Origin: Cornus controversa
Lineage: Eukaryota > Streptophyta > Magnoliopsida > Cornales > Cornaceae
Reading direction: 5' to 3'
DNA: 64,000 bases
NCBI GenBank assembly: GCA_026545225.1
Contig: CM048846.1
Location: 84,089,270-84,153,269 of the forward strand
Shown: in pieces, positions 1 to 64,000 of the stretch
Layout: each line of letters starts with the position of its first letter
Position numbering within the stretch: the stretch's first letter is position 1
Program-made: the position numbers and the translations under genes
The notes under the pieces: generated by a model
Seen by the model: only the letters and a program-made list of their open reading frames with translations
What the model was told of the DNA's origin: nothing
Database searches by the model: none

Positions 1-840
1 GTCCAATCATGTTGAAGCTAATGCCTAGAAATCAGAGTAGTCTAAATTCAAGTGATTGTCAGAGTTGTCCACTCACAATGACAAGACCAATATATTGCCA
101 ACAATGTATGATCTTCGGAGCTGCCTGATCATACAAGTATTGTCAGAATTGTCCAATACTACATGATTGTCGCGGTCGACCAATCATATATATGTATCAG
201 ATTATGACCAAAAAAGATGTAAATCTAAAGATGGTTATGTGTTTAACTGTTAAGCATGATGAATATTTTAAATACATATAGGCATTGCATTGGGTTGGTT
301 TGACATACAAGTGTTGAGCATGTCATGTAAAATAATGATATCATGATTGCATATCATGTAGGTCGTCAAGTCGATGCCTAAGTGAGTTGAGACATTCCTA
401 CTGAGCTAGTTGTTTGGTCACCCTTCTTCCTCTAAACTTTTTAAGATAAGACACCGGCAATAAATGAGACTTGAGTAGCTACGTGGAGTACTCGAACGTT
501 ATTGGAGTTTTGAGTATCTATATATGTATGTGTCATGTTAACACTTCTGAGAATTGTAATATAGATGTTGGATGAGTATCTTGATACATTGGTTCCACTT
601 TTAAGAAACTAAAAAGAAAAAGAAAATCTAAAATGAAAATTATTTTAAAGAAAAACCTAATTTTTTTAAATTTATATTAAGGGAAATTTTTGTTATTATA
701 ATATTACTTTGTAGGAATTGAATAGTTCAGAAAGGTTTTAGGTCAAAAAAAACTTTGTAAGAAAGTTTTGTGCCAAAAAGTGAAAGTGGAGGGGGTTTAT
801 GCAATTTTCCCATGAATAAACAAGTGTAAGAACTCAAATC
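1..840. other. Intergenic, no gene recognised
   Basis: I see no credible coding sequence. The first 200 bases repeat short words built on 'ttgtc' and 'ttgtcca' (near 55-70, 139-152 and 167-180) in a loosely tandem way. That resembles the end of an old LTR, but no boundary or target duplication is visible. The rest is AT-rich spacer ending at the TAA that flanks the next element. Confidence 0.4.
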
Positions 841-1254
841 TAAGGAGGGTGTATTCAACTACGATTTTCAAGGATTTTAAAAGACTTTAAAAGTCTCGGT
901 GTATTCAATTCAAACTTTTAAAGAGTCTATTCAAATCTGGTTGTATTCAATTAGGATTTTAAAAAAAGTGTACAACAGTCTAGGTGTATAAAAAAAAGTC
1001 ATAAATTTTGAAGGATTTCATTAAGTCGTGGATTTTGGTGAATTTGAAGGTATCGAAGCCCTAATAAATCTAACATTTTTCCTATAGATTTTGGTAGACT
1101 TTTTTTCTGCAAAATACAAACAGGCTTTCTCCATCTCAAGTTACACTCTTTTCTTCTCTCTTGGTTTTTTCTTTCTCTCTTCTCAAATCCTCAATCTTTT
1201 TATTGAATTAGGAAAACTTGTAAATGTGAGTTACGCAGTGCAAAAGCGATTGCG

Positions 1255-2900
1255 AAAAGTACTTTAAAACCTAGAGGGGGTGAATAGGATCACTTGCTCG
1301 TTTGTTTAATTTTTAATTAATTCAATTTTTAAGTCCAATTAACCAAATAATTAAAAGCAAATAGATAACTTAAAGTGCAAATAAAGAAAAAAATGCACCA
1401 GATATACGTGAAAATCCAAGGTGGAAAAAATCACGGAGGGAGGCGGAAAGCCTCAGAAAATCAATCCATTATGATGAAGCAAAGTACAGCAGACTCTGTC
1501 TTAGACTCACACCCCTCTTTACTCTGTCAAGAATCTGATACGGAACACCTCAGGCTTATGATTGCGACAACACGTTCAACTGCTACAGACTTCTGGCTAA
1601 CGTCACGATCCTTACAGAAAGGTTGCTGGAAGAACAAAAATACTCAGCAAGTATTTTGTTCTCTTTGTAGTGCGATCTGGTCACCTTTCTTTCTCAACAA
1701 GCAAGCAAGCGAAGAACCATCAATCTAATGTTCTGATAAGCAAATAATTTGATGCAGTTTCTGAACAGCTAATCAGTAGAAGAAGAACACCATCCTAAAG
1801 ATCACTCGTGAAATATAGATGTGTGTTCTTAAAAATATGTAACCCTAATTATATTGTATATACTTTCTCTCTCTAAAAATATGTTTCAAGCATATGGTAC
1901 TTGCTTATTTTGTAGAAAAAATATAAATACATATATATAGGCAAGGGAGCCCTAATTCTACTTAGAAAAGAAGTTAAATACCAAAATAGAACTCTCCTAG
2001 AAGTTTCAAACCCAATAGGAATTAGAATTTTTGTCAAAATTTATTTCTTATTTGGAACAAGATAAGTGGGACCAGTGCCAAATAATTAAGACTGGTGGGA
2101 CTTTATAAAAACCTGCAGAAACCTAACTGCCGAGACAAGTTGGACCGGTCCTAAATATTGGGGACCGGTCTTACTTTGAAAAACTCTAATTTTAATTTCA
2201 TTTAAACCCTAGGTTTTCAAAATAGGCTCAAAAATAAAAAATGCAGAGTGTCCTCACCATACTTACCTGTACTATATGGTGTTCTTACTGATTTATCTGC
2301 ATCCATGCACTTGAATATCAGCTCGAAATTGTCGACAATCGATACAAAGAACAAATCAAAAATTACAACTCAATCAATCAAGTTTTGATCATCGAAATAT
2401 GCCAATTACAAATTTATATCTCACAGTAAAACTTGAGTTTTCAGGCACATTGATCAATCTCTCGCAGTAGGGGAGAGATTAAGTCATCTACACTGTTTGT
2501 TAGGATCAATCCCTTAAGCCACATGAATTGATCATGAAGTCCAATTAATAATCCAATATAACATAGATCATGCTACTTAGACAAAATTGCTAGCCCTAAA
2601 CTTTTACATCTATTGAATGTATGTGGTAAGTCTTACCACATGAACTCACCACAAGCATCTTATGGATGGAAAATTATAAGTCTGACAAACCTGCCTAAGT
2701 ATCATTTTTCATATAACATAGGTTCAAGGTTCTCCAATTATCTATCAAATGATTTAACCTATACCCTATAAATAAAGTCTATATTTTTTTCTCTTTTTTT
2801 TTCATAATGTGCGATTGAAATCAGAGAAAGTGTTGATATGCAATTTGTGTTCATCAAGTGAGTTGCTTTATTATCCCCGCTCTTTCTTGGAATATTTGTA
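1255..2900. mobile_element. Degenerate LTR-retroelement sequence nested in the Harbinger-like element
   Basis: The block 1255-1730 is clearly related to 29,035-29,450: both carry, in the same order, a 'gggg(t)gaataggatcac..cttgctc'-like start, an 'aaaaccac/aaatcacggagg' segment, and 'cacaatccttgcaaaagagttgc'-like words followed by 'agaagaaca'. These are two diverged copies of one LTR-like family. Further right (2510-2760) lies non-coding AT-rich sequence with no recognisable pol domain. A 117-codon open frame at 1375 has no recognised motif and is treated as chance. Confidence 0.4.
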
Positions 2901-2990
2901 TTACACAATAATTTTTTTAGACAATATATCAGATGATAGATTATCCATTTTTCATTATAACTACCCCTTGAGCCATTAGTTTACTTGTAC

Positions 2991-3240
2991 TGTAATACCC
3001 TGCTCCAACACATGGTATGATATTGTCCGCTTTGGGCCTAAGCCCGCACGGTTTTGCTCTTGGGTTTTACCCCAAAAAGCCTCATACTATTTGAAGAAAA
3101 CATACTACATATAAGCACATCCCCTTTTCCACACCGAGACGATATGGGATTGAGCACCCTGTACCCTGTCAATGTGGTAACTCAGCCCAGTGTCTGTCTT
3201 TGCACCCTCCCACTCACACCCGTCCACAAAAGTTACTACA
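2991..3240 (-). repeat. TRIM terminal repeat, left copy
   Basis: This is a 250-bp terminal repeat starting TGTAATACCCTGCTCC and ending GTTACTACA. It is homologous to 3311-3551 and to the solo copy at 58,599-58,850. A 78-codon open frame within it recurs in the other copies because of sequence homology, not because it is coding. Confidence 0.85.
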
Positions 3241-3310
3241 ATTCACCCCCCTACGAGGCCCGACGTCCTCGTCGGCACACTTCAGGCTAGGTTCAGGCTC
3301 TGATACCAAC

Positions 3311-3551
3311 TGTAATACCCCGCTCTAACACATGGTATGATATTATCTGTTTTGGGCCTAAGCACGCACGGTTTTGCTCTTGGGTTTTACCCCAAAAATC
3401 CTCATACCATTTGAAAAAAACATACTACATATAAACGCATCCCCTTTTCCACACCCAGGCGATGTGAGATTGAGCACCCTGTACCCGGTAACTCAGCCCA
3501 GTGTCTGTCTTTGCACCTGCCCACTCACACCCATCCACAAGGGTTACTACA
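3311..3551 (-). repeat. TRIM terminal repeat, right copy
   Basis: This 241-bp terminal repeat is about 10 bp shorter than its partner because it lacks 'ctgtcaatgt' after 'gtaccc'. It lies directly after the primer-binding-site sequence, so it is the 5' LTR of the minus-strand element. TGTAC follows it. Confidence 0.85.
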
Positions 3552-3746
3552 TGTACGCAATATACAACTAACTAAAATAGATTGAAGAAATCAATACAAG
3601 TTTATAAAAATTTATCAAAGTCTCTAATAGAAGTCTATACAAATTAATAAAAATATGTAATAGAAGTCTATAAAAATCCATGAATTCACATAAATCTATC
3701 TATTAAAAAATATTTTTCAAAATCCTAATTGACTACACCCTCCTAA

Positions 3747-4106
3747 GTCTCAAAGCACTCATTTTGTTAATAGCAAAGATAATATCTATCTTTAACCTTC
3801 TCCTCCTACCAACTAACATAAATAGAACATATGCTTAATACCTACCTATAATAGATTTGTTTTTATTTGATTAACAAATTAATGAGTCAGATCATTTTGA
3901 TGGATTTTGTAGCTTATTTGTTAGGAACGAAGAATGGAAGAAAAGAACATGTTCAGGTCTTTCTTCATTTCGTTAAGAAGATAGATAAGAAAGAAAGAAG
4001 AAAAGTTCATTCCCTCCAAACACACCTTTTTTTTTATTTTTAGAATTGGGTATTTGGGGTTTTTGCCCCGACTAATTCCAAGATACCTTGCAAAGTGACC
4101 CTCCAC
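3747..4106. other. Intergenic, nothing recognised
   Basis: AT-rich sequence between the Harbinger-like element and the solo LTR. No coding or structural signal was found. Confidence 0.5.
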
Positions 4107-4580
4107 TATTGGGAATTAATCTCCCTTCATTCGACACAGCGGATGCATATCATCACATCACAATCATACAAGCATATATGGGAATAACAATCAAACGCAT
4201 CTACGCACAACACAATTTTTTACATGGTTCACCCAACTTTAGGGTTACGTCCATAGAGAGAGAGATTTCATTATAATTGAGAAAAGAATATACAATACAC
4301 AAAAAATATGCCTACCACACACACTCTTTCACTTATCATCTTTCCTCCGGAATTACATATATTCTCTCATATCCTCACAGCACTCCCCCTTACATCTTTC
4401 TTCTCTCTCTTTTCCTTTAACCCTACCTCTATTTATAGACTCTCCAAACTCATTCCTTGTTGCACAATGATTACAATTTACTTGAAGCCCAAGACGTGCC
4501 TAACAAGAAATTATCAAATAAATTACAACTTTAAAATAAAAACTCAATTATAATAGGAATATGAGCCACAATTCCTAACA
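4107..4580 (-). mobile_element. Solo LTR, Ty1/copia type
   Basis: The right end reads ATTCCTAACA and the left end TATTGGGAAT. With the initial TG decayed to TA, these form the TGTTAGGAAT/ATTCCTAACA terminal pair common in copia LTRs. Internally it carries 'catggttcaccc...acgtcca', a segment also present as 'gtggttcagc...acgtccac' in the solo LTR at 39,137 and in the copia LTR at 36,276, and a 'ctatttataga' stretch near the middle. The flanks tccac (4102-4106) and cccac (4581-4585) match at 4 of 5 positions, as expected for an old 5-bp duplication. No internal domain or second LTR is present. Confidence 0.6.
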
Positions 4581-4585
4581 CCCAC

Positions 4586-4716
4586 ACGTATCGATAAAAC
4601 TTGGCTTGTATTAGGGGCATGGTTCCTAAGAAATTGTTTGCACTTGAGAGAATTCGAACCTGGGACTTGATGCTACATGAGGCACGAGAACCAAAAACTT
4701 CACCACTAAGCCAACC
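4586..4716 (-). mobile_element. tRNA-derived SINE fragment
   Basis: On the minus strand the 5' end reads GGTTGGCTTAGTGGTGAAG, which fits a Pol III box A (TGGCTTAGTGG, about 4704-4714). About 45 bp downstream is GGTTCGAATTCTC, a box B (about 4649-4660). Together these look like the tRNA-related head of a plant SINE. The body and tail toward 4586 are short and show no clear tail. It lies directly against the solo LTR. It could instead be part of a longer unclassified repeat. Confidence 0.45.
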
Positions 4717-4893
4717 ATTTAGACTTTTCAAACACACCTCTTTCTTACCAATGTAACAGAAAATGAGAAAAGCATCGTATAAATATATATATTCATATTT
4801 ATCCTTTTAATCAAAAGAGTTCATTTATTTTTAGTTTCAAAGTTTATAATGTTAAAACTAAAAAATATGATTTTCTATGTAGAATATTACACC

Positions 4894-5413
4894 CTAAGAA
4901 GCACGAACACTTCTAAAAAGATGTTGTTGTATCAAACATGACACTCCATGGACACTTTATGGACATGTGCCCAAAACTTTATGGACGTCTTCATAATTTA
5001 TAAATATTTTTTATTAATTCAGACATTTGGACAACACTTGACTAACACATTTCACACACTTGACTAACACATCATACACTCTCCAATAATACAAACATAT
5101 AACAATCTTAAAAATGATACAAATATAATTCAACACTTGCTTGCAAAAAAAAACATGTAATGACACTTCTCATATATAATAAAACTATAATTATAATAAC
5201 AAAGTGAGAGAGTAATAACATATATAATATTAGAATATTCAATCAACTATTTTCTCTAAATTATGTAATACATTCTAATTGACTTGATTAATTAAAGTAT
5301 AAATGATAATTTATATATTTATTAGTTGTGTCCACGCCGTTATTATTTTTTACTGTTTTAAAATTTGACATGTTACCGTATTTGTGTTGTATTCAGTGCG
5401 TCTCCTAATTCTT
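4894..5413. mobile_element. Mutator-like non-autonomous element with 10-bp target duplication
   Basis: The left end reads CTAAGAAGCACGAACAC. The right end, on the minus strand, reads TAAGAATTAGGAGACGCAC, a decayed inverted repeat. The element is bracketed by an identical 10-bp ATATTACACC at 4884-4893 and 5414-5423, in the 9-10 bp range typical of Mutator-like elements. The interior is AT-rich and non-coding. The same 'aagcacg(g/a)acac' end occurs at 10,371, so the window holds two relatives of one family. Confidence 0.6.
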
Positions 5414-5423
5414 ATATTACACC

Positions 5424-5842
5424 TCTTCCATTTATTTTTTTCTCCGCCTTTTATGTTTTTTTTTTTTTTTTTTAAAATATCCAATCTTGACACTTGTTAC
5501 GATTCTTTGGTCCTCGTGGCACGGAGCCTTTTGTTTATAGGGACCCCAGTTTTGAGACTCCTAATGCGGGTGACAAATTAAAATTTTCTGGTACAAGAAA
5601 AATAAAAGATAAGGAACAGTGGCATTTTTCTTCTTTACCATGAGCTTACTTGGAAACTTCACATATCACATCAACTTTTTTTTTTTCCCCTCACATCAAC
5701 TATTAATTCAATAGGCATATATGATCATTTGACTTTGTTTGATTGCCCTTTAGTAAGGAAAACGGAAAATGAAAGAAAAAGTAAAGAAAAAGATCCTCTC
5801 ATGTTTGTCTTCATGTTCTCTTTTACTCCATATTTGTTGACA

Positions 5843-5889
<47 letters not shown>

Positions 5890-7460
5890 TTCTTTTCCTC
5901 ATTAAATCAATCAAAAATTGTTTTACACCACATTTAACAGTCTCAATTGAAAAATTAGCACCCAGCATAGGATCATAAAAAATAAAATAAAAAAAACTTC
6001 TCAAGAAGGTGATTTCTCTGACACTACCATTGCTGAAACCCTTTTGTCAAATAAAATTCTCTATAACAAGAAAATGCCAAAGGATAATATTACTGTTGAT
6101 ATAATTGAGTTGAAGCCAATCCACTTTTTTGGTAGTTCCATTTAATAGTTGGACAATATTGCATGTGAATATTGTAGGGTAGCAACAACATAAAATGTAC
6201 AAGTAACATGGCTGGTATTATACCAGGCAAAGGTGGAAGGGCAAGTACTTGGGTGGGTTTCAAATCAAGTTTCAACATTTTGTATTGTACTGTGGCCTGT
6301 GGGTTGATGAGAAGTCCCAATTGTGGGGTCTTAAGTTCTTAAAACAGGAAAATAAGATTGAATCATTGAGAATTGCACTGTAATTCAACCTTTTCTTTTT
6401 TCATTTTTGTTCCAAATCAATTGGTTTAAGTTTGGTTTGAGTTAATCAGTTTAATTTATATCTTACTTTTACAAACCAATTTGGTTTGAGTTAATCAGTA
6501 ATTTATATCTTACTTTTACAAAGAGTAGTGATAGATACTGCGAATAGTTGAATTTCTTAAGCGTATATTTAGAATAAGCTATATTTATATTGGATGTATA
6601 TTTTCGTGTTTAAGATGGGTGATGAGCCTGTCACAACACATTGAGATCCCACCACTTACGGCACTTCTGTCAATTTTGTTTTACCAATTAATTACCTTTG
6701 TTTTACCAACTAATTTACCTTGCAAGTTCTTAGATTTAATTAATAAATAATATTAAATGTAGTCGTGAGACTCACATGATAGCAAGAACTCTTATGTAGT
6801 AAGTGGAATTAAGTGAATGAAAAGGACACTATTGGCACTGCATAAGGGGTTGTACTTTTCTGACATAAGAAGATACGATTGCCACTTCGTATTTACAACT
6901 TACAGCCTATGAAATCTTAATACGGAATTTCATTTGCATCTCTACCACTACACTATTGTTTTGTAGGGCCCAAAGTAAATAGCTGCTGTTTGGTTGGTTA
7001 GGAAGGAAAATAAAAAGGAAAACTTGAATGGATTAAAACTAATTTTTCAATAAAATTAAAGAAAAATTTCATGTAAAATTAATTCTCCTCTGCCTTCTCT
7101 CTCATTATTTTTTTCTTCTTATTTGTTGGGAAAATAATAACCTTTCATTAATAAGAATAGATTAATTTAGCTAAATAAAGTAATAAATTGTCTACAGTAA
7201 TGTTCAAATAAATTTTCAATAAATGTAATTTTAGATATAATTATATACTATACATATATTTCTTCTTCGTCTATTTAATAGGTCCTCCCCTTTATCATTA
7301 ATATTGTAGATCTATGATATAACTATCTAAAACTTAAAAAATTAAGCTAACTACATATTTTCATACAAATAATAAGAAAAGAAATTCTAGTTAATGGACC
7401 TCCAAAAATTTGGCCATCTCACCGATAAAAGAAAACACATTTATTGTTACATTATCTCAA
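5424..7460. repeat. AT-rich intergenic with microsatellite and a 49-bp duplication
   Basis: A (TA)n run of about 40 bp lies at 5844-5884. A two-copy direct duplication with a 49-bp period is at 6431-6525 (unit starts 'tttggtttgagttaatcagt'; the second copy lacks 3-4 bases). No gene is supported; the frames across the (TA)n run translate to Tyr-Ile repeats and are meaningless. Confidence 0.6.
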
Positions 7461-7790
7461 TGATAAATTGATGGTGTAGAATTATTTTTTAAAATCGACT
7501 TACAAGGAGAGTATTCACGTGTATATATGTGGTTTATTTCAAAGGTACCCAGACGATGTAAGACTATGCAAACACTCCCCCTTTAGCGTCAGGGCTAGAG
7601 ACACTAGGCTCTCCCACTCCACGCATGTCATAATATAGGAATCCGACTCATCCCTGCAATATACATGCTTTGATACCATGATAAACCTATGGGGTAGAAC
7701 TTATTTTTGAAAATCAACTTACAAGGAGAAGGTGTTCATGTGTATATACACGACATATTTCAAAGGTACACGATGAGGAACTATGCTAAC
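7461..7790 (-). mobile_element. Decayed TRIM-like element
   Basis: Two diverged direct repeats (7461-7574 and 7679-7790) start with TGATAAA and share 'acttacaaggaga' and 'atttcaaaggtac'. About 104 bp separate them. The spacer ends in 'gctttgatacca', which on the minus strand gives TGGTATCAAAGC, one change from the usual initiator-tRNA primer-binding site. It begins with 'cactcccccttta', a possible polypurine tract when read on the minus strand. No target duplication survives. This is a second, older miniature retrotransposon family, distinct from the one at 2991. Confidence 0.55.
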
Positions 7791-9430
7791 CGTTACAGGG
7801 GTCAAATTAAATACCAAATTTTCACTGCTGTGATGGCATTAAGACAACCCTCGTCTTCTCTGCCTTAGTCTCAGCCAACACGCTTGATATTTTGGACACA
7901 CACCAAGTCACTCACATACACATAAGAATGCTATGTAGGAAGAAAAATAACAAAGCACACAATCTTTACAGTAGTCTTATGACTCCCAACCTTATATTAT
8001 TATATGCACAAGAATAATACAAGAAAGTATGATCAAGGCCTGCAGTAAACGAACAAAGGCACACTGATGCCTAATCCTCCCAAAGTGTATAGCTCTCAAC
8101 TATGTTTTCACTCTAGAATTCGTCTCCTCACTACAATGCACATCAAGACTTTTTATAAATACTCACAAAATTGCCTATACAGCCCACTAAGTTGGTGGAT
8201 GACACCCTCATCCACCTAGGGTTGTGCTGGAACCTATCAGCACATGCCACCTTGCCTTGGTAGTTACTAGTACTAAGACATTCTCCCTCATCTTTAGCAT
8301 CATGTAGAGAATTTGCAAGAACTTCTGTGTGTTGGTAAGCTAAGAGATTACCACCTTACAGAGTTGGTTGCTAGTCTTCCCCACCTTAATTCCCATAATA
8401 TAGCTATATATATAGAAGGTGGACAGCAACATTTTAACCTACTTGGATCTACTGGAGCCTTTCATGTCCTGTCAAGTGTCATAGTAATTGCCCACACTAA
8501 GCCATGTCTCCTAATTTTCTGCAAAATGGAAGAATCTCAATGTTTGTAACTGTCATGTGTTGTTAGCCTTCAAAATGTACCACATATCATGGGTGGTTGT
8601 AGCACACCCCCACATTCCCACCATATATGCATATGTTGTGGAAGGTGGTGCCAACCACTCCTATATAAAAGAAATCTACCTACTGACCATATCTTTGCAT
8701 GCTACTTGTCCGCCAAGTGTCAATCAATGCCTTTAACCATGCCCAGCCCAAGCCATGGTCCATGTTAGCCACATCTAATTTTAGCTAACCATATTAGGGC
8801 TTAACCAATGTCAAGCCAAGCCCTTGCCACATGGTCAGTGCCATTGTCCACGTCTTGACCAAGTCCAAACCATGTCAATGAGTTTGTCACTGCCTTAATC
8901 TATTAGTGCATATATATCAAGCCTACACCATAAGCCAATGATGCCCACGGGGGCTTGCCAAGGCACATATGAATGCCAACCTTCCCCATGAGTTAGCCAT
9001 GTCTTGATCTGTTGGTGCATGGTCCGAGCCATGCCCACCAATTTATGTTTCTGCCCATCGCGTTGTGCCTATGGGGGCTTGAGTTGCTACTAAGAGACAC
9101 CATGCATATATTTGAGCCACCACCTTGCCCAAGGGCAAGTTCGCACACCCATGGGTCCATATGCACGTGGAATACTTGCCACGTGCACAACCTGGGGTGT
9201 ACCAGACTATGTCGCTGGCCCATGGGGTTCCTGCCATCGAACCGTCAAGTGCCACCACATTTGGAGTGGTGTACAATCATGCCAAAGGCATGCTTGGCGT
9301 GCTCCCAATACTTGTCTCATGTTAGACTTGTCAAGGCCTAGCCAAGTGGGCTTGGGTGTTGGAGGGTGAAAGTGAGACTATCCATACCCCCTTATATATA
9401 AAAAATGAACATTCAGCATTCTGACACCAA
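7791..9430. mobile_element. Probable LTR-retrotransposon remnant, non-coding
   Basis: This block has a base composition unlike its neighbours, being richer in 'gcc', 'catg' and 'ccaagcc' words. The part from about 8700 to 9330 repeats 'agccaagcc/agccatg/cttgcca' motifs. Several overlapping open frames occur on both strands between 8993 and 9369, but none has a recognisable domain and they overlap one another in opposite strands. Long compositionally skewed non-coding stretches of this kind are common inside plant LTR elements. No LTR ends were found, so identity is uncertain. Confidence 0.3.
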
Positions 9431-9907
9431 CAAACATAACCTGTCTCAGGAGTCATAATTCACATTAATAAATATAGATACTTCCAAAATTCACTAAACT
9501 TGAGGACTAAGTTTCAAATGACTTTAGAATATTCCAGTATTTTTCTCAAGTCGAAATTCCCTACTTTGATTTTCACCATATTTACAAGGATGCCACTGTT
9601 GCACGTTGTGGCATGCTGACAACCCTCTGCGCCCACGAAATATTGTCAAGGCCCTAACCATGGCATGGCCTGGTGTGTGATAGAATGTTAAGGGTCTAAC
9701 ACCAACCCTCAAAAATTTTATACATATTCATAATCTTCAATGCACTAACACTTCATTTAATTTTTTAATAAAAAAATAACATGATTATAGTGTGTGGATG
9801 TTTTTGAGGTTTGATAAGAAGAAGTAGAAGTTTAAAGCAATTTTTGTTTGGGGGCAACACTCACGTTATCTCTACGAGAACTTTAACCTTCCACATTCTA
9901 ATCTAAA
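9431..9907. other. Intergenic, nothing recognised
   Basis: AT-rich spacer without a supported gene or repeat boundary. Confidence 0.4.
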
Positions 9908-10030
9908 AGACAAGAAAATGCCACAACCATTGGTGGCAAAAGTTTAAATCACTCCATTTCTTATGAAAAAGACAAGAAAATGCCACAACCATTGGTGGCA
10001 AAAGTTTAAATCACTCCATTTCTTATGAAA
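9908..10030. repeat. Perfect two-copy 62-bp tandem duplication
   Basis: The unit starts 'agacaagaaaatgccacaac' and contains 'cattggtggc' and 'aaatcactcc'. Copy 1 is 9908-9969 and copy 2 is 9970-10030. I see no mismatch between the copies, so the event is young or an assembly artefact. Confidence 0.85.
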
Positions 10031-10370
10031 TGAAGACTATTTTTGAAGAAAAAAGAAGTTTAAAGCACTACACCTTTCAGTAAGCAATATATAAACTTAC
10101 TTGCCAAAAAAATAAAAATTAAAAGAATGTCTATTTCCAAACCCACAAAGATAGGTTACTCTGGTTAAATTGCAACTCGCAATTCCCAATATCAAATCAT
10201 GTAATGAGAAATACCACCACTTAACAAACTGATTTGGAATGGGATTCCTGGCCATCATCGTTGATTGTAAAAGATTGAACTATTTCTTCCACTTAATATT
10301 ACTTTTCAGAACAAAAAAAAAAAAAAAATTCCACCGCCAATTCCTATAAAGAACATAGTATCTAGAAAGC

Positions 10371-11119
10371 ACGGACATTTTATATAAGGGTGTCGTACCC
10401 ATGTCGGACACTTGGACACTACTCGGACACGTGTCAGACATTCCTTAAAAGTGTTCTGAATTTTTTTTTGGACATGGTAAGGACACGGATAAGACACGTG
10501 GGGGACACGGATAGGACAAGCAAGGAACACGGTAGGGTATATTTTGTAATTTTTAAAAGTGCAAAGAAAACCCCTGAACTTTTTTAAAGTTGCAAAAAGA
10601 CCCATTTGAACTATTTTTTGAGCATTTTAGTCCCTCATCTTCTAAAAGCTGACATCTTGACCCCTTAGAAGAACTATCATGACATATATACCATTTAATA
10701 TGACTATTATGTCATTTTCTTTATAAATATAGTATTTTCTAAAATAAAAATTTTTAAAAATAAAAAAGTCAATAAAACTTTATTTAACATAAAGCCATGT
10801 CGTTTTGTTTAGTATTTTGTATTTAAATTTATTTGTTTGTTATTACAAAAATGGGTAACTTGCAAGGTTCTAGTAGTGGGTTTAAATACAATGAAAACAC
10901 TTCTTTTGAAAATACATTAATTGCTTGATAATAAATTGAAGTATTTGTGTAATTTATTTTTTTTATTGTTAGATTTATGGTATTGTGAATATTGGTTAAC
11001 TTGTTGAATATATATTAATATATTATTATTTCATAGTTGTATCCCCACCGTGTCTGTGTCCTTTTTTAAAAAATTTGCCGCGTCGCCGTGTCCATGTCCC
11101 ATGTCTGTGCTTCTTAGAT
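10371..11119. mobile_element. Non-autonomous TIR element, relative of the 4894 element
   Basis: The left end reads TCTAGAAAGCACGGACAT. The right end on the minus strand reads TCTAAGAAGCACAGACAT: 18-bp inverted repeats with about three differences. The left third is dense in GGACAC/GACACG words (for example 10,410-10,540), and the right end in the complementary GTGTC/GTGTCC words, extending the inverted symmetry inwards. No convincing target duplication is visible. The interior has no coding sequence. The same end motif bounds the element at 4894. Confidence 0.5.
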
Positions 11120-11480
11120 TAAATGAGAAAATCTAAGAAACTACAAAGAAAACATGGACCGCATCATGCCTTGTCAGTAATAACATGTTCTGATTTGTCA
11201 GATTCTCATTGCACTAGTTAAAAGATTTAAAAAAAATTACAAATACATGTACTTTTGAAGTGTAAATTATAAATACAGAAACTTCAAGTCAACAATTTTC
11301 AAAATCATCTATTCGATCCAAAAACTGACATGGACATGAAAAAACATTGTTCTTAAACATTTTGTCCCATTGATAATCGGTGATAAAAAAAATTAGTTCA
11401 GTCTTTTATCATCGATCATCAAAAATGGTGTGCACAAAATTGGTACATGCGTCCACAAAAAGTGGTACTCAAGTGCAAAA
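11120..11480. other. Intergenic, nothing recognised
   Basis: AT-rich spacer. The words 'caaaattggtacatg' (near 11,437) and 'aaaactggtacatg' recur, leading into the inverted repeat that starts at 11,482. Confidence 0.4.
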
Positions 11481-11481
11481 A

Positions 11482-12055
11482 TATAGTACGTTATTGCACA
11501 AAACTGGTACATGAACCAATTTTTTTTAAACTTATGGATGTTAACTTTGTTCAAGTTTGTATATGCGGAAAAATCATGGAATGTAATCAACCAAAAATTA
11601 TATAACAAGTTTTGAAACAAAATATTGCACACTGCCTTTTCTGCTGTCCATTCTTGAATAAAGTTTAGATAGTCACTTTTGTAGTTGCTCTAACATTTTT
11701 TGAAATAGATGAATGGTGGTATTGTGGGACGAATGTCCAACATACCATCATCAATCTACATATTGTTCTTGTGTGTTCTCTTCTTACTTGTCTGACCTTT
11801 CACATATGTCTCACATACTTCTTGCCTTTTTTTCTCTCTTTGAGCATTTTCATGCCATTTCCTTTTCTTTTTACATTTTGGAAGTAGATACTTGATATTT
11901 TAATAAGATATCAAGGTGATATGATTTCTTGAGCTCAAGTCAAATCATTTTTTATTTTGTCATACAAATGTTATATTACTATATTTAATTGGTTCCCAAA
12001 AAGTTTAAGAAAATTTTTGGTCCAAGGACCAGTTTTGTGCAATAAGGTACTAAAA
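11482..12055. mobile_element. MITE-like inverted-repeat element
   Basis: The segment at 11,488-11,508 (ACGTTATTGCACAAAACTGG, then T) is the reverse complement of 12,028-12,048 with one mismatch in 21. Flanking bases continue the symmetry in a weaker form ('tagtac' outside, 'ggacca/gaacca' inside). The interior of about 520 bp is AT-rich and non-coding. Target duplications were not found, so the exact outer ends are uncertain. Confidence 0.45.
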
Positions 12056-12099
12056 CACATTTCATTGATTACCAAAGAACAATATTACAAAAGTCTGTT

Positions 12100-13090
12100 T
12101 GTGTGACTCTCTCACGAGGCTAGTAGGAGTAGGGATGACAGCGGAGGTGAGAATAGGTTTAGAAGAGTACTATTGTAATTGTAATTGTACGTTTTTTTTT
12201 ATCTTTACATTCTTATGTGCTAAGATTCATGGTAATTTACATGTGCACCACCAATAAGATTTGACTAAGTAAAGGGTGATATATATAACCATATAAGGGT
12301 AATTTATTATATGTATAATATATATAAAAGTAATATAGTAACATATAATATCAAAGGAGTAGAGCAGGGGTGCCTATCCCCATCCCCGTCCCACCCACCG
12401 TGTGGGTTTTCCCCTCTAACTCTGTAATTGTCCCAAAACCTTTAAGATTCTCCCAAAGCCAATCTCAAATGAGGCGGGGCGGAACATTTTGTTATCCCTG
12501 AGTAGGAGGCCCATCATTTATATATTGTGGAGTCCACCACTCCCTTGTAAGAAAGTTAAAAGCCAATTCTACTTTATATCATTTTTTATTAATCAAATAT
12601 AATTCATTATTATGGATGGCAACGAGATGGGTCTCTTCCCCATCACTCACCGTTTAAGCTTTCCTACTTTATACTGGTTGAACTCTCACTCAATTTTTTA
12701 CATCTATTTTTTTTAAAAAGTCATTTTTAAGAATATAAATCAAATAAATAATTTTTTTTTCCGAACCAATAACATTAACATTGATAAATTTAAAAGTTTC
12801 TAACATACCAAAGTAAACTATTCAAATTATATTTTTTCAATAATTTGAGTAATGGAAAGATTATGATTTTTAAGCATGTATATAAATATATATTGATATA
12901 TATATATATATGGTAAATTTTTAATATAAACAAGACGAGGTCACTTTCCCTATCTTTGTCTCACACCCGTCTGTGTTTTCACTTTTCAAACTTGTCCCTA
13001 TCCAAAATCCTTTAACGGACTCCAAAATTGTTTTAAACTGCAGGACAGGTACTCGACGGAACGGGGTGTCTTACCATCTCCTCTATTCAT
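12100..13090. mobile_element. Decayed hAT-like repeats
   Basis: Motifs of the 'gatggcaacg(g/a)gatggg...accatc' type recur here: 'gggatgacagcggaggtgag' near 12,130, a 'ccccatccccgtcccaccca' block near 12,378-12,397, 'ggatggcaacgagatgggtc' at about 12,613, and 'aacggggtgtcttaccatct' at about 13,060-13,080 in the opposite orientation. The last two could be the ends of one 470-bp inverted-repeat element. Similar words occur at 14,830-14,900 in intron 3 of the ABCB gene. No transposase is present. Confidence 0.3.
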
Positions 13091-13539
13091 TATGTGTTTG
13101 TATGTGATATTGATGGTGCTTAAATGAAAATTGCTAGATAAACACATCAATGGCTGTAAAGGTCAGGTCGTACCTTTGACTTTAAATTAATTGATAGTAT
13201 GCAGCTGTAATTGTTGGATATATATACAAACTTATTTCTCATGACATCTATTCGGTTGGAGGGTGTAACCTCTTTTTAATAAAGAATTATGCTAGCAAAT
13301 TGACACTCACCGTAATAACATCCAACAGTTGAGAAGCCACAAACACTTCATTAGCCAATGTAGCTAGCAAAAAAATGATATATGTGCTTTAATTTCCTTA
13401 TATTCATGGATACAAATTCAAACAGGTGGTTGTAACATTATCCCAACTTCCACCATTTATTGCAATTTGAGAGAGAGAGAGGTCATTACATCATATTTGC
13501 AACTCTCTCCCAAGTTAACAGTCAAGCAACTAAGTTTAG

Positions 13540-13682
13540 CTCTTTAGCTTTAAATGACACACCTAACCATTCACTCCACATAACCTCCTCTCTTTCCTTC
13601 AAGCTTCAAAAACACATTCACAAACTTCCCACTTCTCTTCTTTAACACAGCTAGATTGACACATCCATTTTTCAGCCCAAAA
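13540..13682 (+). promoter_or_regulatory. Presumed ABCB core promoter and 5' leader
   Basis: There is no canonical TATA box close to the start codon. A weak TA-rich 'ctttaaatga' lies at about 13,547, followed by a pyrimidine patch 'cctcctctctttccttc' (about 13,586-13,602), a common feature of plant core promoters. A (GA)n run precedes it at 13,468. Transcription start is not determined. I see no in-frame ATG upstream of 13,683 without an intervening stop. Confidence 0.3.
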
Positions 13683-13992
13683 ATGAGCTTCCAAGGTTCA
13701 CTCTCCGGCCACGGCGACACTTCAAATGATGATAAAAAGAATAAAGAAGGAGATCAAGAAGCCAAGAAAGCTCACAAAGTTCCACTGATCAAACTCTTTT
13801 CATTTGCAGATTCTTATGACTACTTTCTAATGTTTGTTGGATCCATAGGTGCTTGTATTCATGGTGCTTCGGTACCCGTATTCTTTATTTTCTTCGGAAA
13901 AGTAATAAATGTTATTGGAATGGCTTATCTCTTTCCAAAAGAAGCTTCTCATAAAGTTGCCAAGGTATATATTCAAATTCACTATCATAGTG

Positions 13993-14046
<54 letters not shown>

Positions 14047-17000
14047 TTAACTTGTATACTTAGTGGTTGGATAAAAGGTCGAACTGACAAGTATGAAGAT
14101 GCAGGTTGATTCATGTATTTGAATTTTTTTTTTCCAATCAATAAAAAATCATACTTAATGGTTGTTTATTCTAATTTGTTTTGCAGTATTCATTGGATTT
14201 TGTGTATCTCAGTGTGGCAATATTATTTTCATCATGGGCTGGTATATATGAACTAGTCTCTTTATTAATTCCTAATTTTCTTATTCATTCTTCTATTTTT
14301 GTTTCTAATTTTATTTTTTGAACAAGTCTAATCCAAAGCCAATGACAAGACTGTGGTGTGTATATGTATATGTATTTGTGTATATATGTATAGAGGTGGC
14401 TTGTTGGATGCATACTGGAGAAAGGCAAGCGGCAAAGATGAGGATGGCATATCTGAGGGCCATGTTGAATCAAGACATAAGTCTTTTTGACACTGAAGCT
14501 TCCACAGGGGAAGTGATTTCAGCAATTACTAGCGACATTATTGTTGTTCAAGATGCCATCTCTGAGAAGGTATGAATACAGATACATATATATGTATATA
14601 GATTATACACACACACAATTCCCTATATCTTGATTTAGGTTTTCAGTGATTTGGACACAATTTCTTTTGATAAATTGGGTTTTTTTTTTTGGTCTGAATT
14701 GAAGGGTAATGTAGTCCTTTAGACCCCTTTTTTGTTTCATTTATCAAGGGATTTTTTTTTTCGCAATTCCATTTCCACAAAATGGAAAAAAAATTATATT
14801 ATAATTTAAACCACTAAATCACATTTATTGCATAGAAATAGCAACGGAGGAGAGTTTCCCACCACCGTCACCCTTGAGCATTCCATCCAAAACCATTTAG
14901 CGGAGGCCCCTCATATATATATATATATATATATAGCATTTTTTTAATTTGTTAATAAAAGAAAATCTAACATGCGAAATTAATATGTCAACAGAAGAGA
15001 ATTGAAAAAGTCAACTATCATATTTGATAAGAAACTCAATTAATATATTTTGGATTTTTTTTAATAAAGTAAAGGATATTTTAGTAATTTTGTTGGTAGC
15101 AAGGACTGAGTAAGTCATTTTGTCACCGCGAATCTTCATGTAAAATTCACATAATGTCTATTTTTTTTTTCCTGTTAAGTCAGTTTAAGTCTTTGGGTCT
15201 CTAAATATAGATATAAAACACATTTTCCAGCTTTTAAAGTCGAAAATAGAGTCGGTGTCAAAATTAAATTCTTCCCCAACCTCTCAACCTCTTTTGACCT
15301 TTCATTTATACATTGTCCCGAAATTTCTAAGTCAGTCTTAATGTCTTTGCTTTAAAAGGGAGTGACAGCAAATTGGTGCCATAATTATCCCTTTTTTTTT
15401 TTAATGAGTTAACCACTTTCACTTTTATTATTTTTATTTTTATTTATTATTATTATTTTTTACCCAATACCATGCAACAATAATCTGGCATGTTTTGTTA
15501 TGTTTTGTTTTTTGAAGCAATTTTTTGTTAGAGAACCAAAATAACAAAAACAGTTGGAGAACTCACTGATTGAGTGTTTTGTGAAATCTATTTTAAAAAG
15601 TAAAGTTAATGAAAGGCTGTAGAAATAAATAAATTATTTTTAGATTATTTTTGTATAAAAATTGAGAAAAAATTTAAGAAGTTAATGCGGTGATTTTAGT
15701 GTCAGCCAAATTGGAATAATTATTGACTTTTGGATTGGAATTTTCTTTGGAAAGAGAAAGTGGAATTCTCCTGGGGTTGATCTCTAGGGAATTAGAAATC
15801 CATGGGCTGCTTTTATTTCTCTGCAACCCACTTGGAGATTAGTAAATGCTCCTTGGCCATTTATACTCGTCATTTATGGGTCAGTTGCGCATATATATAT
15901 ATACACATATATATATATATGTATGTATATATATATATATATTAAGTTGTGTTTGGTTGGGCTCGAACTGGCTTTATGTGGAATGGACACATACACGTGA
16001 CGGACTTTAATTAGGCAGATATATCAGAAGAAAGATTCAGTGCCCTTAGAAGTAAAAAACAATTAGCCCATGGAAGAGGCCCGTCTTGGCCCACCTGATC
16101 AATTTATGACTTGGGTCGTGTCAAATTACAAAGATGTCCTCATTCCTTTTTCTTTATACCAATAAATACATGTGCCAATGTGCCATAGTGTTGAAATTTC
16201 AAAATAAATATAGTGACAGACGAAGTATACAACGATACCGTTTTGATAAAGTGGCTGATATAACACATTTTTAGTTATTCGCTATATGCTTTGATTCCAA
16301 GGTTGATGGATAAATATATATATATATATATATGGAGAGAGAGAGAGAGAGAGAGGGGAGGAGAGAGATTTTCTAAATTCATACTAGTTTTTCCCGTACC
16401 AAAAGAAGGGATAATCTGGGAAAAGTACAGATGGAAAATAAATAAATAAATATTTACAAAGATTAAATCATTCAATTTGATATAGAAAATCATTTTATTC
16501 TACTCAATTAAATACCTTGACATAGTCTCTGCTTTTCTGATACTGACTTCTGGGTTTTACATTTCATACATGTCAACCTCTCTCTCTCTCTCATATTAAA
16601 TTTTGGCCTTAAAATGGGTGGGTGATGCAGGTGGGGAACTTCATGCACTACATTAGCCGTTTCATAGCAGGGTTTACGATTGGGTTCATTGGGGTGTGGC
16701 AAATCAGTCTTGTGACACTCTCTATTGTACCCTTAATTGCCATTGCTGGTGGTGTCTATGCTTATATAGCTACTGGACTTATTGCTAGGGTTCGAAAATC
16801 CTATGTCAAGGCTGGAGAAATAGCTGAAGAGGTTCTCTCTCCCTTTCTCTCTCTATATACTTTTATATATCTGTCTCTCTCATACATATCAATTTAGTAC
16901 CATTTTCTCTCCCCTCTCTCTCTATATATTTTATATATATATCTGTCTCTCTCATACATGTCACTTTTGTGGGAGGTGGAGGAACTACAATCTAAGCTAA

Positions 17001-20000
17001 ATCATAAATGATTAGAAATTGTCTGATAGTTTTAATTTTTTGACACAATTATTTAATTAATGGAATCTATTATTTTATATTTAAGTGAAAAAATATCTAA
17101 AGAATTAAGAACGAGTGGAGATGCAGGGGAGTGTGAGATTGCTAGACTCATCCAATTATTTAACTAAATTTTTTAACACTTTTTATTAAGTGGTCCAGCC
17201 AATCACAAGCTGTCACATAATTAAATGTGTCTAATTTCTTTTTATTTACTGCATGGTAATTTATGGTAAGAATCACGTAATCTCAGATTATGTAATATAT
17301 GAACAAGTACTTCTTTTTAGAGAAATGCTAAACGTCACAATTTTATTTTACGAATTTTAACTCGAATCTATGTGACAGGTGATAATACCATAGAGACTCC
17401 GTGTATGGGGGAATCCCACCAATAATAACTTACCAGTTAATTTTATTTCCTAAAATAATGGACTATATCACCTGCCACATAGATTCGAGTTAAAATTCGT
17501 GTTATTTATTCGAGACGTGTAGCATTGCTCTTCTTTTTATGTATATTGTTTTAAAAATTGTATGCTGGCTATATTGGATAGGCCTCTTTCTCTTCTTATC
17601 TCTCCTGATTTTGTGCAATTTTTAGGTGATTGGAAACATAAGAACTGTCCAAGCATTTGCAGGAGAGGAAAAGGCAGTAAAGTCATATAGCAATGCACTC
17701 TTGAACACTTACAAATATGGGAGGAAAGCCGGACTAGCCAAGGGTTTAGGGCTAGGCACCTTGCACTGTGTCCTTTTCCTTTCATGGTCATTGCTTGTTT
17801 GGTTCACTAGCATTGTTGTTCACAAGAAGATTGCCAATGGAGGAGAGTCTTTCACCACCATGCTTAACGTCGTTATTGCTGGCCTGTAAGTCTGCCTCCT
17901 CAGCACCACCATTTTCATGTCACAAGGAAATTAAATTGTTCCATTAATGTATTTTACATGGTAGTCAAATTATTCCATTGTGTTTCTCATGATATTTAAA
18001 ATGAGCTGATAGACATCCATGTCGTTTATACATTAGAATGAATTCATTTTCCTCGTAGCCTTTTATATGAGCTTATCCATCACTTGTATATTGTATAAAA
18101 AAAAAAAATACTTGCTGGATATACTATGAGGACTACATGATGGACGCAATTTTCCTAATGGCTACATAATTCTCAAAAATTTGGATTCTTAACCAATGAA
18201 AATCAAATTGAATGATTATATATATGTGTGTGTTCGTTAGATATACAAAGTTTTCATTTTGTGATTTAACTTGGTGCTAGAGATTAGGTAGGAAATAACA
18301 TTTGATAAATGTTGCCATTTTCTTGATCTGCCTGTAGCAAGTTGCTTTATTTTTTCTTTCTTTTCATAGTCGCTGGCTTGCTGCATTCTTCCAAAGAAAA
18401 AGTAATATGTGATGAGATTCAAAGTGGTTCTATAACCATATGATTTATCAGTAAATAATTCGGATACAATGAGATGCTTTGGGCAACGCTGGAGAAACAT
18501 TTCTGGATGCATCTAAAGAAAGGGAAAACCATTTTTTGGGCTTTCCATAGACTTATAGATGCCATGATTTGTGATAAATGTATTGTGAAGACAACAAAGA
18601 ACTTGAAGGATGTTATAGTATGCTTTTCCCATAGCTATTGAAGTTATATCAACTTGACTGGACAATGACAATAATCAAATTCAACAAGTTGCTCCCACTT
18701 TCGATTCTGCAACATTTATGTAATTGACTTCAATTTGTGTAGTGACAGCATTGCATACGATGAATTTGGCAGTCAACTGCTATAATTTTCTGTAGAAAAT
18801 GGAACGGAACAACTCTGCTTCCCCGACTATCTTATCTACCCTGATTTTTTTTGAACAGTTTGATTTTATCTTTTACTATGTAAAATGCTTTTGAATCCAA
18901 GCTTCAACAAGCTCTTATTACGTCTCAGGTCATTAGGACAGGCTGCACCAGACATCTCTGCTTTCATCCGAGCAAAGGCATCTGCTTATCCTATATTTGA
19001 GATGATAGAGAGAAATACAGTTAACAAAACCAGCTCAAAAATTGTCAGGAAGCTAGACAAAGTGGATGGGCACATTCAATTCAAGGATGTGTGTTTTAGC
19101 TACCCATCTCGTACCGATGTGATGATCTTCAATAAGTTCCATCTTGATATCCCTGCAGGGAAGATTGTAGCCCTTGTGGGAGGTAGTGGTTCTGGCAAGA
19201 GCACAGTTATATCTTTGATCGAGCGCTTCTATGAGCCCCTCTCTGGACAGATACTATTAGATGGGACTGATATAAGGGAGCTTGACCTCAAGTGGCTCAG
19301 GCAACAAATTGGGTTGGTTAATCAAGAGCCAGCCCTTTTTGCTACAACCATCAGGGAGAACATTCTATATGGGAAAGATGATGCTACCCTCGAAGAAATC
19401 ACACGAGCTGCAAAACTTTCAGAGGCAATAGCTTTCATTAACAACCTTCCTGATAGATTTGAAACTCAGGTACTGATTTACTATACTTTTCTTAGGAACT
19501 ACATAATATTTTAATGCACGTAACAACGGGAAGTCAGATTGATATGTAAAGCATATATGCATAATTTTTGTTTCTTATTACCTTTCTGATGGCACTTTAT
19601 TGTGATCTTTAATGACCATCTGTACCTGCATGTGTGCCAAGAAGATGGGAAAAAAGAAGAAGATGATTTAGGGCCCGTTTGGTAACCGTTTATGTTTAGT
19701 GTTTATTGTTTATAAAAACAAATTTTTACGATGAACATGTTTGATAATTTTTGTTTTGTTTATAAATTGTCAAAACGCTTTTAAAACAACACTGTTCCTA
19801 AGCCTTCAAATCCTAAACATCAAAATGATGTTTATTGTTTATGTTTATTAAAAAAAAAAAATTTCTTTTTATATAAAATGGTGATTATATTATTTTAATT
19901 AAAAATTAAAACTAAAAGTGAGAAAATGAAAAGAAAAAAAAAATTATAAAAGGCTATTGTTTGATACAACGATAAAAATATTAGAATTATCAAGTGTGGA

Positions 20001-20353
20001 CAGAATTAAAGAGATAGTTGCTTAGGTACACCCATGCTAAAAAAAAACCTTATGTGATGAAAAAAACAAAGAAGTCTCAACCATCTCCCTATCAAAGAAA
20101 CAAGAATGGTATTTTGTACTCATATCATTCATTCATTTTCAATGTTGAAAGAAAAATAAAAATCTAAAAAATGAAAAAGAAAGTAGTAGCATAAGAAGTT
20201 CAAGAAAAAGAGTATGTCCTCCAAATCTCTCTGCTCAGTCCATACAAATTTGACCGAATCGAACCGTTCATTACGGTTTCGGTTCCGACTCTAAATTTTA
20301 GGAATCGTTCACTACGATTCTAGTTCCAAGCCTTGGAACAGGAACTGAAATCG

Positions 20354-20400
<47 letters not shown>

Positions 20401-23400
20401 TCTATTATTGCTGTATAGATTTGTTGTAGCATAAACTTGACTTTTTATGCAGTTTATTGTGTTGATTTTTTTTATAAAAAAAAAACAGTTTAAGGTTAAC
20501 AAACATGTTTTTCTGGTTATGATTTTAAAAATAAGCCAAACGTTTTTTCGTTAACAAACAACACTCATGTTTATGGATAAACAAAAGCGTAACATAAACA
20601 CTGTTTATATAAACACTTAAACAATAAATACTAAACATAAACGGTTACTAAACGGGGTTATCTTTCAACTATGTGTTGTTAGAAATCATAGTTATGAGTG
20701 TAATTCCAATTTTTCTTCTTTTTCATCCATCTCTTGGTAACAAAATTAGGCAAAAAGAATGGGGAAATTGAAAATAAAAAGCCTGAGAATTTCAGTTTCA
20801 AGAAGATAATTTTGTCTTCAGTAAGTTAAACAAAACCTATCTGTTTCTCTTTAGTATCACCTCAACAGTGATATCCAAGAGGACTGCATATTGCATAGTA
20901 GACATTAATATTTAATCAGAATCTTCATGAAAATTGAACAATGATATGATAGCAAGGTTAAACTTAAAAAAAATTATGTAAATACATACACTCTTTTTTT
21001 AAGAGAAGAGTGATAGTAGAAAAGTTCATTCACAGGTTGGTGAGAGGGGGATACAATTATCCGGTGGACAGAAACAAAGAATTGCAATCTCGCGTGCAAT
21101 AGTGAAGAATCCTTCAATACTTCTGCTGGATGAAGCTACAAGTGCACTTGATGCCGAGTCTGAGAAGAGTGTGCAGGAGGCACTTGATCGTGTGATGGTG
21201 GGACGGACAACTGTAGTTGTGGCCCATCGGCTTTCTACCGTTAGAAATGCAGATATAATAGCTGTTGTTCAAAATGGGAAAATAGTGGAAACAGGGAGCC
21301 ATGAGGAGCTTATTTCAAAACCAAATAGCGCTTATGCATCGCTTGTGCAACTTCAAGAAACAGCTTCCTTGCATCGCAACCCCTCGCGAGGACCTACCAT
21401 GGGACGGCCACTCAGGTATTCACACTCGGAAGCATTTTTATTTGTGGATTGTTAATTGGAACATAATCATGATTACATTAACCACAAATGAGGGAGGCAG
21501 TTTTGCTCCATTTGATATTTATAACATGGTCTGAAAAATGATTTCTGAAATGTTTAGGCTGATACCATGTTGACAGTATACTTCTTATTTTCAAATTCTC
21601 AACAAAAAAAAAATGTGGTTTCTTTTTTTCATTTTTATTTTTATTTTAGCTCGAGTCGGCTTTTGAAGATATATACTGGTCACCTCCATCTCATCTTAGT
21701 ATCTCAGTAACATAGATATCAACATCAGTGTCAGTAACATAGTATCTCATATGTCGACTACTTCGATGAAGAATCTATTAGTAAGAATCAAAGTCTGATT
21801 TTCTTTTCAATTTTCTTTTTTTTTTTTGCAGCATCAAGTATTCACGTGAATTATCCCGCACAACAACAAGCTTTGGTGCAAGTTTTCATTCTGATAAGGA
21901 ATCATTCCGAATGGGTGCTGATGCAGCAGTGACAGTTAAGTCACAACGTGTTTCCACTAGAAGATTGTATTCCATGGTGGGTCCTGACTGGAATTACGGG
22001 GTTTTTGGCACCATTTGTGCACTTATTGCTGGAGCCCAGATGCCTCTTTTTGCTCTTGGGGTCAGTCATGCTCTTGTATCTTATTACATGGACTGGGATA
22101 CGACATGCCGTGAAGTCAAGAAGATTGTATTCCTCTTCTGTGGGGGTGCTGCTATAACTGTCGTCGTTCATGCCATCACACATCTCTCTTTTGGAGTCAT
22201 GGGAGAGCGGCTTACTCTTCGTGTGCGTGAAATGATGTTTTCTGGTAAAAATGCAACCGTAACCATCTTTAGCACTAGTTATGTATGCATCATAGGGATA
22301 CTTGGATAAACACATTGATATTTCCATTCTCTAGGCTTGGAAGTAGTTATTTTGATGCTACTTGCAAGAGTAGATTATTTCAAAGATTTGAAGAACCAAT
22401 GTTGTTCAAATGCCTATAATTTTTGGGGTGATAAATTCATCATCATTATTATTATTGCTCATTGCTTAGGGCCTTTAGATAGCAAGAAAAATAAAACATA
22501 ATGACATTTTATTCAAGTGGCGTTCAGTTATCCTTAAATATAAAAGTGAGTATTATGATTTTGAATCTTGAAAGACATTTATTTGCTTATATTTCCTTTG
22601 ATCTCTGATTGCAGCCATTTTGAGAAATGAGATTGGGTGGTTTGATGACACAAGCAACACGAGTTCTATGCTTGCATCCCGTTTAGAGAGTGATGCAACT
22701 CTATTGCGAACTGTTATCGTTGATCGTGCTACAATTCTCATACAGAATGTAGGTTTGGTCGTCACTTCATTTATCATTGCCTTTATCTTGAACTGGAGGC
22801 TCACACTCGTCGTCATGGCCACATATCCATTGGTCATCAGCGGTCACATTAGCGAGGTCTCATTTTGTTCCGATTTTCAGCTGGAGAATTAAAGACAAGC
22901 ATTTCCTATCATTTAGCATTGATTTTTTATTTTTTTTGTGTTGTTGCAGAAACTCTTTATGACAGGCTATGGCGGCAACTTGAGCAAAGCCTATCTCAAA
23001 GCTAACATGCTTGCTGGCGAGGCTGTGAGTAACATCCGCACGGTTGCTGCATTCTGCTCTGAGGAAAAAGTCCTCGACCTTTATGCTCGTGAACTTGTTG
23101 AGCCTTCAAGACGTTCATTTACTCGTGGTCAGATTGCCGGCATTTTCTATGGAATCTGTCAATTCTTCATCTTCTCATCCTATGGCCTAGCCTTGTGGTA
23201 TATGGTTTTTGCTTCATCTTTTTAACTTTTGCCATGGAAAAAGTTGGTAATACAATAGATAAATAATTTGGTCATAAAATATGTAACAAGTACAGTAGAC
23301 AGGTATCAATCCTTGACATGAATACTTGACATATGACATGGTCACCTTAAAACCGTAGTAAAGTAGGATTGTCCTTGTTGCATTGATTAATAGGTTAAAT

Positions 23401-24729
23401 CCAACCACCCATACTTCAGCAACCTTACTCCAACTTGCTTGATGGAAGAACTTTTAACTTCAATGCCTTTGTCTTGTTTAATTTTTGTATAGGTATGGTT
23501 CTATTCTGATGGGGAAGGAGCTTTCTAGCTTTAAATCTGTCATGAAATCATTTATGGTTTTGATTGTAACGGCATTAGCCATGGGTGAGACTTTGGCAAT
23601 GGCACCAGACCTTCTAAAAGGAAACCAAATGGTTGCATCAGTCTTTGAGGTGATGGACAGAAAAACAGAAATCACAGGTGATGTTGGGGAAGAGCTAAAT
23701 TCGGTGGAGGGTACAGTTGAGCTCAGGGGTGTCGAGTTTAACTACCCTTCAAGGCCAGATGTAGTGATCTTCAAGGACTTTAATCTAAAAGTGCGTGCAG
23801 GGAAAAGTATGGCATTAGTGGGACAAAGTGGATCTGGAAAGAGCTCTGTGATTTCTCTCATACTTCGATTTTATGATCCAACAGCAGGGAAAGTGATGGT
23901 CGATGGTAAGTGCTCTGTACAGGCTTACTTGACTCTTATTTCATGGAAGCTAACACTTGTTGGATCTCAAGCTGCCATCACACCTAAAACCAATTGGTGT
24001 TAAGGAGGGCAAACTTTTAATCTTTTATGCGCTAACACGTATTCTATTAAGAGTGCCAACTGCCACGTGAACATCTGAGAGTGGTATTCCAACAACACTA
24101 ACAAAAAGACAACATATAGAAATTTTCATTCTATTGTTTGGAGTTGAGTCTAACAAGCATTGCATCTTCTTGCAGGGAAAGACATCAAGAAACTTAGGAT
24201 CAAATCTCTCCGGAAACACATTGGTCTAGTCCAACAAGAACCTGCTCTCTTTGCCACTTCAATCTATGAAAACATCCTCTATGGAAAAGAAGGAGCCTCT
24301 GAAGGAGAAGTAATCGAAGCAGCTAAGCTATCTAATGCACACAATTTCATCAGTGCCCTTCCTGATGGCTACTCAACCAAAGTTGGAGAGCGAGGGGTGC
24401 AACTGTCCGGTGGCCAAAAGCAACGAGTAGCCATTGCCCGAGCTGTTCTAAAGAATCCAGCAATCTTGCTGTTGGATGAAGCCACTAGTGCTCTGGATGT
24501 GGAATCAGAGCGAGTGGTGCAACAAGCTTTAGACAGGCTGATGAAGAACCGAACAACAATTATGGTGGCGCATAGGCTGTCCACAATCAAAAATGCAGAC
24601 CAAATATCAGTTTTACAAGATGGAAAAATAATAGAGCAAGGGACTCATTCTACTCTTGTGGAGAACAAGGATGGAGCATACTTCAAGTTAATCAACTTAC
24701 AAGAGCAGCAACAACAACATCAAAACTAA
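13683..24729 (+). CDS. Full-size ABCB (P-glycoprotein/MDR) transporter, ABCB2/ABCB10 type, 12 coding exons
   Basis: This is a predicted ATP-driven exporter of the plasma membrane (TMD-NBD-TMD-NBD). Coding exons: 13683-13964, 14187-14241, 14394-14569, 16631-16831, 17626-17885, 18929-19469, 21036-21415, 21832-22244, 22615-22856, 22950-23197, 23493-23905, 24176-24729. All introns are GT-AG and phases match, giving 1254 codons plus TAA with no internal stop. NBD1 has Walker [10 protein letters not shown] (409-417), Q-loop VNQEP (455-459), signature LSGGQ (513-517), Walker B ILLLDE (533-538) and His569. NBD2 has GQSGSGKSS (1043-1051), VQQEP (1089-1093), LSGGQ (1147-1151), ILLLDE (1167-1172) and His1203. 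TMD1 spans roughly residues 45-330 and TMD2 about 690-960. The linker (about 610-680) is rich in Ser/Arg. The C-terminus ends in a glutamine-rich tail. ATG 13683 is chosen because the frame upstream lacks an ATG. From memory, sequence and exon pattern fit the Arabidopsis ABCB2/ABCB10 branch; the substrate cannot be read from sequence. Confidence 0.96.
14003..14044. repeat. (TG)n(TA)n microsatellite in ABCB intron 1
   Basis: A short TG run (13,990-14,000) is followed by about 20 TA units inside the 222-bp first intron. Intron 1 is otherwise unremarkable. Length polymorphism between alleles is likely. Confidence 0.85.
14570..16630 (+). other. ABCB intron 3 (2.06 kb), microsatellites only
   Basis: This is the longest intron. 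It holds (AT)n runs at about 14,912-14,935, 15,890-15,942 and 16,314-16,334 (the last followed by a (GA)n run to 16,356) and a (TC)n tract near 16,575. A short fragment at 14,830-14,900 resembles the hAT-like debris upstream of the gene. No element with clear ends was found. Confidence 0.6.
16834..16966 (+). repeat. Tandem duplication at the start of ABCB intron 4
   Basis: Two imperfect copies (16,834-16,893 and 16,909-16,966) share 'tctctctctatata', 'ttttatatat' and 'ctgtctctctcatacat'. They begin 2-3 bases after the splice donor GTTCTC. The copies make the first 130 bases of the intron strongly pyrimidine-rich. Confidence 0.6.
17320..17530. mobile_element. Mutator-type MITE in ABCB intron 4, with perfect 9-bp TSD
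   Basis: The element is 211 bp. The left end starts GAGAAATGCTAAACGTC. The right end on the minus strand starts GAGCAATGCTACACGTC. The two arms can be aligned over 64 bp, with a long identical core (ACGAATTTTAACTCGAATCT and onward to GGTGAT, one mismatch). A perfect TTCTTTTTA flanks it at 17,311-17,319 and 17,531-17,539. A 9-bp duplication plus long TIRs is the Mutator hallmark. Only about 80 bp separate the arms, so the transcript can fold into a long hairpin. It lies between exon 4 and exon 5, 95 bp upstream of the acceptor. Confidence 0.9.
19671..20657. mobile_element. Harbinger/Tourist-like element in ABCB intron 6
   Basis: The left end reads GGGCCCGTTTGGTAACCG and continues TTTATGTTTAGTGTTTATTG. 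The right end on the minus strand reads CCCCGTTTAGTAACCG and continues TTTATGTTTAGTATTTATTG, so TIRs exceed 40 bp. TTA flanks both sides (19,668-19,670 and 20,658-20,660), fitting a PIF/Harbinger 3-bp duplication if the right end has lost two bases. The end motif is also seen in some hAT MITEs, so the superfamily is provisional. The 987-bp interior is non-coding, has a (TA)n run at 20,358-20,395, and a small dyad around 'aatcgttcactacgattc'. Confidence 0.65.
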
Positions 24730-25640
24730 CAACGACAAAGAGATGCAAGGCTGCTTCCTTTAATAGATATCTTCTTTTACAGTTTTTTTTTTTTTTTTTT
24801 TTCATTTTCGTCATTTATCGACGTAATGCATATTGTATTTTCAGCGATTCCTTCTCTAAAAAATAATAAGTATACATGTTGGGAAATGCTTTACTATAGA
24901 AGTTGCATTCCTCATCCTAATCTTGGCCTCAAAAAAGAACAAAGTTGGTGAGTGTAGATGCTCAAAAATGTAAACAAAGCATACACACTCAATATCGGAT
25001 AATATTCAACACTGTATAAAATAATGATGATACAGAAGGGTGCATTAGGTTTTTTGCAACCCTTTCTTTCGCATTTTTGCTCCTATTTATAGGCTTATAG
25101 TTTGTCTTTTTCCTTCACTTGGGCTGGTTCCTCTTCATCATGGTTTTTCTTGGGTTGGGTTGGTAAGCTAATAATGCTGATTCGTCCAAGGAGGAGGTGT
25201 TCTAGGTTGATGATGACTTTGTCAAGTGGAGAGCGTGAGGGTGTCGGCCTGAGTCTATCGCTTTTGTTGGGGGCGTATTTCTTCAAAGCTTGGTTTGGAC
25301 TTGGATTGGGCTTCCATTCTACGGGATCCACTCAAGGGAGTGGATTTACTCTTGTGGGCGGCATCGCGTTGGGCCAGTCTAATGGGCTCGCTCTTGGGGG
25401 TCCACAGTGAGTTGTTGAATAAATAGGCTTCAAGGGATAATGTGCAAAATTCGAGAGTTTATTTTGCATTGAACTCTTTTTTTTTTATCTTCCCTGTTAG
25501 ATTGCATTTCTAGGATTTAGATTTTGAGCCAAGACAATATTCTTTTTCGTGACTGGTACGACACCAATAATATTATTTCTAACAAATGATATACAAATTA
25601 TATATACTCTCTATATAATATAATCACAGTAAGAATTAAT
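24730..25640. other. ABCB 3' flank and unclassified repeat-like spacer
   Basis: A T19-20 tract follows the ABCB stop (24,781-24,802). From about 24,950 to 25,430 the composition changes (GGG/TTGG-rich), with a 102-codon open frame at 25,102-25,410 that has no recognised domain. This resembles non-coding LTR sequence rather than a gene. The words 'cgtgactggtacg' occur at 25,550 and again at 25,698, at the start of the next candidate gene. Confidence 0.3.
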
Positions 25641-25679
25641 TTATATCTATCGTGAAAAGAAAAGAGACGAGATCAGCAA

Positions 25680-27712
25680 AGTCTTAGGGTTTCGTTTCGT
25701 GACTGGTACGTAAGACACCTTCTTCTTCTCCTCCTTCTATTTTGATTTTTATTTATTAAACTTTTTACATTACATTACAGTAGAGAATTTTAAGCTACTC
25801 TTGTGTAGTACAGCGCTAGCTAGGGTTTTCAGAAGAATTGGTTGTCACTTGTCAAAGTTTGTTACTTCTTCATTTATACCCTTTTCTAATTACCTTGCAA
25901 AGAGAAGGCATTTGTTTACAAATCAATATATATATATATACACACACACCCCTGCATGCTTTGGTTTTCAGAAGAATTGGTTGTGAATTATTTATTTTTT
26001 TCTTTTTTTCTATTTGATGATAAAAGTCTCTCTCTTAATATTTCATTTGTATAAATAAAATGCTTGTTTCAGATTGCCACCAAGATGTATACACAGGTTA
26101 CTAAAGTGCCCTTGCTTGCAAAAATAGGTAATTCTCTCCACCTTACCTTCCCTTTCTTCATTAATTGCGTTTCAATTTTCACTAATCCTAGCTACATCAG
26201 TAATCTATCCAGTGCCTTTTTTTAGTCTTGCTGCTGCCGGATATCTACTTGGTAATGGGTATGTTTTACCATGCAATTCAGATCTCAATTGACTAGTTAG
26301 ATTGCTAGTTATTTTTTTATTTTTTATTTGTTTTTAGCCTTTAATTTTTTCCTGCATTGTTGAATACTTGTACTGATATAATGTTGGTAGTTTGTATCTG
26401 GCATTGTCTTCTCTTATATCTTAATTTGTTTTGATTATAGGAAAATTAGATTGGAGGACTATCTCGTGGATCGGTTTGTCTTCTTCCCTTGAAACTTGAA
26501 TTTTTTTTTCTTTCTTTTATTTATTGGTTTCACCTCGTATCAAGTGGATAATTGTAGATGAAACAATTACTTAATTTAATATCTCCTAGCATATAATATT
26601 TTGAATCTATTTTATGCTTGACCATTAGATTTTTTGCTTTCACTGCGGTTTACATATTCATAGGTGGCAGCCAACATGTGATGTCACTTTTTTACATATT
26701 AATACGTTTCTCCAAAGATATATATATATATATATATATACTCAAGGGAGACAGGGCTCCTGCTTGGCACTTAAGTTCTCCATTTTTAGTTTCTTATTCT
26801 TTTAGGTCATCGGATTTTATTGTAAATCTATAGGAGATTTTGGGGGATAGCTCGAGGGTATAGAGTTTCGTTTTTATGTTTTTTTGCTTTTGTATATGGG
26901 ATGCGCTTCCTGCATGATTGCGCTTTGAATGAACTTTACCTAAGTAAAAAAAAATTAAAATTAAAATTCATATTTAGATGATTGTCCATGAAAATGGTTT
27001 AAGAGTTTTAATGGAAAGCAATAGATTATAGGGTTAATGGAAAGCAACAGAGCATAGATTAGAAGTCCACGAGAAATTGATGTTTCTCCTAATCCAAGTA
27101 TAACTCCAAGAATTTTATGGTTTTTAGGGTAAAAGAACTACTTTAAGAATTGTTCTTGGGTGCTATAGTTTTCTTCGTAGATTCATTTATTTATTTTACC
27201 TCGTCAAAAAACTTACGCACACTTTACCCCAACGCAAATTTTAATTATTGACTTTCTACTTTGGAAGGTTAGAAAGTACCACTAAGCTAGCTATACACTA
27301 TTTGTTTGTTGGATTGTTATTTTTAAAATATGTATTTCTAGCAAAATTTCTTTTTAATAGAATTAATTTTAAAAAGTATTGTGCTCTTGTGTTATGTTAT
27401 ATCTTAGTTTTTGTCTCTTGCAAAAATGTTAGTTTCATTTGACCTAAAAAAAAAAATTTATTTTATTTTCAGAAATAAATCCCCACAACGGAAGGAAATA
27501 GAGGCGCGACATGAGAAAAAATAGAGGCTTTACTAGCAAAAGTAAATGATGAGGAAGCAAAGGCTGTATTGAAAGAGAAGGAAACAGAGGCGCGAAGGAA
27601 GGAAAGAGAGGCGCGAAGGACGGAATTATGGGCTCTAGAGGAAAAAGATACTGATGAGTACCAGAAGGCTAGATTGAAGTCTCTACGGACAAAATATGGT
27701 CATTTGGCTTGA
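25680..27712 (+). pseudogene. Unrecognised small multi-exon gene, apparently broken
   Basis: Gene-like signals occur in order. They are a 'tcttagggtttcg' leader with a GTAAGA donor (25,685-25,712), and coding-looking pieces bounded by AG/GT at 26,085-26,127 (starts MYTQVTKVPLLAKI), 26,226-26,251 (LAAAGYLLG), 26,441-26,473 (KLDWRTISWI) and 26,629-26,663 (FAFTAVYIFI, hydrophobic). A charged C-terminal piece at 27,473-27,712 is rich in Glu/Lys/Arg and ends KYGHLA then TGA. The frames of successive pieces do not join as written. The last piece also needs one more A in the A6 run at 27,516-27,521 to read through. So this is a decayed gene, a sequence with indel errors, or a false mosaic. I do not recognise the family. 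Confidence 0.35.
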
Positions 27713-27831
27713 AAAATTATATTAATTATAGATATAGATATGAATCCCAGCAGCTTAATGTTGACGGCTTATATGAAACTAGTGACTATGTCTTCCTTTT
27801 GGCATGAATTATATATATATATATATACAGA

Positions 27832-28004
27832 AATGATCTCTTGCTCATTGGTGAGTAAGAAATTCTTCCACACCATGTATGGTAACCATTGAATATGATT
27901 GCAATAATTTTGAAAGTTACCTTTTTTACACTTAGATTATATCCAACGATTACTATATTTGGTGTGTAGAAAATTTCTTGTTCACTGGTGAGCAAGAAAT
28001 CATT
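27832..28004. mobile_element. 173-bp palindromic MITE inside an (AT)n tract
   Basis: The left arm starts AATGATCTCTTGCTCATTGG and the right arm on the minus strand AATGATTTCTTGCTCACCAG. The two can be aligned for about 43 bp, through 'aagaaat' to 'acacc'. (AT)n tracts lie immediately outside on both sides (27,810-27,828 and 28,011-28,031), suggesting insertion into a microsatellite. No longer target duplication can be separated from the AT repeat. Confidence 0.7.
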
Positions 28005-28530
28005 ACTCTATATATATATATATATATATATGAATGAGAATTCTAGTAGCTTAAGGTTGACAGCTTTAAACATAATATATACCATTTTGATCTAAACTTG
28101 TGATGTTTAATGACCAATGCTTCTTCGACTCCATAACCTATGAAGTAGTGAAAGGTGGTGAGCATCGTAAGAAACCATTTATTTCAAAGTCCTGCAAGGA
28201 ACAGGCATCACCGACTTTATCCCAATAACATACAAGATGATTGATTTTTTTTTGTCAATTCATAGTTTCAAAGCTGCATACATAATTAAATATTTTCTTT
28301 CAAGTTGATATGCAATATTTTATTTTACAAATAAAAACAAGATTTTGGCATGTTTCAAAGAACCCATTGTATTTTCAAAGCCATATTTGGAAAAACATAT
28401 GCGCAAAAAGCATTTAACAAAAAAAATATGCATGCTTGAAATTAAGGGTAAATTACATTAATCTTTTCTATAAATAGACTAAACAACAAAGACTCAGGCC
28501 TTCTTGGAAAATAAACGCTGCACTCTCTTA

Positions 28531-28602
28531 TTGAACATTTCATTAAATGATGCATTCATTGAACATTTCATTCATTGAACATTTCATTAAATGATGCATT
28601 TT
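28531..28602. repeat. Short imperfect tandem repeat
   Basis: The unit 'attgaacatttcattaaatg' with 'atgcatt' following occurs twice (about 28,531-28,557 and 28,575-28,602), with a truncated copy between. It is a local slippage product in AT-rich spacer. Confidence 0.6.
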
Positions 28603-28830
28603 AATTGGTTTGGTATACAAATGACATGGTATACCCGGCTCACCCAATATCTACTCCTCTCAAAGACTATCTTAAATACAAACTCTTATTCTTTAATACA
28701 ATGTATATACACCACCTTTTTTTTTCTCCTCTTACAAATTCTACTAGCAAGCAAAGAATTTTAGTTTTGTTATTCAACCTTGGAGATCGAAGCCACCACC
28801 AGATCTGGCAAAAGTGATAAGGACAGCATC

Positions 28831-28878
28831 ATGGCTCTCAACTCCACAACCATTGCCGAAGTCAAAGCCCTTGAAAAG
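28831..28878 (+). pseudogene. Possible orphan first exon (16 codons)
   Basis: An ATG opens a 16-codon frame beginning MALNSTTIAEVKALEK and followed directly by a GT (gttttc). A leader-like stretch rich in CCACCA lies upstream. No downstream exon is apparent: within about 150 bp the sequence passes into LTR-like DNA (29,035 onwards). If real, it is the truncated 5' end of a gene; chance is not excluded. Confidence 0.2.
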
Positions 28879-29034
28879 GTTTTCTTCATGCTCCTTCATT
28901 TCCCTCTCTTGTACATATACTTACAAATTTACCGCTTCTTCCCATTACTTTGATAGGCTTAGAAATTTTACCAAGTCTCACGATAAGAAATTTGTGAGTT
29001 GTGTGGTGCGAAAGTGTCTAGGTTAATTTAATGT

Positions 29035-29460
29035 ATGATGTTATTCCTCATACTTAGAAGGGGTTAATAAGTCTTCTTGCTCAATTTTTATAATTAACTG
29101 ATTACCCACAAAATTAACCATTAAACTTCCAAACCAACTACAAAATAAATAAAGTAAGTAATTAAAGAAAGTTAAAAATCAAACCAGGAATTTTAAGTCA
29201 AAACCTTACGAGAGAAAACCACGGGAGGTTGTTGCCTCACATAAACAAATTCACTATCTCGAAAAAAAATACAACATACTCTGTCTCAATCTTACACTCA
29301 CTCCACTCTACCAAGAATTTGGTGTTGAATGCCCAGACTTACTCTTGCAATCCCTCGTTCAATTGTAGTAGACTTCATACTAATATCACAATCCTTGCAA
29401 AAGAGTTGCTAGAAGAACACGAAAGTTCCATGAACAATATGTCTTGCATCTAAGCCTTGT
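29035..29460. mobile_element. LTR-like fragment related to 1255-1730
   Basis: The order of motifs matches the block at 1255-1730: a 'gggttaataagtc..cttgctc' start, an 'aaaccacggg' segment, and a run containing 'cacaatccttgcaaaagagt' then 'tgctagaagaaca'. Both are diverged and lack clear ends. The 74-codon open frame here is not considered coding. Confidence 0.4.
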
Positions 29461-29623
29461 AAACCTTAGGTGCATCTCTTTCCTTTATTCAAGCTAAGTG
29501 ATCCTAATTCACTAGCCCTTCTCTAGCCATCGTTATTGTAGGCACCCTATTTTCCACCCTTTTTTTTAAGTACGTTTAAAAATTCAATTTCTTTCTCTCT
29601 CTTACAAATATACCTCACCCGCC

Positions 29624-29624
<1 letters not shown>

Positions 29625-29666
<42 letters not shown>

Positions 29667-31405
29667 ATTAAACATTCTCCATTGTTTTTATTCTTTGATC
29701 TCTCTCCCAGTCGAGAAAGTATACAATATCCGGAGTATTGATGATGTGGTGGTACCCCCAACCAATTTTACACCTAATGCCAACCTAGGTTAAGTTGCCT
29801 AATGCTTTAAGACACACACACACACTCTCTCTCTCTCTATTAAGACAACTTAAATGAATTTATATGTTCAATTAAGGCAACTTAAATGAATTGATATGTT
29901 TAAATTATCTCTCCACATCAATTGCATTAAAATTTAATATTCTTACTCTCAATTTAGTTGCCTCAATTGAGAGTGATAATTTCTCTTAGTTAACGTCAAC
30001 GGTCTTTTAACGCATCACAACATTAAGTTGCCTTGGGTTAGACTCTCTCTCTCTCTCTCTGTCAATTAAGGCAACTTGAATGAATTGATATACTCATATT
30101 CTCTCTCCACTATCAATTGCTTTAAATTTTCACTCTCAATTTAGTTGCCTCAATTGAGAATATGAACTTATCAAACTAAATTTAATATTCTTACTCTCAA
30201 TTTAGTTGCCTCAATTGAGAGTGATAATTTCTCTTAGTTAACGTCAACGGTCTTTTAACGCATCACAACATTAAGTTGCCTTGGGTTGGACTTTCTCTCT
30301 CTCTCTCAATTAAGGCAACTTGAATGAATTGATATACTCATATTCTCTCTCCACTATCAATTGCTTTAAATTTTCACTCTCAATTTAGTTGCCTCAATTG
30401 AGAATATGAACTTATCAAACTTTCAGATTCTCTTTCAACACACGCTATCTTTTGAATTTCAATAAACATTGTTATTGATATGGTTGATTTGAACATTTTT
30501 TATTGATCAAGAGAAATACATAATATGGTCGATTTAAATATTTTATTTTTTTTCTGTAAAGTCTTTTCAATTCATGATTTGAATATTTTTCGTCCTCTAG
30601 AAAATCTTCACTAAAAAATCTTCAAATGGACCATATCAGTAACAACATGGGTTGAAATTCAAATATAATGTGTGTTAAGAGGTAGTGTGAATGGAGAGAG
30701 AATTTGAAAGTCTGATATGTTCAGCTGCACCAAAGTGAGTTCTTCAGCACCATCAGGATATGTTGAAGTATACATATTTTGACGACTAAAAGTTGTTTTC
30801 ACCTAGGAGGATAAGTCACAACCTTTTTCTTCAAAAAACTCACTTCAATGTGTGTAGACTCCAATTTATGTACATCGTTGGAGTAGTACATTTTCTTTAT
30901 CTCACTTGGTTGTCACTACTCTTCAACAACAGGGAGACAAAATTTCATCCCAACAATGGTTGGTTGATGTGACGAGTTCATCCTACAACAGTTGGTTGCT
31001 TTGACGACATGGGAGCAACGAGTTCAATATTTGGTAAAACATACAACATTGCAAATATTGAGCTCATTGATCCCTCAATATTTGGTAAAACATACAACAT
31101 TACAAATATTGAGCTCATTTATCCCATATTGTCACAGCAGCCAACCATTGTAGGGATGGAAATTTTCTCTCCTGTCACAACAACCAATCAATGTTGGGAT
31201 GGAATTTTGCCTCCCTTATGTTCAAGAAATAGGATAACCAAGTGAAGACAAAGAGGACTATGTACTACTCTAATTATGAATAAAAATTGGACAACCAAGT
31301 GAGACAAAGAGTAAGATGTACTAAACCAATGATGAACATAAATTGGAGTCTCCACACACCGAAGTGAGTTTTTTTAATAAGGAGATTGTGACTTATCCTC
31401 CTAGG
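29625..31405. repeat. Foldback (inverted-repeat) element, left copy
   Basis: This copy is homologous in direct orientation to 36,830-38,299. It begins in (CT)n, then carries several opposing copies of a 'tcaattaaggcaactt / aagttgcctcaattga' module. It ends in a 600-bp hairpin-forming segment: 30,802-30,823 (CCTAGGAGGATAAGTCACAA and on) pairs with 31,384-31,405, and arms of about 270 bp can be aligned inward. The centre (31,025-31,130) holds two copies of a 52-bp unit starting 'caatatttggtaaaacatac'. The copy stops abruptly at 31,405, where degenerate copia sequence begins. No coding sequence is seen; a 78-codon frame at 31,009 is the 52-bp repeat translated. Confidence 0.6.
29931..30421. repeat. 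248-bp tandem duplication within the foldback element
   Basis: Copies at 29,931-30,178 and 30,179-30,421 are almost identical. They differ by a couple of substitutions and by the length of a (CT)n tract. The right-hand copy of the element (36,830-38,299) has this unit once, so the duplication post-dates the split of the two copies. Confidence 0.8.
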
Positions 31406-31597
31406 TTGGCGATGCCCCCAAACCCTGTGGCTTTGGTAGCTTAAGGCCACATAAGCCCATTTTTGGGTCAAAATTGGGTCGCAACGCGACCCGAGCCGAG
31501 ACAAAATTTGGGCCACAACATAACTTAAATCTCCACATTGCTAGAATTTCGTCAAGCTCTACAATCCCAACTACTCCTTCGCATGCCCCTAAAGGCC

Positions 31598-32354
31598 TCA
31601 ACAACTACAAACACCAATCAAGCCTAGATAATGTCTGAACTTGATTATAGGAATAACCTTAGTCATTATATCCGTCGGATTTTCTGTTGTTCCAATCTTC
31701 CTCACTGCAATAGCACTCTGTGCAATCACATCTCTGATGAAATGCAACCTGACATCAATATGCTTGGTCCTCTTATGGAATATCTGATTTTTAGTCAGAT
31801 GTATAGCACTCTGGCTATCACAAAACATAGTCAAATCATCCTGTTGCATTATATAACTTCCTTTATTTCCTCCGTAGCTGTTATGTACTTAACCTCTATA
31901 GTAGACAATGCAACTGTAACTTACAAAGTCAACTTTCAACTGATCACAGTCTCCCACAAAGAGTAAAGACATATCCGGTTAAGGATCTCCTCTTATCAAG
32001 ATCTCCAGTATAATCCAAATCAACATATCCAACAACACTCCCAGATGTATCGTTGTCTCTATCGTAGACTAATCCAACATCTACAGTTCCTCACAAGTAC
32101 CACAATATCCATTTCATAGCCTGCCAATGGACCTTCCCAGGTCTATTCATGTATTTTCTCACTACACTAATTGTATGTGAAATGTATAGCCTAGTGCACA
32201 TCATAGCATACATGATGTTACACACTGCACTAGCATAAGGAACACGAGACTTGTGATCCACCTTCTCCTTGGTCTTTGGTGACAATTCTGCCAAAAGTCT
32301 GAAGTGGGTGCCAATGGAGTTCTCATAAACTTTGATGCTTGCATACCGAAACAT
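31598..32354 (-). pseudogene. copia RNase H region, degenerate
   Basis: Two frame segments (32,091-32,354 and 31,598-31,849) show the end of a copia polyprotein. The second has the signature CDSQSAIHLTKN, then KRTKHIDVRLHFIRD, typical of the C-terminal RNase H of copia elements, and a tail with GTTENPTDIMTK. The first carries the preceding 'SRVPYASAVCNIMYAM' stretch (usually VPYASAVGSLMYAM). Stops separate them. Confidence 0.8.
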
Positions 32355-32379
32355 TCCAGCACTTTCTCAATGATTTCTT

Positions 32380-33250
32380 CTATGAAAAATACAATCTGCC
32401 CACTTCTCTTTCCCTATAAATCTCTATACTCAAAATCCTCTTCGCGGCACCTAAATCCTTCATCTCAAATTCACCACTAAGTTGAGCCTTCAACATGTTG
32501 ATTTCTGACATATTTCTACAAGCTAACATATTATCAACATCGAGCAAAAAGTACAAATATGAACCATTTAAGAGTCTCCTATGATCCACACAACTATCGA
32601 ACTCACTCCTATAGTAGCCACGTCCAACCATAAAGGTGTCAAATTGCTTGTACCATTGTCTAAGAGATTGCTTCAACCCATACAAAGATTTCTTTAGTAG
32701 GTAAACATGGTCTTCTTTTCCCATAATCTCAAACCCTCGGGCTGATGTATATAAATCTGTTATTCCAACTCTCTATGCAAGATCGCAGTCTTGACATCAA
32801 GTTGCTCAAGCTCTAAGTCATACAGAGCAACCATAGCAAGTAACACTTGGATTGAGCTATATTTCACAATAGGAGAGAAAACTTCATTAAAGTCCACCCA
32901 TTCCCTTTATGTATAGCCTTTCGCCACCAAGCGTGCATTGAACCTTGCATCTTCCACTCTTGGAGTTCTTTCTTTCTTCTTGAAGACCCATTTACTGCCC
33001 ACAATCTTCTAGCCCTTAGGCTTCTTGACTAGTTCTCAATTCTATTTTTTATGAAGAGACTCAATCTCCCCACTCATGGCAACAGACCACTGTGCTGACT
33101 TTTCACCTGTGATGGCCTCATGATAAGTACACGGTATCTAATCATCAATACTCTCTGCCATACTAGATGTATAAAAAATCGAATTAGCATATGAAAAGCC
33201 ATACTTTTGAGGTGGCTTTATATCCTTTCTCAGTCTGTCTCTAGCCATAC
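32380..33250 (-). pseudogene. copia reverse transcriptase, degenerate
   Basis: The segment 32,380-32,724 keeps the LLKKSLYGLKQS motif and a downstream EFEMKDLGAAKRIL motif. The catalytic box, normally YVDD, reads DVDN here, so one of the two catalytic aspartates is lost. Upstream to about 33,250 further RT-like sequence is broken by stops on all frames. It cannot encode an active enzyme. Confidence 0.8.
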
Positions 33251-35000
33251 TGTACCACTGCAACTGTGCATTTTCTTCCTCAACCTGAAACTGCACATAC
33301 TCATTATTCGACTACTCAAGAACACTTTTTAATTGAACCTCTGATAGCTCCACCTGCTCACTGACACCCTGAGCTGTAGCTGAATCAACTACCTCCTTTT
33401 GCAGGGTAAGCATCGCAAACTCATGAAATGTCACATCTTTGTTAACAAGTAATTTCTTTCCCGAAGCATCTGGGAACCACAAGTTGTATCCCTTAACCTC
33501 AGGCTCATAACCAAGGAATATGCACTTCTTAGCCCTCGGTTCAAGCTTTCCCTCATTGACATGAGCATGCGCAAGACACCCAAATATATATTCTCATATT
33601 ATTGTAACTAGCAGGAGAACCAAAACATACCTCCTCTGGTGTCTTATAGTCGATAGCAGTTAGGGGTGACAAAATTGGATACGATACGACAACACGACTC
33701 GAACTCGACACGAATTAAGCAAGTTTGGGTTTGAAGTAAGCCGACACGTTTAATAAATGGGTCGACACGAACACGACACGCAAAAATTGGATTGGATTTG
33801 GATTTAAGCTGTCTAACCCGTGACACGATTACGACACGATTACAACACGATTATAACATGAGTTATTCATATATTATGATTTTATATAAACTTATATATA
33901 CATAGTTATATAGGACACAAGTTATTCATATATACATGGTTTTATATTATAATTGTTTATAATCTATTTGTTTGTTTATAGGACTGATGTAGCCATAAAA
34001 CGCAAGGATGAGATTATTATGGTGTCTTCCAAGTTGTTGAATCACCTTAAAAGAGTTTATATATAGATACAAAATTTATAATATAGTTTGATTTTAGGAC
34101 TTATGTATTGATATGTACTTTATTTTTTATATGATCTTCAGAGAGATTTTTAGGGGTAGAGAAACTCATATGATATAAGTTAAACGGATTAAAAAAAGTT
34201 ATTGAATTAGTCGTGCCAATGTTTATTAAACGGGTTACACGGGTCGACACGACTAACACATTTAATAAACGGGTTGGGTTAGTGTTGAGGGTCTCTGACA
34301 CGATTATTAAATGGGTCGGGTTAGGGTTGAGTTGTTTAGTATAATACTTATAGATCGACACGACACGGGAACACAAATTGCCACCCCTAATAGTAGTCAA
34401 TGGAGACCAGTTCACCAAGAAACAAGTTATGAAAATAGCTTCAGCCCAGAACACTTTGTCTAACCCAGCATTGGACAACATACACCGTGTTCTCTCCAAT
34501 AATGTTCTGTTCACCTGTTCTGCAACTCCATTCTGCTGCAAATTTTTTCTTACTGTGCGGTGTCTCACAATCCCGTAAGTCTTGTAAAACTTATTAAATT
34601 CTCTATCACAGAACTCCAAACCGTTGTTTGTCTTCAAGCGTTTAACCTGTTTTCTAGTCTGCTTTTCAATTAAGGTCTTCTGCTGATTGAACGTAACAAA
34701 TGCCTCATTCTTGTGTTTCAGAATGTAAAGCCAAACCTTTTAAGAAAAATCATCAATCAAAGTCGTCATCATATATCTACCACCACCATGTGAATTACCC
34801 TAAGAAGGACCCCAAAGATCTGAATGGATATAATCCACTATGCACTTGGTCCTGTGAATTCTCGTCCTGAACTTCACTCTGCACTGTTTCCCAAAGACAC
34901 AACGCTCACAGAAATCCATCCTTCTAATTTTCTGACCACCGAGCAAACCCTACTTAATCAAAAAATCCATCCCCCTCTCACTCATATGCCCCAGCTACAT
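33100..35000 (-). pseudogene. copia integrase, degenerate and split by hAT insertion
   Basis: The segment 34,398-34,637 keeps the copia integrase core around the second and third catalytic positions. The usual TDNG motif reads TNNG (aspartate to asparagine), while the glutamate in NGVAEQ remains. The part beyond, including the 'YKTPEEV'-type segment, lies on the other side of the hAT element, below 33,660. Upstream toward 35,000, further integrase-like sequence is broken by stops. Confidence 0.75.
33661..34389. mobile_element. hAT-type non-autonomous element inserted in copia integrase
   Basis: The ends are TAGGGGTGACAAAATTGG (left) and, on the minus strand from 34,389, TAGGGGTGGCAATTTGTG. 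The flanks are ATAGCAGT (33,653-33,660) and ATAGTAGT (34,390-34,397), an 8-bp duplication with one change, which is the hAT size. The interior is dense in CGACACG/ACGACACG words near both ends and has no transposase. Removing it with one flank copy would rejoin the integrase reading frame, so it inserted into an already present copia element. Confidence 0.85.
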
Positions 35001-35434
35001 ATGCCACAACCTGGTAATATCTAAATTTGGATCTGAGGATGATACTACAGCTGAACCTGTAATTGTGCTACCCTGCAGAGCATACAAACCATGTTGTTTC
35101 AATCCCTTCATCACCACAAAAACACCCTTTGAAACCCTAATGACTCAACCTTCAACTTTGTAACTGCAGTCGATGGAATCCAATGTACCCTAGGAAATCA
35201 AATTCTTCTTCAGTTCTGGAACATGCCTGACATCAGTCAATGTTCTCACTATACCGTCAAATATCTTGATTCAAACTGTACCAATACCTACAACCTTGCA
35301 CGGCACATTATTTCCTATCAGAACTTCCCCTCTATCAATGGAACGATAAGAGGTAAACCAGTCCCGGTTAGGACAAACACGATACAAGCAACCCGAATCA
35401 AGTATTCACTCATCACTAGAGCCACGGACATAAA

Positions 35435-35668
35435 TTATGAGAATGCTACCACCATCTGAATCACTACCCTCTCCAACAGCCACCCCAGTGACTTCAAAGG
35501 ATTTTCCCTTTCCCTTCTTACGCTCGGACAATCTTTCCTGAAATGCCCTTCCTTGTGACAGGTGAAGCATTTCAGCACTTTCGATTTGTTCTTAGACTTA
35601 GAATAACCTCTGTTGTCAGACCCTCTCTTATGATTCGTTCCCCCTCTAACAACCAAGCCCTCTGCCAA
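35435..35668 (-). pseudogene. copia gag zinc knuckle
   Basis: This contains one CCHC knuckle, [14 protein letters not shown] (C-X2-C-X4-H-X4-C), preceded by a basic Lys/Ser/Arg-rich stretch, as in the nucleocapsid part of copia Gag. The frame is open for 77 codons only. Confidence 0.8.
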
Positions 35669-35707
35669 ACTTTACGTATTGCCCTTAAACATCCTTCTCA
35701 GCAACTC

Positions 35708-36240
35708 CTAAGAATTTAAAGATGTTTTCACATCTTCCATAAACCAATTAGTTCTGCCATACATCATCGTATCAACAAAGTTCCCGTACAAAGGTGGTAG
35801 AGAGCACAAAAGAATAATAGGCTGATCCTCATCCTCTATTTCAACATCAATATACTTCAAATCCAAGATGGCAGCATTAACCTTGTTAAAGTGGTCTTTC
35901 AGAGACGAACCTTTCTGCATTTGAAGAGTGAACAACCGCTTCTTTAGGAACAAGAGACTTCGTCATATAACGGGATTCCAACTTGCTCCACAACCCATCC
36001 GCCGTAGTCTCTCCAAAAATATCTCACAAAACCTCGTTACTCGAACACAACAGAATTACATTGTGTGCTTTCTTCATAGCCTCATCTTTCGGATCATCCT
36101 TTCACTTTTTTGGCAATGCATCATTTCCCTTCAGTGCCTTGGATATCCCATGTTGAACCAACAGGGCTTACATCCTAACTAGCCACAGGTTGAAGTCATT
36201 CACGCCATTAAACTTCTCAATTTTCATAAACTTGGTCGAC
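35708..36240 (-). pseudogene. copia gag N-terminal part
   Basis: The 81-codon segment at 35,708-35,953 is typical of plant copia Gag: a '[20 protein letters not shown]' stretch, and '[13 protein letters not shown]' further on. The region from 35,953 up to the primer-binding site at 36,261 should hold the N-terminus but is interrupted. Confidence 0.7.
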
Positions 36241-36275
36241 ATCCCAGCTTAGAACTGAAAGCTCTGATACCACTT

Positions 36276-36785
36276 TGTTGTGAAAAATAACTGCGAATCA
36301 AGCACAATCACGAAACACGACACAAAACGAAACAAGCACAACACACAGAACACAAGAATTTAGGTAGTTTAGCGATGTGCCTACGTCCTCGACGAAGATC
36401 CAGTGAAAGTTTTTATTATGCAAAAATAATGAGATTATAAATTTTAACCTCAAACCCTAGCTCTCGCTCTAATTTGTTATGAAAAATAGTCACGAACCAA
36501 GTATAATCACAAAACACGACACAAAATGAAATAAGCACAGCACACAAAATATAAGAATTTATGTAGTTCAGCGATATGCCTACGTCCACAGTGAGATATA
36601 GTAAAAGTTTTCACTGTGAGAAAATAAGGAGATTACAAGTTTCATCCCCAAATCCTAGCTCTCTCACTATCTTTTGCATTTTTAGTATTTTTTCTCGTTA
36701 CTCACTCCAAACCCTTAGATATCCTTATATATTGGGCTACAAGAAAGTCATAATTGGGGTCCAAAACCAGCAAGCGAAAAATAGG
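36276..36785 (-). mobile_element. copia LTR with a 199-bp doubled head
   Basis: The LTR starts TGTTGTGAAAAATAACTGCG right beside the primer-binding site. A second, about 80% similar start, TGTTATGAAAAATAGTCACG, lies at 36,475. Both are followed by 'aacacgacacaaaa', then 'agaattta(g/t)gtagtt(t/c)agcga' and 'tgcctacgtcc'. So either the LTR head was duplicated or two related LTRs are abutted. The outer LTR end is unclear. It is probably lost near the T8G13 run at 36,793-36,813. Confidence 0.6.
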
Positions 36786-36829
36786 TCATAAATTTTTTTT
36801 GGGGGGGGGGGGGTGGTGCCACCTACCCT

Positions 36830-38299
36830 CATCTCTCTTTCTCTCTCCTCATTAAACATTCTCTATTGTTTTTATTCTTCAATCTCTCTCCCCCAGTTGA
36901 GAAAGTATACAATTCTCGGGGTATTGATGATGTGGTGGTACACCCAGCTAGTTTTACACCTAATGCCAACCCAGGTTAAGTTGTTTATTGCTTTAAGACA
37001 CACTCTATCTATATTAAGACAACTTAAATGAATTTATATGTTCAATTAAGGCAACTTAAATGAATTGATATGTTCAAATTATCTCTCCACATCAATTGCA
37101 CTAAAATTTAATATTCTCTCTCAATTTAGTTGCCTCAAATGAGAGTGATAATTTCTCTTAATTAACGCCAATGATTTCTTAACGCATCACAACATTAAGT
37201 TGCCTTGCGTTAGACTCTCTCTCTCAGTTAAGGCAACTTGAATGAATTGATATGCTCATATTCTCTCTCCACTATCAATTACTTTAAAATTTCACATTTT
37301 CACTCTCAATTTAGTTGCCTCAATTGAGAATATTAACTTATCAAACTCTCAGATTCTCTCTCAACGCACGCTATCTTTTGAATTTCAACAAACGTTGTTA
37401 TTGATATGGTCAATTTGAAGATGTTTTTATTGATAAAGAGAAATACATAATATGGTCGATTTAAAGATTTTCTTTTTTTTTGTAAAGCCTTTTCAATTCA
37501 TGATTTGAATCTTCTTCGCCCTCTAGAAAATCTTCACTAAAAAATCTTCAAATGGACCATATCAATAACAACATGGGTTGAAATTCAAAAGATAATGTGT
37601 GTTGAGAGGTAGTGTGTGTGGAGAGAGAATTTGAAAGTTTGATATGTTCAGTTGTACCAAAATGGGTTCTTTAACATCATTAGGATATGTTGAAGTGTGC
37701 ATATTTTGATAACTAAAAGTCATTTTCACCTAGAAGGATAAGTCAACCTCCTTCTTCAAAAAAGTCACTTCGGTGTGTGGAGACTCCAATTTATGTACAT
37801 CGTTGGAGTAGTACATCTTCTCTATTTTACTTGGTTATCACTACTCTTGAATAACAGGAAAAGAAAATTTCATCCCAACAATAGTTAGTTGATGTGACAA
37901 GTTTATCCTACAACGGTTGGTTGTTTTGATGACATGGGAGCAACGAGTTCAATATTTAGTAAAACATACAACATTGCAAATATTGAGCTCATTGATCCCT
38001 CAATATTTGGTAAAATATACAGCATTACAAATATTGAGCTCATTTATCCCATATTGTCATGGTAGCCAGCGTGTAGGGATGAAAATTTTCTCTCCTGTCA
38101 CAACAACCAATCACTGTCGGAATAAAATTTTGCCTCCCTGCTGTTTAAGAAATAGGACAGCCAAGTGAGACAAAAAGGAAGACGTACTACTCCAATTATG
38201 AACATAAATTGGACAACCAAGTGAGACAAAGAGTAAGATGTACTAAACCAACAATGAACATAAATCGGAGTCTCCATTCGCAAAAGTAAATTTTTTAAA
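36830..38299. repeat. Foldback element, right copy (direct repeat of 29,625-31,377)
   Basis: The same order of parts as the left copy is present, including the opposing 'aaggcaactt' modules, the 'gatatggt(c/t)gattt' segment, the 52-bp central unit in two copies, and the end at 'ggagtctcca'. It lacks the 248-bp duplication. Similarity is high throughout, with scattered substitutions and small indels. Confidence 0.7.
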
Positions 38300-38399
38300 C
38301 ATAAAGAAGTAAGTTAGGACTTGTCAAGATCTACTACTCAAACAATGAACATAAATTGTAGCCTCCACCCACAAAAGTGAATTTTGTGTACATAAGAAA

Positions 38400-38690
38400 C
38401 AAGGTAGGACTTATTTGCCTTGATGGAAGTGGCTTTTAGTTCTCAAAATATGCCTACTTCAGCAAATTTTGATGCTACAAGACCCATGTGGTGCAGCTGA
38501 ATGTATCAGACTTTCATATTCTCTCATAACATAGTTATTGATACGGTGGATTTGAAGATTTTTCATTGAACAAGAGAAATACCTGATATGGTAGATTTGA
38601 AGTTTTTTTTTTTCAATCCATGATTTGAATTTTGTTCGTCCTCCTTTAATAAATCTTATCAAGCATATGAAGTTGCATGATAGTGGTTCA
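38400..38690. repeat. Inverted and direct pieces of the foldback element
   Basis: 38,405-38,540 is the reverse complement of the left copy's 30,665-30,800 segment: it contains 'tggtgcagctgaatgtatca', and the left copy has 'tgatatgttcagctgcacca'. 38,541-38,660 is again in direct orientation, matching about 30,475-30,610. This adds a further arm beyond the direct repeat and supports a large composite palindrome. Confidence 0.55.
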
Positions 38691-38729
38691 GGTCCAAGAG
38701 CTGTTTATAGTTTTTAATACCACAGTATG

Positions 38730-39112
38730 TCTTCCAACAATGGCTTTGAAAATTGATTTGAGGAAGGCTTATGATTCAGGGTCTTGGCCCTTTCCTTTTC
38801 AACCTTCTCTCTTCTTATGAATTTGGTACCAAATTGAATTAAAGACTTGATTTTCAATTATAATAAATGGATCCCCTCTTTCTATTGAGACGAGGGTGTC
38901 CTCTTTTTCTCCTCTTCTTTTCACCTTGGTTATTTCTAACCTGTTGCAGCAAGAAGTTTTGATGGGCAAATTTTATTTGGCTCATTATGTTGGTCAATCT
39001 GAATTTGTCACATTATTTCTATGCTGATGACTTGATTATTGTGGCTACTGCAGATGTTGTTAGTTCAAGCAAGGCTATTGTGGAGGGCGTTGCTCAGATT
39101 CAACTGCCATAA
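38730..39112 (+). pseudogene. LINE (non-LTR retrotransposon) reverse transcriptase fragment
   Basis: Read on the plus strand with frameshifts, this shows the order of plant LINE RT motifs: ALKIDLRKAYDS, then a degraded QGCPLSP-like stretch ('rgcpl', about 38,893), then FYADDLIIVATA with the catalytic YADD (about 39,015-39,055). Both ends are truncated. It is a dead fragment embedded in the foldback region. Confidence 0.75.
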
Positions 39113-39136
39113 TTGAGGGTGAGAGTATAAACATAT

Positions 39137-39826
39137 TGTTAAGAAACAAGCCTCCAATCACTTACCACCAAGTATTACGACGTGATGATAAGTAATCAAG
39201 CACAAAAAAAATTTCAAGAACACACCAAGAATTATATGTGGTTCAGCTAAACAAGCCTACGTCCACGAAGAGTGTGATTTTACTATATAGATTGTAACAG
39301 TATAAGTTGAAGAATTGTATCAAGAGTACACTCAACTCTCAACCCTTATACACTAAATCTCACTCAAAGGGAAATCACAAATTCTAAACAAAACTTCTCT
39401 CTCTAAGTGTCCTCTCAATAATAATAAAAATATTATCTCTACGCAAGAGTTGCCCTCTCAAAACAATGGGAGTGACTTCTCAAATACAATAAGAGTATTC
39501 CATCTTAACTTTTCATTTATCTCAACCTATAACTGAAGTAACTATTTATAGAGCTCAAAACTCAATTCCTTGGTGGGCAAGGATTACAATTCCTTAGAGC
39601 CCAAAACTCAATTTCTTGGTGGACAACGATTACAAGGATTACAATTTCATAGATCCCCAAACTCAATTCCTTAGTGGACAAGGATTACAATTCCTTAGAG
39701 CCATAGATTTATCTAATAAGAACTTTACTTCTTTGAGACCAAGACATGTCTACTAAAAAATTACATAATAATATACAACTATATAATAGAAACCTAATCA
39801 CAATTAGAATTTGAGCGAACCTAACA
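39137..39826 (-). mobile_element. Solo LTR, copia type
   Basis: It starts TGTTAAGAAACAAGCC and ends GAACCTAACA. It contains 'gtggttcagctaaacaagcctacgtccac', in two blocks homologous to the LTR at 36,276 and the solo LTR at 4107, and a run of '(c)aaggattacaattcctta' repeats with a 'tatttataga' segment around 39,543. There is no internal domain on either side. Target duplication is not evident (catat / caaat). Confidence 0.6.
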
Positions 39827-39829
39827 CAA

Positions 39830-39920
39830 ATTAATTCATTTCAAGTTGTCTTAATTGAGAGAGAGAGAGAGAGAGAATGTGTGTATTAACGCATTAGGCA
39901 AATACTATCATTTATTGCTG
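39830..39920. repeat. Inverted terminal piece of the foldback element
   Basis: This piece reads 'ttaattcatttcaagttgtc', then (GA)n, then 'gtgtattaacgcattaggca'. The reverse complement matches 29,795-29,865 and 37,000-37,050 (attaagacaacttaaatgaa) with the adjoining (CT)n and 'taatgctttaagacac'. It lies 2.9 kb from the matching left arm of the right copy and may mark its far end. Confidence 0.5.
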
Positions 39921-40766
39921 GAGAGTGACCATTAGAGGCAACCTCCATCAAATGAGGTTGTGCGCCCAGTGAAGAAAATAAGGACAGTTAAATTGGTTCT
40001 ACTGTTTTTACATCTACACTAGCTTAGTCCTTTTATATATTGTGTTTTGAACATCTGTATTACCTTTCGTTTGCTGTTTTTGAATTGGAGTTGATGAACA
40101 GACATCTAAGATTTGCTGCTTCATTCTCTATTATTTATGACATCAAATTGCATAACCTTCTTCAAGACAAATTTAACACCACACAAATGTCACAGGGAAC
40201 CTTGCTTTGTACCAGCAATACATATCGGAATTTAAGAGTAACCTTTATGCAAAATAATATCAAAGATTAAATCTAGCTTCGAACATACTCGATTTAATAT
40301 TTCTTTACCTGCAGAGTTCCAGACTCGTATACGTTCAGCATATCCATTTCACATCAGCCATATTCAGGTCACAGGAACAAAACTAACAAAAAGTATAGAG
40401 TATTCTTCCATAAAGTCGTTTTAGTTCTAGTGGAGAGAGTGCAGAAGAGAGAATATTAGTATCAGAGAGAGAGACAGAGATTAAAATTTATTCTAAGAAA
40501 TAACACATGAAATGCAGGCCATAGCACCAATCACAAGTGAGACAAACAAAACGATACTTGAATAACAGGCAAGCAAAGCAAATTGAGGCAAAATGTCAAA
40601 AGGCCAACCAAAACTCAGAAACTAGTAAACTGATTGTTCTTTGGTTTGCCTTATGCATGAAAGAAGAGGTATAGAAGATTGCAATAGCCTTTTCATGCGA
40701 TTTTCATTATTGGAAAAAGAAAACGTTACATTACAATGATCATTACTTTGTTGGAATATAGTATCA
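39921..40766. other. Intergenic, nothing recognised
   Basis: AT-rich sequence with a short (GA)n run near 40,467. No supported gene. A possible terminal exon on the minus strand starts at its right edge (see next). Confidence 0.4.
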
Positions 40767-43700
40767 CTATTCATCGCCATTAAATGGCCTCTCAAACAAG
40801 CCAAATTGTATTGACATTCCGCTCCCATCAACAACTGCTAGCATTCTATATACATGAACAAAGAGCTTTCACAAGCAGATAAACAAGAAACAAATTCTGA
40901 TATCATTCTAAATATCATCACTAAACATTAGGACATATGAAATGCAAGTTCAAATGAATCATACAAGAGATGGCCACTCAGTTTCCATATCCAACTACTT
41001 GCAACTTCGAAAAACCCTTTCTTGAAGAGCATGAAAAGATTACTAACATCTTAAATCTCATTCAAAGCAGCTTTGAATTTCTGATAAAGTCAAAGTACAA
41101 AAATAATATAATTGGTTGTTATTATAGAACAAGTATTTTTCAAAAATATGAATAACATTCTGATTAATGGGAAAACTTAATTTGAATTCCTTCCAAAAAC
41201 ACACACTAACCAAGAGTATATAGAGAATAAAGAACTCACAAAAATATGGGAAAACTTAGGCGAACAAGCCGAAGAAATTCAATAATTGTTGATTCTTCTA
41301 CATAGCACAAAAGGAAAATATTCTAAAGAAATTCAGCAAACAGCCAAGACTCAAAATTTCTTCCAAGAATAAGCATGAGATTGAACATCCCTTGTTCTCA
41401 GAACTATCATTAAACAAAACCTCCCAAGTGGTTCACATAGTACACCAGTACAAGCCACAGATAGTTCCCAGCAAGGAAGAGAGTTTAAATATGACTTTAT
41501 GACTTTCCTTACCAGATCTTCATACTCGTATTCCTATGAGTAATGTACATGAAGATCAATCTAACAAGTACAGAAATCTTCACAACCTCATACAACTTCC
41601 TTTTCAATCCAGTTTTCAATTCCTTTTCAGGTCATAAAAGTTCTTCCAAAATTCTCTCATATCTCCACCACAAACATGGAATTTCAAGAAATGCACATGG
41701 ATAAGGAGTAATCTAGCCCAAAATAACATATTATTATCAGTCTTAGTATGTCAAGAAAAGAGGTCTATGGTAATCCTTGAGCAGTAATTGATTAAGAGCA
41801 TTGAATGAAACTACATTTTGACAAGAAAATAAATTTATTAGAAGATAAGATATTTGAGGAAGAGGGGCTTTTTTCAAAATGAAAATACAGGTTATTACGA
41901 ACTATTGAGGGTTTATTAAGGTCTTCAAAAACATTTACAGAAGTTACCAAACATATAGAAGTCAATAAAGCATAATGACATTTGTCAGACAAAATATTCT
42001 AAAGTAGAAACAATGCTTTCCTCACATACCAAGAGAGATCATGTGTCACAAGTCCATTGTATGCAACTACAACATCAGGACAAATCAGTTCTGGGCAAAC
42101 TAGAAACTTAAAAAAAGAAAATTTCAGGACAACCTCATATATACGCTCTCTTTCTCCTGGTACTCATTCATGCCGCGCTTAAGTTTTTACAGAGTTTCTC
42201 CATTGCTCCACTATGTAACATGAACTCGGGTATGAGTATAAAGGCTTTTGCATGTTACATATATCCTCTTCTAATCCTTACAGGAAATGGGGACATTGGT
42301 TAAAGCCATCACCAATTTTTCTTCTCTTAAAAGCAAAAATGAAGATTCTATGCAGAGGTGCCTATCGAAACTTCTACTGAACTAGGTTCTATTTCTTCAT
42401 TGGACATTTTTTTGTTTGATAAGTGTTCAACAACAGAAGAATTGGATGCACATCCTACAATTTTATGGGCAGTTGGATCAGACTCGGTGAATCCTGTCAA
42501 GGATAGGTGATCATGTATTGCACGGATCGACTCACGTAGAGCTCTGATTGCATTGATTAATCAAATTTTGGTTCAGTTTGCCTTATTTTATGCTTATTTT
42601 AGGTTATTATGTCAAGTACTAAGTAGTAATATAAGTCCAACAGTCTAGATTGATTTTTGATAACGTGAGAAGCATTGTGTTATGCAACATTACTTTAAGG
42701 ATAATTTTTAAGAAAATATACATGAGAATGCTCCATTTTCATTGATATGCATTAATTGTTATTCTATTCAACCCAAAAAATCCAACTTTGACAAACCGAA
42801 TCCTCTCCTCTTAAATATTCTGCCCTGCCACACATCCCCCCACCCACCCCACCCCACCCAACCACCAAACAAACATTCTCTCACACAAAAAGAGGACCAT
42901 ACCATCCATGACAACCCTAGAATAATCCCTAGATCATTCTGAAAACCTTACACCATACAGTTCAAATCAACACCAACCATTTAACCTACCCTTTGGCCTT
43001 AAATTTAAAAGAGGACCATCCATGACAATCCTAGAATAATCCCTAGATCATTCGGAAAACCTTACACCATGCAGTTCAAATCAACCCCATCCATTTAACC
43101 TATCCTTTGGCCTTAAATTTAAAAGAGGACCATCCATGACAACCTTGAAACCTAGAATAATCCCTAGATCATTCTGAAAACATCAACCCCAACCATTGAA
43201 CCTATCCCATGGCCTCAAATTAACGCCAAAACACAATATTTAGTCGCTACACAAAATGTTTGAGAACTGATTGTGATTCCAGTAAGTAACTAATCACTTC
43301 TTTCTAAACAAGTCAATCTCAACCCTTTTACGTCTGCCAAGCCTTCAACCATCCTTTTTAAAATCCTAAACCAAAAAGTTCTTTTATAACCTTCACCCAC
43401 CAGAGAATCGACCCCAAGCAGCACCGCAGCATCCCTCCAATTTTCATGCAAGTAGTTCTATATCACAAATTGCACATCAAAACATCTCACTCTTTACTGT
43501 TGCATTCTTTAGTCTTCACAACACAATGACCAACCATCTTAAACAATGTTCCCTCATTTTATCCTTAATTGGTGCACCAATAGCTGCTCACAGGCATATT
43601 TGTTTCTCATTCTATTATTTATTGCATTGCCCACCTGTAAATCTTAGCATCCTCATTTTGACTACTATGACTGGAAAGTTTGTTTGAACATGCATTCAAT

Positions 43701-45920
43701 TTGGGGGTTAATATTTCTGAATTAAATTATATTGCCTTTATAATTACTTACCAATTATAAATAGATTAAGCCCCAATTTATCACTTTAAACAAAAACAAT
43801 CAATTAACTAATTAATCAATTGTTTTCCATTCAACAACCATGAGAAAATAAGTATGCAAAACCACCAAAAATTAGTAAATGCACAAACAACTTTTACATG
43901 GAAACCCCAAACAAGAAAAAATAGTCCACTAAAAAAAAAGGGTACAACATTAGGTTCCAGACTCTTACAATGTGGTAAATTTATTTAGCTACAATCCAAA
44001 CTTTTGGCAGACCCTTTTTCTCAACAAAATCTGTAGCCGTCAATCTATAAATCTGTCTCAACGTGATAAACCTTTGCTAGTATTGTTCAAACGCTCTCAT
44101 TTTTTTATTACTATTAACAATATATATATGGTTTCACAGATTCCTGAACAATCAAATAGAAAATTAAAATATTTTCTCATTAGCTTTTCCTATTATTTCG
44201 TTCACTTTATCCCATCACCCAACAATGCATACAAGGAAGAGAAAAAGGAATGCCCATAAAGCAAACTTCCTTTCATGTTTTCCACAAGATATTTTATACA
44301 GATAAATCTATTACAGAGCTTTTTTTACCCCTTTTTTTGACTTTTCTCACTACTGTGTCCCTTTCAAGTAAATGAAGATGAATTGAAAAATATATAAATA
44401 TATAGATGTATCAAGAAACGAAATTATGAAAATATACAAGGATTATACAATTTCCTGTGTGTAAATGAAGATGAATTGAAAAATATATAAATATATAGAT
44501 GTATCAAGAAACGAAATTATGAAAATATACAAGGATTATACAATTTCCTATGTGTAAATGAAGATGAATTGAAAAATATATAAATATATAGATATATCAA
44601 GAAACGAAATTATGAAAATATACAAGGATTATACAATTTCCTATGTCATTAAGCTATCTCTTCTGCTAGGACCCACTGCATGCCCAGAACTTTGTTCAGC
44701 AACTAGTAGCTACTGTTGTTAATAATAGTAAATTCTTTTTTTGACAAGTACTAATAATAGTAAATTCTCATACCTACCACAGTAAACTTCACGAAGTGAA
44801 GCTATGTACATAATCGCAAGTGAGGTCCACAAAAAATCATTTCAAAACTGAATTGAAATTGATTCAGGCATGAGGTAGCTAAAAAGGAAGGGTTTATTCA
44901 GGTGCCTAGAAAATCATTAGAACCATCCCCTTGCTAACAAGGGGGGAAAAAACAGTTGCAAATCCCAGGCTTTTATGAAGGATTCGAGAATCCTGCAAAC
45001 AGTAAGATTTCAAATTCTATAGTGATTCTGACATATCATGGCTTGCACAAAAAGAACATGGTCACTTAACAAAATTACAGGATTTGTGAATCCCATGAAA
45101 AGACGACAGTACTGAAATGGGGAAAAAACGATATAAGATGTACAACAAAGAACCAAGAAAGAAAACAGAAGGTGAGTCAAGAGAAGCAAACAAAAGAAAT
45201 CTACACCACAGTAACTATACGCACCTCCAACTTGTCAACCAAAAACTCACCCACTATTATTTGAATCTCTTTCTGAATCAACAAAGCAAAATGAACAAGG
45301 ACATTTTTTCAAAGGCCTTAGCATCCAAGTTCTACTTGACCAAATATTCACAAGGAACCTAAAAGAAAGAGCATGCATGACCCATGCTATCCCAGGCCTT
45401 CTAAGAACTCAAATCAAATTGACAAAGTTATTGTCTGCAAAACAAAAGGAACTTTATACAGAATCAAAACTTTTAATGCACAATAAATATTTCTTAAAAA
45501 AAATTAGTGAACATGCAAGTCAATAAATTTGCACTAGAAATTTCCAACAATGAAATCATGCTAACAAGGGGGCAAACAGAAAAATAAATAAATAAATAAT
45601 GATACGATGACGATGACGATGACGATGACGATAGAATGAAAAAGAAAAAGTGAAAAAAACAAAATAAGCAGTAAGTTGAACTAGCAAAACACAGCAGGCC
45701 AAGTCAAAAAACAACTGATATTGCAGGGAAAAAAGCAGTTTCAGTTCCACTGCTGAAATAATCAGATACTGACATGATTAACAAACATGAATAGAAAAAC
45801 CCAGTTGTAAGAAAATTCAACAATTAGTTTATGAACAAAAGAGCCAATGTACTGACCTGATTTAGTATCTAAATCACACAGCAGGAGCAAGAGCGAAAGC
45901 AAGAACGGGAGAGATAGCAT
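40767..45920 (-). CDS. Tentative intron-rich gene on the minus strand, unresolved
   Basis: Several short open pieces on the minus strand are bounded by AG acceptors and GT donors. 45,857-45,920 is ATG plus 21 codons beginning MLSLPFLLSLLLLL, a signal-peptide-like start, with donor GTCAGT. 45,225-45,272 (KEIQIIVGEFLVDKLE) has acceptor ATTCAG and donor GTGCGT. 42,030-42,099 contains PELICPDVVVAYNGLVTHDL and has donor GTATGT. 41,513-41,533 is EYEYEDL with donor GTAAGG. 40,767-40,845 ends FGLFERPFNGDE then TAG. The strand is T-rich between them, as plant introns are. I could not assemble a continuous phase-consistent gene and do not recognise the protein. Each piece alone could be chance. Confidence 0.2.
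42284..42576 (+). pseudogene. Gene fragment with frameshift and stop, unrecognised
   Basis: After an AG at 42,283 the plus strand reads EMGTLVKAITNFSSLKSKNE. A one-base frame change near 42,353 leads into EVPIETSTELGSISSLDIFL. The frame continues with acidic, polar sequence (TTEELDAHPTILWAVGSDSV) to a TGA at about 42,510, after which the same frame goes on with ARIDSRRALIALINQIL. This coherent amphipathic composition over about 95 codons, across two lesions, suggests a decayed exon or retrocopy. The family is not recognised. Confidence 0.35.
42838..42880. repeat. C/A-rich simple sequence
   Basis: A '(cccac)n'-like tract, 'ccccccacccaccccacccc' and neighbours, is followed by the tandem array below. 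Confidence 0.7.
42896..43225. repeat. Three-copy ~115-bp tandem repeat
   Basis: Units start near 42,900, 43,014 and 43,129. Each contains 'atccatgacaa(c/t)cct', 'tagaataatccctagatcat' and 'ggcctta/ggcctca'. The third copy has a small insertion after 'gacaacct' and a deletion in the middle, so it is the most diverged. No coding potential. Confidence 0.8.
43230..44367. other. Intergenic, one coding-looking stretch
   Basis: Mostly AT-rich. On the minus strand 43,300-43,463 is open for about 55 codons, beginning NYLHENWRDAAVLLGVDSLV after a 'tatag' acceptor-like site and ending LTCLERSD then TAG. The composition is protein-like but no family is recognised. It sits just beside the 115-bp array. 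Confidence 0.25.
44368..44646. repeat. Three-copy 93-bp tandem repeat, nearly identical
   Basis: Copies start at 44,368, 44,461 and 44,554. The unit begins 'gtaaatgaagatgaattgaa' and ends 'caatttcctatgt'. Only one or two substitutions (gtgt/atgt, gatgtat/gatatat) separate the copies, so the array is recent and may vary in copy number. Confidence 0.9.
45599..45634. repeat. (GATGAC)n hexanucleotide microsatellite
   Basis: About five 'gatgac' units follow an (aaat)n run (45,582-45,598). It is in the presumed intron between the first two minus-strand exon candidates. Confidence 0.8.
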
Positions 45921-46332
45921 GAAAGAGCCAAGTTCAAAAAATTGATATGGCGGAAGCTCCTCCAGAGTGTGTTACATTAATTATTTTTGTGTATTTAGAC
46001 ATACATACTCATATATATACATGTATATACAAATATATTTATAAGACTTCAATATCTATATATTAAGGGTCCCTTAGAATTGGAATTTAATATCAGGATG
46101 TTCATTAACAGTAGCAAATATCAGGGGCTGATTGCAAATAAAAGAGTTAATAATCTAAGTCCATATGAAAAATGCAAGTATTGGGGATTTTTAACAAAGA
46201 TGCATCAAATAAAAAAATTAAATAATAATAATAATTGTGGCTTTCAGCTTACGCGGACACTTGCGTTTTCACCAGAATGGCACAAACATAACAGAGGGAG
46301 ATAGACGGTTGCTCATAAAGGTGAAGGAAGCA

Positions 46333-46626
46333 ATGGCTTGTTTTGCCAAAACAACCATTGCCACTGATAAACTATCTCATACAGTCCTACCCTCTTCTCA
46401 TCATCATCATCATCGTCTTCCTCTCCTACTCTTCTCCCACAATCATCAGTGTTGTAATCATCTCCATCTTCTTTCTCCTCAAATAACAAAATCCCTACCG
46501 AACTCCAAATCAAGTGGCAGAAAGGCAATCAAAAGCTGCGATTTACGTTCAAGATGTAATTTTGTAGCAAAAAATAACTTGAACTCACTAACAAGTTGGG
46601 GTCAAACTATGAGTTCGCCCAACTGA
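46333..46626 (+). CDS. Small ORF with transit-peptide-like composition, uncertain
   Basis: A 97-codon ATG-TGA frame starts MACFAKTTIATDKLSHTVLP. It continues with a (CAT)n-encoded histidine run (HHHHH), then is rich in Ser, Leu, Asn, Lys and Arg with almost no acidic residues. That is the composition of a plastid transit peptide. If it is the first exon of a gene, 'aagat|gtaattt' near 46,550 could be a donor. No continuing exon was found. The histidine run comes from a tcatcatcatcat microsatellite, which weakens the case. Confidence 0.25.
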   Translation: MACFAKTTIATDKLSHTVLPSSHHHHHRLPLLLFSHNHQCCNHLHLLSPQITKSLPNSKSSGRKAIKSCDLRSRCNFVAKNNLNSLTSWGQTMSSPN

Positions 46627-47340
46627 AGTTTCCAATTTGAGGTTTCCAAGTTGCGTGTTTCTGAAAAGCAATTAGCAAATTAATACCTGATAGCACTCAA
46701 AGCGCAGATACGTGTTCCAAGCATTAGAGCGCCACTTACAGCAGGTGAATCATGTGACTTAGTGGAGTACTTTAGGCAAAATTGGGTACTTCCAAGCAAA
46801 AGAGGGGGAAAAAAGGGAAGAGGAAGAAAGGGAAAAAGGGAGGGGGAAGAGAGCGTGCGAGGGGGAATCAAACATAGATGAGATGATTCTGTTGAGGAGA
46901 GAGAGAGGTCAGGATTTTGTGACAAAGAGGAGTAGAGAGAAAGAGATAATAATAACCTGTAGGGGAGAGAGGAGGATCAGAGAGAGAGATTATAACCTCT
47001 TTGTGTGTGGTGGCCGGTTGGGTGGGGGTAGAGAGGGCGCTTTTTGCAGCATTGTCGACAATTAGGAAGTGATATGGAGTGACATGGGTATAATATGATA
47101 GTATTTAGTGTGGAAATATTTTTACTAGAAGGAAAAGTAATTAATGTTATAATCAGTTTATGTAATTCAGTATTTGGCAAGGAAGTGTTCTGCTAGAAGG
47201 GAACCTATTGATGTTTATAATCATTCTCTTTAGTTATTGAATTAGTTTCTCCCAACGGCCATCAAAATTCACTGAACTCAAACGATTAAAACTAAGGCAT
47301 TCTAATACAAATTGGAAAGAATAGTATTACAGCTTTCCAG
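46627..47340. other. Purine-rich intergenic, possible 5' exon on the minus strand
   Basis: Between 46,690 and 46,990 the plus strand is strongly purine-rich (gagagag, ggggaagag). Read on the minus strand, it resembles a pyrimidine-rich 5' leader ending with 'gctatcag|gtatta' at about 46,688, a possible leader exon. No ORF that starts there was recognised. Confidence 0.25.
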
Positions 47341-48860
47341 CTGAAATGAACAATCCACCATCAGAAGCCACGTCAAAACCACAACAATGCCCTACCACCA
47401 TCATGCCATTGGCCTGTCTAGCTCCACAACCTAAAACCCATAATACATCTATTTACTGGCATTGCCCCACCGCCTTCACATCATACACCCTTTGCTTGTT
47501 CCCCAGTAACCACCGTCATCACCATCTCAACATCAACTGACCTTTTCACTCTATTAATGCACGTCAACCTTCTTTGCTACCATCCGAGACCCATTGTCGT
47601 GAATTAAACCAACCACCCATGCCCATCACTATTATCATCTACAAAGTGGCATTTTAACACCATCTGAAAACTCAATCACCCAAAGCAATGTTCATTGATC
47701 TCACCTCCAACTCTTCATCGGACCATGAGCACAATTTCTTCAATCCTGGTCCTCATATAATAAATAAATAAAAATCAGTGCATGGAAATAGAACAAGACA
47801 ATCATCGGTTATTTTTTCTCCCAGCCAATTTTTCTCGTTGCCACGAGGTTACCAGGACACCAACAATACTTTCTTCTCAATGGAAAAACACCTTAGAGTA
47901 CTTGAATGGTTCTCTCATATTGAGAAATTCTGTCTATTGAATGTCAACTTATCATATTGACAAGTTGACATTCAATCCAAGACAATGCTTATTGCTTGTT
48001 GTGAACACCCCCTTTTGAAACCAACCAAAAGAAGCCTTTGAAGCCAAAATTGATTTTCCTTGATACCTAACATAACGTATTATAGTTTCATACGATTCCT
48101 GAACAACAAGAAGAACTAAAAAATCCTTAGTGGAAGACTCTACACAATGTTCTTTATTACCATAGAAATAAATTTGTTCAAGAAGGGCTCCCGAAGATAT
48201 TGATCGTACATGAGAAAATTTGTTACAGAGGAAGACGACATTTATACGTATTCACAAAAATGATAATTATATAAGAAAAAGAATAATCTTAAATTTATTT
48301 CTGAAAAAGAGAATCTAGGTATTTTGGGAATAATAAGATTATTCTCATTACAATACTCAAGTAGAAAGAACCATGGGAATTGCAAAGAATAGGCCTCTTT
48401 TACCCTATAAATAAAAGTTTAAAACAAGATTTAAACCAGAAGTCTGAAACAAATTTCCAGATGAACAGGATAGGTTTTTTTTTATATTATAAAATAAAAT
48501 AAATAAAAAACCTATAAGAAATTTGTAATCCAAAAAAGGAAATAACAAATACGTTATTCATGTATCTAACAAATAATGTAAATTTAAGAACTTGTACTCA
48601 AAAAAAGGAATCATTGAATGAATTGATCTAAATTATGAGATTTTTATTACGGATAACTGAAATAGAGATGACCATCTAAAATGTAAATATTTGATAATCT
48701 CCATTTTGAGAACGTGGAATATAAGAGAAATTTATGTCAGGAATGCTATTTCATTTACAAACTGACTTATTCTGGATGCTTGAAGCCCCACTAACCTTAA
48801 GTGATTTAGAAAGATATTTCTTCCTTGATGGTGAATAGTTATAGTATCCATAGGTTGCCT
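47341..48860. other. Intergenic with a perfect hairpin
   Basis: There is no supported gene; 47,345-47,720 is CCA/CAC-rich and looks like decayed retroelement non-coding DNA. A perfect 14-bp inverted repeat, TTGAATGTCAACTT at 47,937-47,950 and its complement at 47,962-47,975, encloses an 11-base loop. Confidence 0.4.
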
Positions 48861-48866
48861 TTTCCA

Positions 48867-48960
48867 CAACAACAACAACAACTAAAGCCTTTTCCCAATT
48901 ACTTGGAGTCGGCTACATGAATCCAATGTTTCCATTCCGCTCTATTTAAGGTCATCTCCT
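48867..48960 (-). mobile_element. RTE-type LINE 3' end fragment
   Basis: On the minus strand the sequence ends 'gtagccgactccaagtaatt', then 'gggaaaaggctttag', then (TTG)n. This closely resembles the 3' ends of plant RTE-clade LINEs, which finish with GTAGCCGACCCCA..., a TAAGGCTT motif and (TTG)n. Only the tail is present. Confidence 0.5.
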
Positions 48961-51301
48961 CAGTTAATCCATAGGTTGCCTTTTCCCTGGCCAAAAATTA
49001 TTTCTTTATGCTTCTACCGGTCGTCAAGCCTATTAGAATGTCCTAACAAGCAAAAGATTTTCCAAATCTTTTTATTTTTCTAGAAAGCTCAAGGTTTGAG
49101 CAGACCTTTCAGATTCCTGGTTCTTCTTTAAAGGGAATAAAAGTCAAAAGCTATTAGGGACAAAGGTCAGAGGAGGTCAAAGTGAATAACCATAGCATTC
49201 CTCCTTCATTGACTGCAATATTCCCTAGCAGTCTTGCATGTTTTTTCATATGGTCTGGAATCTACATAAAGAAAGAAATTTAAGTAATATATAGAATTAT
49301 AAATTACTTTCTATCTTTCACATTGCCCCTTAAAGGTTGCAAGAAGTTGGTATTTCGAAGCAGGAATAAGTGAATTAATATCTTTACTACTACTTTATAT
49401 ATGAATCTAGTAACCTACAATATATGAGATATGTTCACATCAAATTAAAAACAATGCATCCGTTTGACCAGACAAACCCTAAAAGAAAAAGAGGACAGGA
49501 CAAACAGGTTCACAGTAACTCAATTTAGAGATTCCAAAAAACGCATGTCCCTTTCTCCTCGTGTATTATTCTATGCCAATATTGTGCCACAATGTACTCA
49601 TGAATGATGACAAAAAGATGCCAGGTCTATGTCACATGGGATGAGAAAGCCTCATACTAAACGAGCTCAACTCAAGGCATGGGCTTCATTTATGGAACTC
49701 ATATATTTAAGCTCATTCAACGCAAACTGATATAAAGTTAATAATAACAAATAGCACATATGTAATCCCTTGGAGACAGTCAACTCATATAAGTCTACTC
49801 ATGAGTCCAGTAAGTCAAATGCTTCCTCCATTCTTATTCTGCATTGACTTTCCTGGAAACAAGATAGTCAATGCAAAAGCTGGGCTATCTCCCGAATCTG
49901 CACTTCTGCTACAAAACTTTCCTAGCAAGGAACAAATAGCCTCCCTTAATTTTGACAGACGAGAAAACAAAATGCTTTCACTTTGTCTACTTCCAAAAGT
50001 TCATCAAAGCTTTCTATGTAACTACCTCGAAAAGAATGCATCACAAGCCATGCAACCAAAACCAGCCCTGGTCAGAGCAATCCATTAAAGCAAACTAAAG
50101 TTGCGACTATGAAACTCAAGGCATCAGAATTCTTCAAAACCATATAACAAATAATCCCATATAATACAAATAAGCATGATCAAAAAATATCAGTAACTTG
50201 AGGTCACGATCACACTGATCTTTTCTCTTCATGGTAAAAGGGTTTCAAACTTCCAGATCAGTGAAATGAAGAGGCAACCGCTATTCAAAAAAGACGCAAA
50301 ACATCCATCTCTGTGGAAGCAAATAGAAATTGGGGTATCAATTCAGTTCAGGTAGACAGTTCAATTGATAAAAAGATAAGGAAACAAAAAGTGCATGGAT
50401 GTAAAATGGAAGAGTAGACTTTCGATATCATTCAAATATAGTTCCATAATGGATACAATAAATGAGCTTTAGCTTGAGAAGGCGTCCCTGGATCATTGAG
50501 CTTCACGCTCACATTGTGAGAGAATAAAATTAAACCATAGTTTCTTTTCCTATTTTGGCAGTATAAAATTTTCATTTCAAATATGAAAAGGATAACATGC
50601 AAAAAATGGAATCTTAACGGCAAATCTTCATTTATTTCTGCAAGAAAGAACATCCTTTCACATGCCTTTCATGAGATATTCACGCTATCATGTTAGCATG
50701 CCAATCACTTTTGAGCAATCATAGATTCACGTTAAAAATAAATATATAATCTGAAAAATACCAGAGCCTGAATGATGCAAGGAATCACCTCTCAATAACT
50801 TAAATTATTTATAGGACACAAAAACAATAAATTTGAATAACTCACACTTAAATCCAAGAAAAACAAAGTAAAATTATGATTGAGAAAATGACAAAATTCA
50901 TTGATTGAAGTTGCCAAAGGCACACATGTGAACAGTTTCTAAACCAGGAAATCATATGCCTAATAGGAGAACTTAAGCTTCCTAAAACTTTAGAGTTCTT
51001 GAGAATTACCTATCTGCAAAGCAAGTACCTATCTTCAAAGCAACAATGGAATGTACATGATCAACAAGGGACACAGTGTAAGTCGTCAGGATGCAGAAAC
51101 TGAAGCAAAGAACCTACTTATTCACCGCTACACTAGCTGCTATCTAAAAGAAATGCGTGCAGCTTGCTTCAAACCACAAACCAAGAGGAGGATCGCCGCA
51201 CTTGAGCAAATTCTGCTAACCCAACTCTTCCGCCAAATGGACAAGCAAGTTGCACCATGTGTATTTGATACACATCGTCAAACTTAAAAAAAGTTCTCTT
51301 T
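48961..51301. other. Intergenic and ITPK1 3' flank
   Basis: AT-rich. A 95-codon plus-strand frame at 49,801-50,088 and a 78-codon one at 51,051-51,287 have no recognised domains. The latter overlaps the likely 3' untranslated region of the minus-strand kinase gene and is regarded as chance. An AATAAA overlaps the kinase stop codon itself, so the real poly(A) site is not fixed here. Confidence 0.4.
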
Positions 51302-52372
51302 TTATTCCCTGCTAAGAGGTGAAACTGGAAGGGCACCATCATCCTCCTCACCACAGCCATTATTGTCTACCAACTTCCTCAATTCTTTCTCGCAACTAAT
51401 CACCTGCTGAGTATCAAAACCAGTCTCTTTCTTTTTTAAAACATCCCAGAAAAAATCCGTCAAAACAGTCTCATACAATGGCATCTTTGCATACCCCGGA
51501 AAGTAGTTGATGTCAATAACAAGGTACCTATTTCCGATTCTTGTGTCCCTAATGACATCAAAGTTAAAAAGGTGTAGCTTCATTGCTCGCCGCAACCCCC
51601 AAGCAATATCAGTAATGAAACTCTCCGGGGGCAACTCTGCATCTTCCAAATTCATCCTCTTGCAATATATGTCATCATTCTTTTCATGGGCAGTGAGATT
51701 TGAAACCTGCGAAAACGACAAGGAACCCTCCAAACTCCTCAATTTTTCCTCCGTCACATCAGGCAAAGACTTCCTCTTCACACACTTCACATACTTCCCA
51801 ACCACATACACTTTAAAGATAACCCCACCATGATTCACAAATTCTTGCAACACAATCGGTGGTTTCAGCTTGTTCAACCCATCTTGGTTGAACACCAGCG
51901 ACATCTTATGAGACTTCGCACTCCCATCGGCCACCAACGGCTTCGCAATCACCGGAAACTTCAACCCTTCCCCCCACTTCTCCTGATCCAAGAGCGTCTC
52001 GGAGTCGTAAATCACAATCTGCTCCGGAATCCCAAACGATTCACTCTTACTCTCAATCTCCAACTCCGACACCACCTGAAGCATCGAAATCCGATTGTGC
52101 AGCCTCTCGATCGCCTCGGGCGAGTCGATTATCAACACATTAGGGTTTTTCTCCGAATACTCCTCCACCTGCTTCCTCCATTCCTCGCCGCACAGCTTGT
52201 GAATCACACAATCGAATGGTCCTTGATCAGCCAAAGGCTTCTCCGTATCGATCCGAACGAGATCGATACCACGGTCTCTCGCGAGATTCACTAGAGAAAC
52301 CTGAATAAAGCTTTGCCGCTTCTTTGGCGCAAGCGCGTAACCGACTTCGAATCTCCTCATTGGTTCCGCCAT
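51302..52372 (-). CDS. ITPK1: Inositol-tetrakisphosphate 1-kinase (ITPK1 type)
   Basis: Intronless, 356 codons. The enzyme family (ATP-grasp fold) phosphorylates inositol 3,4,5,6-tetrakisphosphate and inositol 1,3,4-trisphosphate in the cytosol and nucleus on the way to phytate. Plant ITPK1 is also reported to make 5-InsP7, which feeds phosphate sensing. Seen here: N-terminal domain with [13 protein letters not shown] (residues 10-22); hinge LHNRISML (91-98); ATP-binding [15 protein letters not shown] (141-155); [18 protein letters not shown] (175-192); substrate loop VKRKSLPDV (198-206); metal-binding DINYFPGY (287-294), where Asp287 and Asn289 are the expected Mg ligands. ATG 52,372 gives the start [18 protein letters not shown]. 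The protein is some 35-40 residues longer at the C-terminus than Arabidopsis ITPK1 (319 aa, from memory); the extension is acidic and ends in Ser/Pro/Leu. No lesion is seen. Confidence 0.96.
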
Positions 52373-52610
52373 TGATCTTCCTCAAACTTCGCTATCAACA
52401 ATGCTATAACATTCATAACCTTTCCAACCAAATCCACATTCAAAATCAAAACCCCAAAATTGAAAGAAAACGATTAAAAGCTAGGGTTTTAATTATCACC
52501 TCCTCTCCCCTTCTATGAAATTGAAAATCGCACATGTATATATATATATATATAGATATATAACATTAGATATACAGTGAGAGAGAAGCGATTGGGACCG
52601 ATAGGTGTGA

Positions 52611-52620
52611 GTATATATAG
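52611..52620 (-). promoter_or_regulatory. TATA box, ITPK1
   Basis: On the minus strand CTATATATAC lies about 240 bp upstream of the start codon, which would leave a leader of about 200 nt. An upstream leader with 'aaccctagc' precedes the ATG. Several (AT)n tracts lie nearby (52,537-52,562), so the box is a candidate, not proven. Confidence 0.5.
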
Positions 52621-52707
52621 CTTCGACTAGGGTTAGAGTTAGGGTTGGATCAAAGTAGCCGTGGTTAGATAAAGGAGGGCAGTAAGGGAATTTTAGAATC
52701 CTACCAC

Positions 52708-52715
52708 CCACGTGG
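52708..52715. promoter_or_regulatory. Palindromic G-box (CCACGTGG), ITPK1 promoter
   Basis: A perfect 8-bp palindrome with the CACGTG core lies about 90 bp upstream of the TATA candidate. G-boxes bind bZIP and bHLH factors; in plants this variant is common in light- and ABA-responsive promoters. Function here is inference from position. Confidence 0.5.
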
Positions 52716-52899
52716 CATATTCTTGTGGCATTATGCCGATTCGCGCCGCACAAAAGAACGCGTGTCAATGAAGGGTTAGATTTTATTGGTTCTAGAAATG
52801 GACGGCCAGGATGAGCTCTAGCGTGTCGACGTTGATGAAACTTTTTAGGGAACCTTTTGACTTTGGTCTTTGCACTGCTACTACTAGGTAGTAGTAGTT

Positions 52900-52946
52900 G
52901 GCATAGTGTAGTATATGGCATAAATATATATATATATATATATTTG

Positions 52947-52977
<31 letters not shown>

Positions 52978-52980
52978 GTA
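52900..52980. repeat. (TA)n microsatellites, ITPK1 upstream region
   Basis: Two TA runs (52,923-52,944 and 52,956-52,973) are separated by 'tttgcatatgtg'. Further TA runs lie at 52,537-52,562. Confidence 0.85.
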
Positions 52981-52999
52981 TATGTGTATGAATACTGTA

Positions 53000-54477
53000 T
53001 ACCATCTCGATCGGGGTAAATGGAATTGAAATGTGTGGAAATAGATAAGAATTGTGATTGCATTTGCATATTATAACAATTGGCCCACTCTCAATGGCTA
53101 TTTGGCGATGTGACATGTGAGATTTTATTGACATGTCGACGCTAATTTAACAACGTAAGCAATCGTGTGAACATAATAGATTAAATCAGGCTATCGTTTG
53201 TCACAACTTCTTCTGCTACTACATGATAGAAAAAGAGAAGCACTTCTTTTCTTCTGGGATTTGACTAATCGACTAGTGTTTGGAATTTGAATTTCAGTAT
53301 AACTTTAAACGTTAGAAGAACTTCTAAACCTGTTTTGATTGAAACTCTTGATAACATGAAATGACTATCTTGTCCTCCTATCAAATATACCAATAAATAA
53401 CTATTAATGAATTCAGAAATTATGAATACTATTTTTCTTTCTCTTTCCTATTTTTCAAAAAAAATAAAAAAAATTGAGCAATACCACTCTCCAAGACCAA
53501 ATTTTATTGATCTCAAAAAAAGCAAAACCACTCTTCAAAATCAAAACCAAAACAAGCTGGTGGATAAATGCTCTTAAGGCCAATCAATCCATCAAACAAC
53601 TTGGCAATGCTTTTACTTCACATTTTAAAAAATGAGAGTTTATATTATTTGTTACACTCTCATAGATTAATTTGTCTAGGATTATTTTTCTCACATTGGT
53701 TATTATTTAATTGACTTAAGTTTTTTACTTTGAGTAGCATAATTCTATAAAATAAAATAAAAAATGTCCAATAATATGATTTGGGCTATCAACTTTCACA
53801 ATTTTCTACCAATCTTGTATTAGAAAGAAGTAGTCCCAATATTTATAGGTTTTTTTTTCGGAAGTTTATATAGGTATATATATTAGCAAACTAAGAATAA
53901 TGTGAATTAAAAAATAATAATTCTAATTAGTTTACTTGTCATATCTTTTTAAAAGAAATGAGTGATTATTTTTTACCACGGTGTTTGCACACTTAATTCA
54001 TTGCCCCTCAGGTTTGTGGGCGGGATAGAGTCCTTACAACGGCCTAAATATGTTGTCGCATTGTTTAAGCAACTCTAAAGAGGCGAGAGAGATCCCTCCT
54101 AGGGGTTTAGCTGATGCCTTGGTAACAAATTAAGACTTAAAATTCCATCCACTTAATATAGGTTGAGTGTAATGCATATGAATATGAATATGAATATTTT
54201 GAAAAGAATAATGATTTACAGGCGAATCGAACTAATTCGATTTTTTTGTGAGTGAAGTGATGCACACATTATATGATGAGGTCCATCACTCCACTCATAT
54301 AAAAATATTCATATTACATGGAGATCAAATGAGTATGGAGATAGTATAGGTGGAGTATACTATGCATATGAATATTCTAAAAAATACCCATATTGCATGG
54401 AGGTGATGGTGGGTAGTAATGCAATGGTATATTTGGCCATACATTTTTTACTATAGCTAGACAATACTTGAGTTGCT
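53000..54477. other. AT-rich intergenic, nothing recognised
   Basis: No supported gene. A 'tatgaatatgaatatgaata' repeat is at about 54,176-54,196, and related 'gaatattctaaaaaatacccatattgcatggag' and 'aaaatattcatattacatggag' words recur at 54,301 and 54,372. Confidence 0.4.
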
Positions 54478-54480
54478 CTT

Positions 54481-55139
54481 AGAGCATCCACAATGGGATC
54501 TCCAAATTTGAATTTTAGCTAGCCACCTTAGCATTTTAGCCAGCCACATCATCATGTCAGGATCTCTAAATTTTGACTCCACAACAGGTTCTCTAGATTT
54601 GAATTTTAGCCAGTCATCTCAACATTTTAGCCAGCCACACCAGGATCTCTAAATTTTGACTCCAGAACAGGTTCTCCAGATTTTTACTACCCACACAATT
54701 AAATAATCTTACACAATTAAATTAATATAAAATTTTATATATATACATATATATATGTTAAATTTTTTTATACTTTTTTAACTTAAAAAATTCATAATTT
54801 TTTCGTTTTAAGTCAAAAAATAGTCAAAGTGGTACTCAAATTAAAGCTCTAGAAATTATCTTTCTAACAGAATTAGTTTCATTAAAAAATTCAATTTGTA
54901 GTGAAAATTATTAAGATTTAAGTAAATGATACATATATATATATATATATATACATGGCACGGATTACGAAAAAAAAACTAATAAAAAAAGCTTTGGTTC
55001 CCTCAGTGCTTCGCCCGATTAGGCAAGCACATAACTAACCGGATGTGGGGCCATCACTTTTAGCCAATGCATTGTAGATGAATAGTTAACTTTGGTTGGC
55101 CAAACAGACCTTTAGCTATCCCATTGCTGATGGCCTTAG
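54481..55139. mobile_element. MITE with GAGCATCCACAATGGGA-type ends
   Basis: The left end reads AGAGCATCCACAATGGGAT. The right end on the minus strand reads AAGGCCATCAGCAATGGGAT. These are imperfect inverted repeats of a kind frequent in plant Mutator- and hAT-like MITEs. The left 200 bp contain an internal direct duplication ('attttagccagccaca', 'ggatctctaaattttgactc' and 'acaggttctc(t/c)aga' occur twice). No clear target duplication. Non-coding. Confidence 0.5.
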
Positions 55140-56290
55140 TCCACAAAACATTTATCAAATAGTAAACAAATATAGTTATCAGGACAAATGCTTTTAAGAA
55201 TGATATTGTCATTAAATATAGGACACATATACCTATAAATATATTTTGAAAATCAAAGCGAATATGCATGTTTTGGTTGGCCACTAAATTACATAGTTCT
55301 GACAAATGATTCGGTAAAAAAAAGTTGACAATGGTTTTATTATCTCTTTTCTTTCAACTAACTAGTCCAAAAAAGAAATAAAAAAAAAATCATATTATGG
55401 TGACCCGTGTGACAGCCATAGGTACCAAATTAAGTAACCTATTTGAGTGCAAACCCGTGATTAAAGTTCAAATTAGTAATTTTGGGAATACAAATTCAAA
55501 TTTGAGAAATGTGACAAAATGTCAAGTAAATGACAGTCCATCCTCTCAATACGGTGGTAGTCAACAAAGAAAAGAAAAAGGTTGGCCCTCTCAACACCCA
55601 ACATAGACTGGACACATCTTCTCAGAAAAGACAAGCTATCTAATTTGCATTTTTTTTTTTTTTTAGCAATATCTAATTTGCATTCACAATTACAATGTTA
55701 GGTTTGTATTATATAACAATTATTAAGATGATTGTGATTAGTGTTGGACAAATTAATTCATTGAATTGATAGGTCAAAGACTTTAACACCACATATAAGA
55801 ATATTAACTGTGTTCATAGTATAAAATAAAAAATAAAAGTTTAGCATATTCCTTTTTGTTGCTTTATAGCATATCCCATTGGACTATTAAGTTACTGAGG
55901 CGTGATATTTAGGCTGAATAGAGACTTCCCCAACTTTGTGTTGTAATATGTGGTCCATTTTGATACAACTTGACATCCACTGTTCCAAGTCTGTCGGTTC
56001 ACCGAGATACTGAAGTCAATCGACTTGTTTATTATTTTTTAAAATGAAAAAATAAGAATAGTAAAAAATAATGAGAGGTGACGTTCGTACTCCCTTTTTC
56101 TTCTTTGGTACTCTCATTTTTTTTTTTAAAATATCACTTTTAACTTTAACTTCAGACGTGAATGATTACCTTTTTTTTTAAATACTAAACTACCATTTTA
56201 AATATCATCTATCTATCTCCAATTTTTAATATTTTCGAATTCTTTTGACGAAATAAACAAAAAATACCAAGAAAAAAAATAACCTAAAAA
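55140..56290. other. AT-rich intergenic, nothing recognised
   Basis: No supported gene, repeat boundary or regulatory signal. Confidence 0.4.
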
Positions 56291-56299
56291 ACAGTTCTT

Positions 56300-56830
56300 T
56301 CTTTCTACAGGACCCACAAATAAGTTATCTATGTTAAATAAATTAACCCTTTTGACAAGAACAAAAAAAATATATCTCTGTTAAAGAAATTTTCCCTTTT
56401 GGTAGGAAATAAAAATTCAAAAGTAACCAAAAAAAAAAAGGGTTATCGTGTTGAATTAATTATATTTTTTGACAAGACCCAATAACAAAGTACCTAAAAA
56501 AAATTTATTCTTGTTAAATTAATTATCTCCATTGAAAGGACTCAAACATTAAGTTATCTTTATTGAATGAAGTATCTCTTTTGATAGGATTAAAAAAAGA
56601 AATTATCTCTTTTGGAAGGACCGGAAAAAAAAAGTAATAGTTGTTGAATAAATTATCTCTTTTGATAGGATAAAAAAAAAAAGCCCTAAGAAAAAGTTAT
56701 CTCTTTTGACCGGAACAAAAAAAAAATACTAAACAAAGTAAAGAAGGTAAAAAAATTATTTCTTTTGATAGAAACCGAAAAAAAAAGTAATATAGAAAGT
56801 AAAGAAGCTAAAAAAAAAGTTTAAGTTTGT
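56300..56830. repeat. Degenerate minisatellite-like array
   Basis: The phrase 'ttatctcttttgata(g)ga' followed by a short A-run recurs with variation about ten times (for example near 56,573, 56,603, 56,650, 56,698 and 56,757), at spacings of about 30-60 bp. The array is A-rich and non-coding. Confidence 0.5.
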
Positions 56831-57545
56831 AGTATAAATAATAGTTGTGGTATTATAAAATAAAAGATGGTGTATTAATCAGTTTAAGGACCTTCTTGTC
56901 ATTTTTTTTAAAATAAAAAAACAAGTGGAGTGCAATCAAAGAAAATGGGAGTGCCAATATCGCCTCCCAAAATAATTTGTGATAGCTTGTACTTTAACAA
57001 AGGAAATTACCATTCACGGTTATATATATATATATAATTCAATATATTTTAATGCTTTCATGACACTCTTAATATCTTACGGAGCATACTATGTTAGTCT
57101 AGCAATTAAGGTTGATGGATTCACATTGCAACCAAGTTAATAAAATTTGTCTTTTACGCATCTTACCCTAAGTGGAAAGTGAGTTTTGTACTAAGATGAT
57201 GTGATGGTGTTAAACATGTGTCAAATGCAAATACGTGTAGGACACGGTTGTAATAAAACTCATTTATTATTTGGAAGAGACCTGCACCAACACATGTTTT
57301 TCATACATTGTATCTCCGGCCCTCGGCCTCCTATAACTTAGCTTTTATAACTTTTCTTTATATCAGAATGTAGCTCTAGGTTTACATTAACTTACACTTG
57401 AATGCTTTCATAATGAAACTTATAATCTTGGGCTTTATTTTCTTGTTATTAGATGTGTTTCTTAATGTAACTTGTAGCTCTTAGCTTAAGTTTCATTTCA
57501 AGCTTGTAACTCTTAACCAATGGTTCAACTAGTGAATTTTTTACA
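56831..57545. other. AT-rich intergenic, nothing recognised
   Basis: No supported gene. A (TA)n run is at 57,020-57,036. Confidence 0.4.
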
Positions 57546-58598
57546 TTACCCAGGGGCAAAGTCAGTGTATGCCCAAGGGAGGCACATACTCCCCTGGCCT
57601 GGTCCCGCCCAATACATATATATATATATATATATTTGCTTTTTAAGTACTATATATAAGAAATTTGGCTTAATGCCCCCTACTAAAATTATTACTTAAT
57701 TTTCTTTCTTTTCTCTTTTACTCTTCAAATTTCTTTAATTCTCTTTAAAAAAAAGTTACATTCCCTTTTAATCGATCGATCAAAGCTTGATCCATCGAGC
57801 ACTTGGTTCAATCGATCGAGTCGGGCCTGTTGCGAGCTTAAAGACCAGATATGTTATGTGACGCAAGGAAAAAGTGATGCACGCGATCTGAACCTAGGAC
57901 TGAGTATAAATAGTTGAAGTAGATCCATTTGAAAGGGGAAGACATTTGGGTGAGACACCATCTCTCTCTTCCTACTTTACCTCTAAATTCACCATTAGAA
58001 AAGCCATGAAGATGAAGATCCAAGTCGAATTGAAGACTATTCTTCTCTCTATAGCCGGCTAAACCTTCTACTTTGGGCTTGATGAAGCCCTAAGTTTAAG
58101 TATTGTATCAATTTCTTTTTCAATTTAGGGTAGATTGATGTATGATTCATACTTGCTAGGGTTAGATCTTTAGTTGTACCAAGATTTGAGTTATAATTGA
58201 TACGTTTTCAATTGAGTTTATTTTTGCATTTTGTTTAGTTGTTGATTAATCTCATACGTCATTACTTTTTGTAATTGTGGTGATCTACTACAAATTAGTG
58301 TAAATGTAGGTAGGTAAATAATGCATGCTAAGCTAAAATGAATTACACTTATTGATCTTAATTATAGCATATTATTGATCTCCAGTGTGTGCTTGTAGCC
58401 ATGCTTGCTATTACACATCAATAACTCAATTTTCTTCAATTTGAATAGTGAATTGTGCAATTACTAAAGCTTAGGGTGGATTCAAAAGCCCTAAGTTTTC
58501 ATCTCTATTTTACTTCACTTTAGTGTATTAGACTTTAGTTGTTTTTATAATCTAGTTTAATTGGATAATTAGGAATCAAAATCAAACCAACTCCTTTG
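57546..58598. mobile_element. Probable LTR-element and hAT debris
   Basis: 57,551 begins CAGGGGCAAAGTCAGTG, similar to plant hAT ends (CAGGGGCGGAGCCAG), but its partner was not found. From about 57,765 the sequence carries palindromic 'atcgatcgat' words and then a long non-coding tract ('ccggctaaacc', 'gattgatgtatgattcatac', 'agggttagatc') of a type seen in plant LTR elements. No pol domain. Assignment is tentative. Confidence 0.3.
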
Positions 58599-58850
58599 TG
58601 TAATACCCCGCTCCAACACATGGTATGATATTGTCCGCTTTGGGCCATAACCCGCACGGTTTTGCTCTTGGGTTTTACCTCAAAAGGCCTCATACCATTT
58701 GAAGAAAACATACTACATATAAGCACATCCCCTTTTCCACACCCAGGCGATGTGGGATTGAGCACCCTGTACCCTGTCAGTGTGGTAACTCAGCCCAGTG
58801 TCTGTCTATGCACCCGCCCACTCACACCCGTCCACAAAGGTTACTACATT
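58599..58850 (-). mobile_element. Solo LTR of the TRIM family at 2991
   Basis: This is a 252-bp copy, TGTAATACCCCGCTCC to GGTTACTACA, closely matching both LTRs at 2991-3551. The flanks ctttg (58,594-58,598) and ttttg (58,851-58,855) differ at one position, consistent with an aged 5-bp duplication and loss of one LTR by recombination. Strand follows the 2991 copy. Confidence 0.85.
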
Positions 58851-60103
58851 TTGAATCAAGTAAGTGTGAGGTTTAAGTATGAACAAGTTTTGATCCTTGA
58901 GGACAATACCACTACTACTACACTACATGATCTATCCTATTGTGAGTAGTGACTAGTGCTAGTAAAGAGGTTATTATAAATTTTTAAAGTTGAAAAAGTA
59001 CAAGCTAGTTGCAAGGTGTCACGCCCCGACTCCAGAGTCCTAAGAACCGGGGTGTGAACTCCGTGAGATCACCCTCACGACATAACCATCACCTGATCAT
59101 ACAATCTCAATTTTCTATTATTTTTTTTAAAAAAAAGGGCATCACCCCTTCTGAATAAATCAAATCCTGATATGTCATTCACTCTGTAAATTCAAAATGG
59201 ACACTTCTGGGTGTGTCCCCCCAACATTCACATCCTAAATTCAAAATGGACACTTCTAAGCACGTGTCCCCCCAGTATTCCTACAACATGCATATTACAA
59301 TTGAAATAATAACTCAGTCCCTGAATGTTCATCTCATATACATACATCAAATGTACAAATGGGAGAAACTGCCCAACATAAAAGTCCAATACATTTAATC
59401 CAAATGTAAAACATCAATCAATGTCCTAGACATACATTAAATTCTAAAGAATTTAATTACCACCTCTGCATACGGTACTATCGATCCCCCCTAACTCACT
59501 CTATAATCAACGATACCTGCAAAACCTGGGAGGGGGTGAGCTCAAAGGCCCAACAAGGTATGTCGAACCATACTATCACTGCTACAGCAGGTCGATCGTC
59601 ACATATTCTCAAAAACATACACATTTAAATATATCATAATATTTAAATCATGTTTCACCTAGCATACATGAACCAACAATGCATATGGTAATTCTAGCAC
59701 ATATGAACATATAAGCCAACTACACAGGATTTTTGAAATCATTTTCAATATGCTTGAAAGTAGAAAACATCCAGCACCAATATGTATAAAGAACATATAT
59801 GTCTATTTACATAAAATAATGTAAATCAATCATCACGTCCCCTACTCGACAAGTAGCTATCTCAAATGCAATGAAAATGCATTTAAACCATACAACATGC
59901 TCAAAAGCAATAGACATCCAACATATATCATGTTCCGTCACAAGTAACGCATATATAAGAATGTGTTAAACACATAGCATGCTTCACAATAGATAATGTA
60001 AGCAAGTTCACACACTTGTCTCTCTCTCGGACTCAACCCGATACCCTAACATGATTCTCAACCAATCATGTGATCGAGACACTTCTCACACAATTTTAGA
60101 ATT

Positions 60104-60349
60104 TACATCACCGAGAACATCGGTCCTACCAGGTGATGAGATAATTTCGAAATACACCACTGAGAATGTCGGTCCTACCAAGTGATGAGATAATTTTATA
60201 ATACACCACTGAGAACATCGGTCCTACCAAGTGATGAGATGGTTTCGGAATACACCACTGAGAACATCGGTCCTACCAAGTGGTGAGACTGCTTCAATAC
60301 GCACCACCGAGAACATCGGTCCTACCAAGTGATGAGATAATTTTTGAAA
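60104..60349. repeat. Five-copy 47-49-bp minisatellite inside the solo LTR
   Basis: Copies start at 60,104, 60,153, 60,202, 60,251 and 60,298. Each contains 'cac(c/t)gagaacatcggtccta' (the second copy has gagaatgtc) and 'gtgatgagat' or a close variant. The copies are 80-90% alike. There are no unique spacers, so it is not a CRISPR array. Confidence 0.9.
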
Positions 60350-61128
60350 TGCAGTGATGAGACCCTTTCAAGATTTTCACTGAGTCATCACATACTCCAA
60401 AGTGAAAATGTTACTCCTCCACTTTTTCCCGTCCTCCTCACAATGGCCCCATACATGCATTTTGGACATATATGGATCAAGCATTTATATTTCATGCTTC
60501 ATAATACAAAAGCTAGTTATAAAAGAACATAACATACATTTCATCTCCATCATGCCACACGTATATTCACCTATACATGAAAAATCTAGCATATAGTTTG
60601 CATATGCTCACAAATCTCACTTAAGCACATTTTGATTATGCTTCACCAATGCACACATTCTCTATATATAGGTAACATGCATTTAACTCACATAAACTCA
60701 CATATAATCACGTATATGTCAAATCATGCATATAAATCACCTATGCACATATACTAGCATAAATATTATCATGCTTCACTCAATGCATACACTTACGACA
60801 AGTAACTAGCATACTTTTCATCCACAATATATAACCACATATATATTCCGTCACCCATATATGTATGTCGCACAAATATAACACTTAGCACATCAAAATT
60901 ATGCTTTTCAAATGCTCGCCATTACTATAATCATACTTAGCATGCATTTTCACTACTACCTCAATATATAATCACATATATATTTAATCAATGCATAAAA
61001 TTCACCTATGCATACGAAACAACACATAGCTAAACACATATTAATTAGCATGCTTCACACGGGCTCAATCTACACATATACATATCACAATGTACACAAG
61101 CATTTAAATCTAGCATGCTTTCATATCC

Positions 61129-61132
<4 letters not shown>

Positions 61133-61164
<32 letters not shown>

Positions 61165-61195
61165 ATAACCACATTTATATATATATATATAAATA
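61133..61195. repeat. (AT)n microsatellites
   Basis: Two AT runs (61,133-61,162 and 61,177-61,190) are separated by 'accataaccacattt'. Confidence 0.85.
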
Positions 61196-62958
61196 CCACA
61201 TATGAACAATTAAGAGAACATATGTAAAATTAACGACGTATTTAAAATAGATACGTAGGAAATAGAGCCAAGAATTAACTTGTTTTGGGTCCCGCTTCTT
61301 AATGTACCCACGCCTGCAAAGCGGTCCATCTCCATGTCCCAGTCCAGTCTCATGTCCAAGTCACATGTGAACCCGCTTTCTTTCCTTCTAATTTTCATGG
61401 TTAGTCCAACTCACAGTGTGAACCCAAACCATAAACTCAATTCAGTCCAATTGCATTTAATTGGAAACTAACCCAATTCCTTAGACCCAGTTCAATGACC
61501 CAACTCAATCTATTACTGTGAACCAATTCAAGCTAATTTCAGCCCAATCATTAGCCGAATGAACACCCACCACTGAATAAACAAAGTTCAGCCATGGCTG
61601 CCAAACAACATCCAACACACCACCAACTTCATTTTCGGATAGCCACGAGAAGGCCATCACTAACTGCAGACCAAACCACCACAAGCTTAACCTGTCACCA
61701 TCCATGGCCAGCACCGCCATGAAAACAGCCACCCCTTTGAAGCCAAACCAGTCTCCATCTTCGACATACACCAGCCGACCCAATGACTACCATCGTCAAC
61801 CTCAAGCATCAACCGAACCCATATGGGAGGACCCATAACAGTCACCATGTTTGGCCGGAACCAGCCGTACCGAGCTGCCACACGAAGGAGACCCACAGTC
61901 GGAACTCACCCAAGCTCTACCCCTGCACAAACCCTATTTTGAAACCCACTGCCGGAATCCATGTTCGGCACTACCAAGATCCAACATCAAACTTGGAGCC
62001 AACCTAAACCCCGCCAACACCCCGGTCGAACTACCCACTGTCCGAACCATTGAGTCACCGTCACCCACCTCAAGCCATCACCGAGAAAATCACCATGTGC
62101 ACCTTCAAACCTTTGCAAAAATAACCACCACCAAACCCATCCAAATCGTCATCGCCGAACCCAACCGAGCTCAACCCAAAATCAAACCAAACACAACCCC
62201 ATCAAGCCGAGCCAATCATACCGGAAGATGACCCAAAATTGTCCATTAGAACCACTACTAACAGACCCACAAACCCCGGCCAAGAAATCCCCAGCCGCTG
62301 CCATCAACCCGCAAGCCAACCACCACCGTCGCCCAAGCTCCACCATGAGCATCACCCAATCGCAAACAGCCCAACCTAACCGAGTCGCCACGCGACACCG
62401 AACAACACCACCATGAACAGCCAGCAACCACAGTCGCTGTCGACACCACCGCCGGAAATGACCTCCACCACCGCTGCTAGGGCCGCCAGAACAGATCCCC
62501 CCTTTCTCTCCTTTGGTTTTTCTCTCTCCCGATTTCTCTCTCTTTTCTCCTTTTCTTTTCTTCTTCTCTTCTTTCTTTCTTTTCTTTTTCTCTTCTTTTT
62601 CTCCTCCTCGGCTGACCACTCATTTCTCTTATCTTCTATCCTTTCTTTATACACCACATATTATTTATGTATATAATATATGTATATACTATTATACATG
62701 CATATATACATACTTATATACATGACAACCACATAATTATATATGTGCACCACCATTTTCTTATAATTGCATATAAGCCCACAATATATTTATAAGTTAA
62801 TATAAATATGCCTACCATAACTATAGTTATATATGAAAATGGAGGATGTAGTTATATATATATATATCCACATCTTTCCAAATTTAATTTATTAAAAAAA
62901 TAAATAAATTCGGTCAAAATTCACCCGGAACCAGTCAAAATTAATCTGGGTCGTTACA

Positions 62959-63372
62959 CAAGTGATCAATGGTCATTTCCTGCTCTCCACAATCATCCAT
63001 CAGATAAGCTAACTACACAGCCGACCATGGTTGTAACCTAAGAATATTTGTTTAGTTTTCCTAGACCACAAATTTGGATTTAACGATCTTAGCACGCCTT
63101 GAGGGCACACTTTGAGCCAAATCGCGATTAGGATGTCTTTGTGACACTTTCAGGATATAGCGTGGTAGTTTGTAATTATTTTTTTCAAAAAAAAAATCTA
63201 ATGAAATTTTAAAACATATTATGAGTTAATAGAAAGATAATATAAAATTTTAGGATACAAAACCAATACTCGTCCAATTTTAAGCTCCAAGTTATGCTCC
63301 GGTTGGTAGGAGGAATGAAAAAATATATGGAAGGAAGAGAGGGAGGGATGAATGAGGTATCCCTATGGAAGG
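62959..63372. other. Spacer, nothing recognised
   Basis: No supported gene between the two LTRs. Confidence 0.4.
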
Positions 63373-63576
63373 TGTTAGAAATAAAGGAAGATTGTATATT
63401 GAATTGTATTTGATTGAATTGATATTGATTGATGAATACATAAAGGCCTATTTATAGGCATATAATCTTATAGACCAAGTTTACTTAGGAGATAAGAAAT
63501 GCTAGTCCTAGCTAAACTAGGAATCCTAGATGAATTAGGATAGAAAGCAATATAATATTAAATATATTATCTAACA
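63373..63576 (-). mobile_element. 3' LTR of a minus-strand copia-type element
   Basis: This 204-bp repeat starts TGTTAGAAATAAAGG and ends TTATCTAACA. The reverse of the right end is TGTTAGATAA. Directly after it, 'acccccctcaaactcaagg' is a polypurine tract on the minus strand (CCTTGAGTTTGAGGGGGGT), so the element body lies to the right and continues past the end of the window. It contains 'ggcctatttataggc', a palindromic TATA-like segment. Confidence 0.7.
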
Positions 63577-63639
63577 ACCCCCCTCAAACTCAAGGTGGGT
63601 TATATGAAACCAACTTGAGTTTGGATACATGAAAGTGAT

Positions 63640-64000
63640 AGCAGAGCTGTGAAGGGTCAGGCATGTTGAGGCACATGGAAGCGCAATATGACTATTACTG
63701 GAGCTGCATGGAAACGCGATGACGACGCATGGAAGTGCAATATGACTTTTGGAGGCACATGGAAGTGCGTTGATACTTTTGAAAAAGCATGGAAGCGCAT
63801 TTGGAGGTGCATGGAAACGCATTGATACTTATGGAGGCGCATAGAAATGCATAGAATAATTAAATTCTGAAGGCGCATGGAAGCGCGATAGTAGTGCATG
63901 AAAGCGCAGAAGCTAATCAAATTCTGAAAGAGCATAAAAACGCGATAGTAGCACACGGAAGCGTAGAGACTAATCAAATTCTGAAAACGCATGAAAACGC
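63640..64000 (-). repeat. Minisatellite in the copia-type element next to its LTR
   Basis: About 18 imperfect copies of a 'gcgcatggaagcgc' unit (14-30 bp with variable joints such as 'tttggag', 'ttctgaa', 'gatagtag') fill the space inside the polypurine tract. Open frames across it on the minus strand are periodic (Phe-His-Ala and similar) and not credible as proteins. It continues past the window edge. Confidence 0.75.

What the first reader, a model, noticed from the sequence alone, without database searches (positions are those of the whole stretch)
29625..39920. Composite giant foldback element in two direct copies around a gutted copia element
Seen: 29,625-31,377 and 36,830-38,299 are direct repeats. 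Each contains opposing modules of 'aaggcaactt' and ends in a 600-bp hairpin-forming segment. Inverted pieces of the same element lie at 38,405-38,540 and 39,830-39,920. The copia internal region sits exactly between the direct copies, and its missing 3' LTR is replaced by the hairpin arm at 31,405. Known foldback elements have long modular inverted arms, and this matches in style. Inference: an undescribed foldback family, or a rearrangement in which ectopic recombination joined two copies across a copia insertion.
Basis: partly seen in the sequence, partly recalled or inferred. Interest (0 to 1): 0.75.

Follow-up and report, generated by a model that had tools for sequence, protein, structure and literature searches.

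The report
Hairpin repeat duplicated around dead retrotransposon
In a plant chromosome a rare self-complementary stretch of DNA stands twice, on either side of a decayed retrotransposon, most likely through an old local rearrangement, and the evidence does not make it a new mobile element.

Summary
The repeats are real. Copy A (29,626-31,406) and copy B (36,827-38,656) are direct repeats, about 88-91% identical, each with a long hairpin, and a decayed minus-strand copia lies between them. Searches of the 772-Mb genome do not support a foldback family. The hairpin core was found at three places only: A, B and one locus on C7 (3 of 3 candidates scored). C7 shares neither limit of A or B. The outer inverted piece (39,826-39,905) belongs to another repeat, Fam-X, seen at ten further loci and running on in the window to 41,691. 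The copia 3' LTR is not wholly missing: about 119 bp remain at 31,407-31,525. Both copia LTRs break at nearly the same position, where 20 of 24 comparable LTR copies also lack bases. Best reading, inferred: copia inserted in one rare hairpin locus, and an unequal exchange with a copia-free chromosome duplicated the hairpin. A bolder rival, a hairpin carried inside the copia LTR, remains open.

The parts
29000..29444 (.). High-copy repeat left of copy A
   Evidence: 1,782 first-look candidates, 40 scored; the 39 matches other than the window are 74-77% and end at 29,383-29,444. Nothing can be said of 29,445-29,625 from this call, because copy B, which matches 29,648-29,720, is itself missing from the 40 scored
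29626..31406 (+). Copy A of the hairpin repeat: TC-rich edge, about 160 bp of leader, opposing modules, palindrome; stops in its right arm
29788..29868 (+). 81-bp outermost module, also found (inverted relative to the window's Fam-X) in ten Fam-X loci and C7
30801..31406 (+). 606-bp hairpin of copy A
31407..31525 (-). Remnant of the copia 3' LTR (its first part); left edge uncertain by a few bases (AGG/T shared by both sides)
31526..36275 (-). Copia internal region, broken: gag, zinc knuckle, integrase piece, SH3-like piece, reverse transcriptase piece; longest open frame 212 aa
   Evidence: Retrotran_gag_2 5.8e-15, zf-CCHC 1e-5, SH3_retrovirus 5e-18, RVT_2 1.4e-18; rve 0.0039 is below its curated cut-off
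36276..36826 (-). Copia 5' LTR, its first part missing, with a tandem duplication (36,260-36,471 / 36,459-36,669, 78%); primer-site motif next to it recalled, not searched
   Evidence: outer edge in a G-run is uncertain
36827..38656 (+). Copy B of the hairpin repeat; arms 37,539-37,819 and 38,326-38,609
38657..39137 (+). Fam-X fragment with a broken LINE-like reverse-transcriptase stretch (named by eye; the one piece searched, 38,851-39,024, had no Pfam hit)
39138..39820 (.). LTR-like insertion within Fam-X, shared with C7, absent from the ten other Fam-X loci; five bases at its edges nearly match (by eye)
39821..40808 (+). Fam-X continued; contains the inverted piece 39,826-39,905 of the finding
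41110..41691 (+). Fam-X continued (92% to L072)

Best explanation
A rearranged nest of repeats, not a foldback transposon. SHOWN: a rare imperfect palindrome with a leader of short opposing modules stands as two direct copies around a decayed copia; both copia LTRs are cut at nearly one position; copy B runs unbroken where copy A stops. INFERRED order: (1) there was one hairpin locus, joined on its right to a Fam-X copy holding an LTR-like insertion; (2) a copia inserted on the minus strand in the hairpin's right arm; (3) its left LTR lost its outer part, leaving about 119 bp against the arm; (4) an unequal, microhomology-type exchange joined the same position of the right LTR to the TC-rich edge of the hairpin on a copia-free sister or homologous chromosome. 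A is then the half left of the insertion and B the unbroken locus of the other chromosome. The hairpin may act passively as a fragile site and, if transcribed, as a source of double-stranded RNA; neither was tested.
For: The hairpin core has three places, 3 of 3 candidates scored, so two independent arrivals in the same orientation on both sides of one copia are unlikely. B is continuous with C7 through the point where A stops, as an empty site would be. A-B homology begins in a TC tract and its first 160 bp or so lie outside the outermost module. At the LTR break, 20 of 24 comparable copies lack 7-72 bp relative to L050, 16 of these with at most 10 unmatched bases between the two matched pieces (the 29 copies fetched are the best of 40 scored of 2,115 candidates, and 5 of 29 had no match beyond the break). 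The copia LTR is at most 85% identical to the other 39 scored copies while A-B are about 90%, which fits copia first, duplication later.
Against: Two separate breaks at nearly one LTR position are needed; the deletion-prone site helps but does not prove it. The position on the right is ambiguous: a direct test of overlap between the two LTR pieces was not significant (109 of 500 shuffles as good). A-B identity is uneven (93-95% in the modules, 87-91% in the hairpin, 88% at the left edge), which one duplication does not predict. In the hairpin A-B (88.9%) is no closer than A-C7 (88.6%) or B-C7 (89.7%), so a local A-B duplication younger than the split from C7 is not visible there. The copia-free allele is assumed.
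Confidence: 0.48

Rival explanations
1. The hairpin sat inside the LTR of a copia. Extrachromosomal copia DNA (linear cDNA or a one-LTR circle) carrying it recombined by homology with a resident hairpin locus, giving resident/carried hairpin, LTR start, internal region, LTR rest, carried/resident hairpin.
For: Both LTRs are cut at nearly one position and each abuts the hairpin. A and B begin at the same edge. The sequences left of A and right of B showed no significant LTR match (65 and 57 of 500 shuffles as good), as expected if the outer halves are resident. A-B, A-C7 and B-C7 are about equally distant in the hairpin, as three independent copies would be. PMC11899658 (passages) cites integrase-independent integration into existing elements in yeast and describes one-LTR circles.
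Against: No other hairpin-bearing LTR was found. It needs a right-truncated hairpin in an LTR, then mobilisation, then recombination. Many copies of this LTR lack bases at the same place without any hairpin, which weakens the coincidence.
Confidence: 0.2
2. A real but nearly extinct foldback or Mutator-like family: A, B, C7 and the C6 palindrome are eroded members that have lost their ends.
For: Modular inverted arms in A and B; a distantly similar 3.85-kb palindrome on C6 with arms 84-86% alike; the 81-bp module recurs at ten other loci.
Against: Three places for the core; C7 shares neither limit with A or B; no target duplication seen; in C6 the outer arm, query 1-603, matches other loci widely while the inner part matched only C6 and B among 40 of 60 candidates scored; the outer right piece is Fam-X sequence.
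Confidence: 0.2
3. Assembly error: the second copy is a false duplication.
For: Repeats and homopolymers lie at both junctions (G-run at about 36,800, TC tract at 29,628-29,663).
Against: A and B differ at 134 of about 1,460 bases plus a 244-bp unit, far more than a false duplication would show. No read data could be examined.
Confidence: 0.04

Closest known systems
Foldback elements (Drosophila FB4 and Galileo, nematode Tm1, Arabidopsis FARE)
   Same: Long, internally repetitive, modular inverted arms; foldback arms are described as hotspots of ectopic recombination (passages of PMC3169594, PMC3573991, PMC2955051; FARE only as cited there).
   Different: C7 shares no limit with A or B, no target duplication seen, three places in the genome for the core, and the arms do not bound the unit.
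Mutator-like elements with multiple terminal inverted repeats (PMC3310237; abstract and introduction read)
   Same: Repeated copies of a terminal-like module next to each other; an 81-bp module shared with another repeat.
   Different: No 9-11 bp target duplication and no bounded element seen; no transposase shown.
Plant Ty1/copia retrotransposon
   Same: gag, zinc knuckle, integrase, reverse transcriptase in copia order on the minus strand; high-copy LTR.
   Different: Both LTRs are cut and hairpin copies stand on the outer sides.
Tandem or recombined LTR-retrotransposon structures in plants (PMC11899658; passages)
   Same: Rearrangement through recombination involving LTRs.
   Different: Here the duplicated unit is an unrelated hairpin repeat, not the LTR or the internal region.

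Membership tests
Foldback transposon | Long modular inverted arms that bound the element | tested here: inconclusive
   Inverted arms exist, but the outer right piece is Fam-X sequence
Foldback transposon | Copies with shared ends at different loci | tested here: not met
   The only other locus of the core, C7, runs from 37,690 to just past 39,908, sharing neither limit of A or B
Foldback transposon | Target site duplication (9 bp in Tm1) | tested here: inconclusive
   None seen by eye at A, B and C7; scripted scan for C6 only
Foldback transposon | Transposase in full-length members | tested here: inconclusive
   Only two hairpin frames (30,973-31,242 and 37,893-38,165) were searched in Pfam: none and only sub-cut-off hits
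Mutator-like element | Long terminal inverted repeats with 9-11 bp target duplication | tested here: inconclusive
   81-bp module recurs at ten loci, but there it lies inside Fam-X; no self-inverted partner within 3.08 kb of L064
Ty1/copia retrotransposon (the element between A and B) | gag, integrase, reverse transcriptase in copia order | tested here: met
   Pfam hits in that order on the minus strand; integrase piece below its curated cut-off
Ty1/copia retrotransposon (the element between A and B) | Two complete LTRs and target duplication | tested here: not met
   Each LTR keeps one part only

The most novel reading that the evidence does not exclude
A copia retrotransposon carried a hairpin repeat inside its LTR and entered a resident hairpin locus by homologous recombination of its extrachromosomal DNA, without integrase, leaving the hairpin as a direct duplication around the element.
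Probability: 0.18. Interest if true: 0.5.

Novelty: new member of a known kind. Interest (0 to 1): 0.22.

Why it matters
It shows how a nest of old repeats can look like a new mobile element: counting copies in the same genome and reading other LTR and Fam-X copies dissolve the apparent outer arm and the missing LTR. If the bold rival were true, the locus would record integrase-free entry of a plant copia through a passenger repeat.

Tried and rejected
Rejected: (a) 39,826-39,905 as the right terminal repeat of the unit: it first looked so because C7 seemed to stop there, but ten Fam-X loci carry on through it and C7 itself matches Fam-X some 34 bp further. (b) The hairpin simply present in both LTRs of this very copia: no significant LTR match left of A or right of B. 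(c) C7 as a partner from whole-genome duplication: matches of the whole window in 28.5 kb around it lie at scattered, non-collinear window places; genes were not traced one by one. (d) C6 as a full-length member. (e) C5 and C1 hits: short pieces of other sequence. Dead ends: exact patterns in viral contigs and prokaryote genome contigs gave 0, Rfam and tRNA scans of the window gave 0, and the FARE paper is not held.
Full report
WHAT IS THERE. The window lies at C2:84,089,270-84,153,269 of a 771.7-Mb genome in 61 contigs. It reads like plant nuclear DNA: stop-to-stop frames look by eye like an ABC-transporter gene at about 13.6-24.7 kb and an inositol-phosphate kinase-like gene at 51.3-52.4 kb (names recalled, not searched). 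Copy A and copy B are direct repeats. Without one extra tandem unit of A they differ at 134 of about 1,460 aligned bases, 105 transitions and 29 transversions.

ANATOMY OF THE REPEAT. From the left it has a TC-rich edge, about 160 bp of leader, short modules with AAGGCAACTT in both orientations, and a long imperfect palindrome. In A the palindrome is 606 bp (folding z -25 against 20 shuffles). In B it is larger: 37,539-37,819 pairs with 38,326-38,609 at 68% in a local alignment and 78% of paired bases in a gapped one. A stops at 31,406; B and C7 continue.

COPY NUMBER. The query B (36,830-38,299) found A, B, C7 and weak pieces on C5 and C1, 6 of 6 candidates scored. The hairpin core 30,860-31,300 found A, B and C7 only, 3 of 3. 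The mid arm 30,432-30,810 found A, B, C7 and a 67-bp piece on C6, 6 of 6. The right arm 38,300-38,690 found A, B, C7 and C6, 7 of 7. The tool skips very common words and calls its counts lower bounds. C6 holds a separate palindrome with arms 46,870,953-46,872,244 and 46,873,387-46,874,801, 84-86% alike in the two longest matches. Parts of its inner arm resemble ours; its outer 600 bp match other loci (40 of 60 candidates scored) and overlap a LINE-like frame (by eye).

THE OUTER PIECE IS ANOTHER REPEAT. The query 29,690-30,430 gave 18 rows, 17 of 17 candidates scored: A, B, C7, two further rows inside the window, three short hits, and ten loci matching 29,788-29,868 at 82-87%. Compared from three of them (L064, L066, L072), the ten are about 90-98% identical where they align. 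Six (L064, L066-L069, L071) align over nearly all 3.08 kb, L072 and L073 in two blocks, L063 and L065 in smaller pieces. All ten also match the window at 38,657-38,804, 38,874-39,068 and from 39,821 on, eight of them to about 40,808; L064 and L072 match 41,110-41,691 as well. I call this family Fam-X; its full length and type are unknown, because larger stretches could not be fetched. The LTR-like stretch 39,138-39,820 is absent from all ten and present in C7. C7 matches B over 37,690-39,908 at 87%.

THE COPIA. On the minus strand it holds gag, zinc knuckle, integrase, SH3-like and reverse transcriptase pieces with no long frame. Its 5' LTR belongs to a high-copy family: 2,115 candidates, 40 scored, 29 besides the window fetched. 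In 24 of the 29 the LTR goes on with sequence matching window 31,408-31,540; in 5 no such match was found. So the window's two LTR pieces together make one LTR of about 450 bp. Only 4 of the 24 are undeleted at the join relative to L050; 20 lack 7-72 bp. The two window pieces meet or overlap by roughly 5-55 bp by my reading, depending on how the G-run is aligned. A direct overlap test was not significant.

MECHANISM. The account I find least contrived is a copia insertion into one hairpin locus, loss of the outer left LTR at the deletion-prone place, and an unequal exchange joining the same place in the right LTR to the TC edge of the hairpin on a copia-free chromosome. It explains why B is unbroken where A is cut, why A-B homology includes leader outside the modules, why its left limit lies in a microsatellite, and why no ends or target duplications are seen. 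All these steps are inferred. Against it stand the need for two breaks at nearly one place, uneven A-B identity, and the nearly equal distances of A, B and C7 in the hairpin (88.9, 88.6 and 89.7%). The main rival, a hairpin carried in the LTR and brought in by homologous recombination, explains the shared break and the equal distances directly but needs unseen intermediates. Both remain open.

KNOWN KINDS. It looks like foldback elements, which have modular inverted arms and are described as recombination hotspots (passages of PMC3169594, PMC3573991 and PMC2955051). It does not meet their test of shared ends at different loci. Literature searches were made; of papers not named here only search listings were seen. 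I make no claim that this repeat is absent from print.

Noticed in passing
LTR family of window 36,474-36,806 plus 31,408-31,525: A G/C-rich stretch of this high-copy LTR is missing, by varying lengths, in 20 of 24 comparable copies: a recurrent deletion site.
   Followed up: partly
L026 (C6:46,870,953-46,874,801): A separate palindrome whose outer arms match sequence repeated elsewhere and whose inner arms resemble parts of this hairpin, with extra internal modules on one side.
   Followed up: partly
38,657-41,691 and loci L063-L073: Fam-X, a family of unknown type with at least ten loci about 90-98% alike; the window copy is older and interrupted.
   Followed up: partly
36,260-36,471 and 36,459-36,669: Tandem duplication, 78% alike, across the edge of the copia LTR and its primer-site region.
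   Followed up: no
2,989-3,243, 3,309-3,552 and 58,599-58,851: A repeat of about 250 bp in three copies, 88-94% alike.
   Followed up: no
44,368-44,646: Three tandem copies of a 93-bp unit, 98-99% alike.
   Followed up: no
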